DNA from: Kineothrix sp. MB12-C1 | GTDB taxonomy: Bacteria > Bacillota > Clostridia > Lachnospirales > Lachnospiraceae | Direction of reading: 5' to 3' | Assembly: GCF_030863805.1 (NCBI RefSeq) | Contig: NZ_CP132957.1 | Coordinates: 3,162,001-3,226,000, forward strand | Length of the DNA: 64,000 bases | In this document: piece after piece, positions 1-64,000 of the stretch | How positions within the stretch are numbered: position 1 is the first letter of the stretch | Layout of the letters: every line of letters begins with the position of its first letter | Position numbers and translations under genes: made by a program | Notes under the pieces: model-generated | Told to the model about the DNA's origin: nothing | Databases searched by the model: none | The model's input: only the letters and a program-made list of their open reading frames with translations

Positions 1-1
1 A

Positions 2-139
2 AAAATCCATAAGAAAGCAGTTATAGCCCGACAAAAAAAGGTGGAGAAGAACATCGACAGGACATTAATGGCAGCTGGTACCATTGCTTGTTTTGCTGTC
101 GTATTAATAGAAGCTATGGAAGCAAAAAAACAAAGTTAG
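2..139 (+). CDS. C-terminal end of a small membrane protein (partial)
   Basis: An open frame enters from the left edge and stops at TAG (137-139), giving the last 45 residues. The visible part has a basic stretch (ARQKKVEKNIDR) followed by one hydrophobic helix (LMAAGTIACFAVVLIEA) and a short charged tail. It could be the end of a larger membrane protein or almost all of a very small one. It is followed at once by a terminator. No family is recognised. Confidence 0.45.
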   Translation, partial: KIHKKAVIARQKKVEKNIDRTLMAAGTIACFAVVLIEAMEAKKQS

Positions 140-173
140 AGTGCGGCTATGTTAAATTCTACGATAATAAAGT

Positions 174-215
174 AAAGGATATTTAACCGATGTACCGGCT
201 AAATATCCTTTATTT
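174..215. terminator. Bidirectional intrinsic terminator
   Basis: AAAGGATATTTA (174-185) pairs perfectly with TAAATATCCTTT (200-211), with extra C/G pairs near the loop, and T-rich flanks on both sides. It lies between the convergent partial gene on the left and the ABC permease gene and can end both transcripts. Confidence 0.8.
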
Positions 216-218
216 ATT

Positions 219-1061
219 TTACTCCAGATTCAATTTCTTTTTCAGCATATATTCTGTGATAAAGAATAGGGCGACGCTGACAATTGCGGAGAGAACGATA
301 GAACTGCCAAGAACAGCCTTAATGAAAGTTCCGAATGTTCCATCAGGGAAGAACACATCCACATTCGTGCTGGAGAAGACTCCGATTAGTGGGATGTTCA
401 TAATGATAGAGGTACCAAATTGTAAAATTGTATACTGTGCAATATACCAAACCACTGCGCCGGCAACCTTATGCTTGGTAAAAAGCTGTCCGAGAGAAAC
501 GGATGAATATAGCATAAGGATGGAAAGAAAGGTACCGACAATCATAGATACGATAGTCAATAACAGAAATATACCGATACTCATACCAAGCTCATTTCTG
601 AAGAAAGGAAGAACCTGAGTACGGAAGACTTGATAGATTTCTGCCCATTCGGCAGCATCTCCAAAGCTCATAGCAGCGCAAATTAAAAGGATAATGACGC
701 TGAAAAAAATCACAACGCTTGTAATGATAGTCCATATAGCACCCACAAACATCTTTGATAAAATAATTTCCCGCGGGGTGACAGGAAGTGTGTTGGTCAA
801 ATACCCTTCATCGCTATAGACATTCTTATAATAACGAACTGCAATATAAACAAAAATTGCAATAGAGCCTGCGAAAAGAGCGAGATAGTAAAATAAAATG
901 GAGAGAACGAGGAGCACATTTATAAGGTCATAATCCAATTTCCATAAAGGAGATGCCATAGAAATTGCTCCGATTGCAGTTATAATAAGAAGAAAGATAT
1001 TAATGGCGGCAGGAACTTTCCAGAAGGATTTCCAGTCGTATTTGAATAATTTTCCTAGCAT
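219..1061 (-). CDS. ABC-2 type transporter permease
   Basis: A 280-residue membrane protein with about six hydrophobic segments, starting MLGKLFKYDWKSFWKV, the cytoplasmic start common to ABC-2 permeases of the YtrC/bacitracin-export type. The ATPase gene upstream overlaps it by 7 bp, so the two are translated together and probably form one exporter. The substrate cannot be read from sequence; operons with this GntR-ATPase-permease order often respond to cell-wall-active peptides. The terminator at 174-215 closes the operon. Confidence 0.8.
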   Translation of the reverse strand: MLGKLFKYDWKSFWKVPAAINIFLLIITAIGAISMASPLWKLDYDLINVLLVLSILFYYLALFAGSIAIFVYIAVRYYKNVYSDEGYLTNTLPVTPREIILSKMFVGAIWTIITSVVIFFSVIILLICAAMSFGDAAEWAEIYQVFRTQVLPFFRNELGMSIGIFLLLTIVSMIVGTFLSILMLYSSVSLGQLFTKHKVAGAVVWYIAQYTILQFGTSIIMNIPLIGVFSSTNVDVFFPDGTFGTFIKAVLGSSIVLSAIVSVALFFITEYMLKKKLNLE

Positions 1062-1753
1062 GCAAACACCTCCCTGAAATAAGCATCTACGGAACGCCCG
1101 TATTGTTCTCTGATCTGATCTACGCTCATATGTGACAGTACCTGACCGTCTCGTATGAGGATGACTTCATCCAGAACGTTTTCGATATCCGAGATTAGAT
1201 GGGTGGATAGTAAAATGCTGGCATTCTCATTGTAATTGCTTATAATTGTTTTTAAAATATAGTCTCTGGCTGCAGGGTCAACACCGGCAATCGGCTCATC
1301 CAGAATATATAGATCAGCATTTCGGCTCATAACGAGGATAAGCTGTACTTTCTCCTTTGTTCCCTTCGATAACGTTTTTAATCTTGCAGTAAATGAGATG
1401 TTCAGGGAATGCAGCATATTAAATGCGGTATCCCGATTGAAATCCGCATAGAAATCTGAGAAATACTCTACGATATCGCATACTCTCATATTCTCTTGAA
1501 GATAAGTCCTTTCCGGCAGATAGGCGATGATAGCCTTCGTTTCGATACCGGGAGCATATCCGTTAATTGATATACTTCCTGCGGTCGGTGTCAACAGTCC
1601 ATTCATCATCTTAATAAGAGTAGTCTTACCGCTCCCGTTAGGTCCCAGAAGCCCTATTATCTTCCCTCTTGGTATGACGAGGCTCATATTATTCACACCG
1701 AGCGTTTTACCATAGGCCTTAGTCAAGCCTCTGATTTCAGCTAAAGTTTCCAT
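1055..1753 (-). CDS. ABC transporter ATP-binding protein (YtrB/BcrA-like)
   Basis: This is a 232-residue nucleotide-binding subunit. The Walker A motif GPNGSGKTT lies near residues 37-45 and Walker B/D-loop LYILDEPIAGVDP near 150-162; the signature region reads LSKGTKEKVQL instead of the classic LSGGQ, as is usual in ABC-2 exporters. It powers the permease encoded immediately downstream (7-bp overlap). The GntR gene ends 2 bp before it, so all three form one operon. The ATPase assignment is secure, the cargo unknown. Confidence 0.88.
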   Translation of the reverse strand: METLAEIRGLTKAYGKTLGVNNMSLVIPRGKIIGLLGPNGSGKTTLIKMMNGLLTPTAGSISINGYAPGIETKAIIAYLPERTYLQENMRVCDIVEYFSDFYADFNRDTAFNMLHSLNISFTARLKTLSKGTKEKVQLILVMSRNADLYILDEPIAGVDPAARDYILKTIISNYNENASILLSTHLISDIENVLDEVILIRDGQVLSHMSVDQIREQYGRSVDAYFREVFAC

Positions 1754-1755
1754 AA

Positions 1756-2124
1756 TTATTCCTCCCCTTGTGCTGCTTTTTCAATAAGCGTTATAATCTC
1801 TTGTCTTGAATATCCGATATCCTTCATAACTTGAAAAAAGTTCTTGATATATTCTTCGGCCAAGTAGCCCTGCGTCTGATTAATCAATTCGATATCCTCC
1901 GTTACCGTTCGTCCGCTCGTTCTCTGAGTTACGATTAAGCCATTTCGTTCTAATTCTACAAAGGCCTTCTGCATTGTATTGGGATTGACACTCGCTTCCG
2001 CCGCTAATTCTCTGACGCTTGGAAGCCTGTCGCCGGGTTGATAGCGTCCGGAGATAATCTGTGTCTGTATAATTTCGACAAGCTGTGTATAAATAGGTTT
2101 ATCCGCATCTAAATTCCACGCCAT
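1756..2124 (-). CDS. GntR-family regulator, YtrA subfamily
   Basis: A winged-helix DNA-binding domain (KPIYTQLVEIIQTQIISG, then LPSVRELAAEASVNPNTMQK) fills the first 75 residues; the short helical C-terminus lacks a large ligand domain, which defines the YtrA subfamily. The start chosen is the ATG at 2124 (MAWNLDADKP), preceded by AAGGAAGGAACTC; a longer frame reaches an ATG at 2160 but that has no ribosome binding site and would run into the putative operator. It heads the ABC operon and probably represses it until an inducer, perhaps envelope stress, is present. Confidence 0.85.
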   Translation of the reverse strand: MAWNLDADKPIYTQLVEIIQTQIISGRYQPGDRLPSVRELAAEASVNPNTMQKAFVELERNGLIVTQRTSGRTVTEDIELINQTQGYLAEEYIKNFFQVMKDIGYSRQEIITLIEKAAQGEE

Positions 2125-2169
2125 GAGTTCCTTCCTTTCTTCGAGATTTGCTATATTCATTTGTACTAC

Positions 2170-2189
2170 TGTATTACTTAATTAATACA
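2170..2189. promoter_or_regulatory. Inverted repeat, candidate YtrA-type operator
   Basis: TGTATTA (2170-2176) and TAATACA (2183-2189) form a 7-bp inverted repeat with a 6-bp spacer about 45 bp upstream of the GntR start. Position and symmetry fit an autoregulatory operator. This is inferred; no binding evidence exists in the sequence. Confidence 0.45.
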
Positions 2190-2261
2190 ATAGGGCAAAA
2201 GTTTCTATTTGTCAACACTTAAATTGATATTTAGTGCAGTTGCTAAAAAAGGATGCTTAAT

Positions 2262-2347
2262 GGTATAATATTTAATCATATTATACCGCGCCGAGCAAAG
2301 CGAGTGTGCAAAAAACATACTATGGCCGCTTGTGGACAAAGTATAAT
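2262..2347. repeat. Interspersed hairpin repeat, copy 1
   Basis: One full copy of the roughly 68-bp repeat family found at six sites in this window. It begins with the palindrome GGTATAATAT...ATATTATACC, continues with GCGCCGAGCAAAGCGAGTGTGC and ends with a hairpin of the form ATACT..GGCCGCTTG..AGTAT. It sits just upstream of the 1199-aa protein gene and its TATAAT boxes could supply promoter elements there. Confidence 0.8.
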
Positions 2348-2381
2348 TTAAAAATGGAAATACGGCATGGGGTGAAGTCAT

Positions 2382-5300
2382 TTGAGAAAAGTAATGGATG
2401 ATTTATTGGAGGGCAGGTTTAACTATGAGAAGGCGAGGGAAGCTTGGGAAATACAGGAGGGCGTCTTAGAATTTTCATCGTTAGGTCTGGAGCTTTTCTT
2501 ACAAAAAGGGGAAACGCTGCAAGGGTCTTTTATCATAACGGGACCGGAAGATGGTTTTGCGGAGGGATATATCTATTCCTCCGAATTTAGAATGGAATGT
2601 TTTCAGAAAGAATTTATAGGTAAGAAAGAAGAGATTATATACCGCTTTTCCTCCGAAGGAATGGAAGAGGGAGATGTGCTGGAAGGGCAGTTCTCCATTA
2701 TATCTAATTATGGTGAGTACGAGCTTCCTTACCGTGTAGAAGTTACAAGAAGCATAGTTTCTTCCAGCATGGGGGAAATTAAGAATATGTTCCATTTTGC
2801 CAACCTGGCTAAGGCGAATTGGGAAGAGGCGGTAACGGTATTTTACTCGAAGGAGTTTGAGAATATATTTATAAATGGAAATGACAGGCAGTATTACGGT
2901 GCGTATAAAGGGCTTTCGGCAGTATACGGGAACCCTCAGAATATGGAAGAATTCCTCCTTGAAATCAATAAAAAACAAGGGGTTGAATATATTCCTGAGG
3001 CGACAGAGGTCTGTATCGAGGATCCTTATGATGTGGCAGAGCACAGCTTGACGCTTGTAAGGAACGGATGGGGATATACTTCGCTTCGCATAGAGTCGGA
3101 AGGCGAATTCCTAAGAGCAGAGAAGGAGCGTATATCGGATGACGATTTCTTAGGTAATTCTTTCCGGTTGAATTATTATATCGATAGTGAGAAATTGCAT
3201 GCAGGACGTAATTACGGGAGAATACATATTTTCAATTCGCATACGAGCATAGAAGTGCCGGTCACGGTAATTCACAATACAGAGCAGAAGAGAACCCTCG
3301 GACTGCGTAGAGAAAAGAAAAACATTTTACTGCAGTTGATGTACCGCTATGATGCGTTTCGCATGAAACGGATCAACTCGCGCACATGGATAAAAGAGAC
3401 GGAGGACTTGGTGGACCGATTGGCATCTTTGGATGAGAAGGATTTGCAGACAAGTCTCTTTCGCATACAACTCTTGATTACTCAGGAACGCTTCAATGAA
3501 GCGGAATGGCAGTTGGAGAGAATCAAATCTATGATAGATGAAGCGGAATGTCCGCCAGAAATTTATTGTTATTATTTATATCTGACTACACTGAATGCTA
3601 AGGAGGCAGCCTATGTGGATCAGGTATCGCAGCGGGTGGAACGGATATTTTACGGCAATAGGAATAATTGGCGGATTGCATGGCTTATGCTGTATCTGTC
3701 CGAGGAATATGAGAAAAGCCCGTCCAGACGCTTTGTGATGTTGGAGGATCAATATCATAGAGGAGCAAGAAGCCCGGTATTATATGTAGAGGCCTGGCAT
3801 TTGATCGAGCGCAATCCGACTCTTTTGATGAAGCTTGGGGATTTTGAGATACAGGTATTGAATTATGCGGCTAAAAGAGGAGTATTGTCGCAGGATTTAA
3901 TGATACAGGTACGTTATTTAGCCCTTAAATTGAAGATATATTCGAGGACTGTCTTCTATATTCTAAGTACATGTTATGAGAAATATCCCGATAAAGAAAC
4001 GCTGCAGGTCATTTGTACGCTTCTGATTAAGGGAGGTAAGACCGCACATTCCTACTTTAAATGGTATCGTCTCGGTGTGGAACAGGAACTGCGTATTACA
4101 AAGTTGTACGAGCATTACATGATGTCTTTACCGAAGGATTATGATGAGACACTCCCTAAAATAATCCTTATGTATTTCTCTTATCAAAGTGAGTTGGATT
4201 ATAGGAAAAATGCTTTTTTATATGCTTATATTTATAAGCGCAGACAGGAGCAGCCGGAGCTTTATATCAGCTACTGTGAGCGGATTGAGAGATTTGTCCT
4301 CGACCAGATTCGCAATGGGCGGATCAATGAGGATTTGGCATATTTATATAAGAATACCATTTCAGCCAGAATGGTGAAAGCGGACATTGCAAAAGAGCTG
4401 GCGAAGCTTCTTTTTGTTCATCAGTTCACAATAGAGAGTAGAGATATTCGTCATGTGATTGTTCGTTATTCCATTCATAAGACGGAATACTGCTATCCGG
4501 TGAATGATAAAACCGCGTGGGTTCCCTTATATGGCAGGGATTATACTATCTTATTGGAGGACGGAGAAGGAAACCGTTATTGTAAGAGCATACCTTTTCA
4601 GATAAAGCAGATGATGTCACCCGATGGGCTGCTTCCTCTCATTACGCCCTATGTGCAGGAACACATGGGTCTTGCCATTCATATATGCGAAGGAAACGGA
4701 ACCGGTATTAAAATTACGAAGGATAATGAGAAAAGGCTTCGTTATTTAGCCTCCGAGGAGAATATCGATGATCGGATGAAGAGTGAGCTCAGATTGCTAT
4801 TAGTGCATCATTATTATGAAGAGGATGATATGCATATGCTGGATAGTTATTTGGAGGAACTTACGACGGATGATATGAATAAGAAGGCGCGTGGAGAAAT
4901 TCTTCGGATTATGGTTGTCCGTGGGATGTATGACAGGGCATTTGCTTGGATAAGAAGCTTTGGAGTGGATGGAGTTGAGATTAAAACAATTGTCCGGCTG
5001 TGCAGCCGCCTTATCGCAAGGGATGGTCTTATGGAAGAAGAAGGGATGACATTTGCCGTTTATTATGCATTCAGTAAGGGGAAATATGATGGCAATCTAC
5101 TCACTTATCTTGTGCATTTTTATAGCGATGCTATGAAACGGATGCTGGAGGTATGGAAGGCAGCTACAGCCTTTGAGGCGGAAACTTATCCGTTATGTGA
5201 GAGGATTCTTGTGCAGATGCTTTTTTCAGGTGCATATGTCGCGGACAGGATGGATATTTTCAAGGCATATGTATCCGGTGGGGCCAGAATGCCGGTGGAA

Positions 5301-5981
5301 AGTGCTTTTCTTTTTTACTGTGCTTACAATTATTTTGTCAGGGATAAAGAAGTGGATGAATTTATTTTTACCGATATCGTTCGTGTTTACGACAGAGGGG
5401 AAGAGTTACATAAAGTTTGTAAGCTCGCATTTTTGAAATATTATGCCGTGGACGGACGAAAGAGTAGAAATGTCTCGAAGATAAGTGCTGTTATAAAAAA
5501 ATTTTTAGGCGATATGTTGGAGGAGAACATTTATTTTCCTTTTTTTCGGGAATATACGAAGGAAATGCTGATTATGCAGCAGTTTGCGGATAAGACGATG
5601 ATAGAGTACAAGGTCCGGGCAGGTCATAAAGCGGTAATTCATTATATGCTGGAAAGAGGAGATCTTACGGAAAAGGAATACCGGAGAGAAGAAATGCGGG
5701 ACATGTACGGTGGTATATGTGTGAAAGCTTTTGTCTTATTTTTCGGAGAAAAGCTGCAATATTATATTACAGAAGAAGGGGACGGCGAAGAGCGGCTTAC
5801 GCAGCGTACTTCGATTAGTAAGAGCGATATTTTACAAGGGGAAGAGGAAGATAAGTTCGGCTTGCTTAACGATATCGTAATTGCCAGGACCCTACAGGAT
5901 TATCATACTGTGGACAGTCTGTTAGAGGAGTATTATAGGAAGGAATATATGGCTTTGCAACTATTTGGTCTGCGCCGATAG
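2382..5981 (+). CDS. Large repeat protein, DUF5717-like
   Basis: A 1199-residue protein, predicted cytosolic because it has no signal peptide or membrane helix. It appears to have two beta-rich segments (about 25-125 and 220-300) and then some 850 residues of helix-rich sequence resembling helical-repeat proteins. From memory it matches the Lachnospiraceae family DUF5717; this could not be checked. Translation starts at TTG 2382 behind GGGGTGAAG; an ATG at 2394 in the same frame is an alternative. It is first in a four-gene operon (gaps 27, 15 and 47 bp) with an actin/Hsp70-fold protein, a TPR-like protein and a coiled-coil membrane protein. Such a protein could be a scaffold; its function is unknown. 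Confidence 0.75.
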   Translation: MRKVMDDLLEGRFNYEKAREAWEIQEGVLEFSSLGLELFLQKGETLQGSFIITGPEDGFAEGYIYSSEFRMECFQKEFIGKKEEIIYRFSSEGMEEGDVLEGQFSIISNYGEYELPYRVEVTRSIVSSSMGEIKNMFHFANLAKANWEEAVTVFYSKEFENIFINGNDRQYYGAYKGLSAVYGNPQNMEEFLLEINKKQGVEYIPEATEVCIEDPYDVAEHSLTLVRNGWGYTSLRIESEGEFLRAEKERISDDDFLGNSFRLNYYIDSEKLHAGRNYGRIHIFNSHTSIEVPVTVIHNTEQKRTLGLRREKKNILLQLMYRYDAFRMKRINSRTWIKETEDLVDRLASLDEKDLQTSLFRIQLLITQERFNEAEWQLERIKSMIDEAECPPEIYCYYLYLTTLNAKEAAYVDQVSQRVERIFYGNRNNWRIAWLMLYLSEEYEKSPSRRFVMLEDQYHRGARSPVLYVEAWHLIERNPTLLMKLGDFEIQVLNYAAKRGVLSQDLMIQVRYLALKLKIYSRTVFYILSTCYEKYPDKETLQVICTLLIKGGKTAHSYFKWYRLGVEQELRITKLYEHYMMSLPKDYDETLPKIILMYFSYQSELDYRKNAFLYAYIYKRRQEQPELYISYCERIERFVLDQIRNGRINEDLAYLYKNTISARMVKADIAKELAKLLFVHQFTIESRDIRHVIVRYSIHKTEYCYPVNDKTAWVPLYGRDYTILLEDGEGNRYCKSIPFQIKQMMSPDGLLPLITPYVQEHMGLAIHICEGNGTGIKITKDNEKRLRYLASEENIDDRMKSELRLLLVHHYYEEDDMHMLDSYLEELTTDDMNKKARGEILRIMVVRGMYDRAFAWIRSFGVDGVEIKTIVRLCSRLIARDGLMEEEGMTFAVYYAFSKGKYDGNLLTYLVHFYSDAMKRMLEVWKAATAFEAETYPLCERILVQMLFSGAYVADRMDIFKAYVSGGARMPVESAFLFYCAYNYFVRDKEVDEFIFTDIVRVYDRGEELHKVCKLAFLKYYAVDGRKSRNVSKISAVIKKFLGDMLEENIYFPFFREYTKEMLIMQQFADKTMIEYKVRAGHKAVIHYMLERGDLTEKEYRREEMRDMYGGICVKAFVLFFGEKLQYYITEEGDGEERLTQRTSISKSDILQGEEEDKFGLLNDIVIARTLQDYHTVDSLLEEYYRKEYMALQLFGLRR

Positions 5982-6008
5982 AAAGGCTTTACAGGGGTTG
6001 AAACAGAT

Positions 6009-7322
6009 ATGCTTTTGGAGAAAAAAGAGGGGATTACGAAAAGAAACAGCGGGAAGATTGTGGTAGGCTATGATGTGAGCGATGATTATGCACAGATCAG
6101 TTACTGTACCTTAGATGACAGAGAACCGGAGACTCTCGCTCAGGTCACAGGAAGTGAACAGTATAATATTCCGGCACTATTATGTAAAAAACACGGAGTG
6201 AATCAGTGGTTCTATGGTAAGGAAGCTTTGAAGGCGGCCGAAGCAGGAGAAGGGATACCCGTAAGAAATCTCCTCACTCTTGCCAGAAAAGATGAGACTG
6301 TCGATGTGGGTGGAGAGAGCTTTGACGCGGTAGCATTGCTGACGTTGTTTATTAGAAGAAGCATGTCCATGCTAAATATAGTTGTATCCCCGGATTATCT
6401 GGAAGGGGTGATGTTTACCGTGGATGATTTGGATCAGCGGACGGTGGAAATCTTCCTGCAGGTGGCGGCGAATCTTTATTTGAAAACGGACAAGATTTTC
6501 TTCCAAAGTCATGCGGAAAGCTTCTATTATTATACCTTGTACCAGCCGAGGGAATTATGGACGCATGAAGTCCTTTTATGTGATTATGATAACCGTCGTA
6601 TGAAGATATATGCCCTTAATAGCAATCGCAAGACTACACCGGTTGTTATGTATATGGATATCAGCGAATATCCTGAGATGGCGAGGGCGGATATAGAAAG
6701 TACAGCGGATATGGATGAGGATATGAAGGCGAGACTGGATATGCTTTTTCTGGACATTGCCAAAGAACAGTGCAGAGAGAAAGTGATTTCTTGTATCTAT
6801 TTAATCGGAGATGGATACAGAGAGGAGTGGACGTTAGAATCGTTAAAGTATCTTTGTATGGGGCGCCGGGTCTTCAAAGGGAATAATCTTTATAGTAAAG
6901 GCGCTTGTTATGGCATAAAGGAGAAACTGGGGATTGGCAGCGAAGGAAAGGAATATGCCTTCCTCGGTTCCGATAAGCTGAAGGCGAACGTAGGTATGAG
7001 AGTGCTGCGAAGGGGATTGGACTCCTACTTCGCCGCTATGGATGCCGGGGTAAATTGGTTCGAGGCGAAGAAAGAATACGATGTAATATTGGAGGAAGGG
7101 AATGAGATATCCATTTTTCTTACACCTTTAAATGGAAAGGAAGCGAGAGAAATCCATATGGAGCTTCAAGGGATAGAAGACCGGCCAAGGAGGACGACAA
7201 GACTCCGTATTACGATGGGGATGACTTCGGAGAGTCAGCTTAGCATCCATGTGAAAGATATGGGATTCGGGGAACTATTCCCGGCTTCAGGGAGTGAATG
7301 GACGAAGACATTCGATATTTAA
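6009..7322 (+). CDS. Actin/Hsp70-fold ATPase-like protein (DUF5716-like)
   Basis: A 437-residue protein. The N-terminus GKIVVGYDVSDDYAQISY resembles the phosphate-1 loop of actin/Hsp70 ATPases, YLIGDGY near residue 265 resembles the adenosine-binding strand, and SKGACYGIKEKL near 300 recalls the GAA.QA helix of Hsp70. The C-terminal 120 residues look beta-rich, like a substrate-binding part. I link it from memory with DUF5716-type proteins neighbouring DUF5717. It lies 27 bp after the 1199-aa gene. A chaperone-like or filament-like ATPase is an inference; catalytic residues were not confirmed. Confidence 0.6.
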   Translation: MLLEKKEGITKRNSGKIVVGYDVSDDYAQISYCTLDDREPETLAQVTGSEQYNIPALLCKKHGVNQWFYGKEALKAAEAGEGIPVRNLLTLARKDETVDVGGESFDAVALLTLFIRRSMSMLNIVVSPDYLEGVMFTVDDLDQRTVEIFLQVAANLYLKTDKIFFQSHAESFYYYTLYQPRELWTHEVLLCDYDNRRMKIYALNSNRKTTPVVMYMDISEYPEMARADIESTADMDEDMKARLDMLFLDIAKEQCREKVISCIYLIGDGYREEWTLESLKYLCMGRRVFKGNNLYSKGACYGIKEKLGIGSEGKEYAFLGSDKLKANVGMRVLRRGLDSYFAAMDAGVNWFEAKKEYDVILEEGNEISIFLTPLNGKEAREIHMELQGIEDRPRRTTRLRITMGMTSESQLSIHVKDMGFGELFPASGSEWTKTFDI

Positions 7323-7337
7323 TAAAGGAGAGATACA

Positions 7338-8171
7338 TTGGGGAAAGTATTATTGTGCGTCGGAAAATATGCCAAAACGCCGTACTTTGTGGAAAAGTCA
7401 TATCATAATGTATATTCTGCAGAGGAATTGTGTTACTGCCTGATGCAGAATGTTTATTTGGTAGATAGAGAAATCATGGATAGCAGACTGGCGGATTGGC
7501 TGGAACAGGAATGTGAGTTAAAGGAACTCGCGGAAGAGCTTAGAACACTGTTAAAAGAGGAATGCCGGATTAGCGATTTCGTAGGAGCTATTTTAGACTA
7601 TGTCGGCTATGCCGGAAGGGAAGAGGCAGAGCAGGTTAAGTTAGGCCTGCAAAACGGTACGAACCTTAGCATATATGAGAAAAAGAAGGTAAGAGCGGAT
7701 TATTTTGCAGAGAATGGGAAATATGTATTGTCTCTTAGAAGTTATGATGCGCTCTTGGAGGAGCTCCCGGAATCGGAAACGGTATTAAGAGCAAAGATAT
7801 ACCATAACAAAGGAACTGCGTATGCTCGCATTTTTCGGTTTGCAGAGGCGGCAGAAAGCTTTAAACTGGCTTTTGACTGTGATGGGACTGAGGAATCTTA
7901 TATCGGATATCTTGCGTCAAGCCGTATGAGAATGAGCGAAACGGAATATGTGGATTTTATTGCGAGGAGCACACAAGACTATGAAATATCGTTAAAGGTG
8001 GAAAAGCAGTTTGAAGAAATAAACCGTCAGTTTGACGATACGGATGAGAGTAGGGTGTTGGCCGGGTTAAGGGTATATAAGGAAGAAAAGGATATGGTAT
8101 CCTATTGCACACAGATAGAGAGCATCGTCGGTACGCTGAAGGAGCGGTACAGAGAAGATGTTTTGGAGTAA
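7338..8171 (+). CDS. TPR-like helical protein of unknown function
   Basis: This 277-residue soluble protein starts at TTG 7338, 8 bases after AAAGGAGAG. The first 110 residues have no family I recognise. Residues about 120-190 read as tetratricopeptide-like helices (KVRADYFAENGKYVLSLRSY, then IYHNKGTAYARIFRFAEAAE), the second with the A-x-x-x-F-x-x-A pattern. It is third in the operon. A role as adaptor between the ATPase-like protein and the large repeat protein would fit TPR biology but is unproven. Confidence 0.65.
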   Translation: MGKVLLCVGKYAKTPYFVEKSYHNVYSAEELCYCLMQNVYLVDREIMDSRLADWLEQECELKELAEELRTLLKEECRISDFVGAILDYVGYAGREEAEQVKLGLQNGTNLSIYEKKKVRADYFAENGKYVLSLRSYDALLEELPESETVLRAKIYHNKGTAYARIFRFAEAAESFKLAFDCDGTEESYIGYLASSRMRMSETEYVDFIARSTQDYEISLKVEKQFEEINRQFDDTDESRVLAGLRVYKEEKDMVSYCTQIESIVGTLKERYREDVLE

Positions 8172-8218
8172 CTGAGAGGGGATCGAACAGTTACGCTTTG
8201 GAATAACGAAGGAGAATC

Positions 8219-9433
8219 ATGGGACTGATTAAAAATAACAGATTATTTCAGAAGTTTGCAGAATGGAAAGCAAAAAGGGAAGTTTTTCCGATCGATTATG
8301 AAGATGAGAACTGGATGGAAATCGAGTACGATAGAAAATCTCTTCAAGTTCATGATAGTGAACAGAGAGAAGAGTATATCAAGGGATTTTTGGGGCAAAT
8401 ATCGGAAGCAGCTCAAGAGCTCGAACGTCTGAATCTGGAATACAGCACGGTAACCTCCTATCTGAAGGATATGGAGGAAATTGAAGCGCTTCCGGAAGAA
8501 GAGATGCAGGAGCTTAAAGCGAGTGCGGAGAAAATAGATAAGTTGGAGAGCCAAAGAGGTTCTTATTTGCAGAAGAAAAATCGGATGAGCGATGAAAAGT
8601 TCCATCAGATGGAACGGATGGAGGAAGAAGCGGAAGATGCTTGCCGTAAGCTGAATGCTGCGGAGGCGGATCAGAACCGTATTCGTCAGGATTTGTCTCG
8701 ATTAGAAGGTGAAAAGCATGCATATCAGTACCGCAAGGAAGAATTAAAGGCGGTGATTGCCGATTCCAAGGGGATGGTTATTATTTGCGGAGTTGCTTTT
8801 GTTGTATGTTTTATTACACTGCTCATCCTTCAATATGGTATGAGGATGAATACCCAGTTAGGATTCCTGGTGACGGCAGGACTTGCGGCCCTCGTGATTA
8901 CGTTGCTCTATTTACGCCATACAGAAGCGCGCAGGGAGTTGAAAGGGGTGGAAGCTGGTATTAATCGGATTATTCTTCTCCAAAATAGAGTAAAGATCCG
9001 TTATGTGAATAATACCAATCTATTGGATTATCTTTATTTGAAATATCAAGTATCCAGCGCGAAGGAGATGAGTGGTCTCTGGGAAAAATATAAGGTGGAA
9101 AAAGAAGAGAGAAGAAGCTACCGGAGGGCAGAACTCGAATTGGATGAGTGCCAACAGGAGCTGCTTAGTATTTTAAAATGTTATCAGATCAAGGATCCTC
9201 TCGTCTGGCTGCATCAGACGGCAGCGATTCTGGATAATAAAGAGATGGTGGAAATCAGACATAATCTCATTATCCGCAGACAGTCCTTACGACGCCGTAT
9301 TGATTATAATAGGGAAGTAATTATTACAGGGGCAAGAAATGCGATTAAAGATATGGTAGATAGCTATCCGCAGTATGCCAAGGAAATCACAGATATGGTA
9401 AGTAGATATGAGACGGAAATGCAGCAAGAGTAG
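8219..9433 (+). CDS. Coiled-coil membrane protein of unknown function
   Basis: A 404-residue protein with a long charged coiled coil (about residues 60-180), two adjacent membrane helices (about 186-205 and 211-230, the first VIICGVAFVVCFITLLIL) and a second coiled coil (about 235-400). This hairpin insertion with both arms in the cytoplasm would anchor a complex to the membrane. ATG 8219 follows GAAGGAGAATC. It closes the four-gene operon and would be the only membrane anchor among the four products. Confidence 0.7.
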   Translation: MGLIKNNRLFQKFAEWKAKREVFPIDYEDENWMEIEYDRKSLQVHDSEQREEYIKGFLGQISEAAQELERLNLEYSTVTSYLKDMEEIEALPEEEMQELKASAEKIDKLESQRGSYLQKKNRMSDEKFHQMERMEEEAEDACRKLNAAEADQNRIRQDLSRLEGEKHAYQYRKEELKAVIADSKGMVIICGVAFVVCFITLLILQYGMRMNTQLGFLVTAGLAALVITLLYLRHTEARRELKGVEAGINRIILLQNRVKIRYVNNTNLLDYLYLKYQVSSAKEMSGLWEKYKVEKEERRSYRRAELELDECQQELLSILKCYQIKDPLVWLHQTAAILDNKEMVEIRHNLIIRRQSLRRRIDYNREVIITGARNAIKDMVDSYPQYAKEITDMVSRYETEMQQE

Positions 9434-9806
9434 CTACTTGGCAGGTCTGCGCATGAATTGTTGCCAGGAGGCCGTAGGCCGAATAGTGTTACTATTCACA
9501 GCTTCGCTGTACCCAGCAACAGAATGCACACAAAATGCAGTTCAACTGCATTTTTGCGCCTGAAGCACTCGTAAAATCGTATAAAATGCCAAGATAAAGC
9601 ATTTGGCATCGCGATTTTGACTTCGCGGTATAGTGGCTGTGAACAGTAACCGAATAGTAACACTATACATGGTTTGCTCTTGACAGTGAAAGCACGGCGT
9701 GTTACGATGACAGCGTGCTAATGATTTAGCGAGATGAAGCGTGACTATGGTAAAGCAACGGAAAGACACGCACATTCTTTATAAAAAGAAAAGAGGAGAG
9801 AGCAAC
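9434..9806. repeat. Gene-free hairpin cluster between two operons
   Basis: About 370 bp with no credible gene but several inverted repeats: GAATAGT-GTT-ACTATTC (9481-9497); ATGCCAA...TTGGCAT nested inside AAAATCG...CGATTTT (about 9573-9619); GTATAGTG (9628-9635) with CACTATAC (9661-9668); AGCACG...CGTGCT (about 9690-9720). GTGTTACTATTC at 9486-9497 is repeated as its reverse complement near 9653-9664. It may be a decayed repeat element or a structured RNA. Confidence 0.45.
9532..9555 (+). terminator. Likely terminator of the four-gene operon
   Basis: AAAATGCAGTT (9532-9542) and AACTGCATTTT (9544-9554) form an almost loop-less palindrome ending in five T. It lies 100 bp past the coiled-coil membrane protein gene. 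The tiny loop would shorten the usable stem, so efficiency is uncertain. Confidence 0.5.
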
Positions 9807-10589
9807 ATGAAAAAGTTGATAGCGTTATTATGTGTAGCGGTGATGGCGGCAGGTGTGCTTACAGCATGTGGCAGCAGTGAAGAGAAAACATTTACAGTGG
9901 GATTTGATGCAGAATTTCCTCCCTACGGTTATATGGATGAAAAGGGAGAATACATAGGTTTTGATTTGGATTTGGCGAAGGAAGTATGCGAACGTAACGG
10001 TTGGACTTTCGTGGCGCAGCCGATCGATTGGGATTCCAAGGATATGGAATTATCCTCCGGTTCCATCGACTGCATTTGGAACGGCTTTACAATACAAGGC
10101 AGAGAGGACGCATATACATGGAGCGTACCTTATGTGGATAATAGTCAGGTATTCGTAGTTGCTACAGATTCCGGCATTAGCTCCTTTGCAGATCTTGCAG
10201 GGAAAGCAGTGGGCGTACAGAAAGACTCCTCCGCTCTTGCGGCTTTGATGGGAGATGCCTCTGATTTAGCCGATACATTTGCCAACTTGCAGCAGTATGG
10301 GGACTATAATGTGGCATTTATGGATTTGGAGCAGAATGCTATCGATGCTCTTGCTATCGATATCGGAGTTGCTAATTATCAGATACAATCGAGAGGGGAA
10401 GGTTTTGTACTTCTCGATGAGCGCTTGGCGTCAGAGCAGTATGGCATCGGATTTAAGTTAGGAAATGACGAATTGAAAGACCAAGTGGAAAAGACTTTGC
10501 TTGAAATGGCAGATGACGGAACTTTTATGCAGATTGCTGAGAAATATTCCGATTTCGGATTGAGCGAAAGTGTATGTATCGGAAAGTAA
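9807..10589 (+). CDS. Polar amino-acid ABC transporter substrate-binding lipoprotein
   Basis: A 260-residue extracellular solute-binding protein, family 3. It has a lipoprotein signal peptide (MKKLIALLCVAVMAAGVLTAC, lipobox LTAC) and then FTVGFDAEFPPYGYMDEKG, the standard opening of the amino-acid-binding lobe. The start is ATG 9807 behind AGAGGAGAG; the frame extends 22 codons upstream without a signal peptide. It delivers substrate to the permease and ATPase encoded after a hairpin at 10622. The specific amino acid cannot be read from the sequence. Confidence 0.9.
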   Translation: MKKLIALLCVAVMAAGVLTACGSSEEKTFTVGFDAEFPPYGYMDEKGEYIGFDLDLAKEVCERNGWTFVAQPIDWDSKDMELSSGSIDCIWNGFTIQGREDAYTWSVPYVDNSQVFVVATDSGISSFADLAGKAVGVQKDSSALAALMGDASDLADTFANLQQYGDYNVAFMDLEQNAIDALAIDIGVANYQIQSRGEGFVLLDERLASEQYGIGFKLGNDELKDQVEKTLLEMADDGTFMQIAEKYSDFGLSESVCIGK

Positions 10590-10621
10590 TGAATTAAAAA
10601 CTTATAACTAAGAACTGAAAT

Positions 10622-10664
10622 ACCGCTGCAAAACAATCGAATGGGCAGCGGTTTTCAGTTTTTA
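10622..10664 (+). terminator. Intra-operon terminator after the binding-protein gene
   Basis: ACCGCTGC (10622-10629) pairs with GCAGCGGT (10645-10652), followed by TTTTCAGTTTTT. It stands between the binding protein and permease genes, where partial termination would give more binding protein than membrane components. Confidence 0.7.
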
Positions 10665-10702
10665 TAGATATTATCTAATATAGGAAATGTAGGAGGCACG
10701 GT

Positions 10703-11353
10703 ATGAGTTTAGCAACGATATTATCACAACTTTTGAAAGGGATGGGAATTACTGTAGAAATCTTTTTTCTGACGCTGTTATTCTCGCTGCCGCTCGGTCT
10801 GATACTTTCCTTTGGCCGGATGACGAAATATAAGCCGTTAAGAATTATCAGTAAATTTTACATATCAATTATGCGCGGTACTCCCTTAATGTTACAATTA
10901 ATTGTTGTATATTTCGCTCCTTTTTATGTTTTTGGAATCAAGATAAGTTCCGGATATCGGTTTATGGCGGTGATCATCGCCTTCGTATTAAATTATGCGG
11001 CTTATTTCGCAGAAATTTATCGTTCCGGCATTGAATCGATGCCGGTAGGGCAATACGAGGCGGCGAAGGTACTGGGTTATACGCGAACCCAGACATTTTT
11101 CAAAATCATACTTCCGCAGGTGATGAAACGGATACTGCCTCCGGTTACGAATGAAACGATAACTCTCGTTAAGGATACGTCTCTTGCATTTGTTCTTGCA
11201 GAAACGGAGATGTTCACGATTGCGAAGCAGATTGCGGCGAAGGAAACGAGTATTATGCCGTTGATGGTGGCGGGTGTTTTCTATTACATATTTAACTTTG
11301 CCGTAGCTGGTTTTATGGAGTATTTGGAGAAAAAGATGAATTATTACAGATAA
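10703..11353 (+). CDS. Polar amino-acid ABC transporter permease
   Basis: A 216-residue inner-membrane protein of the HisM/GlnP type with about five membrane helices. The cytoplasmic EAA loop is visible as GQYEAAKVLGYTRTQTFFKI, with the conserved A/G and the I.LPQ continuation IILPQ; this loop docks on the ATPase. ATG 10703 follows AGGAGGCACGGT. It ends 15 bp before the ATPase gene and forms one importer with it and the upstream lipoprotein. Confidence 0.9.
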   Translation: MSLATILSQLLKGMGITVEIFFLTLLFSLPLGLILSFGRMTKYKPLRIISKFYISIMRGTPLMLQLIVVYFAPFYVFGIKISSGYRFMAVIIAFVLNYAAYFAEIYRSGIESMPVGQYEAAKVLGYTRTQTFFKIILPQVMKRILPPVTNETITLVKDTSLAFVLAETEMFTIAKQIAAKETSIMPLMVAGVFYYIFNFAVAGFMEYLEKKMNYYR

Positions 11354-11368
11354 GGAGTGAGGTGAAAG

Positions 11369-12124
11369 ATGAATCTGCTGGAAATTAATCATATGAAAAA
11401 AGGCTTCGACGGTATGGAGGTGCTGAAGGATATATCTCTGTCCGTGAAAGAAGGGGAGGTGGTCTCCATCATTGGGCCCTCGGGTTCAGGGAAATCCACC
11501 TTACTCCGATGTGCTACCATGCTTGAGAAGATGGATGGCGGCGAACTGAAATATATGGGAGAAAGTGCAGCATGGGAAGAGAGCGGAAGATGTATTTATG
11601 CGGGGAAACAGAAGTTAAAGGAAATCCATAAGAAATTTGGACTCGTATTTCAGAACTTCAACCTATTTCCCCATTATAACGTGATGAAAAATATTACGGA
11701 TGCACCCATGAGTGTAGACAAGATATCTAAAAAGGAAGCGGAAGAACGTGCGGTGAAGCTGCTCAGACAATTGGGACTGGAAGAAAAGAGAGATGCTTAT
11801 CCATATCAGCTTTCCGGCGGGCAGCAACAGCGTGTTTCGATTGCACGTGCACTTGCTCTGCAACCGAAAATCCTGTTTTTCGATGAGCCAACCTCCGCGC
11901 TTGATCCGGAGCTTACCGGAGAGGTGCTTAAGGTAATTAAGCAGTTGGCGAAGGAGCATATGACGATGATTATCGTTACTCATGAGATGCAATTTGCCAA
12001 GGAACTGTCCGACCGGATTATCTTCATGGAGCAAGGAGTGATACAGCAGGAGGGGACACCGGAAGAACTCTTTGGTACTCCGAACGAACGTGTTAGGGAA
12101 TTTATCGGAAAATTCACTTCATAA
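11369..12124 (+). CDS. Polar amino-acid ABC transporter ATP-binding protein
   Basis: A 251-residue ATPase of the GlnQ type. It shows Walker [10 protein letters not shown] (about residues 33-41), signature LSGGQQQR (about 148-155), Walker [14 protein letters not shown] and switch histidine in IIVTHEM. An insertion around residues 55-80 ([20 protein letters not shown]) is common in clostridial members. It is the last gene of the amino-acid importer operon, with no clear terminator before the repeat at 12231. Confidence 0.92.
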
Positions 12125-12230
12125 ACCTTCTTTTTTCAGCACAATGGAAAAAATTAAGGTTCGAGGGAAGGGCAGTATTGATTTATAAAATCAGGTAGTA
12201 TATACTTCATGGTGTGATTTTGTATTGTGA

Positions 12231-12314
12231 TATAATATGTTAACAATATTATACTGCGCCGAGCAAAGCGAGTGTGCAAAAAATATACCATGGCCGCTTG
12301 CGGACAAGGTATAA
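12231..12314. repeat. Interspersed hairpin repeat, copy 2
   Basis: Starts TATAATATGTTAACAATATTATAC, then the GCGCCGAGCAAAGCGAGTGTGC block and the terminal hairpin ATACC...GGTAT. It lies 45 bp upstream of purC. A TATAAT box overlaps its left end, so it may carry or lie next to the purC promoter. Confidence 0.8.
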
Positions 12315-12359
12315 CTACAGAGTTAATTCTTTATGCCTAAGGGCAGAACGGAGGAAAAG

Positions 12360-13064
12360 ATGAAAAAACTGGAACAGCTTTATGAAGGAAAGGCAAAGAA
12401 AGTATATGCAACCGATGACCCGGATATCGTAATCGTAGATTATAAAGACGATGCGACCGCTTTTAACGGCGAGAAGAAGGGTACGATTGTAGGAAAAGGC
12501 GTTATCAATAACAAAATGACGAATCATGTGTTCAAGATTCTGGAACAAGAAGGCGTTCCGACACATCTTGTGGAGGAATTAAGCGATAGAGAAACAGCGG
12601 TGAAAAAGGTGGAAATCGTACCTTTAGAGGTGATTATCCGTAATGTAGCGGCAGGAAGCTTCTCTAAGAGACTTGGTGTTCCCGAAGGCACTCCGTTCAA
12701 AGAGCCTACCATTGAATTCAGCTATAAAAATGATGATTTGGGAGATCCCTTAATTAACAGCCACTTCGCTGTGGCGATGGAGCTGGCTACATGGGAAGAA
12801 ATCGCGATTATAGAAAAGTACGCATTCAAAGTGAATGAGGTGCTGAAAGCATATTTCTTACAGGCAGGCATTAAATTAATCGACTTTAAGATAGAATTCG
12901 GACGTTTTCACGACCAGATTATTCTTGCAGATGAAACATCTCCGGATACATGCAGGCTTTGGGATGTTCGCACCAATGAGAAGTTGGATAAAGACCGTTT
13001 CCGCAGAGATATGGGCAATGTAGAGGAAGCCTATAACGAAGTATTCAAACGTTTGGGATTATAA
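12360..13064 (+). CDS. purC: Phosphoribosylaminoimidazole-succinocarboxamide synthase
   Basis: SAICAR synthase joins aspartate to CAIR in purine synthesis using ATP. The 234-residue length and the landmarks [10 protein letters not shown] (start), [22 protein letters not shown] and the ATP-site end [14 protein letters not shown] are all typical of PurC. The start is ATG 12360 behind GGAGG; the frame continues nine codons further upstream without a better site. The adenylosuccinate lyase gene follows 53 bp later; both act in consecutive steps. Confidence 0.96.
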
Positions 13065-13117
13065 GACAAAAAGAATGGAAAGCACTTGAGAAAGTGCAGG
13101 GAAAAAGGAGAAACGGT

Positions 13118-14551
13118 ATGAGTACAGACAGGTATCAAAGCCCTCTTTCGGAGCGCTATGCGAGTAAGGAGATGCAGTACATTTTCTCTCCCGACATGAA
13201 GTTCAGGACATGGAGAAAGCTGTGGATAGCACTTGCTGAGACGGAAAAAGAGCTGGGGCTTAATATCTCTCAGGAACAAATCGATGAGCTGAAAGCTCAC
13301 GCAGAGGATATCAATTATGAAGTAGCTAGAGAGAGGGAAAAAGAAGTGCGCCATGATGTTATGAGCCACGTCTATGCCTATGGTATACAGTGCCCCAAAG
13401 CAAAAGGCATTATCCACCTGGGAGCGACCTCTTGTTATGTGGGAGATAATACGGATATTATCGTTATGACACAGGCACTTAAGCTGGTAAAAAAGAAACT
13501 GATAAACGTGATGAAAGAGCTTGCGGACTTCGCAGATCAATATAAATCCCTGCCTACCCTCGCATTCACTCATTTTCAGCCGGCACAGCCGACTACTGTA
13601 GGGAAAAGAGCAAGCCTTTGGTTGCAGGAATTCTGCCTGGACTTAGAGGACTTGGAGCACGTGATTTCGCATATGAAGTTGCTTGGTTCCAAGGGAACTA
13701 CAGGGACACAGGCTTCCTTTCTTGAACTATTCGACGGCAATCAAGAGACGATCGATCGGATAGACCCGATGATTGCGAAGAAAATGGGCTTTGAAGAATG
13801 TTATCCCGTATCGGGACAGACTTATTCCAGAAAAGTGGATACGAGAGTATTGAACGTGCTTTCAGGTATTGCAGCAAGTGCTCATAAGATGTCCAATGAC
13901 ATCCGTCTGTTACAGAACTTGAAAGAAATAGAAGAGCCTTTTGAAAAGGGACAGATTGGCTCTTCAGCCATGGCTTATAAAAGGAATCCGATGAGGAGTG
14001 AGAGAATCGCTTCTCTTGCCAGATACGTAATGATTGATGCGCTTAATCCGGCTATCACTTCTGCGACGCAATGGTTCGAACGGACGCTGGACGATTCCGC
14101 GAATAAGAGACTTTCCATACCGGAAGGCTTCCTTGCGATAGACGGAATTCTGGATCTGTGCCTGAACGTGGTAGATGGACTAGTCGTATATCCGAAGGTA
14201 ATTGAGAAAAGGTTAATGAGCGAGCTTCCCTTTATGGCAACGGAAAATATTATGATGGATGCCGTGAAGGCAGGCGGAGACAGACAGGAATTGCATGAAA
14301 GAATCCGCACACTTTCCATGGAAGCGGGGAGAAACGTGAAAGAAGAGGGTAAGGACAACAATCTGCTCGAACTAATTGCGGCCGATCCGGCATTCAATAT
14401 GACGATTGAGGACTTGCAAAAGACGATGGACCCGTCCAAGTATGTAGGACGTTCCGCAGAGCAGACAGAAGCCTTCTTAAAAGATGTAATCGGTCCCATT
14501 ATAGAGGAGAATAAAGAGCTGCTCGGTATCACAGCTCAGATTAATGTATAA
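13118..14551 (+). CDS. purB: Adenylosuccinate lyase
   Basis: A 477-residue fumarase-superfamily lyase that releases fumarate from SAICAR and from adenylosuccinate. The signature loop is present as GSSAMAYKRNPMRSE (about residues 285-299), with the catalytic His regions VRHDVMSHVYAY and HLGATSCYVGDN. ATG 13118 (MSTDRYQSPL) follows AAAGGAGAAACGGT. It follows purC in the same orientation and takes the PurC product as substrate. It ends before the hairpin at 14564. Confidence 0.95.
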   Translation: MSTDRYQSPLSERYASKEMQYIFSPDMKFRTWRKLWIALAETEKELGLNISQEQIDELKAHAEDINYEVAREREKEVRHDVMSHVYAYGIQCPKAKGIIHLGATSCYVGDNTDIIVMTQALKLVKKKLINVMKELADFADQYKSLPTLAFTHFQPAQPTTVGKRASLWLQEFCLDLEDLEHVISHMKLLGSKGTTGTQASFLELFDGNQETIDRIDPMIAKKMGFEECYPVSGQTYSRKVDTRVLNVLSGIAASAHKMSNDIRLLQNLKEIEEPFEKGQIGSSAMAYKRNPMRSERIASLARYVMIDALNPAITSATQWFERTLDDSANKRLSIPEGFLAIDGILDLCLNVVDGLVVYPKVIEKRLMSELPFMATENIMMDAVKAGGDRQELHERIRTLSMEAGRNVKEEGKDNNLLELIAADPAFNMTIEDLQKTMDPSKYVGRSAEQTEAFLKDVIGPIIEENKELLGITAQINV

Positions 14552-14563
14552 TATTATACCGCA

Positions 14564-14606
14564 AGGCGTATTTTTAAAGCTGGAAAGTTTTAAAGATACG
14601 CTTTTC
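14564..14606 (+). terminator. Terminator or attenuator between purB and the purF-like gene
   Basis: GCGTATTTTTAAA (14566-14578) pairs with TTTAAAGATACGC (about 14588-14601), flanked by AAG on the left and TTTT on the right. It separates purB from the purF-like gene by a 93-bp gap, so the latter may be expressed at a lower or separate level. Confidence 0.65.
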
Positions 14607-14644
14607 ATACGGAAATATATTTAAAAATGATAGGGAGAGAGTTT

Positions 14645-16048
14645 ATGGGTGGATTTTTTGGAGTAGCGTCGAAAAATGATTGCATGTTCGATTTATTTTT
14701 TGGAACGGATTATCATTCACATTTGGGAACAAGACGCGCCGGTATGGCGGTATATGGCAAAAAAGGATTTGATCGTTCAATCCACAACATCGAAAATGCA
14801 CCATTTCGTACGAAATTCGATAAAGATGTCAATGAGATGAGCGGCTGTATCGGCATCGGCTGTATCTCTGATTATGAGCCTCAACCGTTAATCGTGCGTT
14901 CTCACCATGGAACCTATGCGATTGAGACAGTCGGGAAAATCAATAATCTGGACAGTATTGTAAATCATCTTTTTTCAAACGGACATTCCCATTTCCTGGA
15001 GATGAGTGGTGGAGATATCAATGCGACAGAATTAGTCGCTGCGATTATCAATGAGAAGGATAATCTGGTAGAGGGAATAAAATATGCGCAGGAAATCATC
15101 GATGGCTCTATGACCATACTGATTATGACACCGAAGGGAATCTATGCGGCGAGAGACCGTCTGGGAAGAACGCCGGTTTCTATCGGGAAGAAGGAAGATG
15201 CTTACTGTATCTCTTTTGAAAGTTTCGCCTATCTGAACCTCGGATATATGGAGGAAAGAGAATTAGGACCCGGTGAAATCGTTATTGTTACACCCGAGGG
15301 AATGCATACCCTGTCGGAGCCGGGTACTGATATGAAAATATGTACTTTTTTATGGGTATATTACGGTTATCCCTCCTCTTCCTATGAAGGAATCAGTGTG
15401 GAAGGGATGCGCTATAACTGCGGTGCGCTCTTAGCAAAGCGTGATGATGCCAATCCGGATATTGTAGCGGGGGTACCGGATTCCGGGACGGCTCATGCCA
15501 TTGGTTACTCCAATGCGTCGGGACTGCCTTTTTCCAGACCTTTTATTAAATATACGCCCACATGGCCGCGTTCTTTCACGCCGACGATTCAGAGTCAGCG
15601 CAATTTAATTGCTAAGATGAAGCTCATCCCGGTACATGATTTGATTCAGGACAAGAGCCTTCTTCTTATCGATGATTCCATTGTTCGCGGTACTCAGCTT
15701 AGAGAGACAACGGAATTTCTCTATCAAAGCGGCGCTAAGGAAGTGCATATCCGTCCGGCATGTCCGCCTCTTTTATACGGATGTAAATATTTGAATTTCT
15801 CACGTTCTACCTCGGAAATGGATTTGATTACAAGGCGGGTTATTAAGGAATTAGAAAGAGAAGGAAAATTTACGCATCTTAGTGCCTATGCTGATCCGGA
15901 AACAGAAGAGTATAAAGAAATGATAGGACGTATCAGTAAAGAGCTTAATTTCACTTCCCTGCGGTATCATAGATTGGATGATATGATAGAGTCAGTGGGA
16001 ATCGATAGATGTAAATTGTGTACCTATTGCTGGGACGGAAAAGAATAA
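14645..16048 (+). CDS. PurF-like amidophosphoribosyltransferase lacking the N-terminal catalytic Cys
   Basis: A 467-residue protein with an N-terminal class II glutamine amidotransferase fold and a C-terminal phosphoribosyltransferase domain. The PRPP loop is intact (LLLIDDSIVRGTQLRE, about residues 341-356), as are cysteines that could hold an Fe-S cluster (CPPLLYGC and CKLCTYC). Authentic PurF begins with Cys after Met or propeptide cleavage; here the sequence reads MGGFFGVASKNDC, with Gly where CG(I/V) is expected. Starting at 14627 (MIGREFMGG) does not restore it. Glutamine hydrolysis is therefore doubtful; ammonia use or a regulatory role is possible. It neighbours purC and purB. Confidence 0.85.
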   Translation: MGGFFGVASKNDCMFDLFFGTDYHSHLGTRRAGMAVYGKKGFDRSIHNIENAPFRTKFDKDVNEMSGCIGIGCISDYEPQPLIVRSHHGTYAIETVGKINNLDSIVNHLFSNGHSHFLEMSGGDINATELVAAIINEKDNLVEGIKYAQEIIDGSMTILIMTPKGIYAARDRLGRTPVSIGKKEDAYCISFESFAYLNLGYMEERELGPGEIVIVTPEGMHTLSEPGTDMKICTFLWVYYGYPSSSYEGISVEGMRYNCGALLAKRDDANPDIVAGVPDSGTAHAIGYSNASGLPFSRPFIKYTPTWPRSFTPTIQSQRNLIAKMKLIPVHDLIQDKSLLLIDDSIVRGTQLRETTEFLYQSGAKEVHIRPACPPLLYGCKYLNFSRSTSEMDLITRRVIKELEREGKFTHLSAYADPETEEYKEMIGRISKELNFTSLRYHRLDDMIESVGIDRCKLCTYCWDGKE

Positions 16049-16054
16049 GGATTG

Positions 16055-16105
16055 AAAAAGCCGCCTCATAAGATGAATTCATCTTGTGAGACGGCTTTTT
16101 TATTC
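16055..16105. terminator. Bidirectional intrinsic terminator
   Basis: AAAAAGCCG.CTCA.AAGATG pairs with CATCTT.TGAG.CGGCTTTTT around the central GAATTC, with A-run and T-run flanks. It ends both the purF-like gene and the convergent uracil permease gene. Confidence 0.9.
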
Positions 16106-16134
16106 TATAGGAAAGACCTTGTTACATTAAATAT

Positions 16135-17409
16135 TTAATTCTTATCGTTTGTCCAGCCAAACTTATCGAAGATGTAGAATAAAAGGGAGAGAATCATACC
16201 AACGATAGCAGCCAGAACCATACCGGAAAGAGTCACGTTGAAGATACTGAGCGCAACTCCGGAAAGTCCGACAACGAATACCACTGAGGTAAGCGTTAAG
16301 TTACGGCTTCCGCTGTAATCCACTTTGCCGTCAACGATGATGCGAATGCCGGAGGTACCGATCATACCGTATAACAAGAAGGAGATACCGCCGATAACAG
16401 GACCGGGGATGGTCTGAATCAATGCGGCAATCGGTCCGACGAAGGAAGCGATAATGGAAAGAATGGCAGCGCCTGCAATTACCTGTATGGAATATACTTT
16501 GGTCATAGCCATAACACCGATGTTCTCGCCGTAAGTAGTGGTAGGAACGGCTCCTACAAATCCTGAAATAACGGTTGAGAAACCGTCTGCAAATAAAGAA
16601 CGGTGAAGTCCGGGGTCCTTCAACAAGTCTCTTTCAACAATCTTACTCGTTACGATCTGATGACCGATATGCTCGGAAGTTACTACGAGAATAACCGGGA
16701 GAATCATAATAATGGATTCGAGATGAAAGCGGGGAAGCTGGAAATTCGGCATAACAAGGATGCTTGTACCCAATGCTTCTAAGACAGTGGACGATGATAC
16801 TGCTCCGGTAATAATGGCGGTGACATACCCTGCAATAATTGCGATTAGAATAGGAATAACAGCAAAAAATTTTCTAAAGAGTACGTTACCGAACACTGCA
16901 AATCCCAAAGTAACGGCAAAAATAAGAAAGTTTCTTGGATCGACAGCTCCGTCTGCTCCGGGAAGGATTCCTGCGGTAGAAGCGGCAGTTCCGGCGAGTT
17001 CCAGACCAATAAGTGCAACAACAGGTCCCATAGCAGCAGATGGAAGAACGATGTCTATCCATTTAATGCCGAATTTATAAACGACAAAGGATATGGCACA
17101 GAGCGCCAGACCGACTACAATGAAGCCTCCCAGTGCTTCCTGATAGCCCCATTTCGACATAACAAGGCCTGCCGGCGCAAGAAAAGCAAAGCTGGAACCG
17201 AGGTATGCGGGTGCTTTGCCTTTGGTAATAAGAAAGAATAATAATGTGCCAATACCGTTCATTAACAGTACGACGGATGGATTGATTTGGAAGATAATGG
17301 GTACTAATACGGATGCTCCGAACATTGCGAACATATGTTGCAATGACAACGGTATCAATAGACTTACCGGTACCTTATCTTCCACCTGAATAATTTTTTT
17401 GCTTTCCAC
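16135..17409 (-). CDS. uraA: Uracil permease (NCS2 family)
   Basis: A 424-residue membrane transporter of the nucleobase-cation symporter 2 family, with about 14 hydrophobic segments and the UraA-type opening LIPLSLQHMFAMFGASVLVP. The NCS2 motif region VTSEHIGHQIVTS (about residue 250) contains the substrate-binding glutamate found in uracil carriers. The start chosen is GTG 17409 behind GGGAGG; an in-frame ATG at 17436 lacks a ribosome binding site. Xanthine or other nucleobase specificity cannot be excluded. No PyrR or purine riboswitch leader was recognised. Confidence 0.85.
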   Translation of the reverse strand: MESKKIIQVEDKVPVSLLIPLSLQHMFAMFGASVLVPIIFQINPSVVLLMNGIGTLLFFLITKGKAPAYLGSSFAFLAPAGLVMSKWGYQEALGGFIVVGLALCAISFVVYKFGIKWIDIVLPSAAMGPVVALIGLELAGTAASTAGILPGADGAVDPRNFLIFAVTLGFAVFGNVLFRKFFAVIPILIAIIAGYVTAIITGAVSSSTVLEALGTSILVMPNFQLPRFHLESIIMILPVILVVTSEHIGHQIVTSKIVERDLLKDPGLHRSLFADGFSTVISGFVGAVPTTTYGENIGVMAMTKVYSIQVIAGAAILSIIASFVGPIAALIQTIPGPVIGGISFLLYGMIGTSGIRIIVDGKVDYSGSRNLTLTSVVFVVGLSGVALSIFNVTLSGMVLAAIVGMILSLLFYIFDKFGWTNDKN

Positions 17410-17590
17410 GAAGAGACCTCCCTCTATATTTTTCAAAAAAGTATATCACATGCTTTGCTATATTTCTACAATAAATTGACAAATTATTAAATTAAGAGCA
17501 CAATGGAAGAAATATTTTTGTCTCGCAGTGGTTAAAATGGTAGGAAGGATCAGATTATTCGATAGCGTAGGAATAAATTTACAGTAGATG

Positions 17591-17852
17591 ATTGCGAAAT
17601 TCATCAACTGTTATAATTTCATACACAACTAGCATAACTTAAATCTGAAAGAATGGTATGAAAGATTTTTCAAGCGATTTTAGGCCACGGAGCGGAGACA
17701 TAAGAATCCTTGAAGCCCTTGCTGAAAAGGATTCTTTCTCTGGCTCAGCGTAGTGTTTGGCATAACCAGAGCATGGAAAACTTTCATACCATCTTTCTTC
17801 ACAATCTGTATTTATTGTGTATGAAATTTTCACAACCTATCTGTTTCGCAAT
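17591..17852. mobile_element. Long inverted-repeat element, MITE-like
   Basis: The ends ATTGCGAAA (17591-17599) and TTTCGCAAT (17844-17852) are exact inverses. Inside them TTTCATACACAA mirrors TTGTGTATGAAA, and GAAAGAATGGTATGAAAG mirrors CTTTCATACCATCTTTCTTC. The whole 262-bp segment could fold into one long hairpin with a GC-richer centre. It has no transposase; the short open frame inside has no gene-like features. It fits a non-autonomous transposable element or a structured RNA. No clear target-site duplication was found. Confidence 0.55.
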
Positions 17853-17889
17853 TACCTAATAAATTTATAGATATGAAAGGAGTTCTTTT

Positions 17890-18843
17890 ATGAGAAAAGA
17901 AATTTATCTGGCAGGAGGCTGTTTCTGGGGGACGGAGAAATATTTACAGGGTGTGAATGGAATTCTGGAAACAGAGGTGGGATATGCCAATGGAAATACG
18001 GAGAATCCGACGTATGAGGAGGTATGTCATTATAATACCGGGCATGCGGAAGCGGTAAAGGTGGTATATGAAAACACGGTAATCGGACTTCCTTTTCTGT
18101 TAGAGTTATATTATGATGTCATTAATCCGGTAAGCATTAATAAACAGGGAAATGATATAGGTTCTCAATATAGAACGGGAATCTATTTTGTGCAAGATGA
18201 GGATGAAGCTATTATTCGTGAATCCATAGATAAACTTCAATTAAAATATGAGCAAAAGATTGCAATTGAAGTAAAGCGCCTTGAAAATTATTACAGGGCG
18301 GAAGATTATCATCAGAAATACTTAGATAAGAATCCTCAGGGTTATTGTCATATCGGGGTGGATAAGTTTGAAAAAGCAAAGAAAGCTGTGGATACAAGCA
18401 AGAAATATACGAAGAAGTCCGGACAAGAACTGAGAGAGAGCCTCACAGAGCTTCAATTTGAAGTGACACAAAATAGTGCGACGGAACAGCCTTTTCATAA
18501 TGAATATTTCGATGAATTCAGAGAAGGGATTTATGTGGATATTACGACTGGTGAACCTCTTTTCTTATCGGATGATAAGTTTGAGTCGGGCTGCGGATGG
18601 CCCAGCTTCTCAAGACCGATTGATGCGAGCCTTATTAAGGATGTTATGGATACGAGTTTTGGAAGGATAAGAACTGAGGTAAGAAGTAAAACGGGAGATG
18701 CGCATCTTGGACATGTATTCGAAGATGGACCGACGGAGCTTGGAGGGCTTAGATACTGTATTAACAGCGCTTCTTTAAGATTCATACCGAAAGAAAGCAT
18801 GGAACAGGAAGGATATGGAGAATATTTGAAGTCATTAAAGTAA
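17890..18843 (+). CDS. msrAB: Bifunctional peptide methionine sulfoxide reductase MsrA/MsrB
   Basis: A 317-residue fusion that repairs both S- and R-methionine sulfoxide. The MsrA domain opens with [11 protein letters not shown] (catalytic Cys11) and has [10 protein letters not shown]; the MsrB domain covers about residues 175-310 with [19 protein letters not shown] and the catalytic Cys in [11 protein letters not shown]. The start ATG follows AAAGGAGTTCTTTT. It is transcribed alone, between the inverted-repeat element and a strong terminator. The MsrB half lacks the CxxC zinc pairs seen in some members, which is normal for this fusion type. Confidence 0.95.
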
Positions 18844-18848
18844 GAATG

Positions 18849-18885
18849 CCCCGAATCATATGAATGAATTGATTCGGGGTTTTTA
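18849..18885. terminator. Intrinsic terminator after msrAB
   Basis: CCCCGAATCA (18849-18858) and TGATTCGGGG (18870-18879) form a 10-bp perfect stem followed by TTTTTA. It also lies downstream of the convergent alcohol dehydrogenase gene. Confidence 0.9.
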
Positions 18886-18908
18886 TATGGTATTCTTATC
18901 TGGAAAAA

Positions 18909-19934
18909 TTATTCCTGCACGTTAATGATAACTTTCATAGTAGTTTCCTGATTGGCGTCTATGTAACGATAGGCGTCATTAAATTCCTGAAATGCAAAAT
19001 GCTTGGAAATGAGGGCAGGAAGATTAACCTTTTTCTCGTTAGTCAATCGGATGGCATCTATATAATCTTCATTGCGGTACATCATTGTACTTTTAATATC
19101 GAGTTCGTGATCGTTAGCAACGGCGAGGTCGATCGTTGCCATTCCGGCAAAAACAGCGACGAGAATAATAGTGCTTCCTTTGCGGGCGTACTGAATCGCC
19201 TGACCCATTGTGACGTTGTTGCCTGCACAATCGTAAATGATATCCGCTTTATCCGGTCCGAAGGCATTCAAGATAGCTTCTCCTAAGTTAGTGTCCTTCG
19301 TATTGATACAGTGGTCAACGCCGCATTCTGCCGCCTTATTCAGACGATATTCACTAATATCTGTAATCATAACACTCTTGGCACCGAAGCCTTTGGCCGT
19401 CTGAGCGACCAGGTTGCCGATAGGACCTGCCCCTAAGACAACAATATTGAGATCTTTCACGTCTCCTGCCTGCTTTACTGCATGAACGGCAACGGCAAGG
19501 GGCTCGATCATAGCACCTTCATCGAAGGACATATCTTCAGGAAGAAGAGTGACCTTAGAAGCGTCTACAGCAAAATAATGGGAAGCAGTACCTGTAGTCT
19601 GGAAGCCCATAACCTTTAATTCTTCGCACAGATTATACTTTCCATGAGTACAAGGATAGCATTTTCCGCATACAACCTGGGGCTGGATGGTTACTTTCTG
19701 TCCGACCTGAAAAGAAGTTACATTGGCACCTAAAGCAGCCACTTCTCCGGATACTTCATGTCCTTGTGTGACCGGATAGGAGGTAAACGGGTGCTTGCCG
19801 TGATAAACGTGGATGTCGGATCCGCAGATTCCGATTTTCATAATTTTAATGAGAACATCATTATCTCCGGGCACCGGAACAGGAACTTCCTGAAATTCGA
19901 TGATGCCTGGGTTTGTCATTACTTGTTGTAACAT
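18909..19934 (-). CDS. Zinc-dependent medium-chain alcohol/polyol dehydrogenase
   Basis: A 341-residue NAD(P)-dependent dehydrogenase. It shows the catalytic-zinc region ICGSDIHVYHG and GHEVSGEV, the four structural-zinc cysteines CGKCYPCTHGKYNLC, and the nucleotide-binding GAGPIGNLVAQ (about residue 170). It is closest in pattern to sorbitol/threonine dehydrogenases; the true substrate is unknown. Adjacent ROK regulator and epimerase genes point to sugar or polyol breakdown. The ribosome binding site AAGAAAGAGG lies inside one arm of a long inverted repeat (19941-20012). Confidence 0.88.
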   Translation of the reverse strand: MLQQVMTNPGIIEFQEVPVPVPGDNDVLIKIMKIGICGSDIHVYHGKHPFTSYPVTQGHEVSGEVAALGANVTSFQVGQKVTIQPQVVCGKCYPCTHGKYNLCEELKVMGFQTTGTASHYFAVDASKVTLLPEDMSFDEGAMIEPLAVAVHAVKQAGDVKDLNIVVLGAGPIGNLVAQTAKGFGAKSVMITDISEYRLNKAAECGVDHCINTKDTNLGEAILNAFGPDKADIIYDCAGNNVTMGQAIQYARKGSTIILVAVFAGMATIDLAVANDHELDIKSTMMYRNEDYIDAIRLTNEKKVNLPALISKHFAFQEFNDAYRYIDANQETTMKVIINVQE

Positions 19935-19940
19935 AAAACA

Positions 19941-20012
19941 CCTCTTTCTTGGGAGAAAATACTTAATTAAAATACTTTACTAAAGTAATTTAATTATCAA
20001 ACAAGAAAGAGG
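19941..20012 (-). promoter_or_regulatory. Inverted repeat covering the dehydrogenase ribosome binding site
   Basis: On the plus strand CCTCTTTCTTG (19941-19951) and CAAGAAAGAGG (20002-20012) are exact inverses. On the coding (minus) strand the proximal arm contains the ribosome binding site, so a transcript starting upstream of 20012 could hide it in a hairpin; one starting between the arms would not. Confidence 0.5.
19964..19996. promoter_or_regulatory. 33-bp near-perfect palindrome, candidate ROK operator
   Basis: Centred on C19980, the two 16-bp arms (TAATTAAAATACTTTA and TAAAGTAATTTAATTA) match at 15 of 16 positions. It lies 30-62 bp upstream of the dehydrogenase start, next to the ROK regulator gene, where a repressor site is expected. 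Assignment to that regulator is inference. Confidence 0.6.
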
Positions 20013-20028
20013 TTTTGTCAAGAGCATA

Positions 20029-20052
20029 GTGTGAGAAATAAATTTCTCACAC
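20029..20052 (-). terminator. Hairpin downstream of the ROK gene
   Basis: GTGTGAGAAAT and ATTTCTCACAC form an 11-bp palindrome about 80 bp past the ROK stop codon. There is no long T-run on either side, so it may be a weak terminator or an operator-like site. Confidence 0.4.
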
Positions 20053-20133
20053 GCAAATTTGTGCCTGAAGCCCAAAGTTTGCAGGTTATGAGAAAGGCAT
20101 GGTTATGTATATGAAAAATATAAGCGATAATTA

Positions 20134-21270
20134 TTATAATTTGGAGAAAAACTGATTGATAAAGTACATAGCAATGCCGACGCCGGCTGCATTTTGTTGG
20201 AAGCGGCATGCATGGAGAAAACAGCCGTCTTGTTCGAACAGAAGGTGTTCTTGCATATCATCCCATAGTCGGGGTATATATGGCTCGATATAACTGCCTA
20301 CATAGCCTCCCAGGATAATATCACAGTCGAAAGTGAGATGAAGATTGGAAATAATAATAGTGAGATATTTCGTATAATTTTTCCATAGAGAGAGTGCTCC
20401 GGCATCTTCTTCTGAAAGTTTTTTAAAAAAGGACGCCAAGTTACCCTTTGTGTAATCCGCAAGGATTCGGGCAGAGCAATAGGCATCGGAGCAGCCGCAT
20501 TTGCCGCAGTAGCATTGTTTACCTTCCGGTTCGATTATCATATGGCCGAATTCTCCGCTTCGAAAATGATTGCCGTAATAAAGCTCGTTATTTAAGAAGA
20601 TAGCACCGCCCACGGAGTTGCTTAAAGACAGATACAGCGCGTTGTGGTGTAAATATTTTAATTCTGCCATGGCAGCACATACCGCATCGTTTTCAAAACG
20701 CACGGGAAAAGGAATGTGCTTAGCGAGGGAATTCAGGTCGATATCCTTTAAAGATAGCACATGGGAGATAACCAGACGATTTTCGGAGCTGATAACGATA
20801 CCTGGGATGGAAATGCCCACGCCGAGAACTTTATTTTCAGGAATATGGGAATCCTGAATAAATTGCAGTAGTTTTTTCGATAAAGAAGAATAATAGTGTT
20901 CCGTATGATGGAAGGTAAGACGCAGCCGCAAGGAAGCGATAATATTCGCTTTCATATCGATCATGACAAAAGAAATATGATTCGATGTTATTTCAAGACC
21001 TACGGAATATTGTAATGTTTCGATAACAGACAGCGCCTTTGCTTTGCGTCCGCCGGTGGATTCATATTCGCCAACTTCATGTATGATACCTTGAGTCATT
21101 AAGTCTTTTACGCATTGGAGGGCGGTGGGCATACTGAGATTAAGAGCTGAGGCAATGTCGTTTTTAGAAGTAATCCCTTGTTCCAATATATATTTGGCAA
21201 CGCGCACAACATTGCTTTCCATTTTATCTTTTTTGTACGACTGTTTCATAAATAGAGCCTGCTTTCCCAT
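20134..21270 (-). CDS. ROK-family transcriptional regulator
   Basis: A 378-residue protein with an N-terminal winged helix (ITSKNDIASALNLSMPTALQ) and a C-terminal ROK sugar-kinase-like domain, including the zinc-binding CYCGKCGCSDAYC and the GEFGHMII segment. It is likely a sugar-responsive repressor of the XylR/NagC type. Its ATG directly follows the TAA of the upstream epimerase gene (TAAATG), suggesting coupled translation; an internal ATG at 21249 is a possible alternative start. The neighbouring palindrome at 19964 is a plausible target. Confidence 0.88.
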   Translation of the reverse strand: MGKQALFMKQSYKKDKMESNVVRVAKYILEQGITSKNDIASALNLSMPTALQCVKDLMTQGIIHEVGEYESTGGRKAKALSVIETLQYSVGLEITSNHISFVMIDMKANIIASLRLRLTFHHTEHYYSSLSKKLLQFIQDSHIPENKVLGVGISIPGIVISSENRLVISHVLSLKDIDLNSLAKHIPFPVRFENDAVCAAMAELKYLHHNALYLSLSNSVGGAIFLNNELYYGNHFRSGEFGHMIIEPEGKQCYCGKCGCSDAYCSARILADYTKGNLASFFKKLSEEDAGALSLWKNYTKYLTIIISNLHLTFDCDIILGGYVGSYIEPYIPRLWDDMQEHLLFEQDGCFLHACRFQQNAAGVGIAMYFINQFFSKL

Positions 21271-22254
21271 TTATTTTGTCCGGAATAAACGGAGTTGTGC
21301 TCCGTAGGTTTTGGATTCTCCCGGTACGAGGTATTGGAGCATTCCTTTTTCCCGGATGCTGTTTCTGCCTTCCAATGTATTGGTGCACGGTTCGATTCCG
21401 AGGACATAATCATATTCACCCATCATTTTCCATTCGGTAAATTCCGGGAAGACATTAGTGTCAAAGGAAAGTTCCAGGCCCTTTCCGATAGATTCGTTGG
21501 TAAGGCATACCCTTGCAGAAGTATCATTGAACTTATGATAATAACATTGTTCTACGAAGTTTGGGGTAGGCGGCAGTATCTGATTCCATGTTTCGAGGTC
21601 TTCAGCGGCTCTGGCATCGCGGGGGATTACTTCGGCGGAATTGGATTCTAATTTGGAATTCTCATCCAGAAGCGGATATCCCACATTTAAATGATAAAGA
21701 AGCATAACGGCCTCGTCACAAGAGCCTTCGTTTTGTACGGTGTCCTCAATGGAAATAATATTATCGGTCAATCCCACGGTAATCGTACGGTTAAGAGTGA
21801 GTTTTGCACCGAATATAATATGATCGCGTATTGTAGCGTGGAGCGAAATGGCATCATCAGAAGTTATATAATAGACATGCTCTGCAGGAGTATTGCTTAT
21901 AGTACCATGGAGGCCATGAAATTTGCCTTGGTCTTCATTGGGGATAGCGATATTCTGCAATCCACAGGTCGTAAGCATCCCGCAACTAAAAGATTTCAGG
22001 AATCCGAAGCCATCCCGGCCTTCCTGATAATACTGTGGACTTACATGTCCGGTGGGAGAGATATAGTTCATACGAACGCCATCGAAATAAAGATCTGCGA
22101 TATCAAAGCACCGGTCTACCGATATGGTCATATCGATTCCCTTTCCGTTCCTCACCCGGAGAAAACGCATTCCATCTCCTTTTCCTCCAAGAAGTCTATA
22201 CTCCTCCACGCCCGATAATTGAAGAGGATGTCCAATATACTTATTTACAGCCAT
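21271..22254 (-). CDS. Aldose 1-epimerase-like protein (DUF4432 family)
   Basis: A 327-residue protein that I assign to the DUF4432 group of the galactose-mutarotase fold: VDRCFDIADLYFDG near residue 45, a central GKFHGLHGTISNTPAE with the family histidines, and ending LGIEPCTNTLEGR. It probably acts on a free sugar or sugar acid; the substrate is unknown. ATG 22254 follows AAGGAGATTTTTT. It is the first gene of the epimerase-ROK pair and lies back-to-back with the RpiR regulator gene. Confidence 0.75.
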   Translation of the reverse strand: MAVNKYIGHPLQLSGVEEYRLLGGKGDGMRFLRVRNGKGIDMTISVDRCFDIADLYFDGVRMNYISPTGHVSPQYYQEGRDGFGFLKSFSCGMLTTCGLQNIAIPNEDQGKFHGLHGTISNTPAEHVYYITSDDAISLHATIRDHIIFGAKLTLNRTITVGLTDNIISIEDTVQNEGSCDEAVMLLYHLNVGYPLLDENSKLESNSAEVIPRDARAAEDLETWNQILPPTPNFVEQCYYHKFNDTSARVCLTNESIGKGLELSFDTNVFPEFTEWKMMGEYDYVLGIEPCTNTLEGRNSIREKGMLQYLVPGESKTYGAQLRLFRTK

Positions 22255-22456
22255 AAAAAATCTCCTTTCGCATCATTCTTTTATTTATTGTAGTATTAAA
22301 TAAGGGAAAAAACAAGAAAGAAAGCATCCTTTCAATAATGAAAAATAAGAGGTAGAAGAAAGAACTTGATTCAAAGGAATAAAGGTCGTACAAAGCGTAT
22401 GAAATAAAATTTCACGTTATATTGACAGAACGATAAAACGAAGGTATGCTTTTGGC

Positions 22457-22484
22457 AAGATAAGGAAGTCAAGATAAGGAAGTA
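22457..22484. repeat. 14-bp tandem duplication in the epimerase/rpiR intergenic region
   Basis: AAGATAAGGAAGTC (22457-22470) is followed at once by AAGATAAGGAAGTA. It lies about 70 bp before the RpiR-type gene. It could be a duplicated regulator site or a neutral duplication. Confidence 0.4.
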
Positions 22485-22551
22485 AAGTAGAAGGTATTTC
22501 ATATAGGAAGAACATTATCCGTTGTTTCAGGCATTAAAGGGGGAAATAAGA

Positions 22552-23391
22552 ATGTTAGACAGACCGGTATTAGAAGTGGTAAGAGAAAATTATGATAAGA
22601 TTTTTTCTGCGGAAAGAAAGGTGGCGGATTATATTCTGGAAAATCCGCAGGAAACAGTCAATACAACTGTTTCTGAGCTGGCGAAGGTGAGCGGAGTCAG
22701 CGATGCTACAGTCGTAAGGATGTGTTCTCACTTGGGATATAAGGGATATTACCAGTTTCGCCTGCTTCTTGCCAAGGATGTCGGTAGAGAAAATAATAGA
22801 AATGATGTGCAGTTGGAAAAGGAAGGGAATGTGCTGAGGCGAATTTTCCGGGATTATAGTTCTACCATGTTAGCTATTGGAGAAAATATCGATGAGGCCG
22901 AGATGCAAAAAGGCGTAGATTTTATAAGTAATTGTGGATATGCGCATATCGTAGCGGTGGGAAATACAGTTCCCCTTGCTCTTTACATGGGCTTTCGCCT
23001 GGGACGGCTGGGTGTGAGATGCAGCCATGGAGTTGCGCCGGAGTATTTCTTGAATCAGGTTAACCTTGCGGAGAAAAATGATATTATTATAGCCGTTTCC
23101 CAATCGGGGAGATCCAGACAGGTGATACAAAGTGTGGAAATGGCAAAGGAAAAAGGGCTTAAGGTAATAGCCATTACCGATTACAGGCAGTCTCCTATCG
23201 CTCAACTGGCAGACTGTTCGCTGATTGCCAATGGGAAGAAGGAGACCTTTGATTTCTACAAGAATTATTCGCACTTAAGGGGAATGGCGGCCATCGATGC
23301 CTTGCTTGAATGCGTGACGAACCGGGAGAGAATACAGGAAATGAATGCGGATAAGCCGGAGATCATCTTGTCAGAGTATAAGGACGGATAA
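22552..23391 (+). CDS. MurR/RpiR-family transcriptional regulator
   Basis: A 279-residue regulator with an N-terminal HTH (about residues 1-75; TVSELAKVSGVSDATVVRMC) and a SIS sugar-phosphate-binding domain (about 120-250; IVAVGNTVPLALYMGFRLGR, AVSQSGRSRQVIQ). ATG 22552 follows AAAGGGGG; the frame extends 10 codons upstream without reason. It likely senses a phosphosugar and could control the divergent epimerase-ROK-dehydrogenase group. Its stop codon TAA touches the first half-copy of the repeat array. Confidence 0.9.
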   Translation: MLDRPVLEVVRENYDKIFSAERKVADYILENPQETVNTTVSELAKVSGVSDATVVRMCSHLGYKGYYQFRLLLAKDVGRENNRNDVQLEKEGNVLRRIFRDYSSTMLAIGENIDEAEMQKGVDFISNCGYAHIVAVGNTVPLALYMGFRLGRLGVRCSHGVAPEYFLNQVNLAEKNDIIIAVSQSGRSRQVIQSVEMAKEKGLKVIAITDYRQSPIAQLADCSLIANGKKETFDFYKNYSHLRGMAAIDALLECVTNRERIQEMNADKPEIILSEYKDG

Positions 23392-23584
23392 AAACATACC
23401 TCGGCCGCTTGCGGACAAGGTATATTATTTTAATAATATTATACTGCGCCGAGCAAAGCGAGTGTGCAAAAACATACCTCGGCCGCTTGCGGACAAGGTA
23501 TAATATTTTAATAATATTATACTGCGCCGAGCAAAGCGAGTGTGCAAAAAACATACTGTGTCCGCTTGCGGACAAGGTATATAT
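23391..23584. repeat. Interspersed hairpin repeat, array of about 2.5 units (copy 3)
   Basis: A half unit holding only the terminal hairpin (ATACC..GGCCGCTTG..GGTAT) is followed by two complete units joined by ATTTTAATA. The units carry the same GCGCCGAGCAAAGCGAGTGTGC core as the other sites. Open frames crossing the array on both strands merely translate the repeat. Confidence 0.85.
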
Positions 23585-23589
23585 TGCCG

Positions 23590-24021
23590 TTAGTGATTGC
23601 AGATATCCGGATTATCCTCCGCTTTTTTTCGTTCGTTTAGTTCATCGCGGAATGTTTCTATATAGGAAGCGCCGAACTGATGCATTAATTCCAAGAGCGG
23701 AATGATTTTTTTTCCAATTTCTGTAATTTCGTATTCCACTTTGGGTGGGACTGTAGGATATACGTGTCTGGTAATCAGATGATCGGCTTCCAGACTTCTA
23801 AGCTGTTTCGTGAGCATTTTCTGTGTAACATCGGGCATACGTTTTAAAATCTCATTAAAACGGAGCACTTTATTACTTAGAAACCATAAAATCATGACCT
23901 TGCGCTTTCCCGAAAGCAGATTATAAGCTAAGACCATAGGACATAAATCGTCTTTCAGGCAAGTTTCCCTCATATAACAGTTTTCGTGTTTTTTTTCATT
24001 TGTTTCCATCGATTTATTCAT
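23590..24021 (-). CDS. HxlR-family winged-helix regulator
   Basis: A 143-residue protein with the HxlR layout: early cysteine (CPMVLAYNLLSGKRKVMILW), then LRFNEILKRMPDVTQKMLTK as the recognition region and a wing (PKVEYEITEIGKKI). The N-terminal 25 residues hold several cysteines, which in this family sometimes sense redox state or aldehydes. It is divergent from ndh2 across a 415-bp region and is a candidate regulator of the electron-transfer genes. ATG 24021 has only a close AGAAAGG before it, so the start is uncertain. Confidence 0.82.
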   Translation of the reverse strand: MNKSMETNEKKHENCYMRETCLKDDLCPMVLAYNLLSGKRKVMILWFLSNKVLRFNEILKRMPDVTQKMLTKQLRSLEADHLITRHVYPTVPPKVEYEITEIGKKIIPLLELMHQFGASYIETFRDELNERKKAEDNPDICNH

Positions 24022-24436
24022 GCCTTTCTACTTTTCAGATGTCGAAATATAATGTTGAAATATGCGGTATAATAAAAAATAAAAATTCAAAAGATAAAGA
24101 CGTATAATCTTTAGTTAAATAACGGTATACTAAATGACACTAAGGGACTTTAAAGTACCTACTTGTGAATCAGGTCCTCATCTATTAATATATATAAGTA
24201 ATGCCTTTTTTATGCGGTGTAGTGCAATTCTATGAAGGGTAATACTAAGAATTAAGATACCAATTCTGTACGATGTATTGCAATTCCGTGAGGTGCATTG
24301 CTATGCTAATTATACAGTGAAGTAAGATGTTTTGCAAATAATTTAATTGTTAAAAATTTGACAGTAAACTCACATGGATAATGAATAAAAAGGCATACCG
24401 GACGATGATTTACGGGAAACCCAAGGAGAAGAAGCG
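24022..24436. promoter_or_regulatory. Divergent promoter region between the HxlR gene and ndh2
   Basis: A 415-bp AT-rich region with no credible gene. It contains two related stretches (TGCAATTCTATGAAGG near 24223 and TGCAATTCCGTGAGG near 24279) that may be duplicated regulator sites, and TTGACAG near 24358 as a possible -35. No riboswitch or terminator was recognised. Confidence 0.4.
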
Positions 24437-26554
24437 ATGAAAAAAGTAGTGATTATAGGAGCGGGCTATGCCGGTATCCTCACAGCAAAAAAGATTGCTA
24501 AGAAAGTTAAAAAACAGGGAGATGTAGAGATTACAATTATCGACAGGAATCCCTTTCACACGATGCTTACGGAACTTCATGAAGTTGCGGCAGGCAGGGT
24601 GGATGAAGATAGCATTAAGATCAGCTTAAAGAAAGTATTCGCGGGCAGAAAAGTCAACGTGAAGTTGGATACCGTGAAGGAAGTAGATTTTGAAGCCAAG
24701 ATTGTAAAAGGTGAAGGGGCTTCCTATGAATATGACTATCTTGTAATTGCAGCCGGTTCAAGACCAACTTTTTATGGTGTTCCCGGAGCAGAAGAATTAA
24801 CATTCAAGCTTTGGTCTTATGAAGATGCGATTAAGCTAAAAGACCATATTTTAAATACATTCCGCAAGGCAGCTCAGGAAAGAGATGCCAAAGAACGTAA
24901 AAGGCTGCTCACTTTCTATGTGATTGGTGCAGGTTTTACCGGTGTGGAAATGGTTGGCGAGCTCGCGGAATATGTTCCTATTCTTTGTGAAAAATTTGAA
25001 ATCGACAGAAGCGAAGTAACCTTAGTGAACGTGGACGGTTTAAGCAGACCGATTCCTAATCTTCCTGAGAAGTTATCAGCTAAAGTTGCTAAACGATTAA
25101 ATAAAATGGGCGTAGAGCTTTGCATGGAAGCGAACGTGACCCGTGTCAGCGAAACGACAATTGAACTCACCTGCAAAGGAAAAAGCGAAACAAGAAGTGT
25201 AGGAACGGTAATCTGGGGTGCAGGAATCCAGAGTTGCGAAATCACGGCAGCGGCGGCGGATGCACTTGAGAAGCAAAGAGGCGGTCGTATTCCTGTAGAT
25301 AAATATCTTCGTTCCACAAAGGATGAATCCGTATATGTAGTTGGTGATAATATGTATTATGTTCCGGAAGGAGAAGAAATGCCTGTTCCCCAGATGGTGG
25401 AGAATGCGGAGCAGAGTTCTCATACAGCGGCTCATAATATTGTGAATGCATTGACAGGAAAAGGTGAAATGGAAGAATATAAGCCGTCATTCCACGGAGT
25501 AATGGTATGCGTAGGCGGACGTTACGGTACGGCGCACGTAGGCCTTCCCGGACATTTCTTCAGCCTTCCTTCTTTCTTGGCGATGTTTGCGAAGCACTTT
25601 ATCAACGTTATTTATTTTATACAAGTACTTGGATGGAATAAAGTATTCAGTTATATTAAGCATGAATTTTTTACAATCCGCGACTGCAGAAGCTTTGTGG
25701 GAGGACATTTTTCTAACAGAACACCTAGCTTTTTACTGGTTCCTCTTCGTTTCTGGCTCGGTGCGGTATGGTTATTCGAAGGTATTATGAAGATTATGGA
25801 AGGTTGGCTCAATGAGCCCAAGCTTCAGGGATTCTTCGGTGGAGCGAATGCTTGGTATCAAAGTATTATCAATCCGGGTGCAGCCGGGGATGCGGTGAGC
25901 GCAGCGACAGGAGCGGCAGCTGCAGCAGCAGATACAGTGAGCGCAGCCACAGGAGCAGCAACGGCTGCGGCAGATGTAGTAAGTGCGGCGACAGGCGCGG
26001 CAACGGCAGCGGCAGACGTAGTAAGTGCGGCAACAGGAGCAGCAGTGGCAGCAGCAGATGCGGTAAGCGCAGCCACAGGAGCAGCTACAGCAGCAGTTTC
26101 TTCCGGCACAGTAATCTTTAACTTTAATATTTTAGGACTTTTCAGAACTATTTTTGTAAGTGGAACAGATCTCGCCGCTTCCAAGCTTTCTGATTTAGCT
26201 TTTAAGTTGGATGTACCGCTTATGAATTGGTTCGTGGATACTTTTATCCTTCCTTCCGATGGAATACAGCTTGCGATGCAGATATTTATTGTAGTGGCAG
26301 AGATTCTTATTGGACTCGCATTGATGGGCGGTCTCTTTACAACTCCTGCAGCGGCTGTGTCGTTAATATTACAGTTTATGTTCGTATGTACGACAGGTTT
26401 ATATCTTGGAACGTTCTGGATGGTATTTGCAGGTATCGCTGTTTTGATTGGTGCAGGAAGAACAATTGGTCTCGATTACTATGTGATGCCGGCGTTAAAG
26501 AAAGCATGGAAGAAGCTTCCGATTATTCGCAAATCATATCTGTACCATGACTAG
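24437..26554 (+). CDS. ndh2: Type II NADH dehydrogenase with C-terminal membrane domain (Ndh2 of extracellular electron transfer)
   Basis: A 705-residue flavoprotein. The FAD-binding motif VVIIGAGYAGILTAKK (residues 4-19) and the second nucleotide-binding motif VIGAGFTGVEMVGELAEY (about 162-179) are typical of NDH-2. Beyond residue 430 comes a DoxX-like multi-helix membrane part, interrupted by five 14-residue Ala-rich repeats (485-554). In Listeria the extracellular-electron-transfer Ndh2 likewise has an added membrane domain. It would oxidise NADH and pass electrons to demethylmenaquinone. It leads the seven-gene locus, and ATG 24437 follows CAAGGAGAAGAAGCG. Confidence 0.9.
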   Translation: MKKVVIIGAGYAGILTAKKIAKKVKKQGDVEITIIDRNPFHTMLTELHEVAAGRVDEDSIKISLKKVFAGRKVNVKLDTVKEVDFEAKIVKGEGASYEYDYLVIAAGSRPTFYGVPGAEELTFKLWSYEDAIKLKDHILNTFRKAAQERDAKERKRLLTFYVIGAGFTGVEMVGELAEYVPILCEKFEIDRSEVTLVNVDGLSRPIPNLPEKLSAKVAKRLNKMGVELCMEANVTRVSETTIELTCKGKSETRSVGTVIWGAGIQSCEITAAAADALEKQRGGRIPVDKYLRSTKDESVYVVGDNMYYVPEGEEMPVPQMVENAEQSSHTAAHNIVNALTGKGEMEEYKPSFHGVMVCVGGRYGTAHVGLPGHFFSLPSFLAMFAKHFINVIYFIQVLGWNKVFSYIKHEFFTIRDCRSFVGGHFSNRTPSFLLVPLRFWLGAVWLFEGIMKIMEGWLNEPKLQGFFGGANAWYQSIINPGAAGDAVSAATGAAAAAADTVSAATGAATAAADVVSAATGAATAAADVVSAATGAAVAAADAVSAATGAATAAVSSGTVIFNFNILGLFRTIFVSGTDLAASKLSDLAFKLDVPLMNWFVDTFILPSDGIQLAMQIFIVVAEILIGLALMGGLFTTPAAAVSLILQFMFVCTTGLYLGTFWMVFAGIAVLIGAGRTIGLDYYVMPALKKAWKKLPIIRKSYLYHD
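25889..26098 (+). repeat. 42-bp tandem repeat, five copies, inside ndh2
   Basis: Five 42-bp units encode variants of DxVSAATGAATAAA. The protein repeat is nearly perfect while third codon positions vary, which argues that the amino-acid sequence is maintained. It falls between the first DoxX-like helix region and the following membrane helices. Confidence 0.9.
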
Positions 26555-26573
26555 AAAAGATAAGGGTGAAATA

Positions 26574-27530
26574 ATGGAGAAATTAACATATGAAGAAGCT
26601 TATGAGCTTGTAAAAAAAGAGATTCATAAGGCTTTGACCAAATCACCCCGCATAATTAACGAATATTTAACTCATTTATCTGCCTCTCAGGGGAAAATGA
26701 TTCGGGCAGTTTCCGTGCTGATCTCTGCAGGGGACGGTGAAGGGAAGATTAATCCCGGCGCCGTACAGGCTGCAGCGGCAATTGAAATCATTCATCTGGC
26801 GTCGCTCGTTCACGATGACGTTATCGACAACGCAGACTTAAGAAGAGGACAGGAGACGCTCCAGAAGAAATATGGAAAGCGTACTGCGGTTATTTGCGGG
26901 GACTACTTGCTTAGCCTGGCGCTTAAGATGGTATCTGCAATTCCTGAAGGAAAGAAATACTTGGATATGCGTCTGTCTGACTATATAAGCAGATTGTGCC
27001 TTGGGGAGTTACTGCAGCATATCAATAATAAGAATTTGGATTTAACAGTATTTGATTATATAAAAATTATATCGGGGAAGACGGCTGCTCTTTTCGAAGC
27101 CTCTTTCTTGGCCGGTGCTCTGTTAGGAGACTATTCTCCGGAAGAAGTGAAGAAATACAAAAAGATTGGGAATTACATCGGTTTGATTTTCCAGCTTCAG
27201 GATGATTGCCTCGATTTCGATAAGACCGTTGAGACAGCAAGGAAGCCTGTTCAGTCAGATTATGAGCAAGGAGTTATTACCCTTCCTTTAATCCATGCCT
27301 TAGAGAGATTGCCGGAATTCCGAAAGAAGGCATCTAATAACGCCATTGTCAGAGACGATATCAATCAAGCGGTGGAAGAAGCCGGCGGTCTGGGATATAC
27401 GAGGCAAATAATAGATAGATATTATGAGAAGGCAGAACGTTATATCAACAAGCTTGACACAACCTGGGAAAAGCGTATGCGCATCGCTTCTATCGTGCGT
27501 ATGGCAGCTGGGATAAAGGAAGAAGCATAA
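26574..27530 (+). CDS. dmkB: Trans-isoprenyl diphosphate synthase (DmkB-like)
   Basis: A 318-residue polyprenyl synthetase. The first Asp-rich motif is HDDVIDNADLRRG (about residues 82-94) and the second QLQDDCLDFDKT (about 211-222); both bind Mg-diphosphate. It likely makes the long prenyl tail for demethylmenaquinone. ATG 26574 follows AAGGGTGA; the frame extends further back and overlaps the end of ndh2. It sits between ndh2 and the UbiA-type gene, in the role of Listeria DmkB. Confidence 0.88.
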   Translation: MEKLTYEEAYELVKKEIHKALTKSPRIINEYLTHLSASQGKMIRAVSVLISAGDGEGKINPGAVQAAAAIEIIHLASLVHDDVIDNADLRRGQETLQKKYGKRTAVICGDYLLSLALKMVSAIPEGKKYLDMRLSDYISRLCLGELLQHINNKNLDLTVFDYIKIISGKTAALFEASFLAGALLGDYSPEEVKKYKKIGNYIGLIFQLQDDCLDFDKTVETARKPVQSDYEQGVITLPLIHALERLPEFRKKASNNAIVRDDINQAVEEAGGLGYTRQIIDRYYEKAERYINKLDTTWEKRMRIASIVRMAAGIKEEA

Positions 27531-27544
27531 GGAAGGAAAAGACA

Positions 27545-28456
27545 TTGTTTGGACGATTTTTGAGCTATGTAGAAATCAGAACAAAGATTACAAGTACCCT
27601 TACCTTTTTACTGACGATAGGATTTCTTCTATATCAGGGACAAAAGATGCAGTGGGGAAAGACCTTTTTATTCTTTGCGGGGATGTTCTGTTTTGATCTG
27701 ACAACTACTGCTATTAATAATTACATCGACTCAAAGGGCAATGGGCAGGCGCTTAATTTCGGAAGAAAACAGTCGCTGATTATCATTTATGTATTGTTTG
27801 GTATTAGTGTGGCGTTCGGGCTTTCTCTCGCTTTTGTGACAGATTTGGTAATTCTTTTTATTGGAGGTCTTTGCTTTTTATGCGGAGTATTCTATACCTA
27901 TGGCCCCTTGCCTATCTCGAGAATGCCTTTGGGAGAAATAATGTCCGGTCTATTCTACGGAGCGATGATTCCTTTTATCTTGATGTATATTAATTCTCCG
28001 GATGGTACCTTTTTGAGTTATGCCATCAGTGTAGAGACCGTATCGTTGTCTATACAGGTCATTCCGATGCTTAAACTGTTGCTTTTCTCCATGATTCCTT
28101 TTGCAGTAACGGCTAATATTATGTTAGCCAATAATACCTGTGATTTGGAGAAGGATATAGCGGTAAAAAGGCATACTTTGCCCTATTACATCGGAAAAAA
28201 GGCAGCACTTATCCTTTTTTCAGGTCTTTATTATATGACCTATTTGGCACTTGTTTTGTTAGTAATATGTAAGATATTCTCTCCGGTGGTTCTTATTTCT
28301 CTTATAACAATAATTCCGGTACAGAGAAATATTAATAAATTTTCAGAGAAACAGGAGAAGTCCACCACCTTTAGCGTTAGTATTAAGAACTTCGTACTTA
28401 TTATGGGGGCGGATATTTTGACCATGTTTCTGGCAGTGATTCTTAATAGAATCTGA
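27545..28456 (+). CDS. dmkA: UbiA-family prenyltransferase (DmkA/MenA-like)
   Basis: A 303-residue membrane enzyme with about eight hydrophobic segments. The two Asp-rich loops of the UbiA family appear as INNYIDSKGN (about residues 58-67) and NNTCDLEKDIAVKRHTLP (about 197-214). It probably prenylates 1,4-dihydroxy-2-naphthoate to give demethylmenaquinone for the NADH dehydrogenase. The start is TTG 27545, after AAGGAAGGAAAAGACA, 14 bp past the synthase gene. The precursor pathway is not in this window, so the quinone could depend on other loci. Confidence 0.87.
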   Translation: MFGRFLSYVEIRTKITSTLTFLLTIGFLLYQGQKMQWGKTFLFFAGMFCFDLTTTAINNYIDSKGNGQALNFGRKQSLIIIYVLFGISVAFGLSLAFVTDLVILFIGGLCFLCGVFYTYGPLPISRMPLGEIMSGLFYGAMIPFILMYINSPDGTFLSYAISVETVSLSIQVIPMLKLLLFSMIPFAVTANIMLANNTCDLEKDIAVKRHTLPYYIGKKAALILFSGLYYMTYLALVLLVICKIFSPVVLISLITIIPVQRNINKFSEKQEKSTTFSVSIKNFVLIMGADILTMFLAVILNRI

Positions 28457-28534
28457 AACTATGTTATTCATTCGGTCAATTAAGGCCGGGTTGAAATAAA
28501 AAAGAGCCGCGAGACGGCACAAAAGGAGGAAAAT

Positions 28535-29641
28535 ATGAAAAAAGCAATAGCATTATTATTGTGCGCAACTTTAGTAGTTGGAACACTTACCGCTTGTGGC
28601 GGCGGAACAGCACAGCCGGAAGGAACTGAAACAACAGAAGCAGTAGAGGAAACAACAGAAGAAGCAGAAGTTGTTGAAGAAGAAGTAGAAACAGAGGAAA
28701 CAGCAGAAGTAGCCGGAGACGCAGCAAAGACCGGTCTTGCAGTAATTACATCCATTGGAAAGTCAGCACCGGCTGGTGAAGAAGATGGATTGGCACAGGT
28801 AGATTCCACAGTTGCAGCGGTACTCGTTGGAGCAGACGGAACAATCCTTGACTGCAGCATTGATGCAGCTCAGACTAAGATTAATTTCTCAGCAGAAGGT
28901 AAGGTGGTAACAGATCTTGCTACTACATTTGCATCCAAGCAGGATCTCGGTGCTGACTATGGTATGGCAGTAGCTTCCGCTATCGGTAAAGAGTGGAATG
29001 AGCAGGCAAATGCTTTCGCTGAATATGTAATTGGTAAGACAATTGATGAAGTAAAAGGTATCGCACTGAGCGAAGGTGTACCTACGGATGCTGACTTAAC
29101 ATCATCTGTAACAGTTCATGTAACTGATTTTATCGCTGTAATTGAAAAAGCAGTAGCTAATGCAAAAGAATTAGGCGCAGGCAGCACAGATAAGCTTGGT
29201 CTTGCTGTAACAACAGAGATTTCCAAATCTAAAGATGCAGCTGCTGATGCAGAAGGTCTTGCACAGGCTTATTCCACATATGCAGCAGTAACAACCGATG
29301 CTGATGGAAAAGTTACAAGCAGCTATATCGATGCTTCTCAGGGTAATGTAAACTTCGATGCAACAGGAGCAATTACATCTGACTTAGCATCAGCACCAGC
29401 TACAAAGCAGGAGCTTGGTGAAGGTTATGGTATGAAAGCAGCTTCCACTATCGGTAAAGAATGGAATGAGCAGGCAGATGCTTTCTCCGCATATGTAGTT
29501 GGAAAGACTGCATCTGAAGTGAGCGGAATCGCTATTGATGATCAGGGCCTTGCAGCAGATGCTGATTTAATCAGTTCTGTAACTGTACATGTAGGACCTT
29601 TCGTTTCAATCGTTGAAAAGGCTGCAGCAAACGCAAAATAA
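28535..29641 (+). CDS. pplA: FMN-binding lipoprotein with two repeated domains (PplA-like)
   Basis: A 368-residue secreted lipoprotein: signal MKKAIALLLCATLVVGTLTAC with lipobox LTAC, an acidic Glu/Thr-rich linker (about 25-65), then two homologous FMN-binding domains (about 66-212 and 222-366). Each has a KQ(D/E)LG..YGM motif followed by IGKEWNEQA. By comparison with ApbE-modified domains, Ser134 and Thr290 just before KQ are candidate acceptors; this is uncertain. In Listeria PplA passes electrons to extracellular iron or flavins. RBS is AAAGGAGGAAAAT; a terminator follows at 29667. Confidence 0.9.
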   Translation: MKKAIALLLCATLVVGTLTACGGGTAQPEGTETTEAVEETTEEAEVVEEEVETEETAEVAGDAAKTGLAVITSIGKSAPAGEEDGLAQVDSTVAAVLVGADGTILDCSIDAAQTKINFSAEGKVVTDLATTFASKQDLGADYGMAVASAIGKEWNEQANAFAEYVIGKTIDEVKGIALSEGVPTDADLTSSVTVHVTDFIAVIEKAVANAKELGAGSTDKLGLAVTTEISKSKDAAADAEGLAQAYSTYAAVTTDADGKVTSSYIDASQGNVNFDATGAITSDLASAPATKQELGEGYGMKAASTIGKEWNEQADAFSAYVVGKTASEVSGIAIDDQGLAADADLISSVTVHVGPFVSIVEKAAANAK

Positions 29642-29666
29642 TATTAAGTAAGTATATATTTACGGG

Positions 29667-29710
29667 GGGTGCATTATTTTCAAGAAATAGTGCACCCTTT
29701 ATTTTTTATA
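29667..29710 (+). terminator. Terminator after pplA
   Basis: GGGTGCA.TATTT (from 29667) pairs with AAATA.TGCACCC (about 29685-29697), followed by TTTATTTTTT. Partial termination here would make pplA mRNA more abundant than the downstream fmnB-eetA-eetB mRNA. Confidence 0.75.
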
Positions 29711-29735
29711 ATTTAAGTTTTCAGAGGTGAATAAT

Positions 29736-30791
29736 TTGAAAAGGAAAATAACAGCATTTCTTTTGGGAATAATGGCATTGTTAACAATGTCGGCTTGTTC
29801 CATAAATAGTGAAAAGCGGTATGAGGCGAGGTTTCTGGAGTTATTTGATACGGCTAGCATAATTGTCGGTTATGCCGGAAATGAAGAGGAGTTTGGCAGA
29901 TATAGCCAGATGGCCTATGATGAGTTGGAGATATACAATAATCTTTTCGATATTTACAGCGATTATGAAGGTGTCAATAATATAAAGACAATTAACGATA
30001 ATGCGGGGATTGCTCCGGTTGAGGTGGACAAGAAGATTATCGAGCTTCTTTTGTTTTCGAAAGATATGTATGACTTGACAGAAGGAAAAGTGAATGTGGC
30101 TTTCGGATCCGTTCTCTCCCTCTGGCATGATCATAGAAGTGATGGCCTAGATAATCCGGAAAGGGCAACGATTCCCGATTTCGAGGAGCTGAAAGAGAGA
30201 AATCAATATGTCGATATCGATGATATGATCATAGATACAGAAGCTTCTACTGTTTATTTGAAGGACCCCAATATGCGTCTGGATGTGGGGGCTATCGCCA
30301 AAGGATATGCGGTAGAACAGGTAGCACTTTTTATGGAAGAAGCGGGCTTTGTTGACGGGATGATCTCTGTTGGAGGGAATGTAAGAACTCTGGGGAGTAA
30401 ACATGATGAAAACGGGAATAAAGTTCCATGGAGTGTAGGGATCCAAAATCCCGATTTATCCAGCGAAGAAAAGAATCTTTATATTTTGAATCTGAGCGAA
30501 AGCTCTCTTGTAACGAGCGGTGTCTATGAACGCTATTATGTGGTGGATGGAAAGCCATATCATCATATTATCGATCCTGTGACGCTCATGCCGGCAGAAT
30601 ACTTTGCATCCGTTTCTATTATATGTCGAGATTCCGGTGAGGCGGATGCTCTTTCAACAGCGGCATTCAATATGGGATATGAAGAAGGCTCCAAGTTGAT
30701 AGAAGAACTTGATGGCGTGGAAGCATTGTGGGTATATGCGGATGGTACGATGGAATATAGCAGTGGATTTCAGGAATTGGTGAAAAAGTAA
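29736..30791 (+). CDS. fmnB: FAD:protein FMN transferase (ApbE/FmnB-like)
   Basis: A 351-residue lipoprotein (signal ending LLTMSAC) that attaches FMN to serine/threonine in exported flavoproteins. ApbE landmarks are LDVGAIAKGYAVEQV (about residues 186-200), ISVGGNVRTLGSK (about 210) and the Mg-binding HHIIDPVTLMPAE (about 270-282). The start is TTG 29736 behind AGAGGTGA; a GTG nine bases upstream overlaps that site and is less likely. Its natural target is probably the adjacent PplA. Confidence 0.9.
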   Translation: MKRKITAFLLGIMALLTMSACSINSEKRYEARFLELFDTASIIVGYAGNEEEFGRYSQMAYDELEIYNNLFDIYSDYEGVNNIKTINDNAGIAPVEVDKKIIELLLFSKDMYDLTEGKVNVAFGSVLSLWHDHRSDGLDNPERATIPDFEELKERNQYVDIDDMIIDTEASTVYLKDPNMRLDVGAIAKGYAVEQVALFMEEAGFVDGMISVGGNVRTLGSKHDENGNKVPWSVGIQNPDLSSEEKNLYILNLSESSLVTSGVYERYYVVDGKPYHHIIDPVTLMPAEYFASVSIICRDSGEADALSTAAFNMGYEEGSKLIEELDGVEALWVYADGTMEYSSGFQELVKK

Positions 30792-30804
30792 GAATGGTGG
30801 TAAT

Positions 30805-31173
30805 ATGTTAAAAAAGAATGATGTAATACTCGTCGGCGGATTATTAATTATCGCTTTGGCAGCTATGTTATTCGTTTTCCTTACGAAAGAGGAGGGCGGT
30901 AAAGTAGTAGTGACGGTAGACGGGGAAATATATGAAACGTTATCGTTAAATGAAGATATTACCTTATCTATTGGTGAGGAAGATGAGCGTTATAATGTCC
31001 TTGAAATTAAAGATGGGAAAGTGTCTATGGCAGAGGCGAACTGCCCGGATAAGCTTTGCGTGCGTCATGCTCCCATTCATTACAATCACGAATCTATCAT
31101 ATGTCTGCCCCACAAGGTAACGATAGCAATTCAAAATGGAGAAGAACAGGATATCGATATTATAGCGCAATAG
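30805..31173 (+). CDS. eetA: NusG domain II-containing membrane protein (EetA-like)
   Basis: A 122-residue protein with one N-terminal membrane helix (VILVGGLLIIALAAMLFVFL) and an extracytoplasmic NusG_II domain, seen from the conserved cysteines CPDKLCVRHAPI and ICLPHKVTIAI. In Listeria EetA is needed for extracellular electron transfer; its exact task is unresolved. The gene lies 13 bp after the ApbE-type gene and 12 bp before eetB, so the three are co-transcribed. Confidence 0.85.
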   Translation: MLKKNDVILVGGLLIIALAAMLFVFLTKEEGGKVVVTVDGEIYETLSLNEDITLSIGEEDERYNVLEIKDGKVSMAEANCPDKLCVRHAPIHYNHESIICLPHKVTIAIQNGEEQDIDIIAQ

Positions 31174-31185
31174 TTAGGAGAACAT

Positions 31186-31689
31186 ATGAAAACTAGGAAC
31201 GTGGCGATGTACGGGATGCTTATCGCACTCGCTTTTATTTTGAGTTATATAGAGAGTATTATACCGATACCGGTGCCGATACCGGGAATTAAAATAGGGC
31301 TCGCTAATCTTGTAGTAATTACAGCTTTATATACGATGGGGGCCAAACAGGCCTTTGTGCTGTCCATGATTCGAATTATTCTGGTAGGCTTCACATTCGG
31401 AAGTCCGTCTACTATGATGTTCAGTTTTGCCGGTGGAGTATTGAGCTGGTTATTAATGGTACTCGCAAAGAGATGGAAGGCTTTTTCCATGACGGGAGTG
31501 AGCATTCTCGGTGGAATGGGACATAATATAGGACAGATTATAGTAGCAATTATTATATTAAAGACGAGTGTACTTATTTACTACCTGCCATTTCTCATTA
31601 TCTCCGGTCTTGTAACAGGCGCGGCAATTGGAATGGTAGGAGCACTTATTACTTCTAAAATTGAGAAAGTTAATGTTAGGAAAGTATAA
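31186..31689 (+). CDS. eetB: Gx transporter family membrane protein (EetB-like)
   Basis: A 167-residue membrane protein with four to five helices, of the family often labelled heptaprenyl diphosphate synthase component I. It resembles substrate-capture subunits of ECF transporters and in Listeria forms a pair with EetA, possibly bringing in or moving flavin. Recognisable parts are the loop IPIPVPIPGIKIGLANLVV and the helix MMFSFAGGVLSWLLM. The last codons AAA GTA TAA run directly into the repeat at 31684, which supplies the stop codon. Confidence 0.85.
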   Translation: MKTRNVAMYGMLIALAFILSYIESIIPIPVPIPGIKIGLANLVVITALYTMGAKQAFVLSMIRIILVGFTFGSPSTMMFSFAGGVLSWLLMVLAKRWKAFSMTGVSILGGMGHNIGQIIVAIIILKTSVLIYYLPFLIISGLVTGAAIGMVGALITSKIEKVNVRKV

Positions 31690-31766
31690 TATTTTAATAA
31701 ATATTGCGCCGAGCAAAGCGAGTGTGCAAAAAACATACTGTGTCCGCTTGCGGACAAAGTATAATA
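31684..31766. repeat. Interspersed hairpin repeat, copy 4
   Basis: GTATAATATTTTAATAAATATTGCGCC..., with the core GCCGAGCAAAGCGAGTGTGC and terminal hairpin ATACTGTGTCCG-CTTG-CGGACAAAGTAT. Its first bases overlap the last two codons of eetB. Confidence 0.85.
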
Positions 31767-31774
31767 TTTTAACA

Positions 31775-31824
31775 GTTCAGACAGTTCAAACTTTGTGGAT
31801 ATTTTGTCTGAACTTTGCTATAAT
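31775..31824 (+). promoter_or_regulatory. Promoter region with inverted repeat before the FMN reductase gene
   Basis: GTTCAGACA (31775-31783) and TGTCTGAAC (31805-31813) are exact inverses, and a TATAAT box lies just after (about 31819-31824). The right arm overlaps the -35 zone, so a repressor site is plausible; no convincing -35 at normal spacing was seen. Confidence 0.45.
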
Positions 31825-31899
31825 AAATATAATTTAGAATGAGAACTTCAATCTAGTTCTTATTTTAATTTACAATAAAAAGATTGGAGTGAATGGAAG

Positions 31900-32459
31900 A
31901 TGAATAAACCTAAAATTGTAGCGATCGTTGGCTCGCTAAGAAAGAACTCTTATAATTTACAGTTAGCCAAGCTGACAAAAGAAATCATTGGTGAAAGAGC
32001 AGAATTAGAGATTTTGGATTATACGGATGTTCCTTATATGAACGAAGATATTGAATATCCCGCGCCGAAGTCTGTTGCACGAGTTCGTGAAGTTATAAAA
32101 GCGGCGGATGCTGTATGGTTTTTTACCCCGGAATATAATCATTCTTACCCAGGAGTATTGAAGAATCTTATCGATTGGCTTTCAAGACCTATAAGTGATA
32201 CCGGCCTCAGGTGCTCGCTGGTAAACCTGCTATAATTAGCGGTGTTGGTCTGGGAATAACAGGAACTGCGATAGCACAGGATTATCTTGTGTCTCTCCTT
32301 AGTTTCATTAATATGAGAATGATGAACCAGCCCCGTTTGACCGTTCCTAATGCATGGCAGCTTGTGGATGAGGAAGGGAAGCTGGAATTGAAAGATGGAG
32401 AAGCCTTTTTGAAGGCTCAGGTAGATGCCTTTATGGTGTTCTTAGAAGAGAAAAGATAA
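31900..32459 (+). pseudogene. NADPH-dependent FMN reductase, single frameshift
   Basis: The N-terminal frame (from ATG 31900; IVAIVGSLRKNSYN, the flavodoxin-like phosphate loop, then FFTPEYNHSYPGVLKN) runs to a stop at 32235, but family homology shifts near 32205 into another frame reading VLAGKPAIISGVGLGITGT to 32459. One extra C in the GGCCTC stretch would restore SDTGPQVLAGKP, so a single base appears lost. The intact protein would be about 186 residues and reduce flavins or quinones. It could be a sequencing error or a real inactivation. Confidence 0.8.
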
Positions 32460-32501
32460 GTACAGACGTTTCCACTCGAATACGAAAAGGAGGAAATAAA
32501 A

Positions 32502-33344
32502 ATGGATAATGTGAGAGCTGTAAAGAAGATATCAAAAGGAATGCGTGCCACAGATGGAGCAGGGGTGCGTTTGGTTCGGGTGTTTGGTTATCATGATACG
32601 CAGGACTACGATCCATTTCTTATGTTCGATGCCTTCGACTCCGTGGATCCGGAAGATTACATTAAAGGATTCCCATGGCACCCTCATAGGGGAATTGAGA
32701 CGATTACTTACCTGATAGAGGGAGAGATGGAGCATGGAGATAGCCTTGGCAATCGAGGTGTTATTAAAGATGGAGATTGTCAGTGGATGACGGCTGGTTC
32801 AGGAATCATCCATCAGGAGATGCCTAAGGCATCCAAGCGCATGTTGGGTGCTCAGCTCTGGTTGAATCTTCCGGCGAAGGATAAGATGACCCCTCCTAAG
32901 TATGGAGATATTAAGGCGGAGAGTGTTCCGGTGATAGAAGAAGAGAACAGTAAGATACACGTCATTGCAGGCGAGTATCTTGGAACTCAGGGTGCATTTG
33001 AAGGAAGTTATGTGAAAGCTACCTATCTGGATGTGGAAGTGAAGGCAGGAGGCCGCTGGCATTATGACAGCGAGGAAACTTCCACCTTATTTATCTATAT
33101 AGTGGAGGGAGAAGGAAGGTTTTCGCCGGACAGTGAGGAAACTATCACAGAAAGACAAGCGGTCTTGTTCGGTGAAGGCCGAAGATTCTTTGTAGAAGCC
33201 AAAACAAATATTAGATTTTTCCTTTTATCGGGAAGTCCGCTAAAGGAGCCGATAGCATGGGGAGGCCCGATCGTTATGAACACAAAGGAAGAACTGGACC
33301 GGGCCTTTGCTGAGTTGGAAGAAGGTACCTTTATTAAGGGTTGA
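32502..33344 (+). CDS. Pirin-family protein
   Basis: A 280-residue bicupin. The metal-binding motif is clear (HPHRGIETITYLIEGEMEH, about residues 57-75, and SGIIHQEMP, about 104-112). Bacterial pirins may act as quercetinases or redox-linked regulators; the specific role is unknown. ATG 32502 follows AAGGAGGAAATAAAA. It ends 1 bp before the convergent rubrerythrin stop, leaving no room for a terminator between them. Confidence 0.9.
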   Translation: MDNVRAVKKISKGMRATDGAGVRLVRVFGYHDTQDYDPFLMFDAFDSVDPEDYIKGFPWHPHRGIETITYLIEGEMEHGDSLGNRGVIKDGDCQWMTAGSGIIHQEMPKASKRMLGAQLWLNLPAKDKMTPPKYGDIKAESVPVIEEENSKIHVIAGEYLGTQGAFEGSYVKATYLDVEVKAGGRWHYDSEETSTLFIYIVEGEGRFSPDSEETITERQAVLFGEGRRFFVEAKTNIRFFLLSGSPLKEPIAWGGPIVMNTKEELDRAFAELEEGTFIKG

Positions 33345-33345
33345 T

Positions 33346-33888
33346 TTAGTAGGGACAACTATTGAGTGGTCTGTAAAAGCCTTGAGGAAAACCGCATACA
33401 GGGCAGATTTCCGGGGCACACAGGCCGGACATAATATTTCCGCATTCCATACAGATCCAGAAGGTTTCTTCGGGCTTGCAGAATACCTGATTTGTAATTA
33501 CGTTGTCGTATTGTTGTTGGAACTGTGCGCCGTGGTAATAGTCGATATTGGCTATCCCCGCAAATAAAGCAGCGATATGTTCATAGCCTTCTTCTCTTGC
33601 CACTTCTACAAATTGCTGATACTCGTTTCCGGCAATGGCATTTTCGGCATTGGCAGATTGACTGAGATTCGTAGCTGTATCGGGCAGCACTCCTTCGTTA
33701 ATCTGTCGAAGCCATATACGGGCATGCTCCAAGTCCTGACCGGCTACGGTCTGATAGAGCCTTGAGATGGCGATATAACCATCGACCTGAGCTATAGCTC
33801 CATATAGATTGAATCTGGCACTAAGCATCAGTTCATCTTCATATGCTTTTAATAGATTTCTATAAGTACGACTTTCCCTGAATTCCAT
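33346..33888 (-). CDS. Rubrerythrin-like protein
   Basis: A 180-residue protein with a ferritin-like diiron domain (about 1-140; EDELMLSARFNLYG, DLEHARIWLRQI, GYEHIAALFAGI) and a C-terminal rubredoxin-type iron site (CMECGNIM...CPVCGFPQG). Rubrerythrins reduce hydrogen peroxide in anaerobes. It is convergent with the pirin gene and divergent from the glycosylase gene. The N-terminal ligands are somewhat atypical, but both iron-site motifs are present. Confidence 0.85.
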   Translation of the reverse strand: MEFRESRTYRNLLKAYEDELMLSARFNLYGAIAQVDGYIAISRLYQTVAGQDLEHARIWLRQINEGVLPDTATNLSQSANAENAIAGNEYQQFVEVAREEGYEHIAALFAGIANIDYYHGAQFQQQYDNVITNQVFCKPEETFWICMECGNIMSGLCAPEICPVCGFPQGFYRPLNSCPY

Positions 33889-33910
33889 GTGTCCTCCGCA
33901 GATTATTTCT

Positions 33911-33949
33911 CGCGATGTAATTATTCAGTACTTTCACAGTCACATCGCG
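33911..33949. promoter_or_regulatory. Inverted repeat between divergent rubrerythrin and glycosylase genes
   Basis: CGCGATGT (33911-33918) and ACATCGCG (33942-33949) are exact 8-bp inverses separated by 23 bp, in the shared 115-bp upstream region. It could bind a regulator of either gene; function inferred from position only. Confidence 0.4.
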
Positions 33950-34003
33950 TTTCATTACATCATATGCGCGTTTGTATAAAAATAGAAAGGCATCGATAGT
34001 AAA

Positions 34004-34615
34004 ATGGCAAAATTAGATAAAGAGTTTTACAATAGGGATTCGTTAGTTGTGGCTAGGGAACTTCTGGGCAAAGTGCTTGTCCATGAAGTGGAAGGAAGGC
34101 GGCTCGCTGCCAAGATCGTGGAGACAGAGGCATATATGGGAGTTATCGATAAAGCAGCACATTCTTATGGAGGAAAACGGACGAAGAGAGTGGAAGTGAT
34201 GTATGGAGAGCCAGGATATTCCTATGTATATTTGATTTACGGCATGTACCACTGTTTCAATATTGTTACAAGAGAAGCGGGAGTTCCACAGGCGGTACTC
34301 ATAAGAGCGTTGGAACCTGTAGAGGGACATGAGGTTATGGCTCTCAATCGGTTTCAGAAGGAATATGGGCAGCTTAGTAAAAGTCAAAATAAAGGATTAA
34401 CGAACGGTCCGGGAAAGTTATGTCGTGCTTTAGCCATCGACCGCAAGCAAAACGGAGAAGACTTGCGCGGTGCAAGCCTATATGTGGAGGAAGGTGTGCA
34501 AGAAGATTTCGCCGTTGTATCCGCCAAGCGGGTAGGCATTGACTATGCCCAGGAAGCGGCAGATTACCTGTGGCGATTCTATATAGAAGGTAACCCTTAT
34601 GTTTCGCGCACGTAG
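34004..34615 (+). CDS. DNA-3-methyladenine glycosylase (AAG/MPG family)
   Basis: A 203-residue base-excision repair enzyme removing alkylated purines. Family motifs are LLGKVLVHEVEGRRLAAKI, VETEAYMGVIDKAAHS (with catalytic-site Glu), GYSYVYLIYGMYHCFNIVT and AVLIRALEPVEG, and LTNGPGKLCRALAI. The ATG follows AGAAAGGCATCGATAGTAAA, giving a slightly long spacing. A strong terminator lies 40 bp downstream, so it is a single-gene unit. Confidence 0.93.
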   Translation: MAKLDKEFYNRDSLVVARELLGKVLVHEVEGRRLAAKIVETEAYMGVIDKAAHSYGGKRTKRVEVMYGEPGYSYVYLIYGMYHCFNIVTREAGVPQAVLIRALEPVEGHEVMALNRFQKEYGQLSKSQNKGLTNGPGKLCRALAIDRKQNGEDLRGASLYVEEGVQEDFAVVSAKRVGIDYAQEAADYLWRFYIEGNPYVSRT

Positions 34616-34651
34616 CTGCGCATTGTTTGCCCGAAGGGCTCTTACACCGTC

Positions 34652-34680
34652 AAAATGTCGCGATTACGCGACATTTTTTT
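34652..34680 (+). terminator. Intrinsic terminator after the glycosylase gene
   Basis: AAATGTCGCG (34653-34662), loop ATTA, CGCGACATTT (34667-34676) followed by further T. A textbook intrinsic terminator. Confidence 0.92.
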
Positions 34681-34728
34681 ACGTTCGTATGGATATCCCT
34701 TTGGAATCTTAGCGTACGTTGTATGAAA

Positions 34729-34824
34729 ACCGGAGAAATCACGGACAATTGGCTCCTAACGCTCGAAGGAGGCAAAGTTAATAAGAAACGCGTAATATAG
34801 TAAGCTATTGTCCGGATTCCGGTT
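34729..34824. repeat. Imperfect inverted repeat in gene-free spacer
   Basis: AACCGGA...CGGACAAT (34729-34749) mirrors ATTGTCCG...TCCGGTT (34807-34824) with a small internal mismatch. The enclosed loop has no gene. It may be a remnant of a repeat element or a structured transcript. Confidence 0.35.
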
Positions 34825-34840
34825 GTCATGTGGTGTTGAC

Positions 34841-34869
34841 GATAGGTCTTAACAAAGAATAGACCTATC
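34841..34869 (-). terminator. Hairpin at the end of the collagen-like gene
   Basis: GATAGGTCT (34841-34849) and AGACCTATC (34861-34869) form a 9-bp stem overlapping the stop codon of the minus-strand gene. It lacks a good T-run, so it is a moderate terminator candidate. Confidence 0.5.
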
Positions 34870-35665
34870 TCCCACATCCCGTCGCTATCTCAGTGATATT
34901 CACAAACCCTTCATCCACCTCAAGGGAACAAGGTTGGAATAAGACAAGTGAAAGTTTCGTATCTTTACATTCGTTGAGTGCAAATACCTCGATCGGGCCA
35001 CCTGATATGGTAACAGGGAAGCCAACAGCAGTAATTGGCATATGGAACATAAATACAGTTTTCTTTCTCTGACCATCGTCCGACTGTAAGGCGATGGAAA
35101 TCATTCCATTACATCTTTTCAGAGGGCGCACATTCAAAGTGAAGTTTACAAGGAAGTGTCCTCTTCCTTTTAAAACAATTGCTTTCCCATCTCTGGAGAG
35201 TTCGATATTACGGCAGCCTATGGGAGTATGGGTGCAGGCAAGAGATAGTGCCTGCTCCCTGCGCCAGCAGGAATCTTCTGCGGCATCGAAGGAAGCAACA
35301 CATATTCCTCCGGATCTGCCGGGAGGGCCGGGTGGTCCTGCAGGACCGCGACGACAAGAACCCTTATCGGCATTTAATACTTTCTCCATTTTGTCCTTTA
35401 GAAATATTTGATTCTGCATAATACTGTCGAGAAGGCTTTTGATACTGGCATTGACTTCCAAAATATCTTCAACGGAAGGACAAGGACCATAACAGCCACC
35501 GTTTTGGTTCTCCAAGGTACCTAAGATATATTGGAGTTTTTCCCCTTCAGCATTAATGATGTGGCTAAGCCCCAGCTCTTCCATAGCGATGGAGGCTAGA
35601 ATCATATTGAGAGCCTTTTCACGAGTTATTTCGGGACTGACAACTGGAAATGTTGGTTGTGACAT
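34865..35665 (-). CDS. Spore-surface-type protein with short collagen-like segment
   Basis: A 266-residue protein. The N-terminal 60 residues (ITREKALNMILASIAMEELG and LSHIINAEGEKLQYILG) match a module common in Firmicute spore coat and exosporium proteins; a short collagen-like RGPAGPPGPPGRSG follows (about 108-121), then a beta-rich C-terminal domain of about 140 residues, possibly a BclA-like jelly roll. It lacks a signal peptide, which fits deposition on the forespore by the mother cell. A glycosyltransferase gene diverges from it. The identification rests on pattern and is not certain. Confidence 0.65.
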   Translation of the reverse strand: MSQPTFPVVSPEITREKALNMILASIAMEELGLSHIINAEGEKLQYILGTLENQNGGCYGPCPSVEDILEVNASIKSLLDSIMQNQIFLKDKMEKVLNADKGSCRRGPAGPPGPPGRSGGICVASFDAAEDSCWRREQALSLACTHTPIGCRNIELSRDGKAIVLKGRGHFLVNFTLNVRPLKRCNGMISIALQSDDGQRKKTVFMFHMPITAVGFPVTISGGPIEVFALNECKDTKLSLVLFQPCSLEVDEGFVNITEIATGCGR

Positions 35666-35807
35666 TTTCTTTTCCCCTTTCTCCTAAATGTGTACATTTT
35701 GTTATTACCTGCTATATTTTATGTAGAAAACTGTCGAATGGTTACAACTTTCCTTCTCTTTGCATAAAATAACTATCAGAAGGCAGGGAAGAGGAGAAGG
35801 AAGAACA

Positions 35808-36833
35808 ATGGCTTCGATTAGTTTATGTATGATTGTACGAAATGAGGAAAAGCACATAGAGGAGTGTTTACAAAGTGCGATAGAGTATGTGGATGAGATT
35901 ATTGTTGTAGATACCGGGTCAGAAGATGGAACGAAGGATATCTGCAGTAAATACGAGGTAAAGATTTTTGATTTCCAGTGGGAGCAGAACTTTGCGTCAG
36001 CCCGTAATTTCTGTATTGAGCAGGCTTCCGGAGACTGGATCTTATGGATGGATGCGGATGAACGGCTTGTAGTGAATGACCATGAAGCTCTTTTGCAATG
36101 CTTAAGCAAGAAGGAGAAACAAGAAGAGAATTTTATATCCGTCGGTATGAAGCACTTCTATGGGGAAATACCCGCTGATGAAAAACGTGTACATGTAAGT
36201 CACGTATATCGTCTGTTTCGAAATGGAAAAGGCATTCATTTTGTAGGAAGGATTCACGAAAGGCCTGTTTCGGATGACCGAAAAGAGGAGCAAAAAGCGG
36301 AAGAAAATAAGTTTATAGAGATATTGCATTATGGTTATATGGACGAAGCTGTTTCATTAAAAAGCGGAAGAAATAAGAAGATGCTTCTAAGGGAATGGGA
36401 GGATAATCAGGAGGATGGCTGGATTTGTTATCATCTTGCTGTCGAATATTATCATGAGCAGAATTATACGACAGCCTATGATTTCACTAATCTGGCAATC
36501 TTGCTATTTATAAAAAAAGGGCTTTTACCGCCCTCTCTTTTCTATAAATTAAAATATGATATTTTAATCACTCTGGAAGACTATACGACTGTTGCTGAGA
36601 GTATTGAAAAAGCGATTATGTTATATCCGGATTATGTGGATCTTCATTTTTACAAAGGAATGGCAGAGTTTTCTATCGGAGAATTTCATACGGCGAGAGA
36701 GACATTTTTGTACTGCATAGTGCTTGGAGAATCGAATCCGGAGTATCTGATTCTTCGCGGTATGGGAAGTTTTATGGCCGAGGATTATATCGAGAAATGC
36801 AATAATATTTTGGAAGGAGAAGGGCCGGAATAA
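35808..36833 (+). CDS. Family 2 glycosyltransferase with TPR-like C-terminus
   Basis: A 341-residue cytosolic enzyme. The N-terminal GT2 domain shows SLCMIVRNEEKHIEECL, VDTGSEDGTKDI and the metal-binding DADE; the C-terminal 150 residues contain helical TPR-like units (HFYKGMAEFSIGEFHTARET). This layout is known in SunS-type and other protein glycosyltransferases. ATG 35808 follows AGGAGAAGGAAGAACA; the frame runs 16 codons further upstream. It is divergent from the collagen-like spore protein, which may be its target; that link is inference. Confidence 0.85.
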   Translation: MASISLCMIVRNEEKHIEECLQSAIEYVDEIIVVDTGSEDGTKDICSKYEVKIFDFQWEQNFASARNFCIEQASGDWILWMDADERLVVNDHEALLQCLSKKEKQEENFISVGMKHFYGEIPADEKRVHVSHVYRLFRNGKGIHFVGRIHERPVSDDRKEEQKAEENKFIEILHYGYMDEAVSLKSGRNKKMLLREWEDNQEDGWICYHLAVEYYHEQNYTTAYDFTNLAILLFIKKGLLPPSLFYKLKYDILITLEDYTTVAESIEKAIMLYPDYVDLHFYKGMAEFSIGEFHTARETFLYCIVLGESNPEYLILRGMGSFMAEDYIEKCNNILEGEGPE

Positions 36834-36915
36834 GTATTGTTATTTTTTTAACTTTTTGATATACTGGCATCAAGGGCTGTTCCATGGCCTAAATTGATTA
36901 AGGAGGAAATGGGAA

Positions 36916-38094
36916 ATGAACAGATTTACGTTACCGAGAGACATCTATTACGGAAGAGACTCTTTAGAAGTATTAAAGACATTAAAGGGTAAAAAAGCAA
37001 TTATTGTTGTGGGCGGAAGTTCCATGAAGCGTTTTGGTTTTCTTGATAAAGCGGTTGCTTATTTAGAAGAAGCGGGAATAGAAACTCTATTATTCGAAGG
37101 CGTTGAGCCAGACCCTTCCGTTGAAACGGTCATGAAGGGTGCAGAGGCTATGAGAGAATTCGAACCGGATTTGATTGTTTCCATGGGTGGAGGATCCCCT
37201 ATTGATGCAGCCAAGGCTATGTGGGCATTTTATGAATACCCCGAGATAACGTTTGAAGAACTGATTATTCCGTTTAATTTTCCATCCTTAAGGACGAAAG
37301 CGAAGTTCGTAGCAATTCCTTCCACTTCCGGAACCGCTACGGAAGTAACTGCGTTCTCAGTTATCACAGATTATGCGAAGGGAATTAAATACCCCCTTGC
37401 AGACTTTAATATAACTCCTGATATTGCCATTGTCGACCCGGTTTTGGCGGAGACGATGCCGCCGAGCTTAGTTGCTTATACAGGAATGGATGCTTTGACA
37501 CATGCAGTAGAAGCATATGTTTCGACGCTTCATACTCCCTTTACAGATCCTCTTGCGATTAAGGCGATTCAGATTGTTGACAGCGACTTAACGAAGAGCT
37601 ATGATGGAGACAACGATGCGAAGGAAATGATGCATTATGGACAGTGCCTTGCAGGAATGGCATTCTCCAACGCACTTCTTGGCATTGTACATTCTATGGC
37701 ACATAAAACAGGAGCAGCATTCTCCACCGGACATATTACACACGGACTTGCGAACGCGATGTATCTTCCCTATGTTATTAAATACAATGCGAAGAATGAA
37801 GAAGCAGCAAAGAGATATGTGGAAATTGCAGAATCGATTGGAATTACGGGAACCGCAGAGGAAGCGATAAACGGCTTGTGTGCGAGAATTGTGGCGTTGA
37901 ACAATAGGATGCAGATACCGAATACCCTCAAGGAATTCGGTATTGTAGAAGAGGAATTCAAAGAAAAGATTGCTCAGATTGCAGCGAATGCGGTAGGTGA
38001 TGCGTGTACGGGTTCTAATCCGAGATCGATTGATCCTGAGGCGATGGAGAAGCTTTTCACTTGTATTTATTATGGCAATGAAGTTAATTTCTAA
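36916..38094 (+). CDS. Iron-containing alcohol dehydrogenase
   Basis: A 392-residue group III alcohol dehydrogenase. NAD(P) binding is shown by MGGGSPIDAAKAMW (about residues 94-107), and the iron ligands lie in MDALTHAVEAYVS and GIVHSMAHKTGAAF...GHITHGLAN. Likely roles are butanol/ethanol dehydrogenase activity in fermentation. RBS AAGGAGGAAATGGGAA precedes ATG 36916. It is a single-gene unit closed by the terminator at 38116. Confidence 0.93.
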   Translation: MNRFTLPRDIYYGRDSLEVLKTLKGKKAIIVVGGSSMKRFGFLDKAVAYLEEAGIETLLFEGVEPDPSVETVMKGAEAMREFEPDLIVSMGGGSPIDAAKAMWAFYEYPEITFEELIIPFNFPSLRTKAKFVAIPSTSGTATEVTAFSVITDYAKGIKYPLADFNITPDIAIVDPVLAETMPPSLVAYTGMDALTHAVEAYVSTLHTPFTDPLAIKAIQIVDSDLTKSYDGDNDAKEMMHYGQCLAGMAFSNALLGIVHSMAHKTGAAFSTGHITHGLANAMYLPYVIKYNAKNEEAAKRYVEIAESIGITGTAEEAINGLCARIVALNNRMQIPNTLKEFGIVEEEFKEKIAQIAANAVGDACTGSNPRSIDPEAMEKLFTCIYYGNEVNF

Positions 38095-38115
38095 ATTAGA
38101 ATAAGTAAGACGAAG

Positions 38116-38150
38116 ACCTCCGAACGGATGCGTGCCGATTCGGAGGTTTT
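38116..38150 (+). terminator. Intrinsic terminator after the iron alcohol dehydrogenase gene
   Basis: ACCTCCGAA (38116-38124) and TTCGGAGGT (38139-38147) form a 9-bp perfect stem followed by TTTTAAT. Confidence 0.9.
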
Positions 38151-38210
38151 TAATGAAAAATTGATGTAACAGTGTGGTATTGGACAGTTACAAATAGATA
38201 AAGGAACAAT

Positions 38211-40052
38211 ATGGAGAAAGCGGAAAAAGTTTTAAAGCAGTATTTCGGATATGATACGTTCAGAGAGGGACAAAAAGAGCTGGTAGAAAGCATAATAGAG
38301 AGGAAAGATACCTTCGGAGTGATGCCGACAGGGGCAGGTAAGTCGATATGCTTTCAAGTGCCGGCTCTTATGCTCGAAGGGATTACCTTAGTGGTATCGC
38401 CACTGATTTCTTTAATGAAAGACCAGGTGGAAGGGCTGAATCAGGCAGGAGTCCATGCGGCATTTTTGAATAGTTCTCTTACGACAAGGCAGTATTTCAA
38501 GGCATTGGAATACGCAAAGGGTGGCAGATATAAGATTATTTATATAGCACCGGAACGCCTTTTGACCGATAGCTTTTTGGACTTCGCTTTCTCCGTGAAG
38601 ATATCTATGGTAGTTGTGGACGAGGCTCATTGCGTATCTCAGTGGGGGCAGGACTTCAGACCCAGTTATTTAAAAGTGACAGAGTTTGTCGATAAGCTTA
38701 AGTATCGTCCGGTTATCAGCGCCTTTACGGCTACGGCGACGAAGGAAGTACGGGAGGATATTGTAAAGCTTCTCTGTCTGGAGGCACCAACTGTGGTATC
38801 TACCGGTTTCGATCGCCCGAACCTTTATTTTGCAGTACAGTCTCCGAGAGATAAATACGCGACCATGAAGAATTATCTGGAGATGCATCCGGGGCAGAGC
38901 GGCATTATTTATTGCCTTACGAGGAAATGCGTAGAAGAAATTGCAGAAAGGCTAGATGTGGAAGGCTTTCCGGTGACCAAATATCATGCAGGGCTTTCGG
39001 ATGTAGAAAGAAGGGGAAACCAGGAGGATTTTATCTACGGCAGAAAAGAAATTATGGTGGCGACTAACGCCTTTGGCATGGGAATTGATAAATCGGACGT
39101 GCGCTATGTGGTACATTATAATATGCCCAAGAATATGGAGAGCTATTATCAGGAGGCCGGAAGGGCTGGCAGGGACGGAGAACCGGCGGAGTGTATCTTG
39201 CTATATGGCGGACAGGATGTAGTGACGAATCAGTTTTTCATCGATAACAATCAGGATAACGAGTCACTGGATGAAGAGGCCCGCAAGATTGTAATGGAGA
39301 GGGACAGGCAGAGATTGAAGAAAATGACATTCTATTGCTTTAGCAATGAATGTCTGAGAGATTATATTTTACGTTATTTTGGGGAGTATAGAAGTAATTA
39401 CTGTGGGAACTGTGTGAACTGTCTGAGCCAGTTCGAAGAGACAGATGTGACAATAGTTGCCAAAGGTATTATCGGCTGCGTGGAAAGTAGCGGACAAAGA
39501 TATGGCACCAATGTAATTCTGGATACTGTCCATGGAGCTAATACGGCGAAGATACGAAATTATTGGATGGATAGAAATCCATATTACGGAGATTTGGCGA
39601 AGGTACAGACTTATAAACTTCGTCAGGTTATGAACTATCTTCTGTTGCATGAATATCTGGTGGTAACGGATGATGAGTATGCTGTGGTGAAATTGACAGA
39701 AAAGTCCGAATTCGTATTATATGATGGTGAGACCCTTGTAATGAAGATGGCTAAGGAAGCGGAACATCCGGCGAAGGACAAAGATACAAGGAGAACGAAG
39801 CGAAAAGTAGAAGCGGGAATGGGAATGAGCGGCGCTAATGTATCCTTGTTCGAACGTCTTCGCTCGCTTCGTTCAGAAATTGCCAGGGAGGAAAAAGTTC
39901 CTCCTTATGTGGTATTTTCGGATAAGACGCTCAGCCATATGTGTGTGGTGCGGCCTTTGACGGAAGCAGAAATGCTGACAGTATCCGGAGTCGGTGAGTT
40001 TAAATATAAAAAGTATGGGCAACGTTTTCTGGAGGTAATCCGGAATGCATAA
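38211..40052 (+). CDS. recQ: ATP-dependent DNA helicase RecQ
   Basis: A 613-residue superfamily 2 helicase. Motifs are present: Walker [13 protein letters not shown] (about residues 39-50), DEAH box [20 protein letters not shown], motif [14 protein letters not shown]; the RecQ zinc site is [11 protein letters not shown]...CGNCVNC and a C-terminal HRDC-like domain ends the protein. It acts in recombination and replication-fork repair. It reads in the same direction as the serine dehydratase genes, 16 bp apart, an unusual pairing likely due to read-through rather than shared function. Confidence 0.94.
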
Positions 40053-40068
40053 GGTAAGGAGCAGGTAG

Positions 40069-40743
40069 ATGACAGGAATTAGTTTGTTCGAGGTGATAGG
40101 GCCGAATATGGTAGGGCCTTCCAGTTCTCATACGGCAGGAGCGGTATCTATGGCACTTTTGGCAAGAAGAATGTTTCAAGGAACGATAGAGAAGGTAGAT
40201 TTTACCTTGTATGGTTCCTTTGCGAAGACATATCGGGGTCATGGAACCGATAAGGCGCTGCTGGGAGGAATTCTTGGTTATGAGACCGATGATTTAAGGA
40301 TAAGGGACTCTTTTACTCATGCGGAGGAAGCAGGAATTGCTTATTCATATACTGTTTCCGATCTGGATACCAATGATGCGCATCCGAATACGGCGGATAT
40401 CAATATTATAGGAACCGATGGAAGAACGCTATTCGTCAGAGGGGTTTCCATCGGAGGCGGAAAGGTAAAAATTGTGCGCCTGAATCGTGTGGAAGTGGAG
40501 TTTACAGGGGAATACAGCACCCTTATCGTAAGTCAGACAGACAGGCAAGGCGTTGCCGCTCACATTACGAAATGTCTAAGCGACCAAGATGTGAATATTG
40601 CATTTATGAGACTGTTCCGTGAAGAGAAAGGTGCCAATGCTTATACGGTGGTGGAATCTGACGGAGAGATACCCCAAGAGGTACTCGTACGTATCCGGGA
40701 GAACTCGTATGTGACAGATGTGATGCTTGTGCAAGGATTGTAA
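40069..40743 (+). CDS. sdaAB: L-serine dehydratase, iron-sulfur-dependent, beta subunit
   Basis: A 224-residue subunit. The N-terminal PSSSHTAGAVSMALLARRMF and HGTDKALLGGILG are conserved in serine dehydratase beta chains; the C-terminal 70 residues form an ACT domain (STLIVSQTDRQGVAAHI, AFMRLFREEKGANAYTVV). With the alpha chain it converts L-serine to pyruvate and ammonia. RBS AAGGAGCAGGTAG. The alpha gene starts 34 bp later. Confidence 0.95.
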   Translation: MTGISLFEVIGPNMVGPSSSHTAGAVSMALLARRMFQGTIEKVDFTLYGSFAKTYRGHGTDKALLGGILGYETDDLRIRDSFTHAEEAGIAYSYTVSDLDTNDAHPNTADINIIGTDGRTLFVRGVSIGGGKVKIVRLNRVEVEFTGEYSTLIVSQTDRQGVAAHITKCLSDQDVNIAFMRLFREEKGANAYTVVESDGEIPQEVLVRIRENSYVTDVMLVQGL

Positions 40744-40777
40744 AAACAGTGTTTTATAAGAAGTGTAAGGAGTAAGG

Positions 40778-41647
40778 ATGGATTTTCGAAGTGGACAAGA
40801 GTTATTGGAAGTATGTAAGAAGACAGGTTATCCTATTTCCAAGGTGATGAAGCTGAGAGAAATGGAGCTTATGGAAGTGAGTGAAAAGGAAGTGGAGCGC
40901 AGGATAGAGAAAGCGCTTACCATTATGCGGGATGCCGCTTATGGGCCGGTGAATCATGAAGTGAAATCTATGGGTGGCCTTATAGGCGGTGAAGCGAAGA
41001 AGCTGAAAACTTTTCGGGAGATGGGGAAATCTCTCTGTGGTGCGACCGTGTCGAGAGCGATATCTTATGCCATGGCAGTACTTGAGGTGAATGCTTCCAT
41101 GGGGGTTATTGTGGCAGCTCCGACTGCCGGAGCTTCCGGTGTTCTGCCCGGGGTTGTGCTGGCACTTGAGAAGGAACAAGAGTTATCGAAGGAGCGAGTG
41201 CTGGACGGGCTCTATACAGCAGGTGCGATCGGATACTTGTTGATGAGGAATGCTTCTGTATCGGGTGCACAGGCAGGATGTCAGGCAGAAGTGGGCTCAG
41301 CGGCGGCGATGGCAGCGGCCGCAGCGGTAGAAATGATGGGCGGTACGCCGGAGCAGGCACTGAGTGCGGCTACAGGGGCCATTTCGAATCTTCTGGGGCT
41401 GGTCTGTGACCCGGTAGGCGGACTGGTTGAGAATCCATGTCAGAACCGTAATGCAGTAGGAGCTGCTAATGCCTTGGTCAATGCAGAACAGGCACTGGCA
41501 GGAATCAGACAGCTCATTCCTTTCGATGAGATGGTTCAGGCGATGTATCATGTGGGAAGAAGTCTTCCCTTTGAATTGAGAGAAAGTGCCCTGGGAGGTT
41601 GTGCGGCAACGCCTACAGCATGTAAAACCTGCGTACCTTGTTCGTAA
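40778..41647 (+). CDS. sdaAA: L-serine dehydratase, iron-sulfur-dependent, alpha subunit
   Basis: A 289-residue catalytic subunit. The [4Fe-4S] ligands are seen as Cys in AGCQAEVGSAAAMA, VCDPVGGLVENPCQNRN and the C-terminal CAATPTACKTCVPC. Substrate-loop AAPTAGASGVLPGV is intact. Translation starts with ATG 40778 after GTAAGGAGTAAGG. It works with the preceding beta subunit in serine catabolism. The cluster makes it oxygen-sensitive, fitting an anaerobe. Confidence 0.95.
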   Translation: MDFRSGQELLEVCKKTGYPISKVMKLREMELMEVSEKEVERRIEKALTIMRDAAYGPVNHEVKSMGGLIGGEAKKLKTFREMGKSLCGATVSRAISYAMAVLEVNASMGVIVAAPTAGASGVLPGVVLALEKEQELSKERVLDGLYTAGAIGYLLMRNASVSGAQAGCQAEVGSAAAMAAAAAVEMMGGTPEQALSAATGAISNLLGLVCDPVGGLVENPCQNRNAVGAANALVNAEQALAGIRQLIPFDEMVQAMYHVGRSLPFELRESALGGCAATPTACKTCVPCS

Positions 41648-41680
41648 CTTCGGCAGCCGTGAAGTCTGTTCTGCATAAAT

Positions 41681-41793
41681 AGTATACCTTAGCCGCAAGC
41701 GGCCATGGTATGTTGTTTGCACACTCGCTTTGCTCGGCGCGGTATAATATCGTTAAAATATTATACCATGGCCGCTTGCGGACAAGATATAAT
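41681..41793. repeat. Interspersed hairpin repeat, one inverted and one truncated unit (copy 5)
   Basis: A complete unit lies in reverse orientation (41681-41749; GCACACTCGCTTTGCTCGGC is the reverse of the usual core), then ATCGTTAAAAT, then a unit reduced to its hairpin half (ATACCATGGCCGCTTGCGGACAAG). It shows that units move or copy in both orientations. Confidence 0.85.
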
Positions 41794-41924
41794 TCCGTAG
41801 ATTACTTACGATAATTTCCTCAATAGTTATAGACAGAAAAAGGAAATTGATGGTATAATTATAGCTTCTAATGCCTTAGGCATAACACAATTGACAGAAA
41901 AGATAGAGGACAAAGGAGAGCAGT

Positions 41925-43640
41925 ATGGTAAAGTTACTAAGGAGTGTTTCTATTAAGGTGAAGCTCGGAGGTGGATTTCTATTTATCGCTTTATTTGCTG
42001 TAGTAATCGGCGTATTCGGTTCTACGAATATGGAGGAAATTGCCCATAGAGGCGAAGCGATGTACAGCTCCAACTTGGAGAGCATTAATGAACTTCATAT
42101 GATTAAGGAAAATTTATTAGAGAGTGGCGAAGAACTGCAGACAGCGGTGTTAAGCGGGTATCCGGCGGATACGAGAGACAGCGTAGGGAAGATACAAGAA
42201 CTGGAAGAAGCGAATTCAGCTGTTATTGAAGACTATGGAAACAGCAATCTTACAGAAGATGAAAGAGAGACATGGAATGCTTTTCTGACAGATAGGGATA
42301 TTTACCGGACACAGAGGCAGGAAGCGATCGATCTCGCTCTATCAGGGGCATATAGCACGGCAAGAACCAGTATGAATCAAGTTATGCTAACAAGGAAGGC
42401 TATGTTCAGCAAACTGAACACCTTAATTGAAGATAATCAGAAAACGGCAGCGCAGGTGAATGCTGATAATCAGGCACTGGCAAACACGAGTACAACGATG
42501 ATGTATACTTTGCTGATCGCCGGCGTTATTTTTTCCATACTCATTGGCTTATGGCTTGCCATTGATATATCGAGAGCAGTACATAAAGGACTTATATTTG
42601 CCAGAGCCCTTGGAGAAGGCGATTTAACGGTTCAGCTCAATCATAAGGGGAGAGATGAGATTGGCAAATTGATTCAGGCATTGAATCAGGCTAGGGAAAA
42701 TATGAAGGAAATTGTTTCCGGCATCATTGAACAGACGGGAGAGGTGGCAGCCTCCAGCGAGGAGCTGTCAGCGACTATAGAAGAATTAGCAGGAAGATTC
42801 GAAGCAATTAATGGAAGTACAACGGTTATCGCTGATGGAACAGTAGAAATCAGGTCTGCTACAGAGGAAATGACTGCCACAGTAGAGCAGGTGAATGACG
42901 GTGTGGCAAGATTGGCGGAGAATTCCTCCGAAGGCAGTGACCAATCTGCTCAGATTAAGAGCCGTGCTACTGCAATTAAAGAGCAAGGTAATGCTTCTAA
43001 GCGGTTGGCGGATAAACTTTATGAGGAAAAACAGAAAAATATATTGGCAGCTATTGAAATGGGTAAGGTAGTGGAGGAGATTTCCAATATTGCCAGCTTG
43101 ATTCATGGCATTGCAGATCAGACCAATCTGCTTGCACTTAACGCTTCCATTGAAGCGGCAAGAGCGGGTGAACATGGCCGTGGTTTCGCAGTGGTTGCAA
43201 GCGAAATCGGTACCCTTGCGAATCAGTCTACGGAATATGTAGGGGATATTACAGCGGTCGTTAATAATGTAAGAAGCGCCTTTGATAATCTGGCGGATAA
43301 TTCGAGAGAAGTGCTGAGTTTTATCGACGGACAGGTAAGAAAAGATTATAATCTGCTCGTAGATACTGGTGTAAATTATGAGAAGGATGCGGTTTATGTG
43401 AGTGAGTTGTCGGAGGAGACGGCTGCAATGGCACAGGAGTTGAGCGCATCCACAGAAGAAATTAGTGCGGTAATATATAATATCTCTGCTAATATCGGAG
43501 AAACAGCTAACAGCTTTGACGAAATACGGGATAATATGCAAGAGACTTCCGGAGCAATGGAATCTATTACAAGGATGGCTGAGGGTGCAGCTTCTATTGC
43601 AGAAACATTGAATGCTTTAACTTCTAAATTTAAGATTTAA
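41925..43640 (+). CDS. Methyl-accepting chemotaxis protein
   Basis: A 571-residue chemoreceptor. It has two membrane helices (about 14-33 and 188-209) enclosing a roughly 150-residue helical sensor domain of the four-helix-bundle type, then a HAMP region (about 210-262) and the signalling hairpin with the highly conserved [20 protein letters not shown] (about 405-424). It should signal through CheA/CheW, which are not in this window. RBS AAAGGAGAGCAGT. The ligand is unknown. Confidence 0.93.
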
Positions 43641-43661
43641 TACGATAAATAATTAAATAGG

Positions 43662-43698
43662 AAAACTGCCCGCATGAGAAATCTGTGGGCAGTTTTTT
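43662..43698 (+). terminator. Intrinsic terminator after the chemoreceptor gene
   Basis: AAACTGCCCGCA (from 43663) pairs with TG.GGGCAGTTT (about 43684-43695), followed by a run of T. Confidence 0.92.
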
Positions 43699-43721
43699 TG
43701 TCCGACTCACTTTGCTTCCTC

Positions 43722-43750
43722 TTGACAAATGGAAGAATGGGAAGTAATAT
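43722..43750 (+). promoter_or_regulatory. Sigma-A-type promoter for the HTH regulator gene
   Basis: TTGACA (43722-43727) and TAATAT (43745-43750) are separated by exactly 17 bp. Transcription would start near 43757, just before the inverted and direct repeats. Confidence 0.75.
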
Positions 43751-43761
43751 GTTAGGGAAAC

Positions 43762-43811
43762 ATTATCAATAGTGATAATAATATTAAATATGCTAATAAT
43801 ATTAAATATGG
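43762..43811 (+). promoter_or_regulatory. Inverted repeat and 18-bp tandem repeat before the HTH gene
   Basis: ATTATCA (43762-43768) and TGATAAT (43773-43779) form an inverted repeat at the expected transcription start; then TAATAATATTAAATATGC (43776-43793) is repeated at 43794-43811 with one change. A likely autoregulatory operator zone, by position. Confidence 0.5.
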
Positions 43812-43846
43812 TAATAAATAATAAATAAAGGAGTGTGGCAGCAAAC

Positions 43847-44371
43847 ATGGATCAAGAAATAACTAAAATCGTTATGAATCCAATTAGACTCAGAATTATT
43901 CAGTATTTGCTTCTTCACGGAGTAGGAACTTCTTCTCAGATAAAAGAAGAGTTAAGCGATATTCCGCCGGCAAGCTTGTATCGCCACATTAAGATGCTAT
44001 ATGAAGCCAATTGTATTATGGTGGTAGAAGAGAAGAAGATACGGGGAACGGTGGAACGAACTTATGCCCTTAGAGGGAATAAACCTTGTGCGTTCAGTAA
44101 GGTCAGTGTGGAGCAGTTAATCAATTCCTCTCTTATGTCGTTAATGACTTCGTTCGGAAAATATTTCTCCAGAGAAGATGCGGATCCGATGAAAGATTTG
44201 CTCTCGCTTTCCACTTCTACCCTCTTGTTAACGGATGAGGAGTTTACGGAGGTAATGGAGAAAATAGGGGAAGCAATAACCCCTTATCTTGGAAATCAGG
44301 AGAAGGAAGGGCGGAATATAAGGAAACTTACCTTTATTTCATCGCCCGGTGAAGAGGAGGAGAAAGAGTGA
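43847..44371 (+). CDS. Winged-helix (ArsR-like HTH) transcriptional regulator
   Basis: About 174 residues. The N-terminal domain IVMNPIRLRIIQYLLLHGVG, SSQIKEELSDIPPASLYRHI and a wing (EEKKIRGTVERTYAL) is a helix-turn-helix of the ArsR/HTH_20 type; the C-terminal 90 residues are a helical effector or dimer region. The start is placed at ATG 43847 (MDQEITK), although AAAGGAG lies about 13 bases before it; a GTG at 43835 is too close to that site. The promoter and repeats upstream suggest self-control. The target is unknown. Confidence 0.78.
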   Translation: MDQEITKIVMNPIRLRIIQYLLLHGVGTSSQIKEELSDIPPASLYRHIKMLYEANCIMVVEEKKIRGTVERTYALRGNKPCAFSKVSVEQLINSSLMSLMTSFGKYFSREDADPMKDLLSLSTSTLLLTDEEFTEVMEKIGEAITPYLGNQEKEGRNIRKLTFISSPGEEEEKE

Positions 44372-44558
44372 GTATATTCCTTTCCCCTTTATTGGTACGT
44401 GCGCAGATAGGAGCTAAGAATAGTGTGAGAAAGGCATGGTTATTAAGATGATTCAGAAATCTAATATTAAATATGAAAATATTAACGGTATCGGTATACG
44501 GTCAGGAAAAAATGCAAAGATAATTACAATGGATAAAGAGCTAGTGAAAGAGGATAAC

Positions 44559-45452
44559 ATGGTAGAAATTAATTGGAAGAAGATAGAAAAGGAAGATGAG
44601 GAAATTATTCAGCATTATTACGATATGGAGCCTGTAAGAGTCTGTGAGTTTACTTTCGCTAACAACATCTTATGGTCGCCCTTCTATAAAATACGTTATG
44701 CAGTAGTGGAGGATATGCTCGTATTCCTTTCGAACGCAGAGGAAACATCGATAAGTTTTCCTCTTGGCAATGGAGATTTGGAAAAAGCCATCGATACGAT
44801 TACAGAATATTTTAAGGGTGCAGGGAAGAAATTTAAAATGCACCTTGTATCCCCTTCACAGTTCGATCGCCTGCAGGAGTTTTATCCTGGAAGATTTCAG
44901 GTGGAATATAATAGGGATTCTGCAGATTATGTCTATGAATCCGAGCGCCTGATCAGCCTTGCAGGGAAGAAGCTCCACGGGAAACGCAATCATATTAACC
45001 GCTTCAAAGAGGCACATCCTGATTGGACTTATGAGAAAATTACAGATGAAAATACACAGGAATGCCTGGATATGGCAGAGGAGTGGAGAATTCAAAACGG
45101 CTGTGAAGAAAAAGGACCGAAACACGATGAGTTTTGTGTAACCCTGCATGCATTAAAAGAAAGAGAAGCACTTAAGTTAACGGGCGGATTGATCCGCGCA
45201 GACGGCCGTGTGGTAGCGTTTACATTAGGGGAGCCTCTGGGAGAAGATATGTTCGTAGTTCATATTGAAAAAGCATTTGCTGATATTCAGGGAGCCTATC
45301 CGATGATCAATCAGCAGTTTATAACGAACGAGGCATCTGGATATCGTTATATTAACAGAGAAGAAGATACCGGAGAAGAAGGTTTAAGGAAGGCGAAGTT
45401 ATCCTATGATCCTGCGTTCCTAATGGAGAAGGGAATTGTTACAGAAATATAA
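44559..45452 (+). CDS. DUF2156 protein (phosphatidylglycerol lysyltransferase-like GNAT fold)
   Basis: About 297 residues, soluble. The pattern EFTFANNILWSPFYKIRYAV, LHGKRNHINRFKEAHPDW and the ending YINREEDTGEEGLRKAKLSY is typical of DUF2156, a double acetyltransferase-like fold related to the catalytic part of MprF. Unlike MprF it has no membrane helices, so membrane lipid lysylation is unproven. ATG 44559 (MVEINWKK) follows AAAGAGGATAAC; the open frame extends 41 codons upstream but that part looks non-coding. Confidence 0.8.
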   Translation: MVEINWKKIEKEDEEIIQHYYDMEPVRVCEFTFANNILWSPFYKIRYAVVEDMLVFLSNAEETSISFPLGNGDLEKAIDTITEYFKGAGKKFKMHLVSPSQFDRLQEFYPGRFQVEYNRDSADYVYESERLISLAGKKLHGKRNHINRFKEAHPDWTYEKITDENTQECLDMAEEWRIQNGCEEKGPKHDEFCVTLHALKEREALKLTGGLIRADGRVVAFTLGEPLGEDMFVVHIEKAFADIQGAYPMINQQFITNEASGYRYINREEDTGEEGLRKAKLSYDPAFLMEKGIVTEI

Positions 45453-45462
45453 TATGATACCA

Positions 45463-45630
45463 GGGTCAAAAGGTCATGCGTTTCATGCCAGCATGAAAAA
45501 ACATGGCTTTGGGACCCGCAAAACATGAGAAAGTAGCCCAAATAGGGCGGATTTCGAATGTTTTAGGATTGTGAAAGCACAAAGTGCGTAGCAATCCGTA
45601 GGTATCATGGGGCAAAAGACCTTTTAACCC
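45463..45630. repeat. 168-bp element with matching inverted ends
   Basis: GGGTCAAAAGGTC (45463-45475) mirrors GACCTTTTAACCC (45618-45630) at 12 of 13 positions; just outside and inside, ATGATACC (45454-45461) mirrors GGTATCAT (45601-45608). The interior has further small hairpins (CATG...CATG) and no gene. It may be a MITE-like element or a structured RNA. Confidence 0.5.
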
Positions 45631-45667
45631 GCAACATCATAATAAAAAATTAAAAGGAAAGTCTAAT

Positions 45668-46963
45668 ATGTCTGAAAATAATAGGAATTCAAATATTGTC
45701 CGAAATATGCTCACATTTATTGAAGATAGTCCAAGTTGTTATCATGCGGTAGAAAATATAGAGCATGCGTGTAAGGACAAAGGCTATGTATCTTTGAAGG
45801 AGAATGAAGAGTGGCATCTTGTGCCCGGTGGGAAGTATTATGTCAATAGAAATGGATCTTCTGTCATTGCTTTTCATATTCCGGATATAGAAAAAGAGCG
45901 GTTAAAAGGCTTTCATATGGTTGCTTCTCATAGTGATTCTCCCGGATTCAAGATAAAGGAAGAACCGGAAATGATAGTGGAAGACCAATATGTGAAGCTG
46001 AATGTGGAGCCTTACGGCGGAATGATTATGTCCACCTGGCTGGATCGTCCGCTTTCCGTTGCGGGAAGAGTTATAATATCGGAGAATGGTAAGCTGCGTT
46101 GTAAGGCAGTGGCACTTAAAGAAGATATTCTAATAATTCCTAATGTGGCGATTCATATGAACCGGGATGTGAATAAGGGGATGGAATATAATGCTCAGAT
46201 AGACATGCTTCCTCTTTATGGAGGTAAGGAAAGCAAAGGCTCTTTTTCTCACTTGATTGCTGAGGCAGCCGGAGTGGATAAGGAACAGGTGATAAGCAGC
46301 GATTTATTCTTATGTAATAGGGCACCCGGGCATCTGCTGGGAGCAAAGGGTGAATTCGTCTGTGCGCCAAGATTAGATGATCTGGAGTGTGCATATGCAT
46401 CCATGGAGGCGATGCTACGGACGCAGCCGAAAGAGTATGTGAATCTTATGGTTGTCTTCGATAACGAAGAAGTGGGAAGTATGACGAAGCAAGGCGCAGC
46501 TTCTACCTTTTTACAGGATACTCTATATCGGATCTGCGAGTCTTACTCTTTATCGAGAGGTGATTATCTGCGTCTGATTGCGGATAGCTTTATGATATCG
46601 GCGGATAACGCTCACGCTGTCCATCCCAATCATCCGGAGAAAGCAGACCCTACGAATCGGCCTTATGTCAATGGAGGAATTGTCATCAAATATCATGGAG
46701 GCCAAAAGTATACGACAGATGCTGTTTCAGCAGCGATAATGAAGGATATTTGCAAGCGTTCAGGTGTTACTTTCCAAACCTATGCGAACCGTTCCGATAT
46801 TGCAGGAGGTTCCACTCTCGGTAATGTTTCTACCGCGCAGGTGTCCGTGAACACGGTAGATATCGGTTTACCACAACTTGCGATGCATTCTTCCTACGAG
46901 ACGGCTGGCTGTAAAGATATGGAAGATATGGTAAAAGTAATAAGCTGTTTTTACGAGGAATAA
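45668..46963 (+). CDS. M18-family aminopeptidase
   Basis: A 431-residue metallo-aminopeptidase. Zinc ligands and catalytic residues appear in SHSDSPGFKIKEEP (about residues 92-105), APRLDDLECAYA (about 235-246), FDNEEVGSMTKQGA (about 261-274) and MHSSYETAG near the C-terminus; SADNAHAVHPNHPEKADP is also conserved. It removes N-terminal, often acidic, residues from peptides in the cytosol. RBS AAAGGAAAGTCTAAT precedes ATG 45668. A large hairpin terminator follows. Confidence 0.94.
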   Translation: MSENNRNSNIVRNMLTFIEDSPSCYHAVENIEHACKDKGYVSLKENEEWHLVPGGKYYVNRNGSSVIAFHIPDIEKERLKGFHMVASHSDSPGFKIKEEPEMIVEDQYVKLNVEPYGGMIMSTWLDRPLSVAGRVIISENGKLRCKAVALKEDILIIPNVAIHMNRDVNKGMEYNAQIDMLPLYGGKESKGSFSHLIAEAAGVDKEQVISSDLFLCNRAPGHLLGAKGEFVCAPRLDDLECAYASMEAMLRTQPKEYVNLMVVFDNEEVGSMTKQGAASTFLQDTLYRICESYSLSRGDYLRLIADSFMISADNAHAVHPNHPEKADPTNRPYVNGGIVIKYHGGQKYTTDAVSAAIMKDICKRSGVTFQTYANRSDIAGGSTLGNVSTAQVSVNTVDIGLPQLAMHSSYETAGCKDMEDMVKVISCFYEE

Positions 46964-47014
46964 TTTCTTATAAGGTAAGAAGTTCAATATAAAAAATTAA
47001 GCATTAAGTATGAG

Positions 47015-47075
47015 GAAAACTCCTTTCGCAAACAAAAGTTTTTATGAAAATTTTTGTTTGCGAAAGGAGTTTTTC
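47015..47075. terminator. Very long-stem intrinsic terminator
   Basis: ACTCCTTTCGCAAACAAAA (to 47038) pairs perfectly with TTTTGTTTGCGAAAGGAGT (from 47053), extended by AAA/TTT, with TTTTTC following. The stem exceeds 20 bp. It separates the aminopeptidase gene from the phosphate regulon. Confidence 0.9.
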
Positions 47076-47128
47076 TTAATTTTTATAGATCTTTTCATAA
47101 AAATTGATGGATGAAGGAAGAGATAATT

Positions 47129-47156
47129 TTACAAAAAACTTACATACAAATTACTA
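47129..47156 (+). promoter_or_regulatory. Candidate PhoP box before pstS
   Basis: TTACAA (47129), TTACAT (47140) and TTACTA (47151) begin exactly 11 bp apart, the spacing of PhoP direct repeats in Bacillus. The cluster lies about 120 bp before pstS and fits phosphate-starvation control by the PhoP-like regulator encoded at 53.5 kb. Confidence 0.65.
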
Positions 47157-47272
47157 AAACATGATATTTGATATTTTTTTTATATGTTAAACTCTGTTAC
47201 AGAGATGAGGAAATAGGGATAAACATCCTGAAAGTGTCTCAAACTAATAGTGACAAAGAGGAGAATAAGAAA

Positions 47273-48199
47273 ATGAAAAAAAGGACATTAAAGGCTTTTG
47301 CGCTTATCGGCGCAGTAGTATTAACGGTAGGATCCCTCACTGCATGTGGAAATAAGGAAGTGGAGTCCACTGCACCTGAGACAGAAGTACAAGAGGACGC
47401 AGCGCAGGCGGAAGAAGCAACAACGACAGAAGACGCGGCAGTAACGGAAGAAACAGTAGATGTAAGCGGTACGATTTCTATGTCAGGAAGCACTTCTATG
47501 GAAAAGCTTGCCAATGCAATAGCGGAAAGCTTTATGGAGAAGTATCCCAAAGTAACAGTAACCCCTGAATTCACGGGATCTTCTGCGGGAATTGAAGCAG
47601 TAACAGCAGGAAGCGTAGATATCGGTAATTCCTCCAGAGCATTGAAGGATAGCGAGAAGGAAGCCGGAGCGGTAGAAAATATTGTTGCTATCGATGGTAT
47701 CGCGGTAGTTGTGGATCCCGCGAATGCGACGGCAGGCCTTACAAAAGATCAGCTCATAGGTATTTATAAGGGTGAGGTAAGAAATTGGAGTGAAGTCGGA
47801 GGAAATGATTCCCCGATCGTTGTAATCGGACGTGAAGCCGGTTCCGGTACAAGAGGAGCTTTTGAAGAAATTCTTGAGGTTGTAGATGAGTGTGTATATG
47901 CGAGTGAGCTTGACAGCACAGGAGCGGTTATGGCGAAAGTAGCATCGACGCCGGGTGCGATTGGATATGTTTCTCTCGACGTAATAAATGATACCGTAGT
48001 AGCGCTGGCACTCGATAGTGTAGAAGCTACAGCAGAAAATATTAAGGCGGGCAGCTATTTCTTAAGCAGACCTTTTGTAATGGCTACGAAAGGTGAGATT
48101 GCTGAACAAAATGAAACAGTAAAAGCATTATTTGATTTCTTAGGCTCCGATGAGGGTAGAGAAGTGATTTCAGGTGTAGGACTTATTTTACCTAACTAA
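47273..48199 (+). CDS. pstS: Phosphate ABC transporter substrate-binding lipoprotein
   Basis: A 308-residue phosphate-binding protein. The signal peptide ends at LTAC (about residue 24), an acidic linker follows, and the phosphate site is visible as SGSTSMEKLANAIAESF (about 64-80) and GREAGSGTRGAFEEIL (about 185-200). ATG 47273 follows AGAGGAGAATAAGAAA; 35 upstream codons in frame are unlikely to be used. It is the first gene of pstSCAB-phoU and lies behind a PhoP-type box. Confidence 0.95.
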   Translation: MKKRTLKAFALIGAVVLTVGSLTACGNKEVESTAPETEVQEDAAQAEEATTTEDAAVTEETVDVSGTISMSGSTSMEKLANAIAESFMEKYPKVTVTPEFTGSSAGIEAVTAGSVDIGNSSRALKDSEKEAGAVENIVAIDGIAVVVDPANATAGLTKDQLIGIYKGEVRNWSEVGGNDSPIVVIGREAGSGTRGAFEEILEVVDECVYASELDSTGAVMAKVASTPGAIGYVSLDVINDTVVALALDSVEATAENIKAGSYFLSRPFVMATKGEIAEQNETVKALFDFLGSDEGREVISGVGLILPN

Positions 48200-48218
48200 T
48201 GATAAATAGGGAGAAGTT

Positions 48219-49157
48219 ATGAGCAATCAGCAAGCTTTCACAATTGTAGGCAATAATAAGAATAAATCAGCAGTAGAGAAGATGGCACAGGCGATTTTCA
48301 CAATAAGTGCATTCATGGCGGTAATGGCAGTTTTGTCCATTACCGCATACATGATTTTTAACGGAACCCCTGCCTTATTTAAAGTAGGAGCTATCGATAT
48401 TTTATTTGGGAGTGTTTGGAAGCCTACGGCAGCGAACCCTTCTTTTGGAATCTTATATATTATCCTTACCTCTATTCTCGGTACGGCGATGGCAGTAGTT
48501 ATCGGTGTACCAATAGGAGTATTCACGGCAATCTTTCTGGCGGAAATAGCGCCTAAAAGTCTGGTAGCAGTCGTAAAGCCGGCAGTAGAGCTTTTGGCAG
48601 GTATTCCTTCAGTGATTTACGGACTTTTAGGTTTAATGATATTAAATCCTTTTATGTATCAGTTGGAATTGAAGATATTCGCAGGTTCGCAGACTCATCA
48701 GTTCACCGGGGGATCCAATATGATTTCGGCAGTCATCGTACTTGCTATTATGATTCTGCCGACAGTTATCAATATTAGTGAATCGGCAATTAAGGCGGTG
48801 CCAAGTTACTTGAAAGCGGCATCCCTTGCGGTAGGAGCTTCCCAGATACAGACGATTTTTAAAGTGATACTGCCGGCGGCGAAATCAGGCATTATCACGG
48901 CGGTTGTCCTCGGCGTAGGCAGGGCAATCGGCGAAGCGATGGCAATCAGCCTCGTATCGGGAAGTGCAGTGAACCTGCCTTTACCGTTTAACTCAGTACG
49001 TTTTCTTACTACGGCAATCGTAAGTGAGATGGGATATGCAGCAGATTTACACAGACAGGTTCTATTTACTATAGGGCTCGTACTCTTCCTGTTTATTATG
49101 CTGATTAATGTAACCCTGACAAGAATCTTGAAAAAAGGGGATAAAAATAATGAATAG
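48219..49157 (+). CDS. pstC: Phosphate ABC transporter permease PstC
   Basis: A 312-residue membrane subunit with six helices. ELLAGIPSVIYGLLGLMILN and the EAA-type loop SYLKAASLAVGASQIQTIFK are typical of PstC. It forms the phosphate channel with PstA. RBS AGGGAGAAGTT, 19 bp after pstS; its end overlaps pstA by 8 bp, showing coupled translation. Confidence 0.95.
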   Translation: MSNQQAFTIVGNNKNKSAVEKMAQAIFTISAFMAVMAVLSITAYMIFNGTPALFKVGAIDILFGSVWKPTAANPSFGILYIILTSILGTAMAVVIGVPIGVFTAIFLAEIAPKSLVAVVKPAVELLAGIPSVIYGLLGLMILNPFMYQLELKIFAGSQTHQFTGGSNMISAVIVLAIMILPTVINISESAIKAVPSYLKAASLAVGASQIQTIFKVILPAAKSGIITAVVLGVGRAIGEAMAISLVSGSAVNLPLPFNSVRFLTTAIVSEMGYAADLHRQVLFTIGLVLFLFIMLINVTLTRILKKGDKNNE

Positions 49158-50028
49158 TCCTATTACTCTTACAATAAAAAGAAAAAGAATATCGGATATG
49201 GTCCTTCGTGTACTTATTTATATTTCCGCACTGTTCGCGGTACTTCTTCTTGCCATAATTATCGGATATGTTTTTTTCAAAGGTATTAAAATAGTCAATC
49301 TGGAATTTCTAACTACGGTAACCAGCAGTTTGAAAGGGACGGTTGGAATTGCAGGAAACATTGTAAATACGTTATATATTATTGTCATTACCCTTCTTAT
49401 TGCAACGCCCATAGGAATTGGTTCTGCAATTTATCTGAATGAATATGCAAAACCGGGCAGACTTGTAAGAATGATAGAATTTACAACTGAGACTCTTGCC
49501 GGTATTCCTTCTATTATATTTGGTCTGTTCGGTATGGTTTTCTTCGGTAACGCGTTGGGACTTGGTTATTCTATTTTAACGGGTGCTCTTACGCTCACAA
49601 TTATGATACTTCCGTTGATTACGAGAAATACACAGGAAGCTTTGAAGACGGTGCCTGATAGTTATCGAAGCGGTGCTCTTGCGATGGGAGCAGCCAAATG
49701 GTATATGATAAGGACGATCTTACTGCCATCTGCCATGCCCGGAATTATCACCGGCATTATATTGGCAATCGGAAGAATTGTAGGAGAGTCTGCTGCTTTG
49801 CTCTTTACGGCGGGAAGCGGATATTTGCTGCCCAAGACCGGCATGGGATTGCTGGAGAAAGTTCTGCAATCCGGCGGGACATTAACGATCCAGTTGTATT
49901 TAAGTATGTCCAAAGCGGAGTACAATGTGGCTTTTGGAATCGCGGCAGTGCTTCTGATTATTGTGCTCGGCATCAATCTCCTTACCAAATATCTGGCGAA
50001 GAAACTCGATGTAAATGCCGCGCGTTAG
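49150..50028 (+). CDS. pstA: Phosphate ABC transporter permease PstA
   Basis: A 292-residue membrane subunit with six helices. [20 protein letters not shown], the EAA loop [20 protein letters not shown] and [17 protein letters not shown] are PstA hallmarks. It pairs with PstC and is driven by PstB. The 8-bp overlap with pstC (AAAATAATGAATAG) ties their translation; pstB begins 43 bp later. Confidence 0.95.
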
Positions 50029-50071
50029 CATAAAAAGCAGTAAAGTCTTAAAGGTAAGAGGAGAGAAAGGT

Positions 50072-50854
50072 ATGGTTATTAGAGTGGAAAAAGAAATGGG
50101 AAATAGTAAAATCAGTACGAGAGGCCTGAACTTATATTATGGAGATAATCACGCGCTCCAAGATGTAGATATGGATATTAGGGCAAATGCAGTAACTGCA
50201 TTTATCGGTCCTTCCGGCTGTGGTAAATCTACGTTTTTAAAAAGCCTCAACCGAATGAACGATTTGGTGGAAGGCGTCCGCATAGAGGGAATGGTTACTT
50301 TAGATGGAGAGAATATCTATGATTCTAAGGTAGACACGACGCTGCTTCGCAAGAAGATAGGTATGGTATTCCAACAGCCTAATCCTTTTCCCATGAGTAT
50401 TTATGATAATATAGCTTATGGGCCTAGAGTACACGGCATTAAAAGCAAGGCGAAACTGGATGATATCGTGGAAAGAAGTTTGCGCGGTGCGGCCATTTTC
50501 GATGAAGTGAAGGATCGGCTGAAAAAGTCGGCACTCGGACTTTCCGGAGGGCAGCAGCAGAGACTTTGCATCGCAAGGGCACTTGCGGTGGAGCCGGAAG
50601 TGCTTCTGATGGATGAACCGACTTCCGCTTTAGACCCTATTTCCACCTTGAAAGTGGAAGAGCTTATGGTAGAGCTTAAAGAGAAATATACGGTGGTAGT
50701 AGTGACGCACAATATGCAGCAGGCAGCGAGAGTGTCGGATTATACCGCATTCTTTCTTGTGGGAAAGGTTGTGGAATTCGATACTACGGATAATATTTTC
50801 TCACGTCCGGCCGATAAAAGGACAGAAGATTATATTACAGGAAGATTTGGGTGA
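50072..50854 (+). CDS. pstB: Phosphate ABC transporter ATP-binding protein PstB
   Basis: A 260-residue ATPase. Walker [10 protein letters not shown] (about residues 45-53), [16 protein letters not shown] signature, and [20 protein letters not shown] are present, the last characteristic of PstB. The start is ATG 50072 behind AGAGGAGAGAAAGGT; the frame continues upstream into pstA but without a better site. It energises phosphate import through PstCA. Confidence 0.95.
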
Positions 50855-50915
50855 GATGCGGAAAGCGGTATAAATGGTATAATGGTCAAAAGGTTTGGAA
50901 AGAGAGGAAGTTTGT

Positions 50916-51578
50916 ATGTCGCCTAGGACAATATTTGAACATGAATTAAAGAAATTAAAGGATGATGTGGCTGCCATGGGACTTCGGGTGGAGGAAACCT
51001 ATGAGGAACTGTTTCTCGCCCTGGAGAACAGAAATAAGGAAGAAATCGTCGAAATTCTGGAAAGCGACCGAATCGTCAATGAGATGCAGAGGAATATTGA
51101 ATCGAGATGCTTGTCCCTTATAGCGAAGCAGCAGCCGGTGGCACGTGACCTTCGAATGATTACGGCGAGCCTTAAAGTAGTAACGGATATTGAGAGAGTA
51201 GGGGATCATGTATCGGATATGGCGGAATTAATGCTGCGCCTTGATTTAAGTCCTCTTTCCTCCTATTCGAATCATTTGGAACCGATGATGAGGGCAGCGA
51301 AAGAGATGCTTCGCTCGGCAGTAAATGTATTCGTGGAGAGAAATGAAGAAGCGGCCAAGTCGGTAATTGAAAGTGATGATGTGGTGGATGAGCTTTTCAA
51401 TAAGGTGAAGCAAGATTTAATTGAGTACTTGAAGAAAGAGACAAAGAATGCAGATGAATGTATCGATGTGCTTATGATGGCTAAGTATTTGGAGAAAATC
51501 GGAGACCATGCAGTGAATATCGCGGAATGGGAGCTGTTCCAGGAGACCGGGGAGATTGGAGATATAAGACTCTTATAA
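50916..51578 (+). CDS. phoU: Phosphate signalling protein PhoU
   Basis: A 220-residue protein of two similar three-helix bundles, each with a PhoU metal-binding motif (DIERVGDHVSDMAE, about residues 92-105; YLEKIGDHAVNIAEW, about 190-204). It dampens phosphate import and the PhoR kinase when phosphate is ample. ATG 50916 follows AGAGAGGAAGTTTGT. It is 61 bp after pstB and likely in the same transcript. Confidence 0.93.
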   Translation: MSPRTIFEHELKKLKDDVAAMGLRVEETYEELFLALENRNKEEIVEILESDRIVNEMQRNIESRCLSLIAKQQPVARDLRMITASLKVVTDIERVGDHVSDMAELMLRLDLSPLSSYSNHLEPMMRAAKEMLRSAVNVFVERNEEAAKSVIESDDVVDELFNKVKQDLIEYLKKETKNADECIDVLMMAKYLEKIGDHAVNIAEWELFQETGEIGDIRLL

Positions 51579-51605
51579 TGTCAAAATCGATTGTAAAAGA
51601 AAAAT

Positions 51606-51644
51606 TTACATAGATTTTACTCGAAATTCTTTTCTATTTTACAT
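51606..51644 (+). promoter_or_regulatory. Candidate PhoP box before the Na/phosphate cotransporter gene
   Basis: TTACAT (51606), TTACTC (51617), a weak TCTTTT (51628) and TTACAT (51639) fall on an exact 11-bp grid, 60-100 bp before the cotransporter start. It matches the layout at pstS. Confidence 0.6.
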
Positions 51645-51702
51645 GGGTATTGTAAAATACAGATATGTAAAAACTAAAGAATAGGAAATTAGAGGGTGGA
51701 CT

Positions 51703-53475
51703 ATGGATTTTTTTGGAATATTGACAATGATAGGAGGGCTTGCTCTTTTTCTGTATGGAATGCAGGTTATGGGAGAAGGGCTGTCGAAGGTTTCAGGAGG
51801 AAAGCTGGAGCAGTTATTGGAGAAATTAACTTCCAGCAAGCTAAAGGCAGTTTTACTTGGAATGGGTGTTACTGTGGTGATTCAGTCTTCATCAGCAACT
51901 ACCGTTATGGTGGTGGGCTTTGTTAACTCGGGTATTATGAAGCTCTCTCAGGCTATCGGAATCATCATGGGTGCTAATATCGGAACGACAGTTACGTCAT
52001 GGATTCTCAGCTTGTCAGGGATAGAAAGCAGCAGCTTTTTCATACAATTGCTGAAGCCAACTTCATTTTCACCGGTGCTTGCGATTGTGGGTGTGACATT
52101 TTTAATGTTTTCCAAAAGGGATATGCTTAAGGATGTGGCGGCCATTTTAATAGGCTTTGCCGTGCTGATGTTCGGGATGGATACTATGTCGGCGGCGGTG
52201 AAGCCGCTCGCTGACGTTCCGGAATTCACCGGTATTTTAACTGCGTTTTCCAATCCTCTGCTGGGGCTTGTTGCAGGCTTAATACTGACAGCCGTGATTC
52301 AAAGCTCTTCGGCATCGGTCGGTATCCTGCAGGCACTTTGCATGACGGGCTCCGTTACGTATGGGGCGGTAATACCCATCATTATGGGACAGAATATAGG
52401 AACCTGTGTAACAGCCATGTTATCGGGAATCGGAGCGAGTAAGAACGCGAGACGGGCGGCTCTTGTCCACCTTTATTTTAATATTATAGGTACCATTATT
52501 TTTATGATACTATTTTATACAATACATGTATTCGTGCCGTTTTTATTTATGGATGATTCTGCAACAGCGGCAGGAGTTGCGGTTGTCCACACCATATTTA
52601 ATATGTTTGCAACGATAATCCTTCTTCCGTTTTCCAAGGGACTCGAGAAGCTGGCTTATCTTACCATTAGGGATGATGAAAATGAACAGGCAGGACAGCC
52701 GCTGCAAAAGGAAGCTATTCAGATTCTCGATTCAAGATTTCTTAATACCCCCGGTTTTGCTCTGGAACAATGCAGAACTGCAGCTATCGATATGGCATCT
52801 TATGCGAAGGAAGCGCTGTTTCTATCTATGGGCTTAATCAAGGAATATGATAAAAAAGCAGCGAAGCGAGTAATGGAACTGGAAAATAGAGTGGACAGGT
52901 ATGAGGATGAGTTGGGTTCCTATCTTGTTAAACTAAGCAGTAAAAAGCTGTCTGAAAAAGATAGCTATACAGTCTCCTTCTTATTGCATAATATCGGTGA
53001 TTTTGAGCGTATTTCGGATCATGCGGTGAATATAAAGGAAGCTGCCGAGGAGATGAAAGACAAGAGCTTGAGCTTTTCGAACAAGGCTTCCGAAGAATTG
53101 GAAGTGTTTGCAGAAGCAGTGAAGGATATCGTGAACACCTCCTTCCTCGTATTCCAGGAAGAGGATATGAATCTGGTAAAGATGATCGAACCCCTTGAGG
53201 AAGTGATCGATTATCTGAATGCGGAATTGAAGAAGCGTCATATCAAGCGCCTCAGAAAAGGAAAGTGTACGATAGAAATGGGATTTATTCTGTCTGATAT
53301 AATCACCAGTTATGAACGAGTTTCAGACCACTGCTCGAATATAGGGTTAAGCTTGTTAGAAATCAGCGAAGACGGCTTTGAAGCGCATAGATATATAGAT
53401 GAGATAAGGGAAAAGAATGATCCGGAATTTAAAGATAATATAAAGCGTTTTCAAAAGAGATATGAATTGCCGTAG
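51703..53475 (+). CDS. Na/phosphate cotransporter with PhoU-like C-terminus
   Basis: A 590-residue protein: eight or more membrane helices in an inverted duplication bearing the two QSS motifs (VIQSSSATTVMVVGF, about residue 65; VIQSSSASVGILQ, about 205), then a cytosolic PhoU-like helical domain (about 350-590; DFERISDHAVNIKEAAEEM, ISDHCSNIG-type repeat). It offers sodium-driven, lower-affinity phosphate uptake beside the PstSCAB system. RBS GAGGGTGGACT. PhoP-box-like repeats upstream suggest it is in the Pho regulon. Confidence 0.92.
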   Translation: MDFFGILTMIGGLALFLYGMQVMGEGLSKVSGGKLEQLLEKLTSSKLKAVLLGMGVTVVIQSSSATTVMVVGFVNSGIMKLSQAIGIIMGANIGTTVTSWILSLSGIESSSFFIQLLKPTSFSPVLAIVGVTFLMFSKRDMLKDVAAILIGFAVLMFGMDTMSAAVKPLADVPEFTGILTAFSNPLLGLVAGLILTAVIQSSSASVGILQALCMTGSVTYGAVIPIIMGQNIGTCVTAMLSGIGASKNARRAALVHLYFNIIGTIIFMILFYTIHVFVPFLFMDDSATAAGVAVVHTIFNMFATIILLPFSKGLEKLAYLTIRDDENEQAGQPLQKEAIQILDSRFLNTPGFALEQCRTAAIDMASYAKEALFLSMGLIKEYDKKAAKRVMELENRVDRYEDELGSYLVKLSSKKLSEKDSYTVSFLLHNIGDFERISDHAVNIKEAAEEMKDKSLSFSNKASEELEVFAEAVKDIVNTSFLVFQEEDMNLVKMIEPLEEVIDYLNAELKKRHIKRLRKGKCTIEMGFILSDIITSYERVSDHCSNIGLSLLEISEDGFEAHRYIDEIREKNDPEFKDNIKRFQKRYELP

Positions 53476-53530
53476 AATATAGAGACGGGAGAAGGGTATT
53501 ACATTAAAAGAGGTAGAGCAGGTGGATAAG

Positions 53531-54202
53531 ATGGCACTTATTTATGTGGTGGAGGATGACAAAAATATAAGGGAAATCGAAGTGTTCGCACTGAAAAATG
53601 CAGGATATGAAATCAAAGATTTCGAGTATGCAAGAGATTTCTACGAAGAAATGGAATGTAAGAAGCCGGATATTGTCCTTCTGGACATTATGCTTCCGGA
53701 TGAAGATGGCTTGGAAATCGTTAGAAAGCTGCGCTCTAACAAAGAGACGAAGGATATTTCTATTATTCTTGTGACAGCTAAGACCTCGGAAATCGATAAG
53801 GTAAGAGGGTTGGATATAGGTGCGGACGATTATATGGTGAAGCCTTTTGGTGTGATGGAGCTGATTTCCAGAGTAAAGGCACTTCTTAGAAGAAGTAATA
53901 AAAATGAGGAAAAAGTTCTGCGTATAGGAGCCGTCTGTCTGGACGAAGAAAGACATATGGTAACCGTAGATGACGTTCCTTGTGAATTGACCTATAAGGA
54001 GTACGAACTTCTTAAGCTGCTGATGAGTAATGCAGGAATTGTTACCCCCAGAGATATGATACTCGATAAGATATGGGGGACGGATTTCGAAGGAGAATCC
54101 AGAACGCTGGATATGCATATTAAGACATTGCGCCAGAAGTTAAGAGATAGCAGCAGCATGATAAAGACAGTACGGAATGTGGGATATATATTTGCCAATT
54201 AA
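53531..54202 (+). CDS. OmpR/PhoB-family response regulator (PhoP-like)
   Basis: About 224 residues. The receiver domain has the phospho-acceptor Asp52 in LLDIMLPDEDG, acidic pocket VVEDD and K in VKPFGV; the C-terminal OmpR-type winged helix (about 130-222) ends with SRTLDMHIKTLRQKLRD. ATG 53531 follows GCAGGTGG; a GTG at 53522 with AAAGAGG before it is also possible. Its place after the phosphate genes and before a PhoR-like kinase points to the phosphate-starvation regulator. Confidence 0.88.
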   Translation: MALIYVVEDDKNIREIEVFALKNAGYEIKDFEYARDFYEEMECKKPDIVLLDIMLPDEDGLEIVRKLRSNKETKDISIILVTAKTSEIDKVRGLDIGADDYMVKPFGVMELISRVKALLRRSNKNEEKVLRIGAVCLDEERHMVTVDDVPCELTYKEYELLKLLMSNAGIVTPRDMILDKIWGTDFEGESRTLDMHIKTLRQKLRDSSSMIKTVRNVGYIFAN

Positions 54203-54364
54203 GTATAATATTTAACGATATTATACTGCACCGAGCAAAGCGAGTGTGCAAAAAACATACTGTGTCCGCTTGCGGACAAAGTATAATATTTAACGATATT
54301 ATACTGCGCCGAGCAAAGCGAGTGTGCAAAAAGCATACCGCGGCTGCTTGCGGCTAAGGTATAC
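54203..54364. repeat. Interspersed hairpin repeat, two tandem units (copy 6)
   Basis: Begins directly after the response-regulator stop codon. Two units (cores CACCGAGCAAAGCGAGTGTG and GCGCCGAGCAAAGCGAGTG) are joined by ATATTTAACGATATT. The first hairpin has ATACT/AGTAT ends, the second ATACC/GGTAT. The array separates the regulator gene from its kinase gene. Confidence 0.88.
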
Positions 54365-54407
54365 CTGAGTCAGGCCTGTACAGGCAATAGGAAAGATATG
54401 GTTCAAT

Positions 54408-55724
54408 ATGAAAAAGAAGATAAAGTTTCAGTTGCTGCTGCTCGCCTTAATTGGAATTTTCACTACGATGTTTCTCGTGCTCGGTATCTGCTATGATTTA
54501 TTTCGCAAACAGGTTATCGAAGATTTGAAGACATATGCACATTTGCTGGAGGACACAAATGCCTTGTCCGACCTGATGGAGAGAAGGTATGATTCGAAAA
54601 AGGATAAAGTACGAATCACAGTGGTGGATGAGAGCGGTGATGTCTTGTATGAAAGTGATGCCGATGCGGATAAAATGGGTAACCATGGGGATCGGCCTGA
54701 GATTATACAGACTTTTGCCACCGGAGAAGGTTATGCGGTGAGGAAATCTTCCACCATGGGAAAAAATACGTTCTATTATGCCATCCGGATCGAGGAAGGG
54801 AATGTAATACGCGTGGCAAAGGATGCGGACAGCATATGGAGTATCTTCGCGGGGGCGTTGCCGGCGATAGGAGGAGTTACTGCGTTTATTATTCTTCTTT
54901 GTACGGTAGTGGCTCATGTGTTGACGAAGGCTCTCATTGCGCCGATAGAAAAGGTTGCCAATAACGCAGACCGTCTGGAGGAATTAGAGATATATGAAGA
55001 ATTGGCTCCTTTTGTGGCAACGATAAATGAACAGCATGAAAATATCTTGAAAAATGCCGGAATGCGGCAGGAATTTACAGCCAATGTATCCCATGAATTA
55101 AAGACGCCTCTTACTTCTATCTCCGGTTATTCAGAGCTGATAGAGAGCGGCATGGCATCGGATAAGGATGTTGTGAGGTTCGCCAGGGAGATTCACCGTA
55201 ATTCCGACAGGCTTCTGATCTTAATTAACGATGTTATACGCTTGTCCGAATTGGATGTGGTGGATATGGAGGAGCATTTTGAGTGGCTGAATCTGTCGGA
55301 AATTGCAGAAACATGTGTCGATATGTTACAAATTAACGCAGAGAACCATGGAGTGGCTTTGACCTTCCGAGGGGAAACCTGCATGGTGCGCTCCGAGAAG
55401 CAGATGTTGGAGGAACTGGTCTATAATCTATGCGACAACGCAATTCGTTACAATAATAAAGGCGGCCTAGTGGCAGTTCTTGTGAAAAAGGCAGAGGATA
55501 AAACTGTGCTTATTGTGGAAGATACAGGAATCGGAATCCCCAAGGCACATCAGGAAAGAATCTTTGAACGATTCTACCGGGTGGATAAGAGCAGATCTAA
55601 GTCTACCGGGGGCACAGGTCTGGGACTCGCCATTGTAAAACATATTGTCGCTAAAAACGAGGCAAAGATTGAACTGGAGAGTGAGGAAGGAAAAGGAACT
55701 AAGATATCAGTATTTTTTTCCTGA
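54408..55724 (+). CDS. Sensor histidine kinase (PhoR-like)
   Basis: A 438-residue membrane kinase. Membrane helices lie at about 9-29 and 150-170 with an extracytoplasmic sensor of about 120 residues between; HisKA has the phospho-accepting His229 in VSHELKTPLTSISGYSELI; the ATPase domain shows LCDNAIRYNNKGG (N box), VEDTGIGIP and GGTGLGLAIVKHI. It pairs with the response regulator 206 bp upstream. PhoR identity follows from context. The start ATG lies after AGGAAAGATATGGTTCAAT, a weak site. Confidence 0.87.
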   Translation: MKKKIKFQLLLLALIGIFTTMFLVLGICYDLFRKQVIEDLKTYAHLLEDTNALSDLMERRYDSKKDKVRITVVDESGDVLYESDADADKMGNHGDRPEIIQTFATGEGYAVRKSSTMGKNTFYYAIRIEEGNVIRVAKDADSIWSIFAGALPAIGGVTAFIILLCTVVAHVLTKALIAPIEKVANNADRLEELEIYEELAPFVATINEQHENILKNAGMRQEFTANVSHELKTPLTSISGYSELIESGMASDKDVVRFAREIHRNSDRLLILINDVIRLSELDVVDMEEHFEWLNLSEIAETCVDMLQINAENHGVALTFRGETCMVRSEKQMLEELVYNLCDNAIRYNNKGGLVAVLVKKAEDKTVLIVEDTGIGIPKAHQERIFERFYRVDKSRSKSTGGTGLGLAIVKHIVAKNEAKIELESEEGKGTKISVFFS

Positions 55725-55745
55725 GAAATTATCTCTTTGCTCATA

Positions 55746-55780
55746 TCCGATCGCTATTTATCCGATCGCTATTTATCCGA
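55746..55780. repeat. 15-bp tandem repeat at the kinase/symporter junction
   Basis: TCCGATCGCTATTTA occurs at 55746-55760 and 55761-55775, followed by a partial third copy. The third copy lies over the last codons of the convergent symporter gene. No hairpin terminator was recognised between the two convergent genes. Confidence 0.7.
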
Positions 55781-57079
55781 TATTCTATCCTTTAGAAGGA
55801 AAAGTGCCAGTACATTTGGAAAAATCATAAGGGCATTAATCAAATCGGTACATTCCCACACTACATTAAGCGGGATGACTGCGCCGATATAAATCATAAC
55901 AATATAGATAATCTTATAGAATGAAATGCTTTTCATTCCCCATAGATATTCCGTAGCTTTTTCACCGAAGTAGGACCAACCGATTAAGGTCGTAACGGCG
56001 AAAGCGGCAAGGGATAGGGAAAGAAAGGCATTTCCGCCCATTGGGAGATAAGAAAATGCAGCATCTGCAAGCCCTGCCTCATTAACACCTGCCAGGGAAT
56101 GCGGATATTTTATCATATTGGCAACAATAACGAGCCCGGTCAGAAGACACATAACGACGGTGTCCCAGAAAACAGCAGTCATGGATACATATGCCTGTCT
56201 GGAAGGATCTGTTAGTGAGGAGGAAGAGGCAGCGATAGCAGAGGTGCCGATACCAGCCTCATTGGTGAACAGACCTCGTGCGATTCCATACCTGGCCGCT
56301 TGTTTGAGCGAGTATCCGGCGATACCGCCCATCATGGCATTTGGTTTGAACGCATAGGTGATAATAAGTGTCAGAGCATCTCCCAAAGCATCGCGATTAA
56401 GAAAGAGCAGGATAAAACAACTTCCGATATAGAGAAGCCCTAAGGTAGGGACGAGTTTTATACAAAGGTTCCCGATGGATTTGATTCCGCCGATAATGAC
56501 AAAGCCGACAACGATCGCTGCTGTGATACCGGTAATATGAGGAGAAACTCCAAAGGTAGAGGAAAGGGTCTGAGTCAGGGAATTAGCTTGGGTAGTACAG
56601 CCAATGCCGAAAGCGGCGCATATAGTACATAGAGCATAGAATTTGGCCAGAAATTTATTGTTAAGGCCATTTTTTAATATGTACATCGGACCGCCCACAT
56701 AAGCCTGGAGTACATTTTTTTCGCGGAAAAGCATGCTCAGATAACATTCGGCATACGAAGTCGCCATGCCGAGAAGGCCGGTCAGCCAGCACCAGAAAAC
56801 GGCGCCGGGACCGCCCAGAGCAACGGCGGTGGAAACTCCTATAATATTGCCGGTGCCGAGAGTGGCTGCCAGTGTTGTGGCGAGGGCCCCGAAGGCAGAG
56901 AGATTATGGGTAGATTTTTCTTCATGGGTATCCACGGAAGATATGGAAAACTTCAAAGCTTTTATGATATGACGCTGAGGAAAACGAAGCTTTATTGTAA
57001 AGAATAAATGTGTTCCCATAAGGAGGAAAAGGAGAGGAAAGCTCCATAGGAAAGTGTTGATAGTCGATATTATTTTCAA
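55769..57079 (-). CDS. Amino-acid carrier protein (AGCS alanine/Na symporter)
   Basis: A 436-residue membrane transporter with about 10-11 helices. The AGCS signature region LAATLGTGNIIGVSTAVALG, GGPGAVFWCWLTGLLGMATS and GIARGLFTNEAGIGTSAIA are clear. It imports alanine or glycine with sodium. The start appears to be TTG 57079 (encoding MKIISTINTFLW, the expected N-terminus), with only a weak AGGT site upstream. It is convergent with the kinase gene. Confidence 0.9.
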   Translation of the reverse strand: MKIISTINTFLWSFPLLFLLMGTHLFFTIKLRFPQRHIIKALKFSISSVDTHEEKSTHNLSAFGALATTLAATLGTGNIIGVSTAVALGGPGAVFWCWLTGLLGMATSYAECYLSMLFREKNVLQAYVGGPMYILKNGLNNKFLAKFYALCTICAAFGIGCTTQANSLTQTLSSTFGVSPHITGITAAIVVGFVIIGGIKSIGNLCIKLVPTLGLLYIGSCFILLFLNRDALGDALTLIITYAFKPNAMMGGIAGYSLKQAARYGIARGLFTNEAGIGTSAIAASSSSLTDPSRQAYVSMTAVFWDTVVMCLLTGLVIVANMIKYPHSLAGVNEAGLADAAFSYLPMGGNAFLSLSLAAFAVTTLIGWSYFGEKATEYLWGMKSISFYKIIYIVMIYIGAVIPLNVVWECTDLINALMIFPNVLALFLLKDRISDK

Positions 57080-57164
57080 GAGAGGGTACCTGGTTCATAT
57101 ACTTAATTCTAATATATAAGTGTATCTTGTAATATATGTTGCCTTTTGTTATTATGTAAAGATA

Positions 57165-58499
57165 ATGATATCATCAATTGATGGTAAAATAGGCGTAAGC
57201 ATAGAAAGCGGGCGAGAAGCCTTGAGGGACAATGTAATGAATATTATAAGTGGGCAGAATGTTATAGCGATTATCCGTAAGACATTGAGCATTCTGAATC
57301 CCAATATTATGAAGCATAGCGAAATTGTGGGATATATTTTCTATAAGATGTTGGAATATGAACAGGAATATTCCGAACAAGAAATGCTTGAATATACTTG
57401 GATTGCCATATTACATGATATCGGATTATATCGGGTGGATGGCTTGGATAATGTAGCGGATTTTGAAGTAAATAATACCGAGTCTCATTCTATTTATGGA
57501 TTTTTATTTTTAAAATATCTATCTCCACTTGCAGAAAAGGCAGAAATCGTGCTATACCATCATTTAGACTATGAGCGGTATGGATTGGTCAAGAATAAAT
57601 ATGAACGTATCACGGAGTGTCTGGCATTTGCAGACAAAATGGATACTTTTATGCGCCGGGATAAGATACAGATGGAGGCTGATTATTTTACGAGATATGT
57701 GGATATTAAATTTTCAGCGAGAGCCAGAAATTTATTTTTGGAGGCAGAGAAGAAGTTTGGGATTACCGCCAAGCTCGTAAGCGGCGAATATAGGGAAGAA
57801 TTAAATGAACTGTTCTCACACATTGAAATGTCGGAAATGGATAAGAAGAGTTTTCTTGGAATGCTCGTATACACCATCGATTTCAGAAGTGAATATACAG
57901 TAATTCATACGATGGCTACCGTGAATTTCGCCCAGCAGTTGGGAGTGTTGATGAATCTTGGTGCAGCAGAATTAAGACAGTTGTACTATGGGGCACTGTT
58001 GCATGACTTGGGCAAGATTGCTATTCCGATCAATATTCTGGAGTCTCCCGGAAAGCTTTCAGCAGAGGAGATGCGCATAATGAAGGCTCATGTGCGGATT
58101 ACAGAGATGATTTTGTCGGGGCTGGTAGCACCGGAAGTGATTGATATTGCAGCAAGGCATCATGAGAAACTGGATGGATCGGGATACCATAACGGATTAA
58201 GCGATAAAGATTTGACGCTTCCCCAGAAGATTGTGGCAGTAGCTGATATGTTAAGTGCCTTATACGGACAAAGAAGCTATAAAAAGTCATTTGAAAGCAA
58301 TATCATTAAGACGATATTGAGCGAAGAGGCTGCCGATTATAAAATAAGTAAGCCGGTAGTGGATTGTTTGCTTGAAAATTATGATAATATCATTCGAGGA
58401 TTTGAGGATGAGCAGGAAGGTCATACGATAGGTCTATATCTGACGATTAAAGAACAGTACGAAGAAATATGGAAGAAATTCGAAGGAATTATGAGATAA
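57165..58499 (+). CDS. Tandem HD-domain protein of the HD-GYP type
   Basis: About 444 residues, soluble. The first half holds an HD domain with HDIGLYRVDG near residue 84 and YHHLDYERYG; the second a HD-GYP domain with HDLGKIAIP (about 280) and ARHHEKLDGSGYHNGL (about 328), where the usual GYP is GYH. HD-GYP proteins hydrolyse cyclic di-GMP or related dinucleotides; activity here is unproven given the GYH change. The start is uncertain: ATG 57165 has a weak site, and GTG 57120 and ATG 57237 are alternatives. Confidence 0.78.
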   Translation: MISSIDGKIGVSIESGREALRDNVMNIISGQNVIAIIRKTLSILNPNIMKHSEIVGYIFYKMLEYEQEYSEQEMLEYTWIAILHDIGLYRVDGLDNVADFEVNNTESHSIYGFLFLKYLSPLAEKAEIVLYHHLDYERYGLVKNKYERITECLAFADKMDTFMRRDKIQMEADYFTRYVDIKFSARARNLFLEAEKKFGITAKLVSGEYREELNELFSHIEMSEMDKKSFLGMLVYTIDFRSEYTVIHTMATVNFAQQLGVLMNLGAAELRQLYYGALLHDLGKIAIPINILESPGKLSAEEMRIMKAHVRITEMILSGLVAPEVIDIAARHHEKLDGSGYHNGLSDKDLTLPQKIVAVADMLSALYGQRSYKKSFESNIIKTILSEEAADYKISKPVVDCLLENYDNIIRGFEDEQEGHTIGLYLTIKEQYEEIWKKFEGIMR

Positions 58500-58514
58500 C
58501 ATCAGGAGGAAGTT

Positions 58515-59876
58515 ATGCAGATTATCGTTGTAGGATGTGGGAATGTAGGAACCACATTGGCGGAGCAGCTTAGCAGGGAAGGACACGATATCACGGTAAT
58601 TGATGTGAAAAGTGAAGCCGTAAGCAATGTCTATAATAATTTTGATATTATGGGGATGGTAGGAAATGGCGCCAGCCATTCCATACAAAAAGAGGCCGGA
58701 ATTGAAGAGGCGGATCTGTTAATTGCCGTCACGGGGTCGGATGAACTCAATTTATTATGTTGTCTGATCGCAAAGAAAGCAGGTGACTGTCATACGATAG
58801 CAAGAGTGCGCAATCCGGTATATAGCAGGGAAATAGGCTTTATTAAGGAAGAACTCGGTTTATCCATGGTTATTAATCCTGAAGATGCAGCAGCCATGGA
58901 AATGGTGCGGGTTCTTAAGTTCCCTTCTGCTATCAAGATTGACACTTTCTCTAAGGGAAAAGTGGAAATGGTAAAATATAAAATAGAGGATGGCTCAGAT
59001 TTATGCAATCACTCTTTGAAGAGTATATCGGAAAAGATGAAATGCAATGTCCTTATATGTGTGGTGGAGCGGGGAGATGAGGTATTCATCCCTGATGGTA
59101 ATTTTATTCTGCGCGCAAAAGATGAGATTTCGGTCGTGGGCTCTACCAAGAATACAATGTTATTTTTTAAAAAGCTGGGAGTGCCTACAACAAGAGCAAA
59201 AGATGTTTTTATTGTGGGAGGGGGAGAGACCTCTTATTATTTGATGAGCCAGCTTATCGCTATGGGAATCGATGTAAAAATTGTGGAAAAAGACAAACAG
59301 AGGTGCGCTATGCTGAGCGAGTTATTCCCTCAGGCAATGATTATATGGGGAGATGGTACAGATCGCGACCTTTTGTTAGAGGAGGGGATGCCTCAGGCAG
59401 GGGCATTTGTAGCTCTTACTAATTTCGATGAAGAGAATATTATGCTTTCGCTATTTGCAAGAAGTGTATCAAAAGCGAAGTTAATTACGCGAGTGCATAG
59501 GATTAAATACGATGAAATTATAGAAGAATTAAACCTTGGAACAGTAATTTATCCCAAATATATTACATCGGAGATGATTATTCAATATGTAAGGGGAATG
59601 CAGAATTCTATCGGAAGTAATGTTGAGACTTTATACAGATTAGATAATAATCAGGTGGAGGTGCTGGAATTCAAGGTGAGAGAAATATCTCCGGTGGTGG
59701 GAACAACATTGCATGACTTGAAGCTGAAACCCAATATACTGTTATGCTGTATTAATCATATGGGAAATATTATAACACCCAGCGGGCAGACTCGTATTAT
59801 GGTAGGCGACACAGTAATACTCGCTACAACAATAACGGGACTCCAGGATATTAAAGATATATTAGCAATGCATTAG
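58515..59876 (+). CDS. trkA: Trk potassium uptake peripheral subunit TrkA
   Basis: A 453-residue cytosolic gating subunit with two RCK (TrkA-N plus TrkA-C) halves. The first NAD-binding motif is VVGCGNVGTTLAEQL (residues 4-18), the second IVGGGETSYYLMSQL (about 233-247). It binds TrkH and gates potassium flow according to nucleotides. RBS AGGAGGAAGTT is ideal. trkH follows 21 bp later; the HD-GYP-type gene ends 15 bp before it. Confidence 0.94.
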   Translation: MQIIVVGCGNVGTTLAEQLSREGHDITVIDVKSEAVSNVYNNFDIMGMVGNGASHSIQKEAGIEEADLLIAVTGSDELNLLCCLIAKKAGDCHTIARVRNPVYSREIGFIKEELGLSMVINPEDAAAMEMVRVLKFPSAIKIDTFSKGKVEMVKYKIEDGSDLCNHSLKSISEKMKCNVLICVVERGDEVFIPDGNFILRAKDEISVVGSTKNTMLFFKKLGVPTTRAKDVFIVGGGETSYYLMSQLIAMGIDVKIVEKDKQRCAMLSELFPQAMIIWGDGTDRDLLLEEGMPQAGAFVALTNFDEENIMLSLFARSVSKAKLITRVHRIKYDEIIEELNLGTVIYPKYITSEMIIQYVRGMQNSIGSNVETLYRLDNNQVEVLEFKVREISPVVGTTLHDLKLKPNILLCCINHMGNIITPSGQTRIMVGDTVILATTITGLQDIKDILAMH

Positions 59877-59897
59877 TAATGCATTAAGAAAGGCAAA

Positions 59898-61343
59898 ATG
59901 ATTCAAATGAATTATTCAATGATACGTTATATACTATGCAGAGTGCTTGAGTTTGAAGCACTGTTTATGTCATTGCCTTGTTTGGTGGGCATCATTTATC
60001 GTGAAAAAAGCACTATTTTTTTTGCGCCTATCATGGCAGTGTGCTTTGTTATCAGCTTGATAGGAAGACACTTCAAACCGAAGAATAAGGTTTTTTATGC
60101 AAAAGAAGGATTTGTAAGTGTATCTCTTAGTTGGATCATATTAAGTTTAGTAGGAGCTCTCCCTTTTTATTTAAGTGGGGAGATTCCTTCGTATACGGAT
60201 GCTTTATTTGAAACGGTATCAGGATTTACAACAACGGGTGCAACTATTCTAACAGATGTGGAAGCATTATCGAGGAGTATGCAGTTCTGGCGATGCTTTA
60301 CCCATTGGATAGGAGGGATGGGAGTTCTCGTATTGATTTTAGCGGTTTTACCCTTATCGGGTAGCTATAATATGCATCTTATGCGAGCGGAAAGTCCGGG
60401 CCCCAGCGTCGGGAAGCTGGTGCCGCGCGTGAAGACAACGGCGATGATACTTTATGGTATTTATATTGCTATTACAGTGCTGGGAACCATAGCGTTGCTG
60501 ATAGCCGGACTTCCTCTTTACGATGCACTCACATTGACCTTTTCGGCAGTGGGGACAGGAGGGTTTGGCCTTTTGAATTCCAGTCTGGGGAGTTATTCGT
60601 TTGCGGTACGGAATATTCTTACTGCATTAATGTTTATGTGCGGAATTAACTTTCAGATTTTTTATCTGTTGCTTATCAGGAAACCGAAGGAAGCGCTTGC
60701 GAGCGAGGAGCTTCGTTATTATGTCGGTATTGTAATAATTGCCACCTTATTGATCATGTATGACACGAGGGGATTCTTCGAAAGTATTTCCCAGAGTTTT
60801 CATCATTCGCTGCTTCAAGTTACCTCAATCATAACTACGACAGGTTTTGCATCGGTGAACTATGATGCATGGCCGGAGTTTTCCAAGACAATTTTAATTA
60901 TGTTATCTCTGCTCGGAGCTTGTGCGGGCAGTACGAGCGGAGGCTTTAAAGTTTCCCGCCTCATTATTATGTTCCGGTCGATTAAAAATGAAATTTCTTA
61001 CGTGATACATCCGAGAGGTATCAGAAAGGTACATATGGACGGACACGTATTGGAAAACAGTGTAACGAAGTCGGTACAGGTGTATGCAATGCTCTATGTT
61101 CTAATTTTCATAGGATCAATACTGCTGATTTCCCTGAATGAATTTGATTTCATGACGAATGTAACAGCTGTAGCAGCTTGCTTCAATAACGTGGGTGCAG
61201 GATTTAGCAAAGTAGGGCCTTCGGGAAGTTTTTCAGTTCTTTCAGCGCTTTCCAAATATGTGCTGATATTTGATATGCTTGTAGGAAGATTGGAACTGCT
61301 TCCAATTATTGTATTACTGTCTCCGAGAACATGGAAGAAGTAG
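59898..61343 (+). CDS. trkH: Trk potassium uptake channel subunit TrkH
   Basis: A 481-residue membrane protein with the four selectivity loops of the TrkH/KtrB family: VSGFTTTGATI, FSAVGTGGFGL, IITTTGFASVN and FNNVGAGFSKV; also CAGSTSGGFKVSR. It is the potassium-conducting subunit and works with TrkA encoded just upstream. ATG 59898 follows AGAAAGGCAAA. Confidence 0.95.
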   Translation: MIQMNYSMIRYILCRVLEFEALFMSLPCLVGIIYREKSTIFFAPIMAVCFVISLIGRHFKPKNKVFYAKEGFVSVSLSWIILSLVGALPFYLSGEIPSYTDALFETVSGFTTTGATILTDVEALSRSMQFWRCFTHWIGGMGVLVLILAVLPLSGSYNMHLMRAESPGPSVGKLVPRVKTTAMILYGIYIAITVLGTIALLIAGLPLYDALTLTFSAVGTGGFGLLNSSLGSYSFAVRNILTALMFMCGINFQIFYLLLIRKPKEALASEELRYYVGIVIIATLLIMYDTRGFFESISQSFHHSLLQVTSIITTTGFASVNYDAWPEFSKTILIMLSLLGACAGSTSGGFKVSRLIIMFRSIKNEISYVIHPRGIRKVHMDGHVLENSVTKSVQVYAMLYVLIFIGSILLISLNEFDFMTNVTAVAACFNNVGAGFSKVGPSGSFSVLSALSKYVLIFDMLVGRLELLPIIVLLSPRTWKK

Positions 61344-61424
61344 GAATGTATATGAACTGTATGATAGAGAATGATATTACCGCATAATGGGATGATAGGT
61401 GCAAGTGGAAGGAAAGTACAAAAG

Positions 61425-62450
61425 ATGATGGTGAAAGAAGATATACGCATAAAGAAAGTGATTTTACATATTTTAGATTCTACGATAGGCATGCCGGTCT
61501 TATCGGATGAGGAGATAGAATTCGGGTCCGAATTTGCGGACTTTTTGAAGGAGCATATCGCGAAGATCTCTTCGGGAGATGATAGTAAGAAGTCTCAGTT
61601 TTATAAAGCCGAGTCGGAAGTCTATAAGATGCTCCAGCAGTATTCGGATGATTTCTTTGTGGATATAAGCAAGGATGCGGCAGAGCTTTTGTATAGTATT
61701 ATGAATAGCAATATTGATATTCCTCCTGCTGATTTGCTCGTGGTAAGATTCCGGTACGGGGAAGGGGAATATTTGAGCTTTCTTAAGATGAATTATAAAT
61801 CTCTATATACGCACCGGACATTAGCATCCGGGGAAGGCGGAAATACGAATGAGATTATCAGGCATAAATCGATATTGCCTTCGGAGTCTCAAAGATTGAG
61901 CGAGGCGGCGATTATCGGATTGACTGATCTTTCAGTACAGGTCATAGAGAAGAAATATGATGTGAACGGTGAGAAGACGAATTATTTCTCTTATTTGTTC
62001 TTAAAGTGCAGCAGCCATATGTCGGATAAGTCCAAGTTATCCATTGTGACGAAAGCGGTGGAAGCGGTGCAGAAGGATGCCTATGATGAACTGTCCCAAT
62101 ATGAAGTACATATGAAGGCGAAGAGCATTATACAGGAGGAACTTCAAGAAAAAGGCGGATTCGTGGTAGAGGAGATCGCAGATAAAATATTTGAAGAAAA
62201 ACCGGAATTAAAAGTTGCATTTCAGGACAAAATGGAAAAATATGATTTGGTGAAAGAGGAGATATTGCCGCAGAGTGAATCGACTACAAGAAAATACCAA
62301 AAACAGCACCTGTATACGGATACGGGAATCGAAATAAAGATTCCGATGGATCAATACAAAAATCCCGGCAGTGTGGAATTTATTACGAATCCGGATGGAA
62401 CAGTATCGGTGCTTATTAAAAATATAGGACATTTGGAGGCGCGTTTTTAG
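61425..62450 (+). CDS. Nucleoid-associated protein, NdpA/YejK family
   Basis: About 342 residues, soluble. The N-terminal IRIKKVILHILDSTIGMPVLS and the middle QVIEKKYDVNGEKTNYFS are recognisable of the 37-kDa nucleoid-associated protein family, whose E. coli member YejK binds DNA and topoisomerases. The C-terminal part holds the helical EEIADKIFEEKPELKVAF. ATG 61425 follows GGAAGGAAAGTACAAAAG; the open frame starts 18 codons earlier without a site. The next gene begins 11 bp later. Confidence 0.82.
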   Translation: MMVKEDIRIKKVILHILDSTIGMPVLSDEEIEFGSEFADFLKEHIAKISSGDDSKKSQFYKAESEVYKMLQQYSDDFFVDISKDAAELLYSIMNSNIDIPPADLLVVRFRYGEGEYLSFLKMNYKSLYTHRTLASGEGGNTNEIIRHKSILPSESQRLSEAAIIGLTDLSVQVIEKKYDVNGEKTNYFSYLFLKCSSHMSDKSKLSIVTKAVEAVQKDAYDELSQYEVHMKAKSIIQEELQEKGGFVVEEIADKIFEEKPELKVAFQDKMEKYDLVKEEILPQSESTTRKYQKQHLYTDTGIEIKIPMDQYKNPGSVEFITNPDGTVSVLIKNIGHLEARF

Positions 62451-62461
62451 AGGGGATTGCC

Positions 62462-63715
62462 ATGGGAACGATTATTGACTATTTGAAAGAATATGGAGAT
62501 TATACGTTTATAGAAAGGCCGATGAATGAGGTGGACAGTTTAGTTTTATGTCAGTTCAGTTATTTGAAATTTGATGGCATTGTCCCCGAACTTTCATCGG
62601 ACCGGCCCTTTGTCACAATCGAATATTTAGCAGGGCATCAGGAGAAAGATAAGCTTTTCGCGGATGAAAGATACCTGGAGAGTAATATGGCGCTGTTTGA
62701 CGGAATGTTGAACAGCGTTCGTTATCGTGGACTGAAAATGAATTATTATATTAACAGAATTGAGCCTGAGAAAGAAATGCAGTTTTCGGCCATTACCTAC
62801 CTTCTGGAGGATGGGGTGATCTATTTGGCGTATCGTGGGACGGATGAAACGATTATCGGTTGGAAAGAAGACTTCAACTTGGCCTTCTCCGAGCCAATTC
62901 CGGGGCAGCTCTATAGTGTGGAATATATGAATGGGGTGGCGGGCAGATGTAAGGGAAGTTTTTATACGGGTGGCCATTCCAAAGGCGGTAACTTTGCCGT
63001 ATACGCATCGATGAACTGTGAGCCCCAGGTGCAGGAACGGATTGTAAAAATATTTTCTCATGATGGACCGGGATTTCGCCCGGAGATAAGAGAGCAGGGA
63101 CACTATGAGAGAATTGCGGATAGGATAGTGAAAATTATTCCTCATTCCTCGCTCGTTGGTATGTTGTTCAAATCTCATGGGGATGATTATATCGTAGTGG
63201 AGAGCAATACGTTCGGTCTCCTACAACACGATCCGTATACATGGCTGGTTAAGGAAGATGGATTTCAGAAGGCGAAGGATATCTACAAAGGCAGAAAATT
63301 TATGGATGATTCGTTGAATGAGTGGATTCTTTCCCTGGATCAAGAGCATATCCGGGCTTTTGTGGATGCCTTGTACGAGATAGTTTCCGCTTCGGAAGCG
63401 GCTACACTGATAGATTTCACCTCCGATTGGAAAAAGAACATGACGGCGGTGGCAGCGGCAGCGAAAGAGCTGGACTCAGAGACGGCGGAAATGATAAAAA
63501 GAATAGTTGCTTCCTTATTTGAGGTAATCGGTGAACGGGCAAAGGAAGAACTTCAGGCACGTGCCGGAGAAGGTATGAGAAAGCTGGAGGAGAATAAAAA
63601 GAGGCTGGAAGAGGGCATCAAAAAGCTGGAAGGAAATAAAAAGGGACAAGAAGAAAAAAGCCGGAGAAAGAGAGGAACTCAAACTCCGGCATCACCGCAC
63701 AATGATAAAAAGTAA
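62462..63715 (+). CDS. Mbeg1-like (DUF2974) alpha/beta hydrolase
   Basis: A 417-residue protein. The nucleophile elbow GGHSKGGNFAVYASM (about residues 167-181) and the preceding strand GVIYLAYRGTDETIIGWKED are diagnostic of DUF2974 lipase-like proteins. After residue 340 comes a helical region and a very charged Lys/Glu coiled-coil tail (RKLEENKKRLEEGIKKLE). The substrate is unknown. RBS GAGGGGATTGCC. Its 3' end overlaps the convergent gene by 37 bp. Confidence 0.82.
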   Translation: MGTIIDYLKEYGDYTFIERPMNEVDSLVLCQFSYLKFDGIVPELSSDRPFVTIEYLAGHQEKDKLFADERYLESNMALFDGMLNSVRYRGLKMNYYINRIEPEKEMQFSAITYLLEDGVIYLAYRGTDETIIGWKEDFNLAFSEPIPGQLYSVEYMNGVAGRCKGSFYTGGHSKGGNFAVYASMNCEPQVQERIVKIFSHDGPGFRPEIREQGHYERIADRIVKIIPHSSLVGMLFKSHGDDYIVVESNTFGLLQHDPYTWLVKEDGFQKAKDIYKGRKFMDDSLNEWILSLDQEHIRAFVDALYEIVSASEAATLIDFTSDWKKNMTAVAAAAKELDSETAEMIKRIVASLFEVIGERAKEELQARAGEGMRKLEENKKRLEEGIKKLEGNKKGQEEKSRRKRGTQTPASPHNDKK

Positions 63716-64000
63716 GAAAAGAGTAGGCGCCCATCTACGGCCTGCGGGGAGACAGAACGATCGAAAAGCCTTTCGGGGTGCCATTGGACGCCGATAAGAG
63801 GAACGACATAGTGTACAATGCCTTCAACAACATCATCCTCTGAGGTTTGAATGATACGCAATCCATGGCCCAGATTTCCAAGACCTTGATGATGGGCGCT
63901 GTTTACGATACATTGATCACCATAAAGGCGTGATAATATAGAGCCGGGAACACAAGAGGTGGAATGGAATTTATCGCCATCGTCCCATGCGTGAATAGGG
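63679..64000 (-). CDS. Class I glutamine amidotransferase-like hydrolase (peptidase C26 family), C-terminal part
   Basis: The frame enters from the right edge and gives about 106 residues. NSAHHQGLGNLGHGLRI and LIGVQWHPERLF contain the catalytic His and Glu of gamma-glutamyl-gamma-aminobutyrate hydrolase-type (PuuD-like) enzymes. The nucleophilic Cys and N-terminus lie outside. The stop codon falls inside the coding end of the convergent hydrolase gene. Confidence 0.8.
   Translation of the reverse strand, partial: PIHAWDDGDKFHSTSCVPGSILSRLYGDQCIVNSAHHQGLGNLGHGLRIIQTSEDDVVEGIVHYVVPLIGVQWHPERLFDRSVSPQAVDGRLLFSYFLSLCGDAGV

Follow-up and report, generated by a model that had tools for sequence, protein, structure and literature searches.

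Seven adjacent open reading frames lie on the same (+) strand at positions 24437-31689 of the window, the 64,000-nucleotide stretch of Kineothrix sp. MB12-C1 DNA analysed here, with intergenic gaps of -8 to 85 bases; all features described below are on this strand. The first gene, ndh2 (24437..26554; Pyr_redox_2, 3.6e-40), encodes a type II NADH dehydrogenase of 705 aa, extended at its C-terminus by a DoxX/DoxD-like membrane part. The Pfam DoxD match of this extension is weak (E 0.023) and below the cut-off; a relative (L010) has a DoxX match above it. Next come dmkB for a polyprenyl diphosphate synthase (26547..27530; Pfam polyprenyl_synt, 1.4e-60), whose start is perhaps at 26574 (Met 10), with a purine-rich stretch upstream, and dmkA for a UbiA-type DHNA prenyltransferase (27545..28456; Pfam UbiA, 1.1e-18), which matches NF004752 at 3.1e-75, under that model's curated cut-off. 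They are followed by a pplA-like gene for a lipoprotein with two putative, divergent FMN_bind-type domains, assigned by profile-profile comparison (28535..29641); fmnB/apbE for a FAD:protein FMN transferase (29727..30791; Pfam ApbE, 1.2e-69); eetA for a NusG domain II protein (30805..31173; NusG_II, PF07009, 4.9e-31); and eetB for a Gx transporter family protein, FAD-export ECF-S-like (31186..31689; Hpre_diP_synt_I, PF07456, 2.1e-42). We take Hpre_diP_synt_I to be the Gx-transporter/EetB family. The open reading frames and Pfam matches confirm an earlier note on this DNA, which had described seven adjacent same-strand genes of these kinds and had placed eetA and eetB in the NusG_II and Gx transporter families.

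Loci for flavin-based extracellular electron transfer (FLEET-type loci; EET) are known as a kind, and the assignment of 24437-31689 as a seven-gene locus of this type holds at the level of sequence. The same reading in the earlier note is borne out by Pfam, by comparison with Listeria and by a profile-profile match of the lipoprotein. Against the reference, the FLEET locus of Listeria monocytogenes as annotated in L022, BLASTP gives 42% for Ndh2, with a second match in its C-terminal part, 38% for DmkB, 35% for FmnB, 29% for EetA and 36% for EetB; DmkA is matched by phmmer only (126 bits). The two loci have in common Ndh2 with its membrane extension, DmkB, EetA, EetB, the catalytic residues of FmnB and a lipoprotein with two FMN-site repeats. 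The correspondence had been called one for one; the kinds of gene do match, but their order and strand differ, and fmnA, present in the Listeria locus, is missing from the seven genes. In Listeria, one strand carries fmnA, fmnB and pplA and the opposite strand ndh2, eetA, eetB and dmkB, whereas all seven Kineothrix genes share a strand. FmnA (ECF-T) is present in the 9-kb flanks of two loci (L016 and L021). The Kineothrix genes are best explained as a FLEET locus in a clostridial variant.

Named relatives in Ndh2 are Faecalicatena contorta (80%) and Muricomes intestini (77%), both of which we take to be Lachnospiraceae, in support of the Lachnospiraceae-like host proposed earlier. This gut-type host may be able to discharge electrons from NADH to outside acceptors, as the earlier note predicted. 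Its genome holds no MenD above the cut-off and no MqnA/D, so the host would probably need imported DHNA or quinone. In the window, no riboswitch scored above threshold, and promoter and terminator scans gave signal close to shuffled background.

Aligned with Listeria FmnB, the Kineothrix enzyme keeps Ser257, Arg262, His273 and Asp301, the FmnB residues named in the available text of PMC8906456. It is the sole ApbE found by a scan of the host genome (1 match), which also has a complete rnfCDGEAB operon with two canonical SGAT sites. This operon needs an ApbE, and the only one presumably serves it too. One could therefore regard the locus as serving flavoprotein assembly, with EetB and FmnB supplying FMN to Rnf (RnfD, RnfG), and Ndh2 and DmkAB forming an NADH-quinone module for another acceptor. 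However, Ndh2, DmkAB, the lipoprotein and FmnB remain grouped in distant relatives, which Rnf flavin supply alone would not require, and we consider this reading quite improbable.

The repeat array in the Ndh2 loop

The extension of Ndh2 has a first predicted membrane helix at residues 432-450 (25730..25786), with a hydropathy of 1.57 that is barely above threshold, and a second at residues 616-634 (26282..26338; hydropathy 2.53). Between these hydrophobic segments lies a predicted extracytosolic loop, residues 455-612 (25799..26272), with 4 K/R and 12 D/E; the C-tail (680-705) has 6 K/R. Judged by hydropathy and charge, the loop probably faces outside. This position is not secure, since the repeat array within it is weakly hydrophobic and includes a segment, residues 528-546, that is also above the hydropathy threshold (1.51). 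Such a segment within the loop is present in 18 of 108 Ndh2 proteins, but none of the 41 short-loop proteins has one.

The array consists of five tandem 42-bp units (25889..26096; TRF, 5.0 copies, 79% match), each encoding 14 residues, DxVSAAT-GAAxAAx. The earlier note does not mention these repeats inside ndh2 (25889-26096), the most informative feature. Read unit by unit, the codons give DAVSAAT (copy 1, 25889..25909), DTVSAAT (copy 2, 25931..25951), DVVSAAT (copies 3 and 4, 25973..25993 and 26015..26035) and DAVSAAT (copy 5, 26057..26077); the Listeria Ndh2 loop, in contrast, has one AATSGAS. All five copies match D-x-x-[ST]-G-A-[ST], the motif that ApbE/FmnB flavinylates, but with Ala in place of Gly, and 0/5 are canonical. 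The final Thr of DxVSAAT is a candidate FMN site. Across the TRF-defined units the residue is constant at motif positions 1 and 3-7, with synonymous codon differences at five of these six, and only the free position 2 varies.

According to the available text of PMC12052999, seven residues suffice for ApbE, a Gly to Ala change in a K. pneumoniae substrate leaves ~50% flavinylation, and the flavinylation tag functions in surface loops, to a lower degree. By analogy, the Gly to Ala motif of the window Ndh2 would lie within the tolerance of ApbE. The available parts of PMC12052999, PMC8238504 and PMC11334425 give NqrC, RnfG, PplA, DUF2271, DUF3570, FMN_red and Flavodoxin_4 as ApbE substrates with D-x-x-[ST]-G-A-[ST]. 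The Ndh2 array resembles these in motif shape, apbE adjacency and predicted outside location, and the tails of FMN_red are, in the same parts, likewise unstructured extensions with motif copies. It differs in having Ala for Gly, and no NADH dehydrogenase loop is named among the substrates in those parts. Multi-flavinylated proteins with several FMN_bind domains, as described in the accessible portions of PMC10339131 and PMC11334425, also have several flavin sites per protein; the Ndh2 array, unlike them, lacks the FMN_bind fold and consists of bare seven-residue motifs within a loop.

Conservation of the motif among Ndh2 relatives

Counted with expressions picked after the sequences had been seen, among relatives that are kin and give counts that are not independent, a relaxed motif is present in 56 of 108 loops of distinct Ndh2 relatives (108 occurrences in 8,960 loop aa; the remaining 58,697 aa of these proteins have 1). 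After shuffling, the motif is present in 1.0 loops on average and in 5 at most. The canonical motif is present in 19 of the 108 loops and nowhere outside them (shuffled mean 0.3, maximum 3), but these 19 are not independent, 10 being close relatives with 48-aa loops, and in a clustered view at least half of the members have the canonical form in only 6/44 clusters. In one further family, 20/25 loops have the canonical motif and 24/25 have [ST]GA[ST], neither of which occurs elsewhere in those 25 proteins. The conservation of the motif in the Ndh2 loop across the phylum is not a matter of chance. It was scored on TRF-defined units and on whole loops; scoring on units selected by the motif itself was dropped as circular.

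Forty-nine of the 108 loops lack even [DEQ]-x-x-[ST]-x-A-[ST]. Thirty of these are short (<=45 aa) and have KLVAGAS, KLVSGSS or similar, a weak match; nine longer loops have only degenerate forms such as EATASAS. In L060, two of the four units no longer have Ser/Thr-4. Native FMN_bind sites read [DEQ]-[AG]-[ILV]-[ST]-G-A-T in 23/32 loci examined in carrier genomes, and two of them are DAVTGAT, one residue from DAVTAAT.

Part of this pattern is what one would expect of a plain FLEET locus, with FMN only on the PplA-like lipoprotein. The Ndh2 array would then be a spacer rich in Ala/Ser/Thr, whether helical, a stalk or membrane-associated, and would resemble the ApbE motif by coincidence. Its spacing of 14 and 7 residues is also compatible with an Ala-rich helix, and the array is weakly hydrophobic; loop length varies widely among relatives, the arrays of L009, L226 and L228 are without Ser/Thr at position 4, and PplA is the FMN carrier reported for Listeria in the available text of PMC8906456. 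A coincidental spacer does not account, however, for loops of 48-58 residues that have one canonical DGTSGAS, DATTGAS or DTTSGAT and no array, for counts that shuffled loops of equal composition do not reproduce, or for [ST]GA[ST] being kept in 24/25 members of one family despite varying nearby sequence. The stand-alone DoxD-like controls (20 loci given) also speak against it, with the seven-residue motif in 0/13 parsed loops and one SAAS. We regard the spacer as possible but doubtful.

The lipoprotein and its putative FMN sites

The earlier note described a double-FMN-domain lipoprotein and made the EET reading depend on its belonging to FMN_bind. Pfam FMN_bind gives no match to it (E up to 1, and none in the whole-genome scan), and BLASTP against Listeria PplA gives nothing significant (best E 1.2); Listeria PplA itself matches Pfam FMN_bind at 1.8e-12. 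The Pfam result is overridden by profile-profile comparison with hhalign, in which the lipoprotein matches PplA-type proteins at 98.9% (E 1.6e-17; nine rows on the PplA side, three of them the intermediates L069, L070 and L253). Since L070 and L253, with ISGVT sites, are called FMN_bind by Pfam, the lipoprotein would be a divergent FMN_bind protein, its two-FMN-domain identity being putative and by distant homology only, and we reject a failure of the EET reading on account of Pfam. The motif is unlike the FMN-carrying one of Listeria PplA: the first site, which the alignment places opposite DAISGVT in an intermediate protein, is DLTSSVT (29093..29113), and the second, placed by profile-profile alignment, is DLISSVT (29564..29584), so that SSVT stands where Listeria has SGAT. 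The putative FMN site of the lipoprotein is thus altered relative to PplA. A view drawn from phmmer with Listeria PplA, that many relatives are without PplA and have an orphan ApbE, was abandoned when scans for FMN_bind turned up PplA-type proteins with two domains at many of their loci.

These variant sites, [DE]-L-x-[AST]-S-V-[ST], might themselves be the main targets of FmnB, in which case the Ndh2 sites would be bystanders of low occupancy that take no part in electron flow. Both sites are kept across most of the PplA-like family and align with DAISGVT of the intermediate family that matches FMN_bind, and Ala to Val alone still gives ~50% flavinylation in the available text of PMC12052999. 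In the window lipoprotein, however, neither of the two conserved small residues is kept, [ST]GA[ST] is found at that site in 0/29 PplA-like or intermediate proteins, and the conservation of the Ndh2 motif speaks against a neutral bystander. We therefore think it unlikely that the Ndh2 sites are bystanders.

Possible flavinylation of Ndh2

We lean slightly towards a FLEET variant whose Ndh2 loop is flavinylated by FmnB and whose FMNs carry electrons outward, with FMN attachment, topology and electron path all putative. Ndh2 would oxidise cytosolic NADH and reduce (demethyl)menaquinone prenylated by DmkA and DmkB. FAD would be exported by EetB with ECF partners encoded elsewhere, and FmnB would transfer its FMN part onto outside proteins, Ndh2 itself among these, with attachment at the final Thr of each of the five DxVSAAT loop repeats. 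Ndh2 would thereby bear its own short flavin chain, which may draw electrons from quinol or the membrane domain; the next acceptor would be the PplA-like lipoprotein, free flavins or iron. ApbE is present in 96/96 other carrier genomes checked (55/55 and 41/41); counted in carrier genomes, this co-occurrence is weak evidence for a flavinylated Ndh2.

More broadly, and tentatively, since we hold it a little short of an even prospect, EET-type Ndh2 may be a new class of ApbE substrate flavinylated in its outside loop, at one site in many Bacillota and at two to seven, lined up as a tandem 'flavin tether', in relatives of the window, and may be the missing quinol-to-outside carrier in PplA-independent transfer. 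PplA and FrdA are the FmnB products named for Listeria in the available text of PMC9094743. The main text of two flavinylation surveys has 0 occurrences of 'Ndh2', a flavinylated Ndh2 is proposed in no title or abstract found in the open-licence PubMed Central literature (including PMC10572741), and the available parts of PMC11925238, PMC12501876 and PMC13134045 contain nothing bearing on Ndh2.

EET through Enterococcus Ndh3 and L. plantarum Ndh2 involves the same type of NADH dehydrogenase; the available text of PMC9864754, PMC9888254 and PMC8837199 has PplA dispensable under some conditions and does not propose flavinylation of the dehydrogenase. For L. plantarum, an unknown oxidoreductase or route is invoked for PplA-independent iron reduction (PMC9888254, available text). 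Ndh2 flavinylation as an explanation of these data is weakened, because the loops taken as Lactobacillus-like have only KLVAGAS. E. faecalis can reduce Fe3+ without PplA but needs EetB and Ndh3 to do so, and the step after quinone is marked unknown by the authors (PMC9864754, available text). A flavinylated Ndh2 loop would fit this pattern in Enterococcus iron reduction. If true, it would be a named carrier from the quinone pool outward for the gaps in both species, it would explain the need for FAD export by EetB where PplA is dispensable, and the five-copy flavin-tag-like loop would be a new route for electrons out of the cell. In favour of a flavinylated Ndh2 we also count that the genes of the three Ndh2 proteins lacking the motif altogether (L240-L242) are each followed, immediately downstream, by a gene encoding two or four FMN_bind domains.

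The FLEET locus and the Ndh2 array

The genes ndh2, dmkB, dmkA, a lipoprotein gene, fmnB, eetA and eetB are tightly packed on the forward strand at 24437-31689, as judged from open reading frames, translations and spacing. Six of the seven products fall into the expected Pfam families, and five share 29-42% identity with their Listeria counterparts (pairwise BLASTP; Listeria locus from an annotated record). The catalytic residues reported for Listeria FmnB are kept (alignment; PMC8906456). Faecalicatena contorta and Muricomes intestini have all seven genes around ndh2. Acetoanaerobium noterae, a distant relative, has the same order of the first five, and the stretch of it examined yielded neither eetA nor eetB. 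The gene set, Pfam families, Listeria identities, FmnB residues and the gene order and content of relatives thus make the FLEET label sound. The seven-gene locus for extracellular electron transfer (EET) proposed in the earlier note is real, and in itself an ordinary FLEET locus; fmnA is absent from it.

Within ndh2, TRF finds five in-frame 42-bp units (25889-26096), which encode DAVSAATGAAAAAA, DTVSAATGAATAAA, DVVSAATGAATAAA, DVVSAATGAAVAAA and DAVSAATGAATAAV. One study gives D-x-x-[ST]-G-A-[ST] as the motif of ApbE and finds seven residues to be enough; a Gly-to-Ala change keeps about half of the flavinylation, and ApbE tags function in surface loops, but to a lower degree (PMC12052999). Motif positions 1, 3, 4, 5, 6 and 7 are constant across the five units, with synonymous codon differences at five of these six (the Thr codon is the exception), and the residues at position 2, which the ApbE motif leaves free, are in turn A, T, V, V and A. 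What is likely to be new is that the loop of EET-type Ndh2 holds a conserved motif resembling a flavinylation site, present here in five copies. That FMN is attached to this Ndh2 has about an even chance.

A genome scan finds a single ApbE, the FmnB of the locus. The genome also has an rnfCDGEAB operon (gene names by reading ORFs), with DAYSGAT in RnfD and DAISGAT in RnfG; if Rnf works, FmnB, being the sole ApbE, accepts canonical sites. By their residues these sites are closer to DAVSAAT than to the DLTSSVT of the lipoprotein, and FmnB may be able to flavinylate the Ndh2 array. ApbE was found in all 96 other carrier genomes checked, a co-occurrence that gives weak support to Ndh2 flavinylation.

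The loop motif among Ndh2 relatives

Extended Ndh2 proteins were taken from relatives (10 of 61 genomes), named genomes (seven loci), plasmid-collection records, a phylum sample (matches in 59 of 398 genomes, partly plain 400-residue NDH-2; one fragment was set aside) and a sample of the order (48 of 392, with some overlap with the other sources). Removal of two exact duplicates from 110 left 108 proteins in 44 clusters (70% identity, N-terminal part); their loops, defined as lying between two membrane segments, total 8,960 aa. The relaxed ([DEQ]..[ST][GAS]A[ST]) and canonical ([DEQ]..[ST]GA[ST]) expressions were fixed after the sequences had been seen, with [DEQ] taken from native FMN_bind sites. 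The relaxed motif occurs 108 times in the loops, in 56 of the 108 proteins, and once in the remaining 58,697 aa. The canonical motif is present in 19 of 108 loops and [ST]GA[ST] in 32, and neither occurs outside them. In 300 composition-keeping shuffles, the mean number of loops hit was 1.0 (maximum 5) for the relaxed motif, 0.3 (3) for the canonical and 2.6 (8) for [ST]GA[ST]. The relaxed motif is carried by at least half of the members in 19 of the 44 clusters, the canonical one in 6; close relatives with 48-residue loops account for ten of the 19 canonical cases.

Such an Ndh2 is present in 26 of 29 genomes of the family of G297, a genome that is Enterococcus-like by 68-75% identity to E. 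raffinosus Ndh2. Twenty-five of these proteins were read, one interrupted copy being left out (L271 and the L074 protein of the 108-protein set represent one gene). Their loops carry the canonical motif in 20 cases (DATSGAS in 13) and [ST]GA[ST] in 24, and neither lies outside the loop in any of the 25, although the species are related and the counts not independent. In the relative L290/L291 (G833), stops interrupt the Ndh2 reading frame.

Several results weigh against flavinylation. The pattern [DEQ]..[ST].A[ST] is missing from 49 of 108 loops, 30 of which have at most 45 residues and carry KLVAGAS, KLVSGSS, LVSGAS or similar; nine longer loops have degenerate forms only (L009, L209, L210, L215, L226, L227, L228, L235, L239). 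The Listeria loop differs in reading AATSGAS, without Asp, and position 4 is lost in some arrays, such as that of L060. The heptad-like spacing could have a structural cause; the Ndh2 of L061 (879-2915) has DAVSAAT three times head to tail, the minimal seven-residue motif without a spacer. Among stand-alone DoxD-like controls (20 loci), none of the 13 parsed loops has the seven-residue motif and one has SAAS. The longest array in the spacing analysis is in the Ndh2 of L063 (7393-9627), where DAVTAAT occurs seven times at a constant spacing of 14 residues.

A hydropathy scan places the array of the window between hydrophobic segments 432-450 and 616-634. The 158-residue stretch that bears it has 4 K/R and 12 D/E, and the C-tail 6 K/R in 26 residues. 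With the FAD/NADH domain inside, the flanking segments and charge pattern would put the loop outside the membrane. In the same scan residues 528-546, inside the array, are weakly hydrophobic (1.51); 18 of the 108 relatives have such a segment wholly within the loop, and none of the 41 with loops under 60 residues does. These segments slightly lower the odds that Ndh2 is flavinylated, which we place a shade above even. They likewise lower, from even to just short of it, the odds that EET-type Ndh2 forms a new class of ApbE substrates, flavinylated in the outside loop.

The lipoprotein and FMN_bind proteins

The lipoprotein, which the earlier note took to have FMN domains, has no FMN_bind match in Pfam; what stands is a profile-profile link to PplA-type proteins. 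An alignment of 16 lipoproteins of its family matches one of nine PplA-type proteins, three of them intermediates, with 98.9% probability (E 1.6e-17), and ISGVT of the intermediates aligns with SSVT of the family. The intermediates match FMN_bind in Pfam (L070, 1.1e-6; L253, 3.3e-8; L069, 1.6e-5). Two lipoproteins, L070 (6841-7833, DAISGVT) and L253 (6639-7553, DVISGVT), have sites that link the SSVT family to canonical PplA as intermediates. From this comparison and these matches, the FMN site seems to have drifted from SGAT through SGVT to SSVT. Among 29 PplA-like or intermediate proteins from 78 loci, none has SGAT at the FMN site and three have any [ST][GAS]A[ST]: beside the lipobox Cys in L249, in the signal peptide (judged by look) in L248, and elsewhere in the protein in L262.

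Three Ndh2 proteins (L240, L241, L242) have no trace of the motif, and a gene with several FMN_bind domains lies directly downstream of each ndh2. By Pfam, the L245 gene has two such domains, one with an intact SGAT, and its frame runs off the contig edge; the L246 and L247 genes have four each, and a custom FMN_bind profile scan lists no further four-domain protein among the 78 loci. From three cases, in genomes that may be mutually related, it is possible that a multi-FMN_bind neighbour complements a motif-less Ndh2.

Possible electron route, quinone supply and surroundings

In E. faecalis, PplA is dispensable for EET to Fe3+ and EetB and Ndh3 are required; the source describes the proteins that act from reduced DMK to iron as unknown (PMC9864754). 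Listeria EetB participates in FAD export for flavinylation (PMC9973259). The need for EetB without PplA, together with this role, suggests a further flavinylated protein in E. faecalis EET. Ndh3 with the loop motif is a candidate, on the basis of E. raffinosus and E. gilvus, whose loops read QVTTGAS. For iron reduction without PplA in L. plantarum, the authors invoke an oxidoreductase or a route that is not yet known (PMC9888254); we give this case no weight because loops taken as Lactobacillus-like have KLVAGAS only.

No MenD lies above the cut-off in the genome (two sub-threshold matches, 62 and 61 bits vs 244) and MqnA/D were not found, so DmkA would probably have to draw on DHNA or quinone taken up from outside, which is also the case in L. 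plantarum (PMC9888254).

The palindrome TGTCCGC(TT/AA)GCGGACA recurs in the window at 23559-23574, 31741-31756 and 54263-54278, with variants at 2323, 12291, 23402, 23480 and 41769. Of the exact copies, two lie on either side of the EET locus and have the flank GAGCAAAGCGAGTGTGCAAAAAACATAC in common. Over both strands together, eleven matches with at most two mismatches were found, against 0.02 expected, and the palindrome looks like an interspersed repeat family. Divergent from ndh2 is a gene (23590-24021, reverse strand) that we take by its look to encode an HxlR-like regulator, which could control the EET locus. Just downstream of the locus, a gene that by eye is FMN-reductase-like (31900-32459) is split over two frames (ORFs 31900-32235 and 32211-32459) and may be broken. 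The sole above-threshold Rfam match in the window is a Clostridiales-1 sRNA (45455-45607, forward strand, 115.7 bits).
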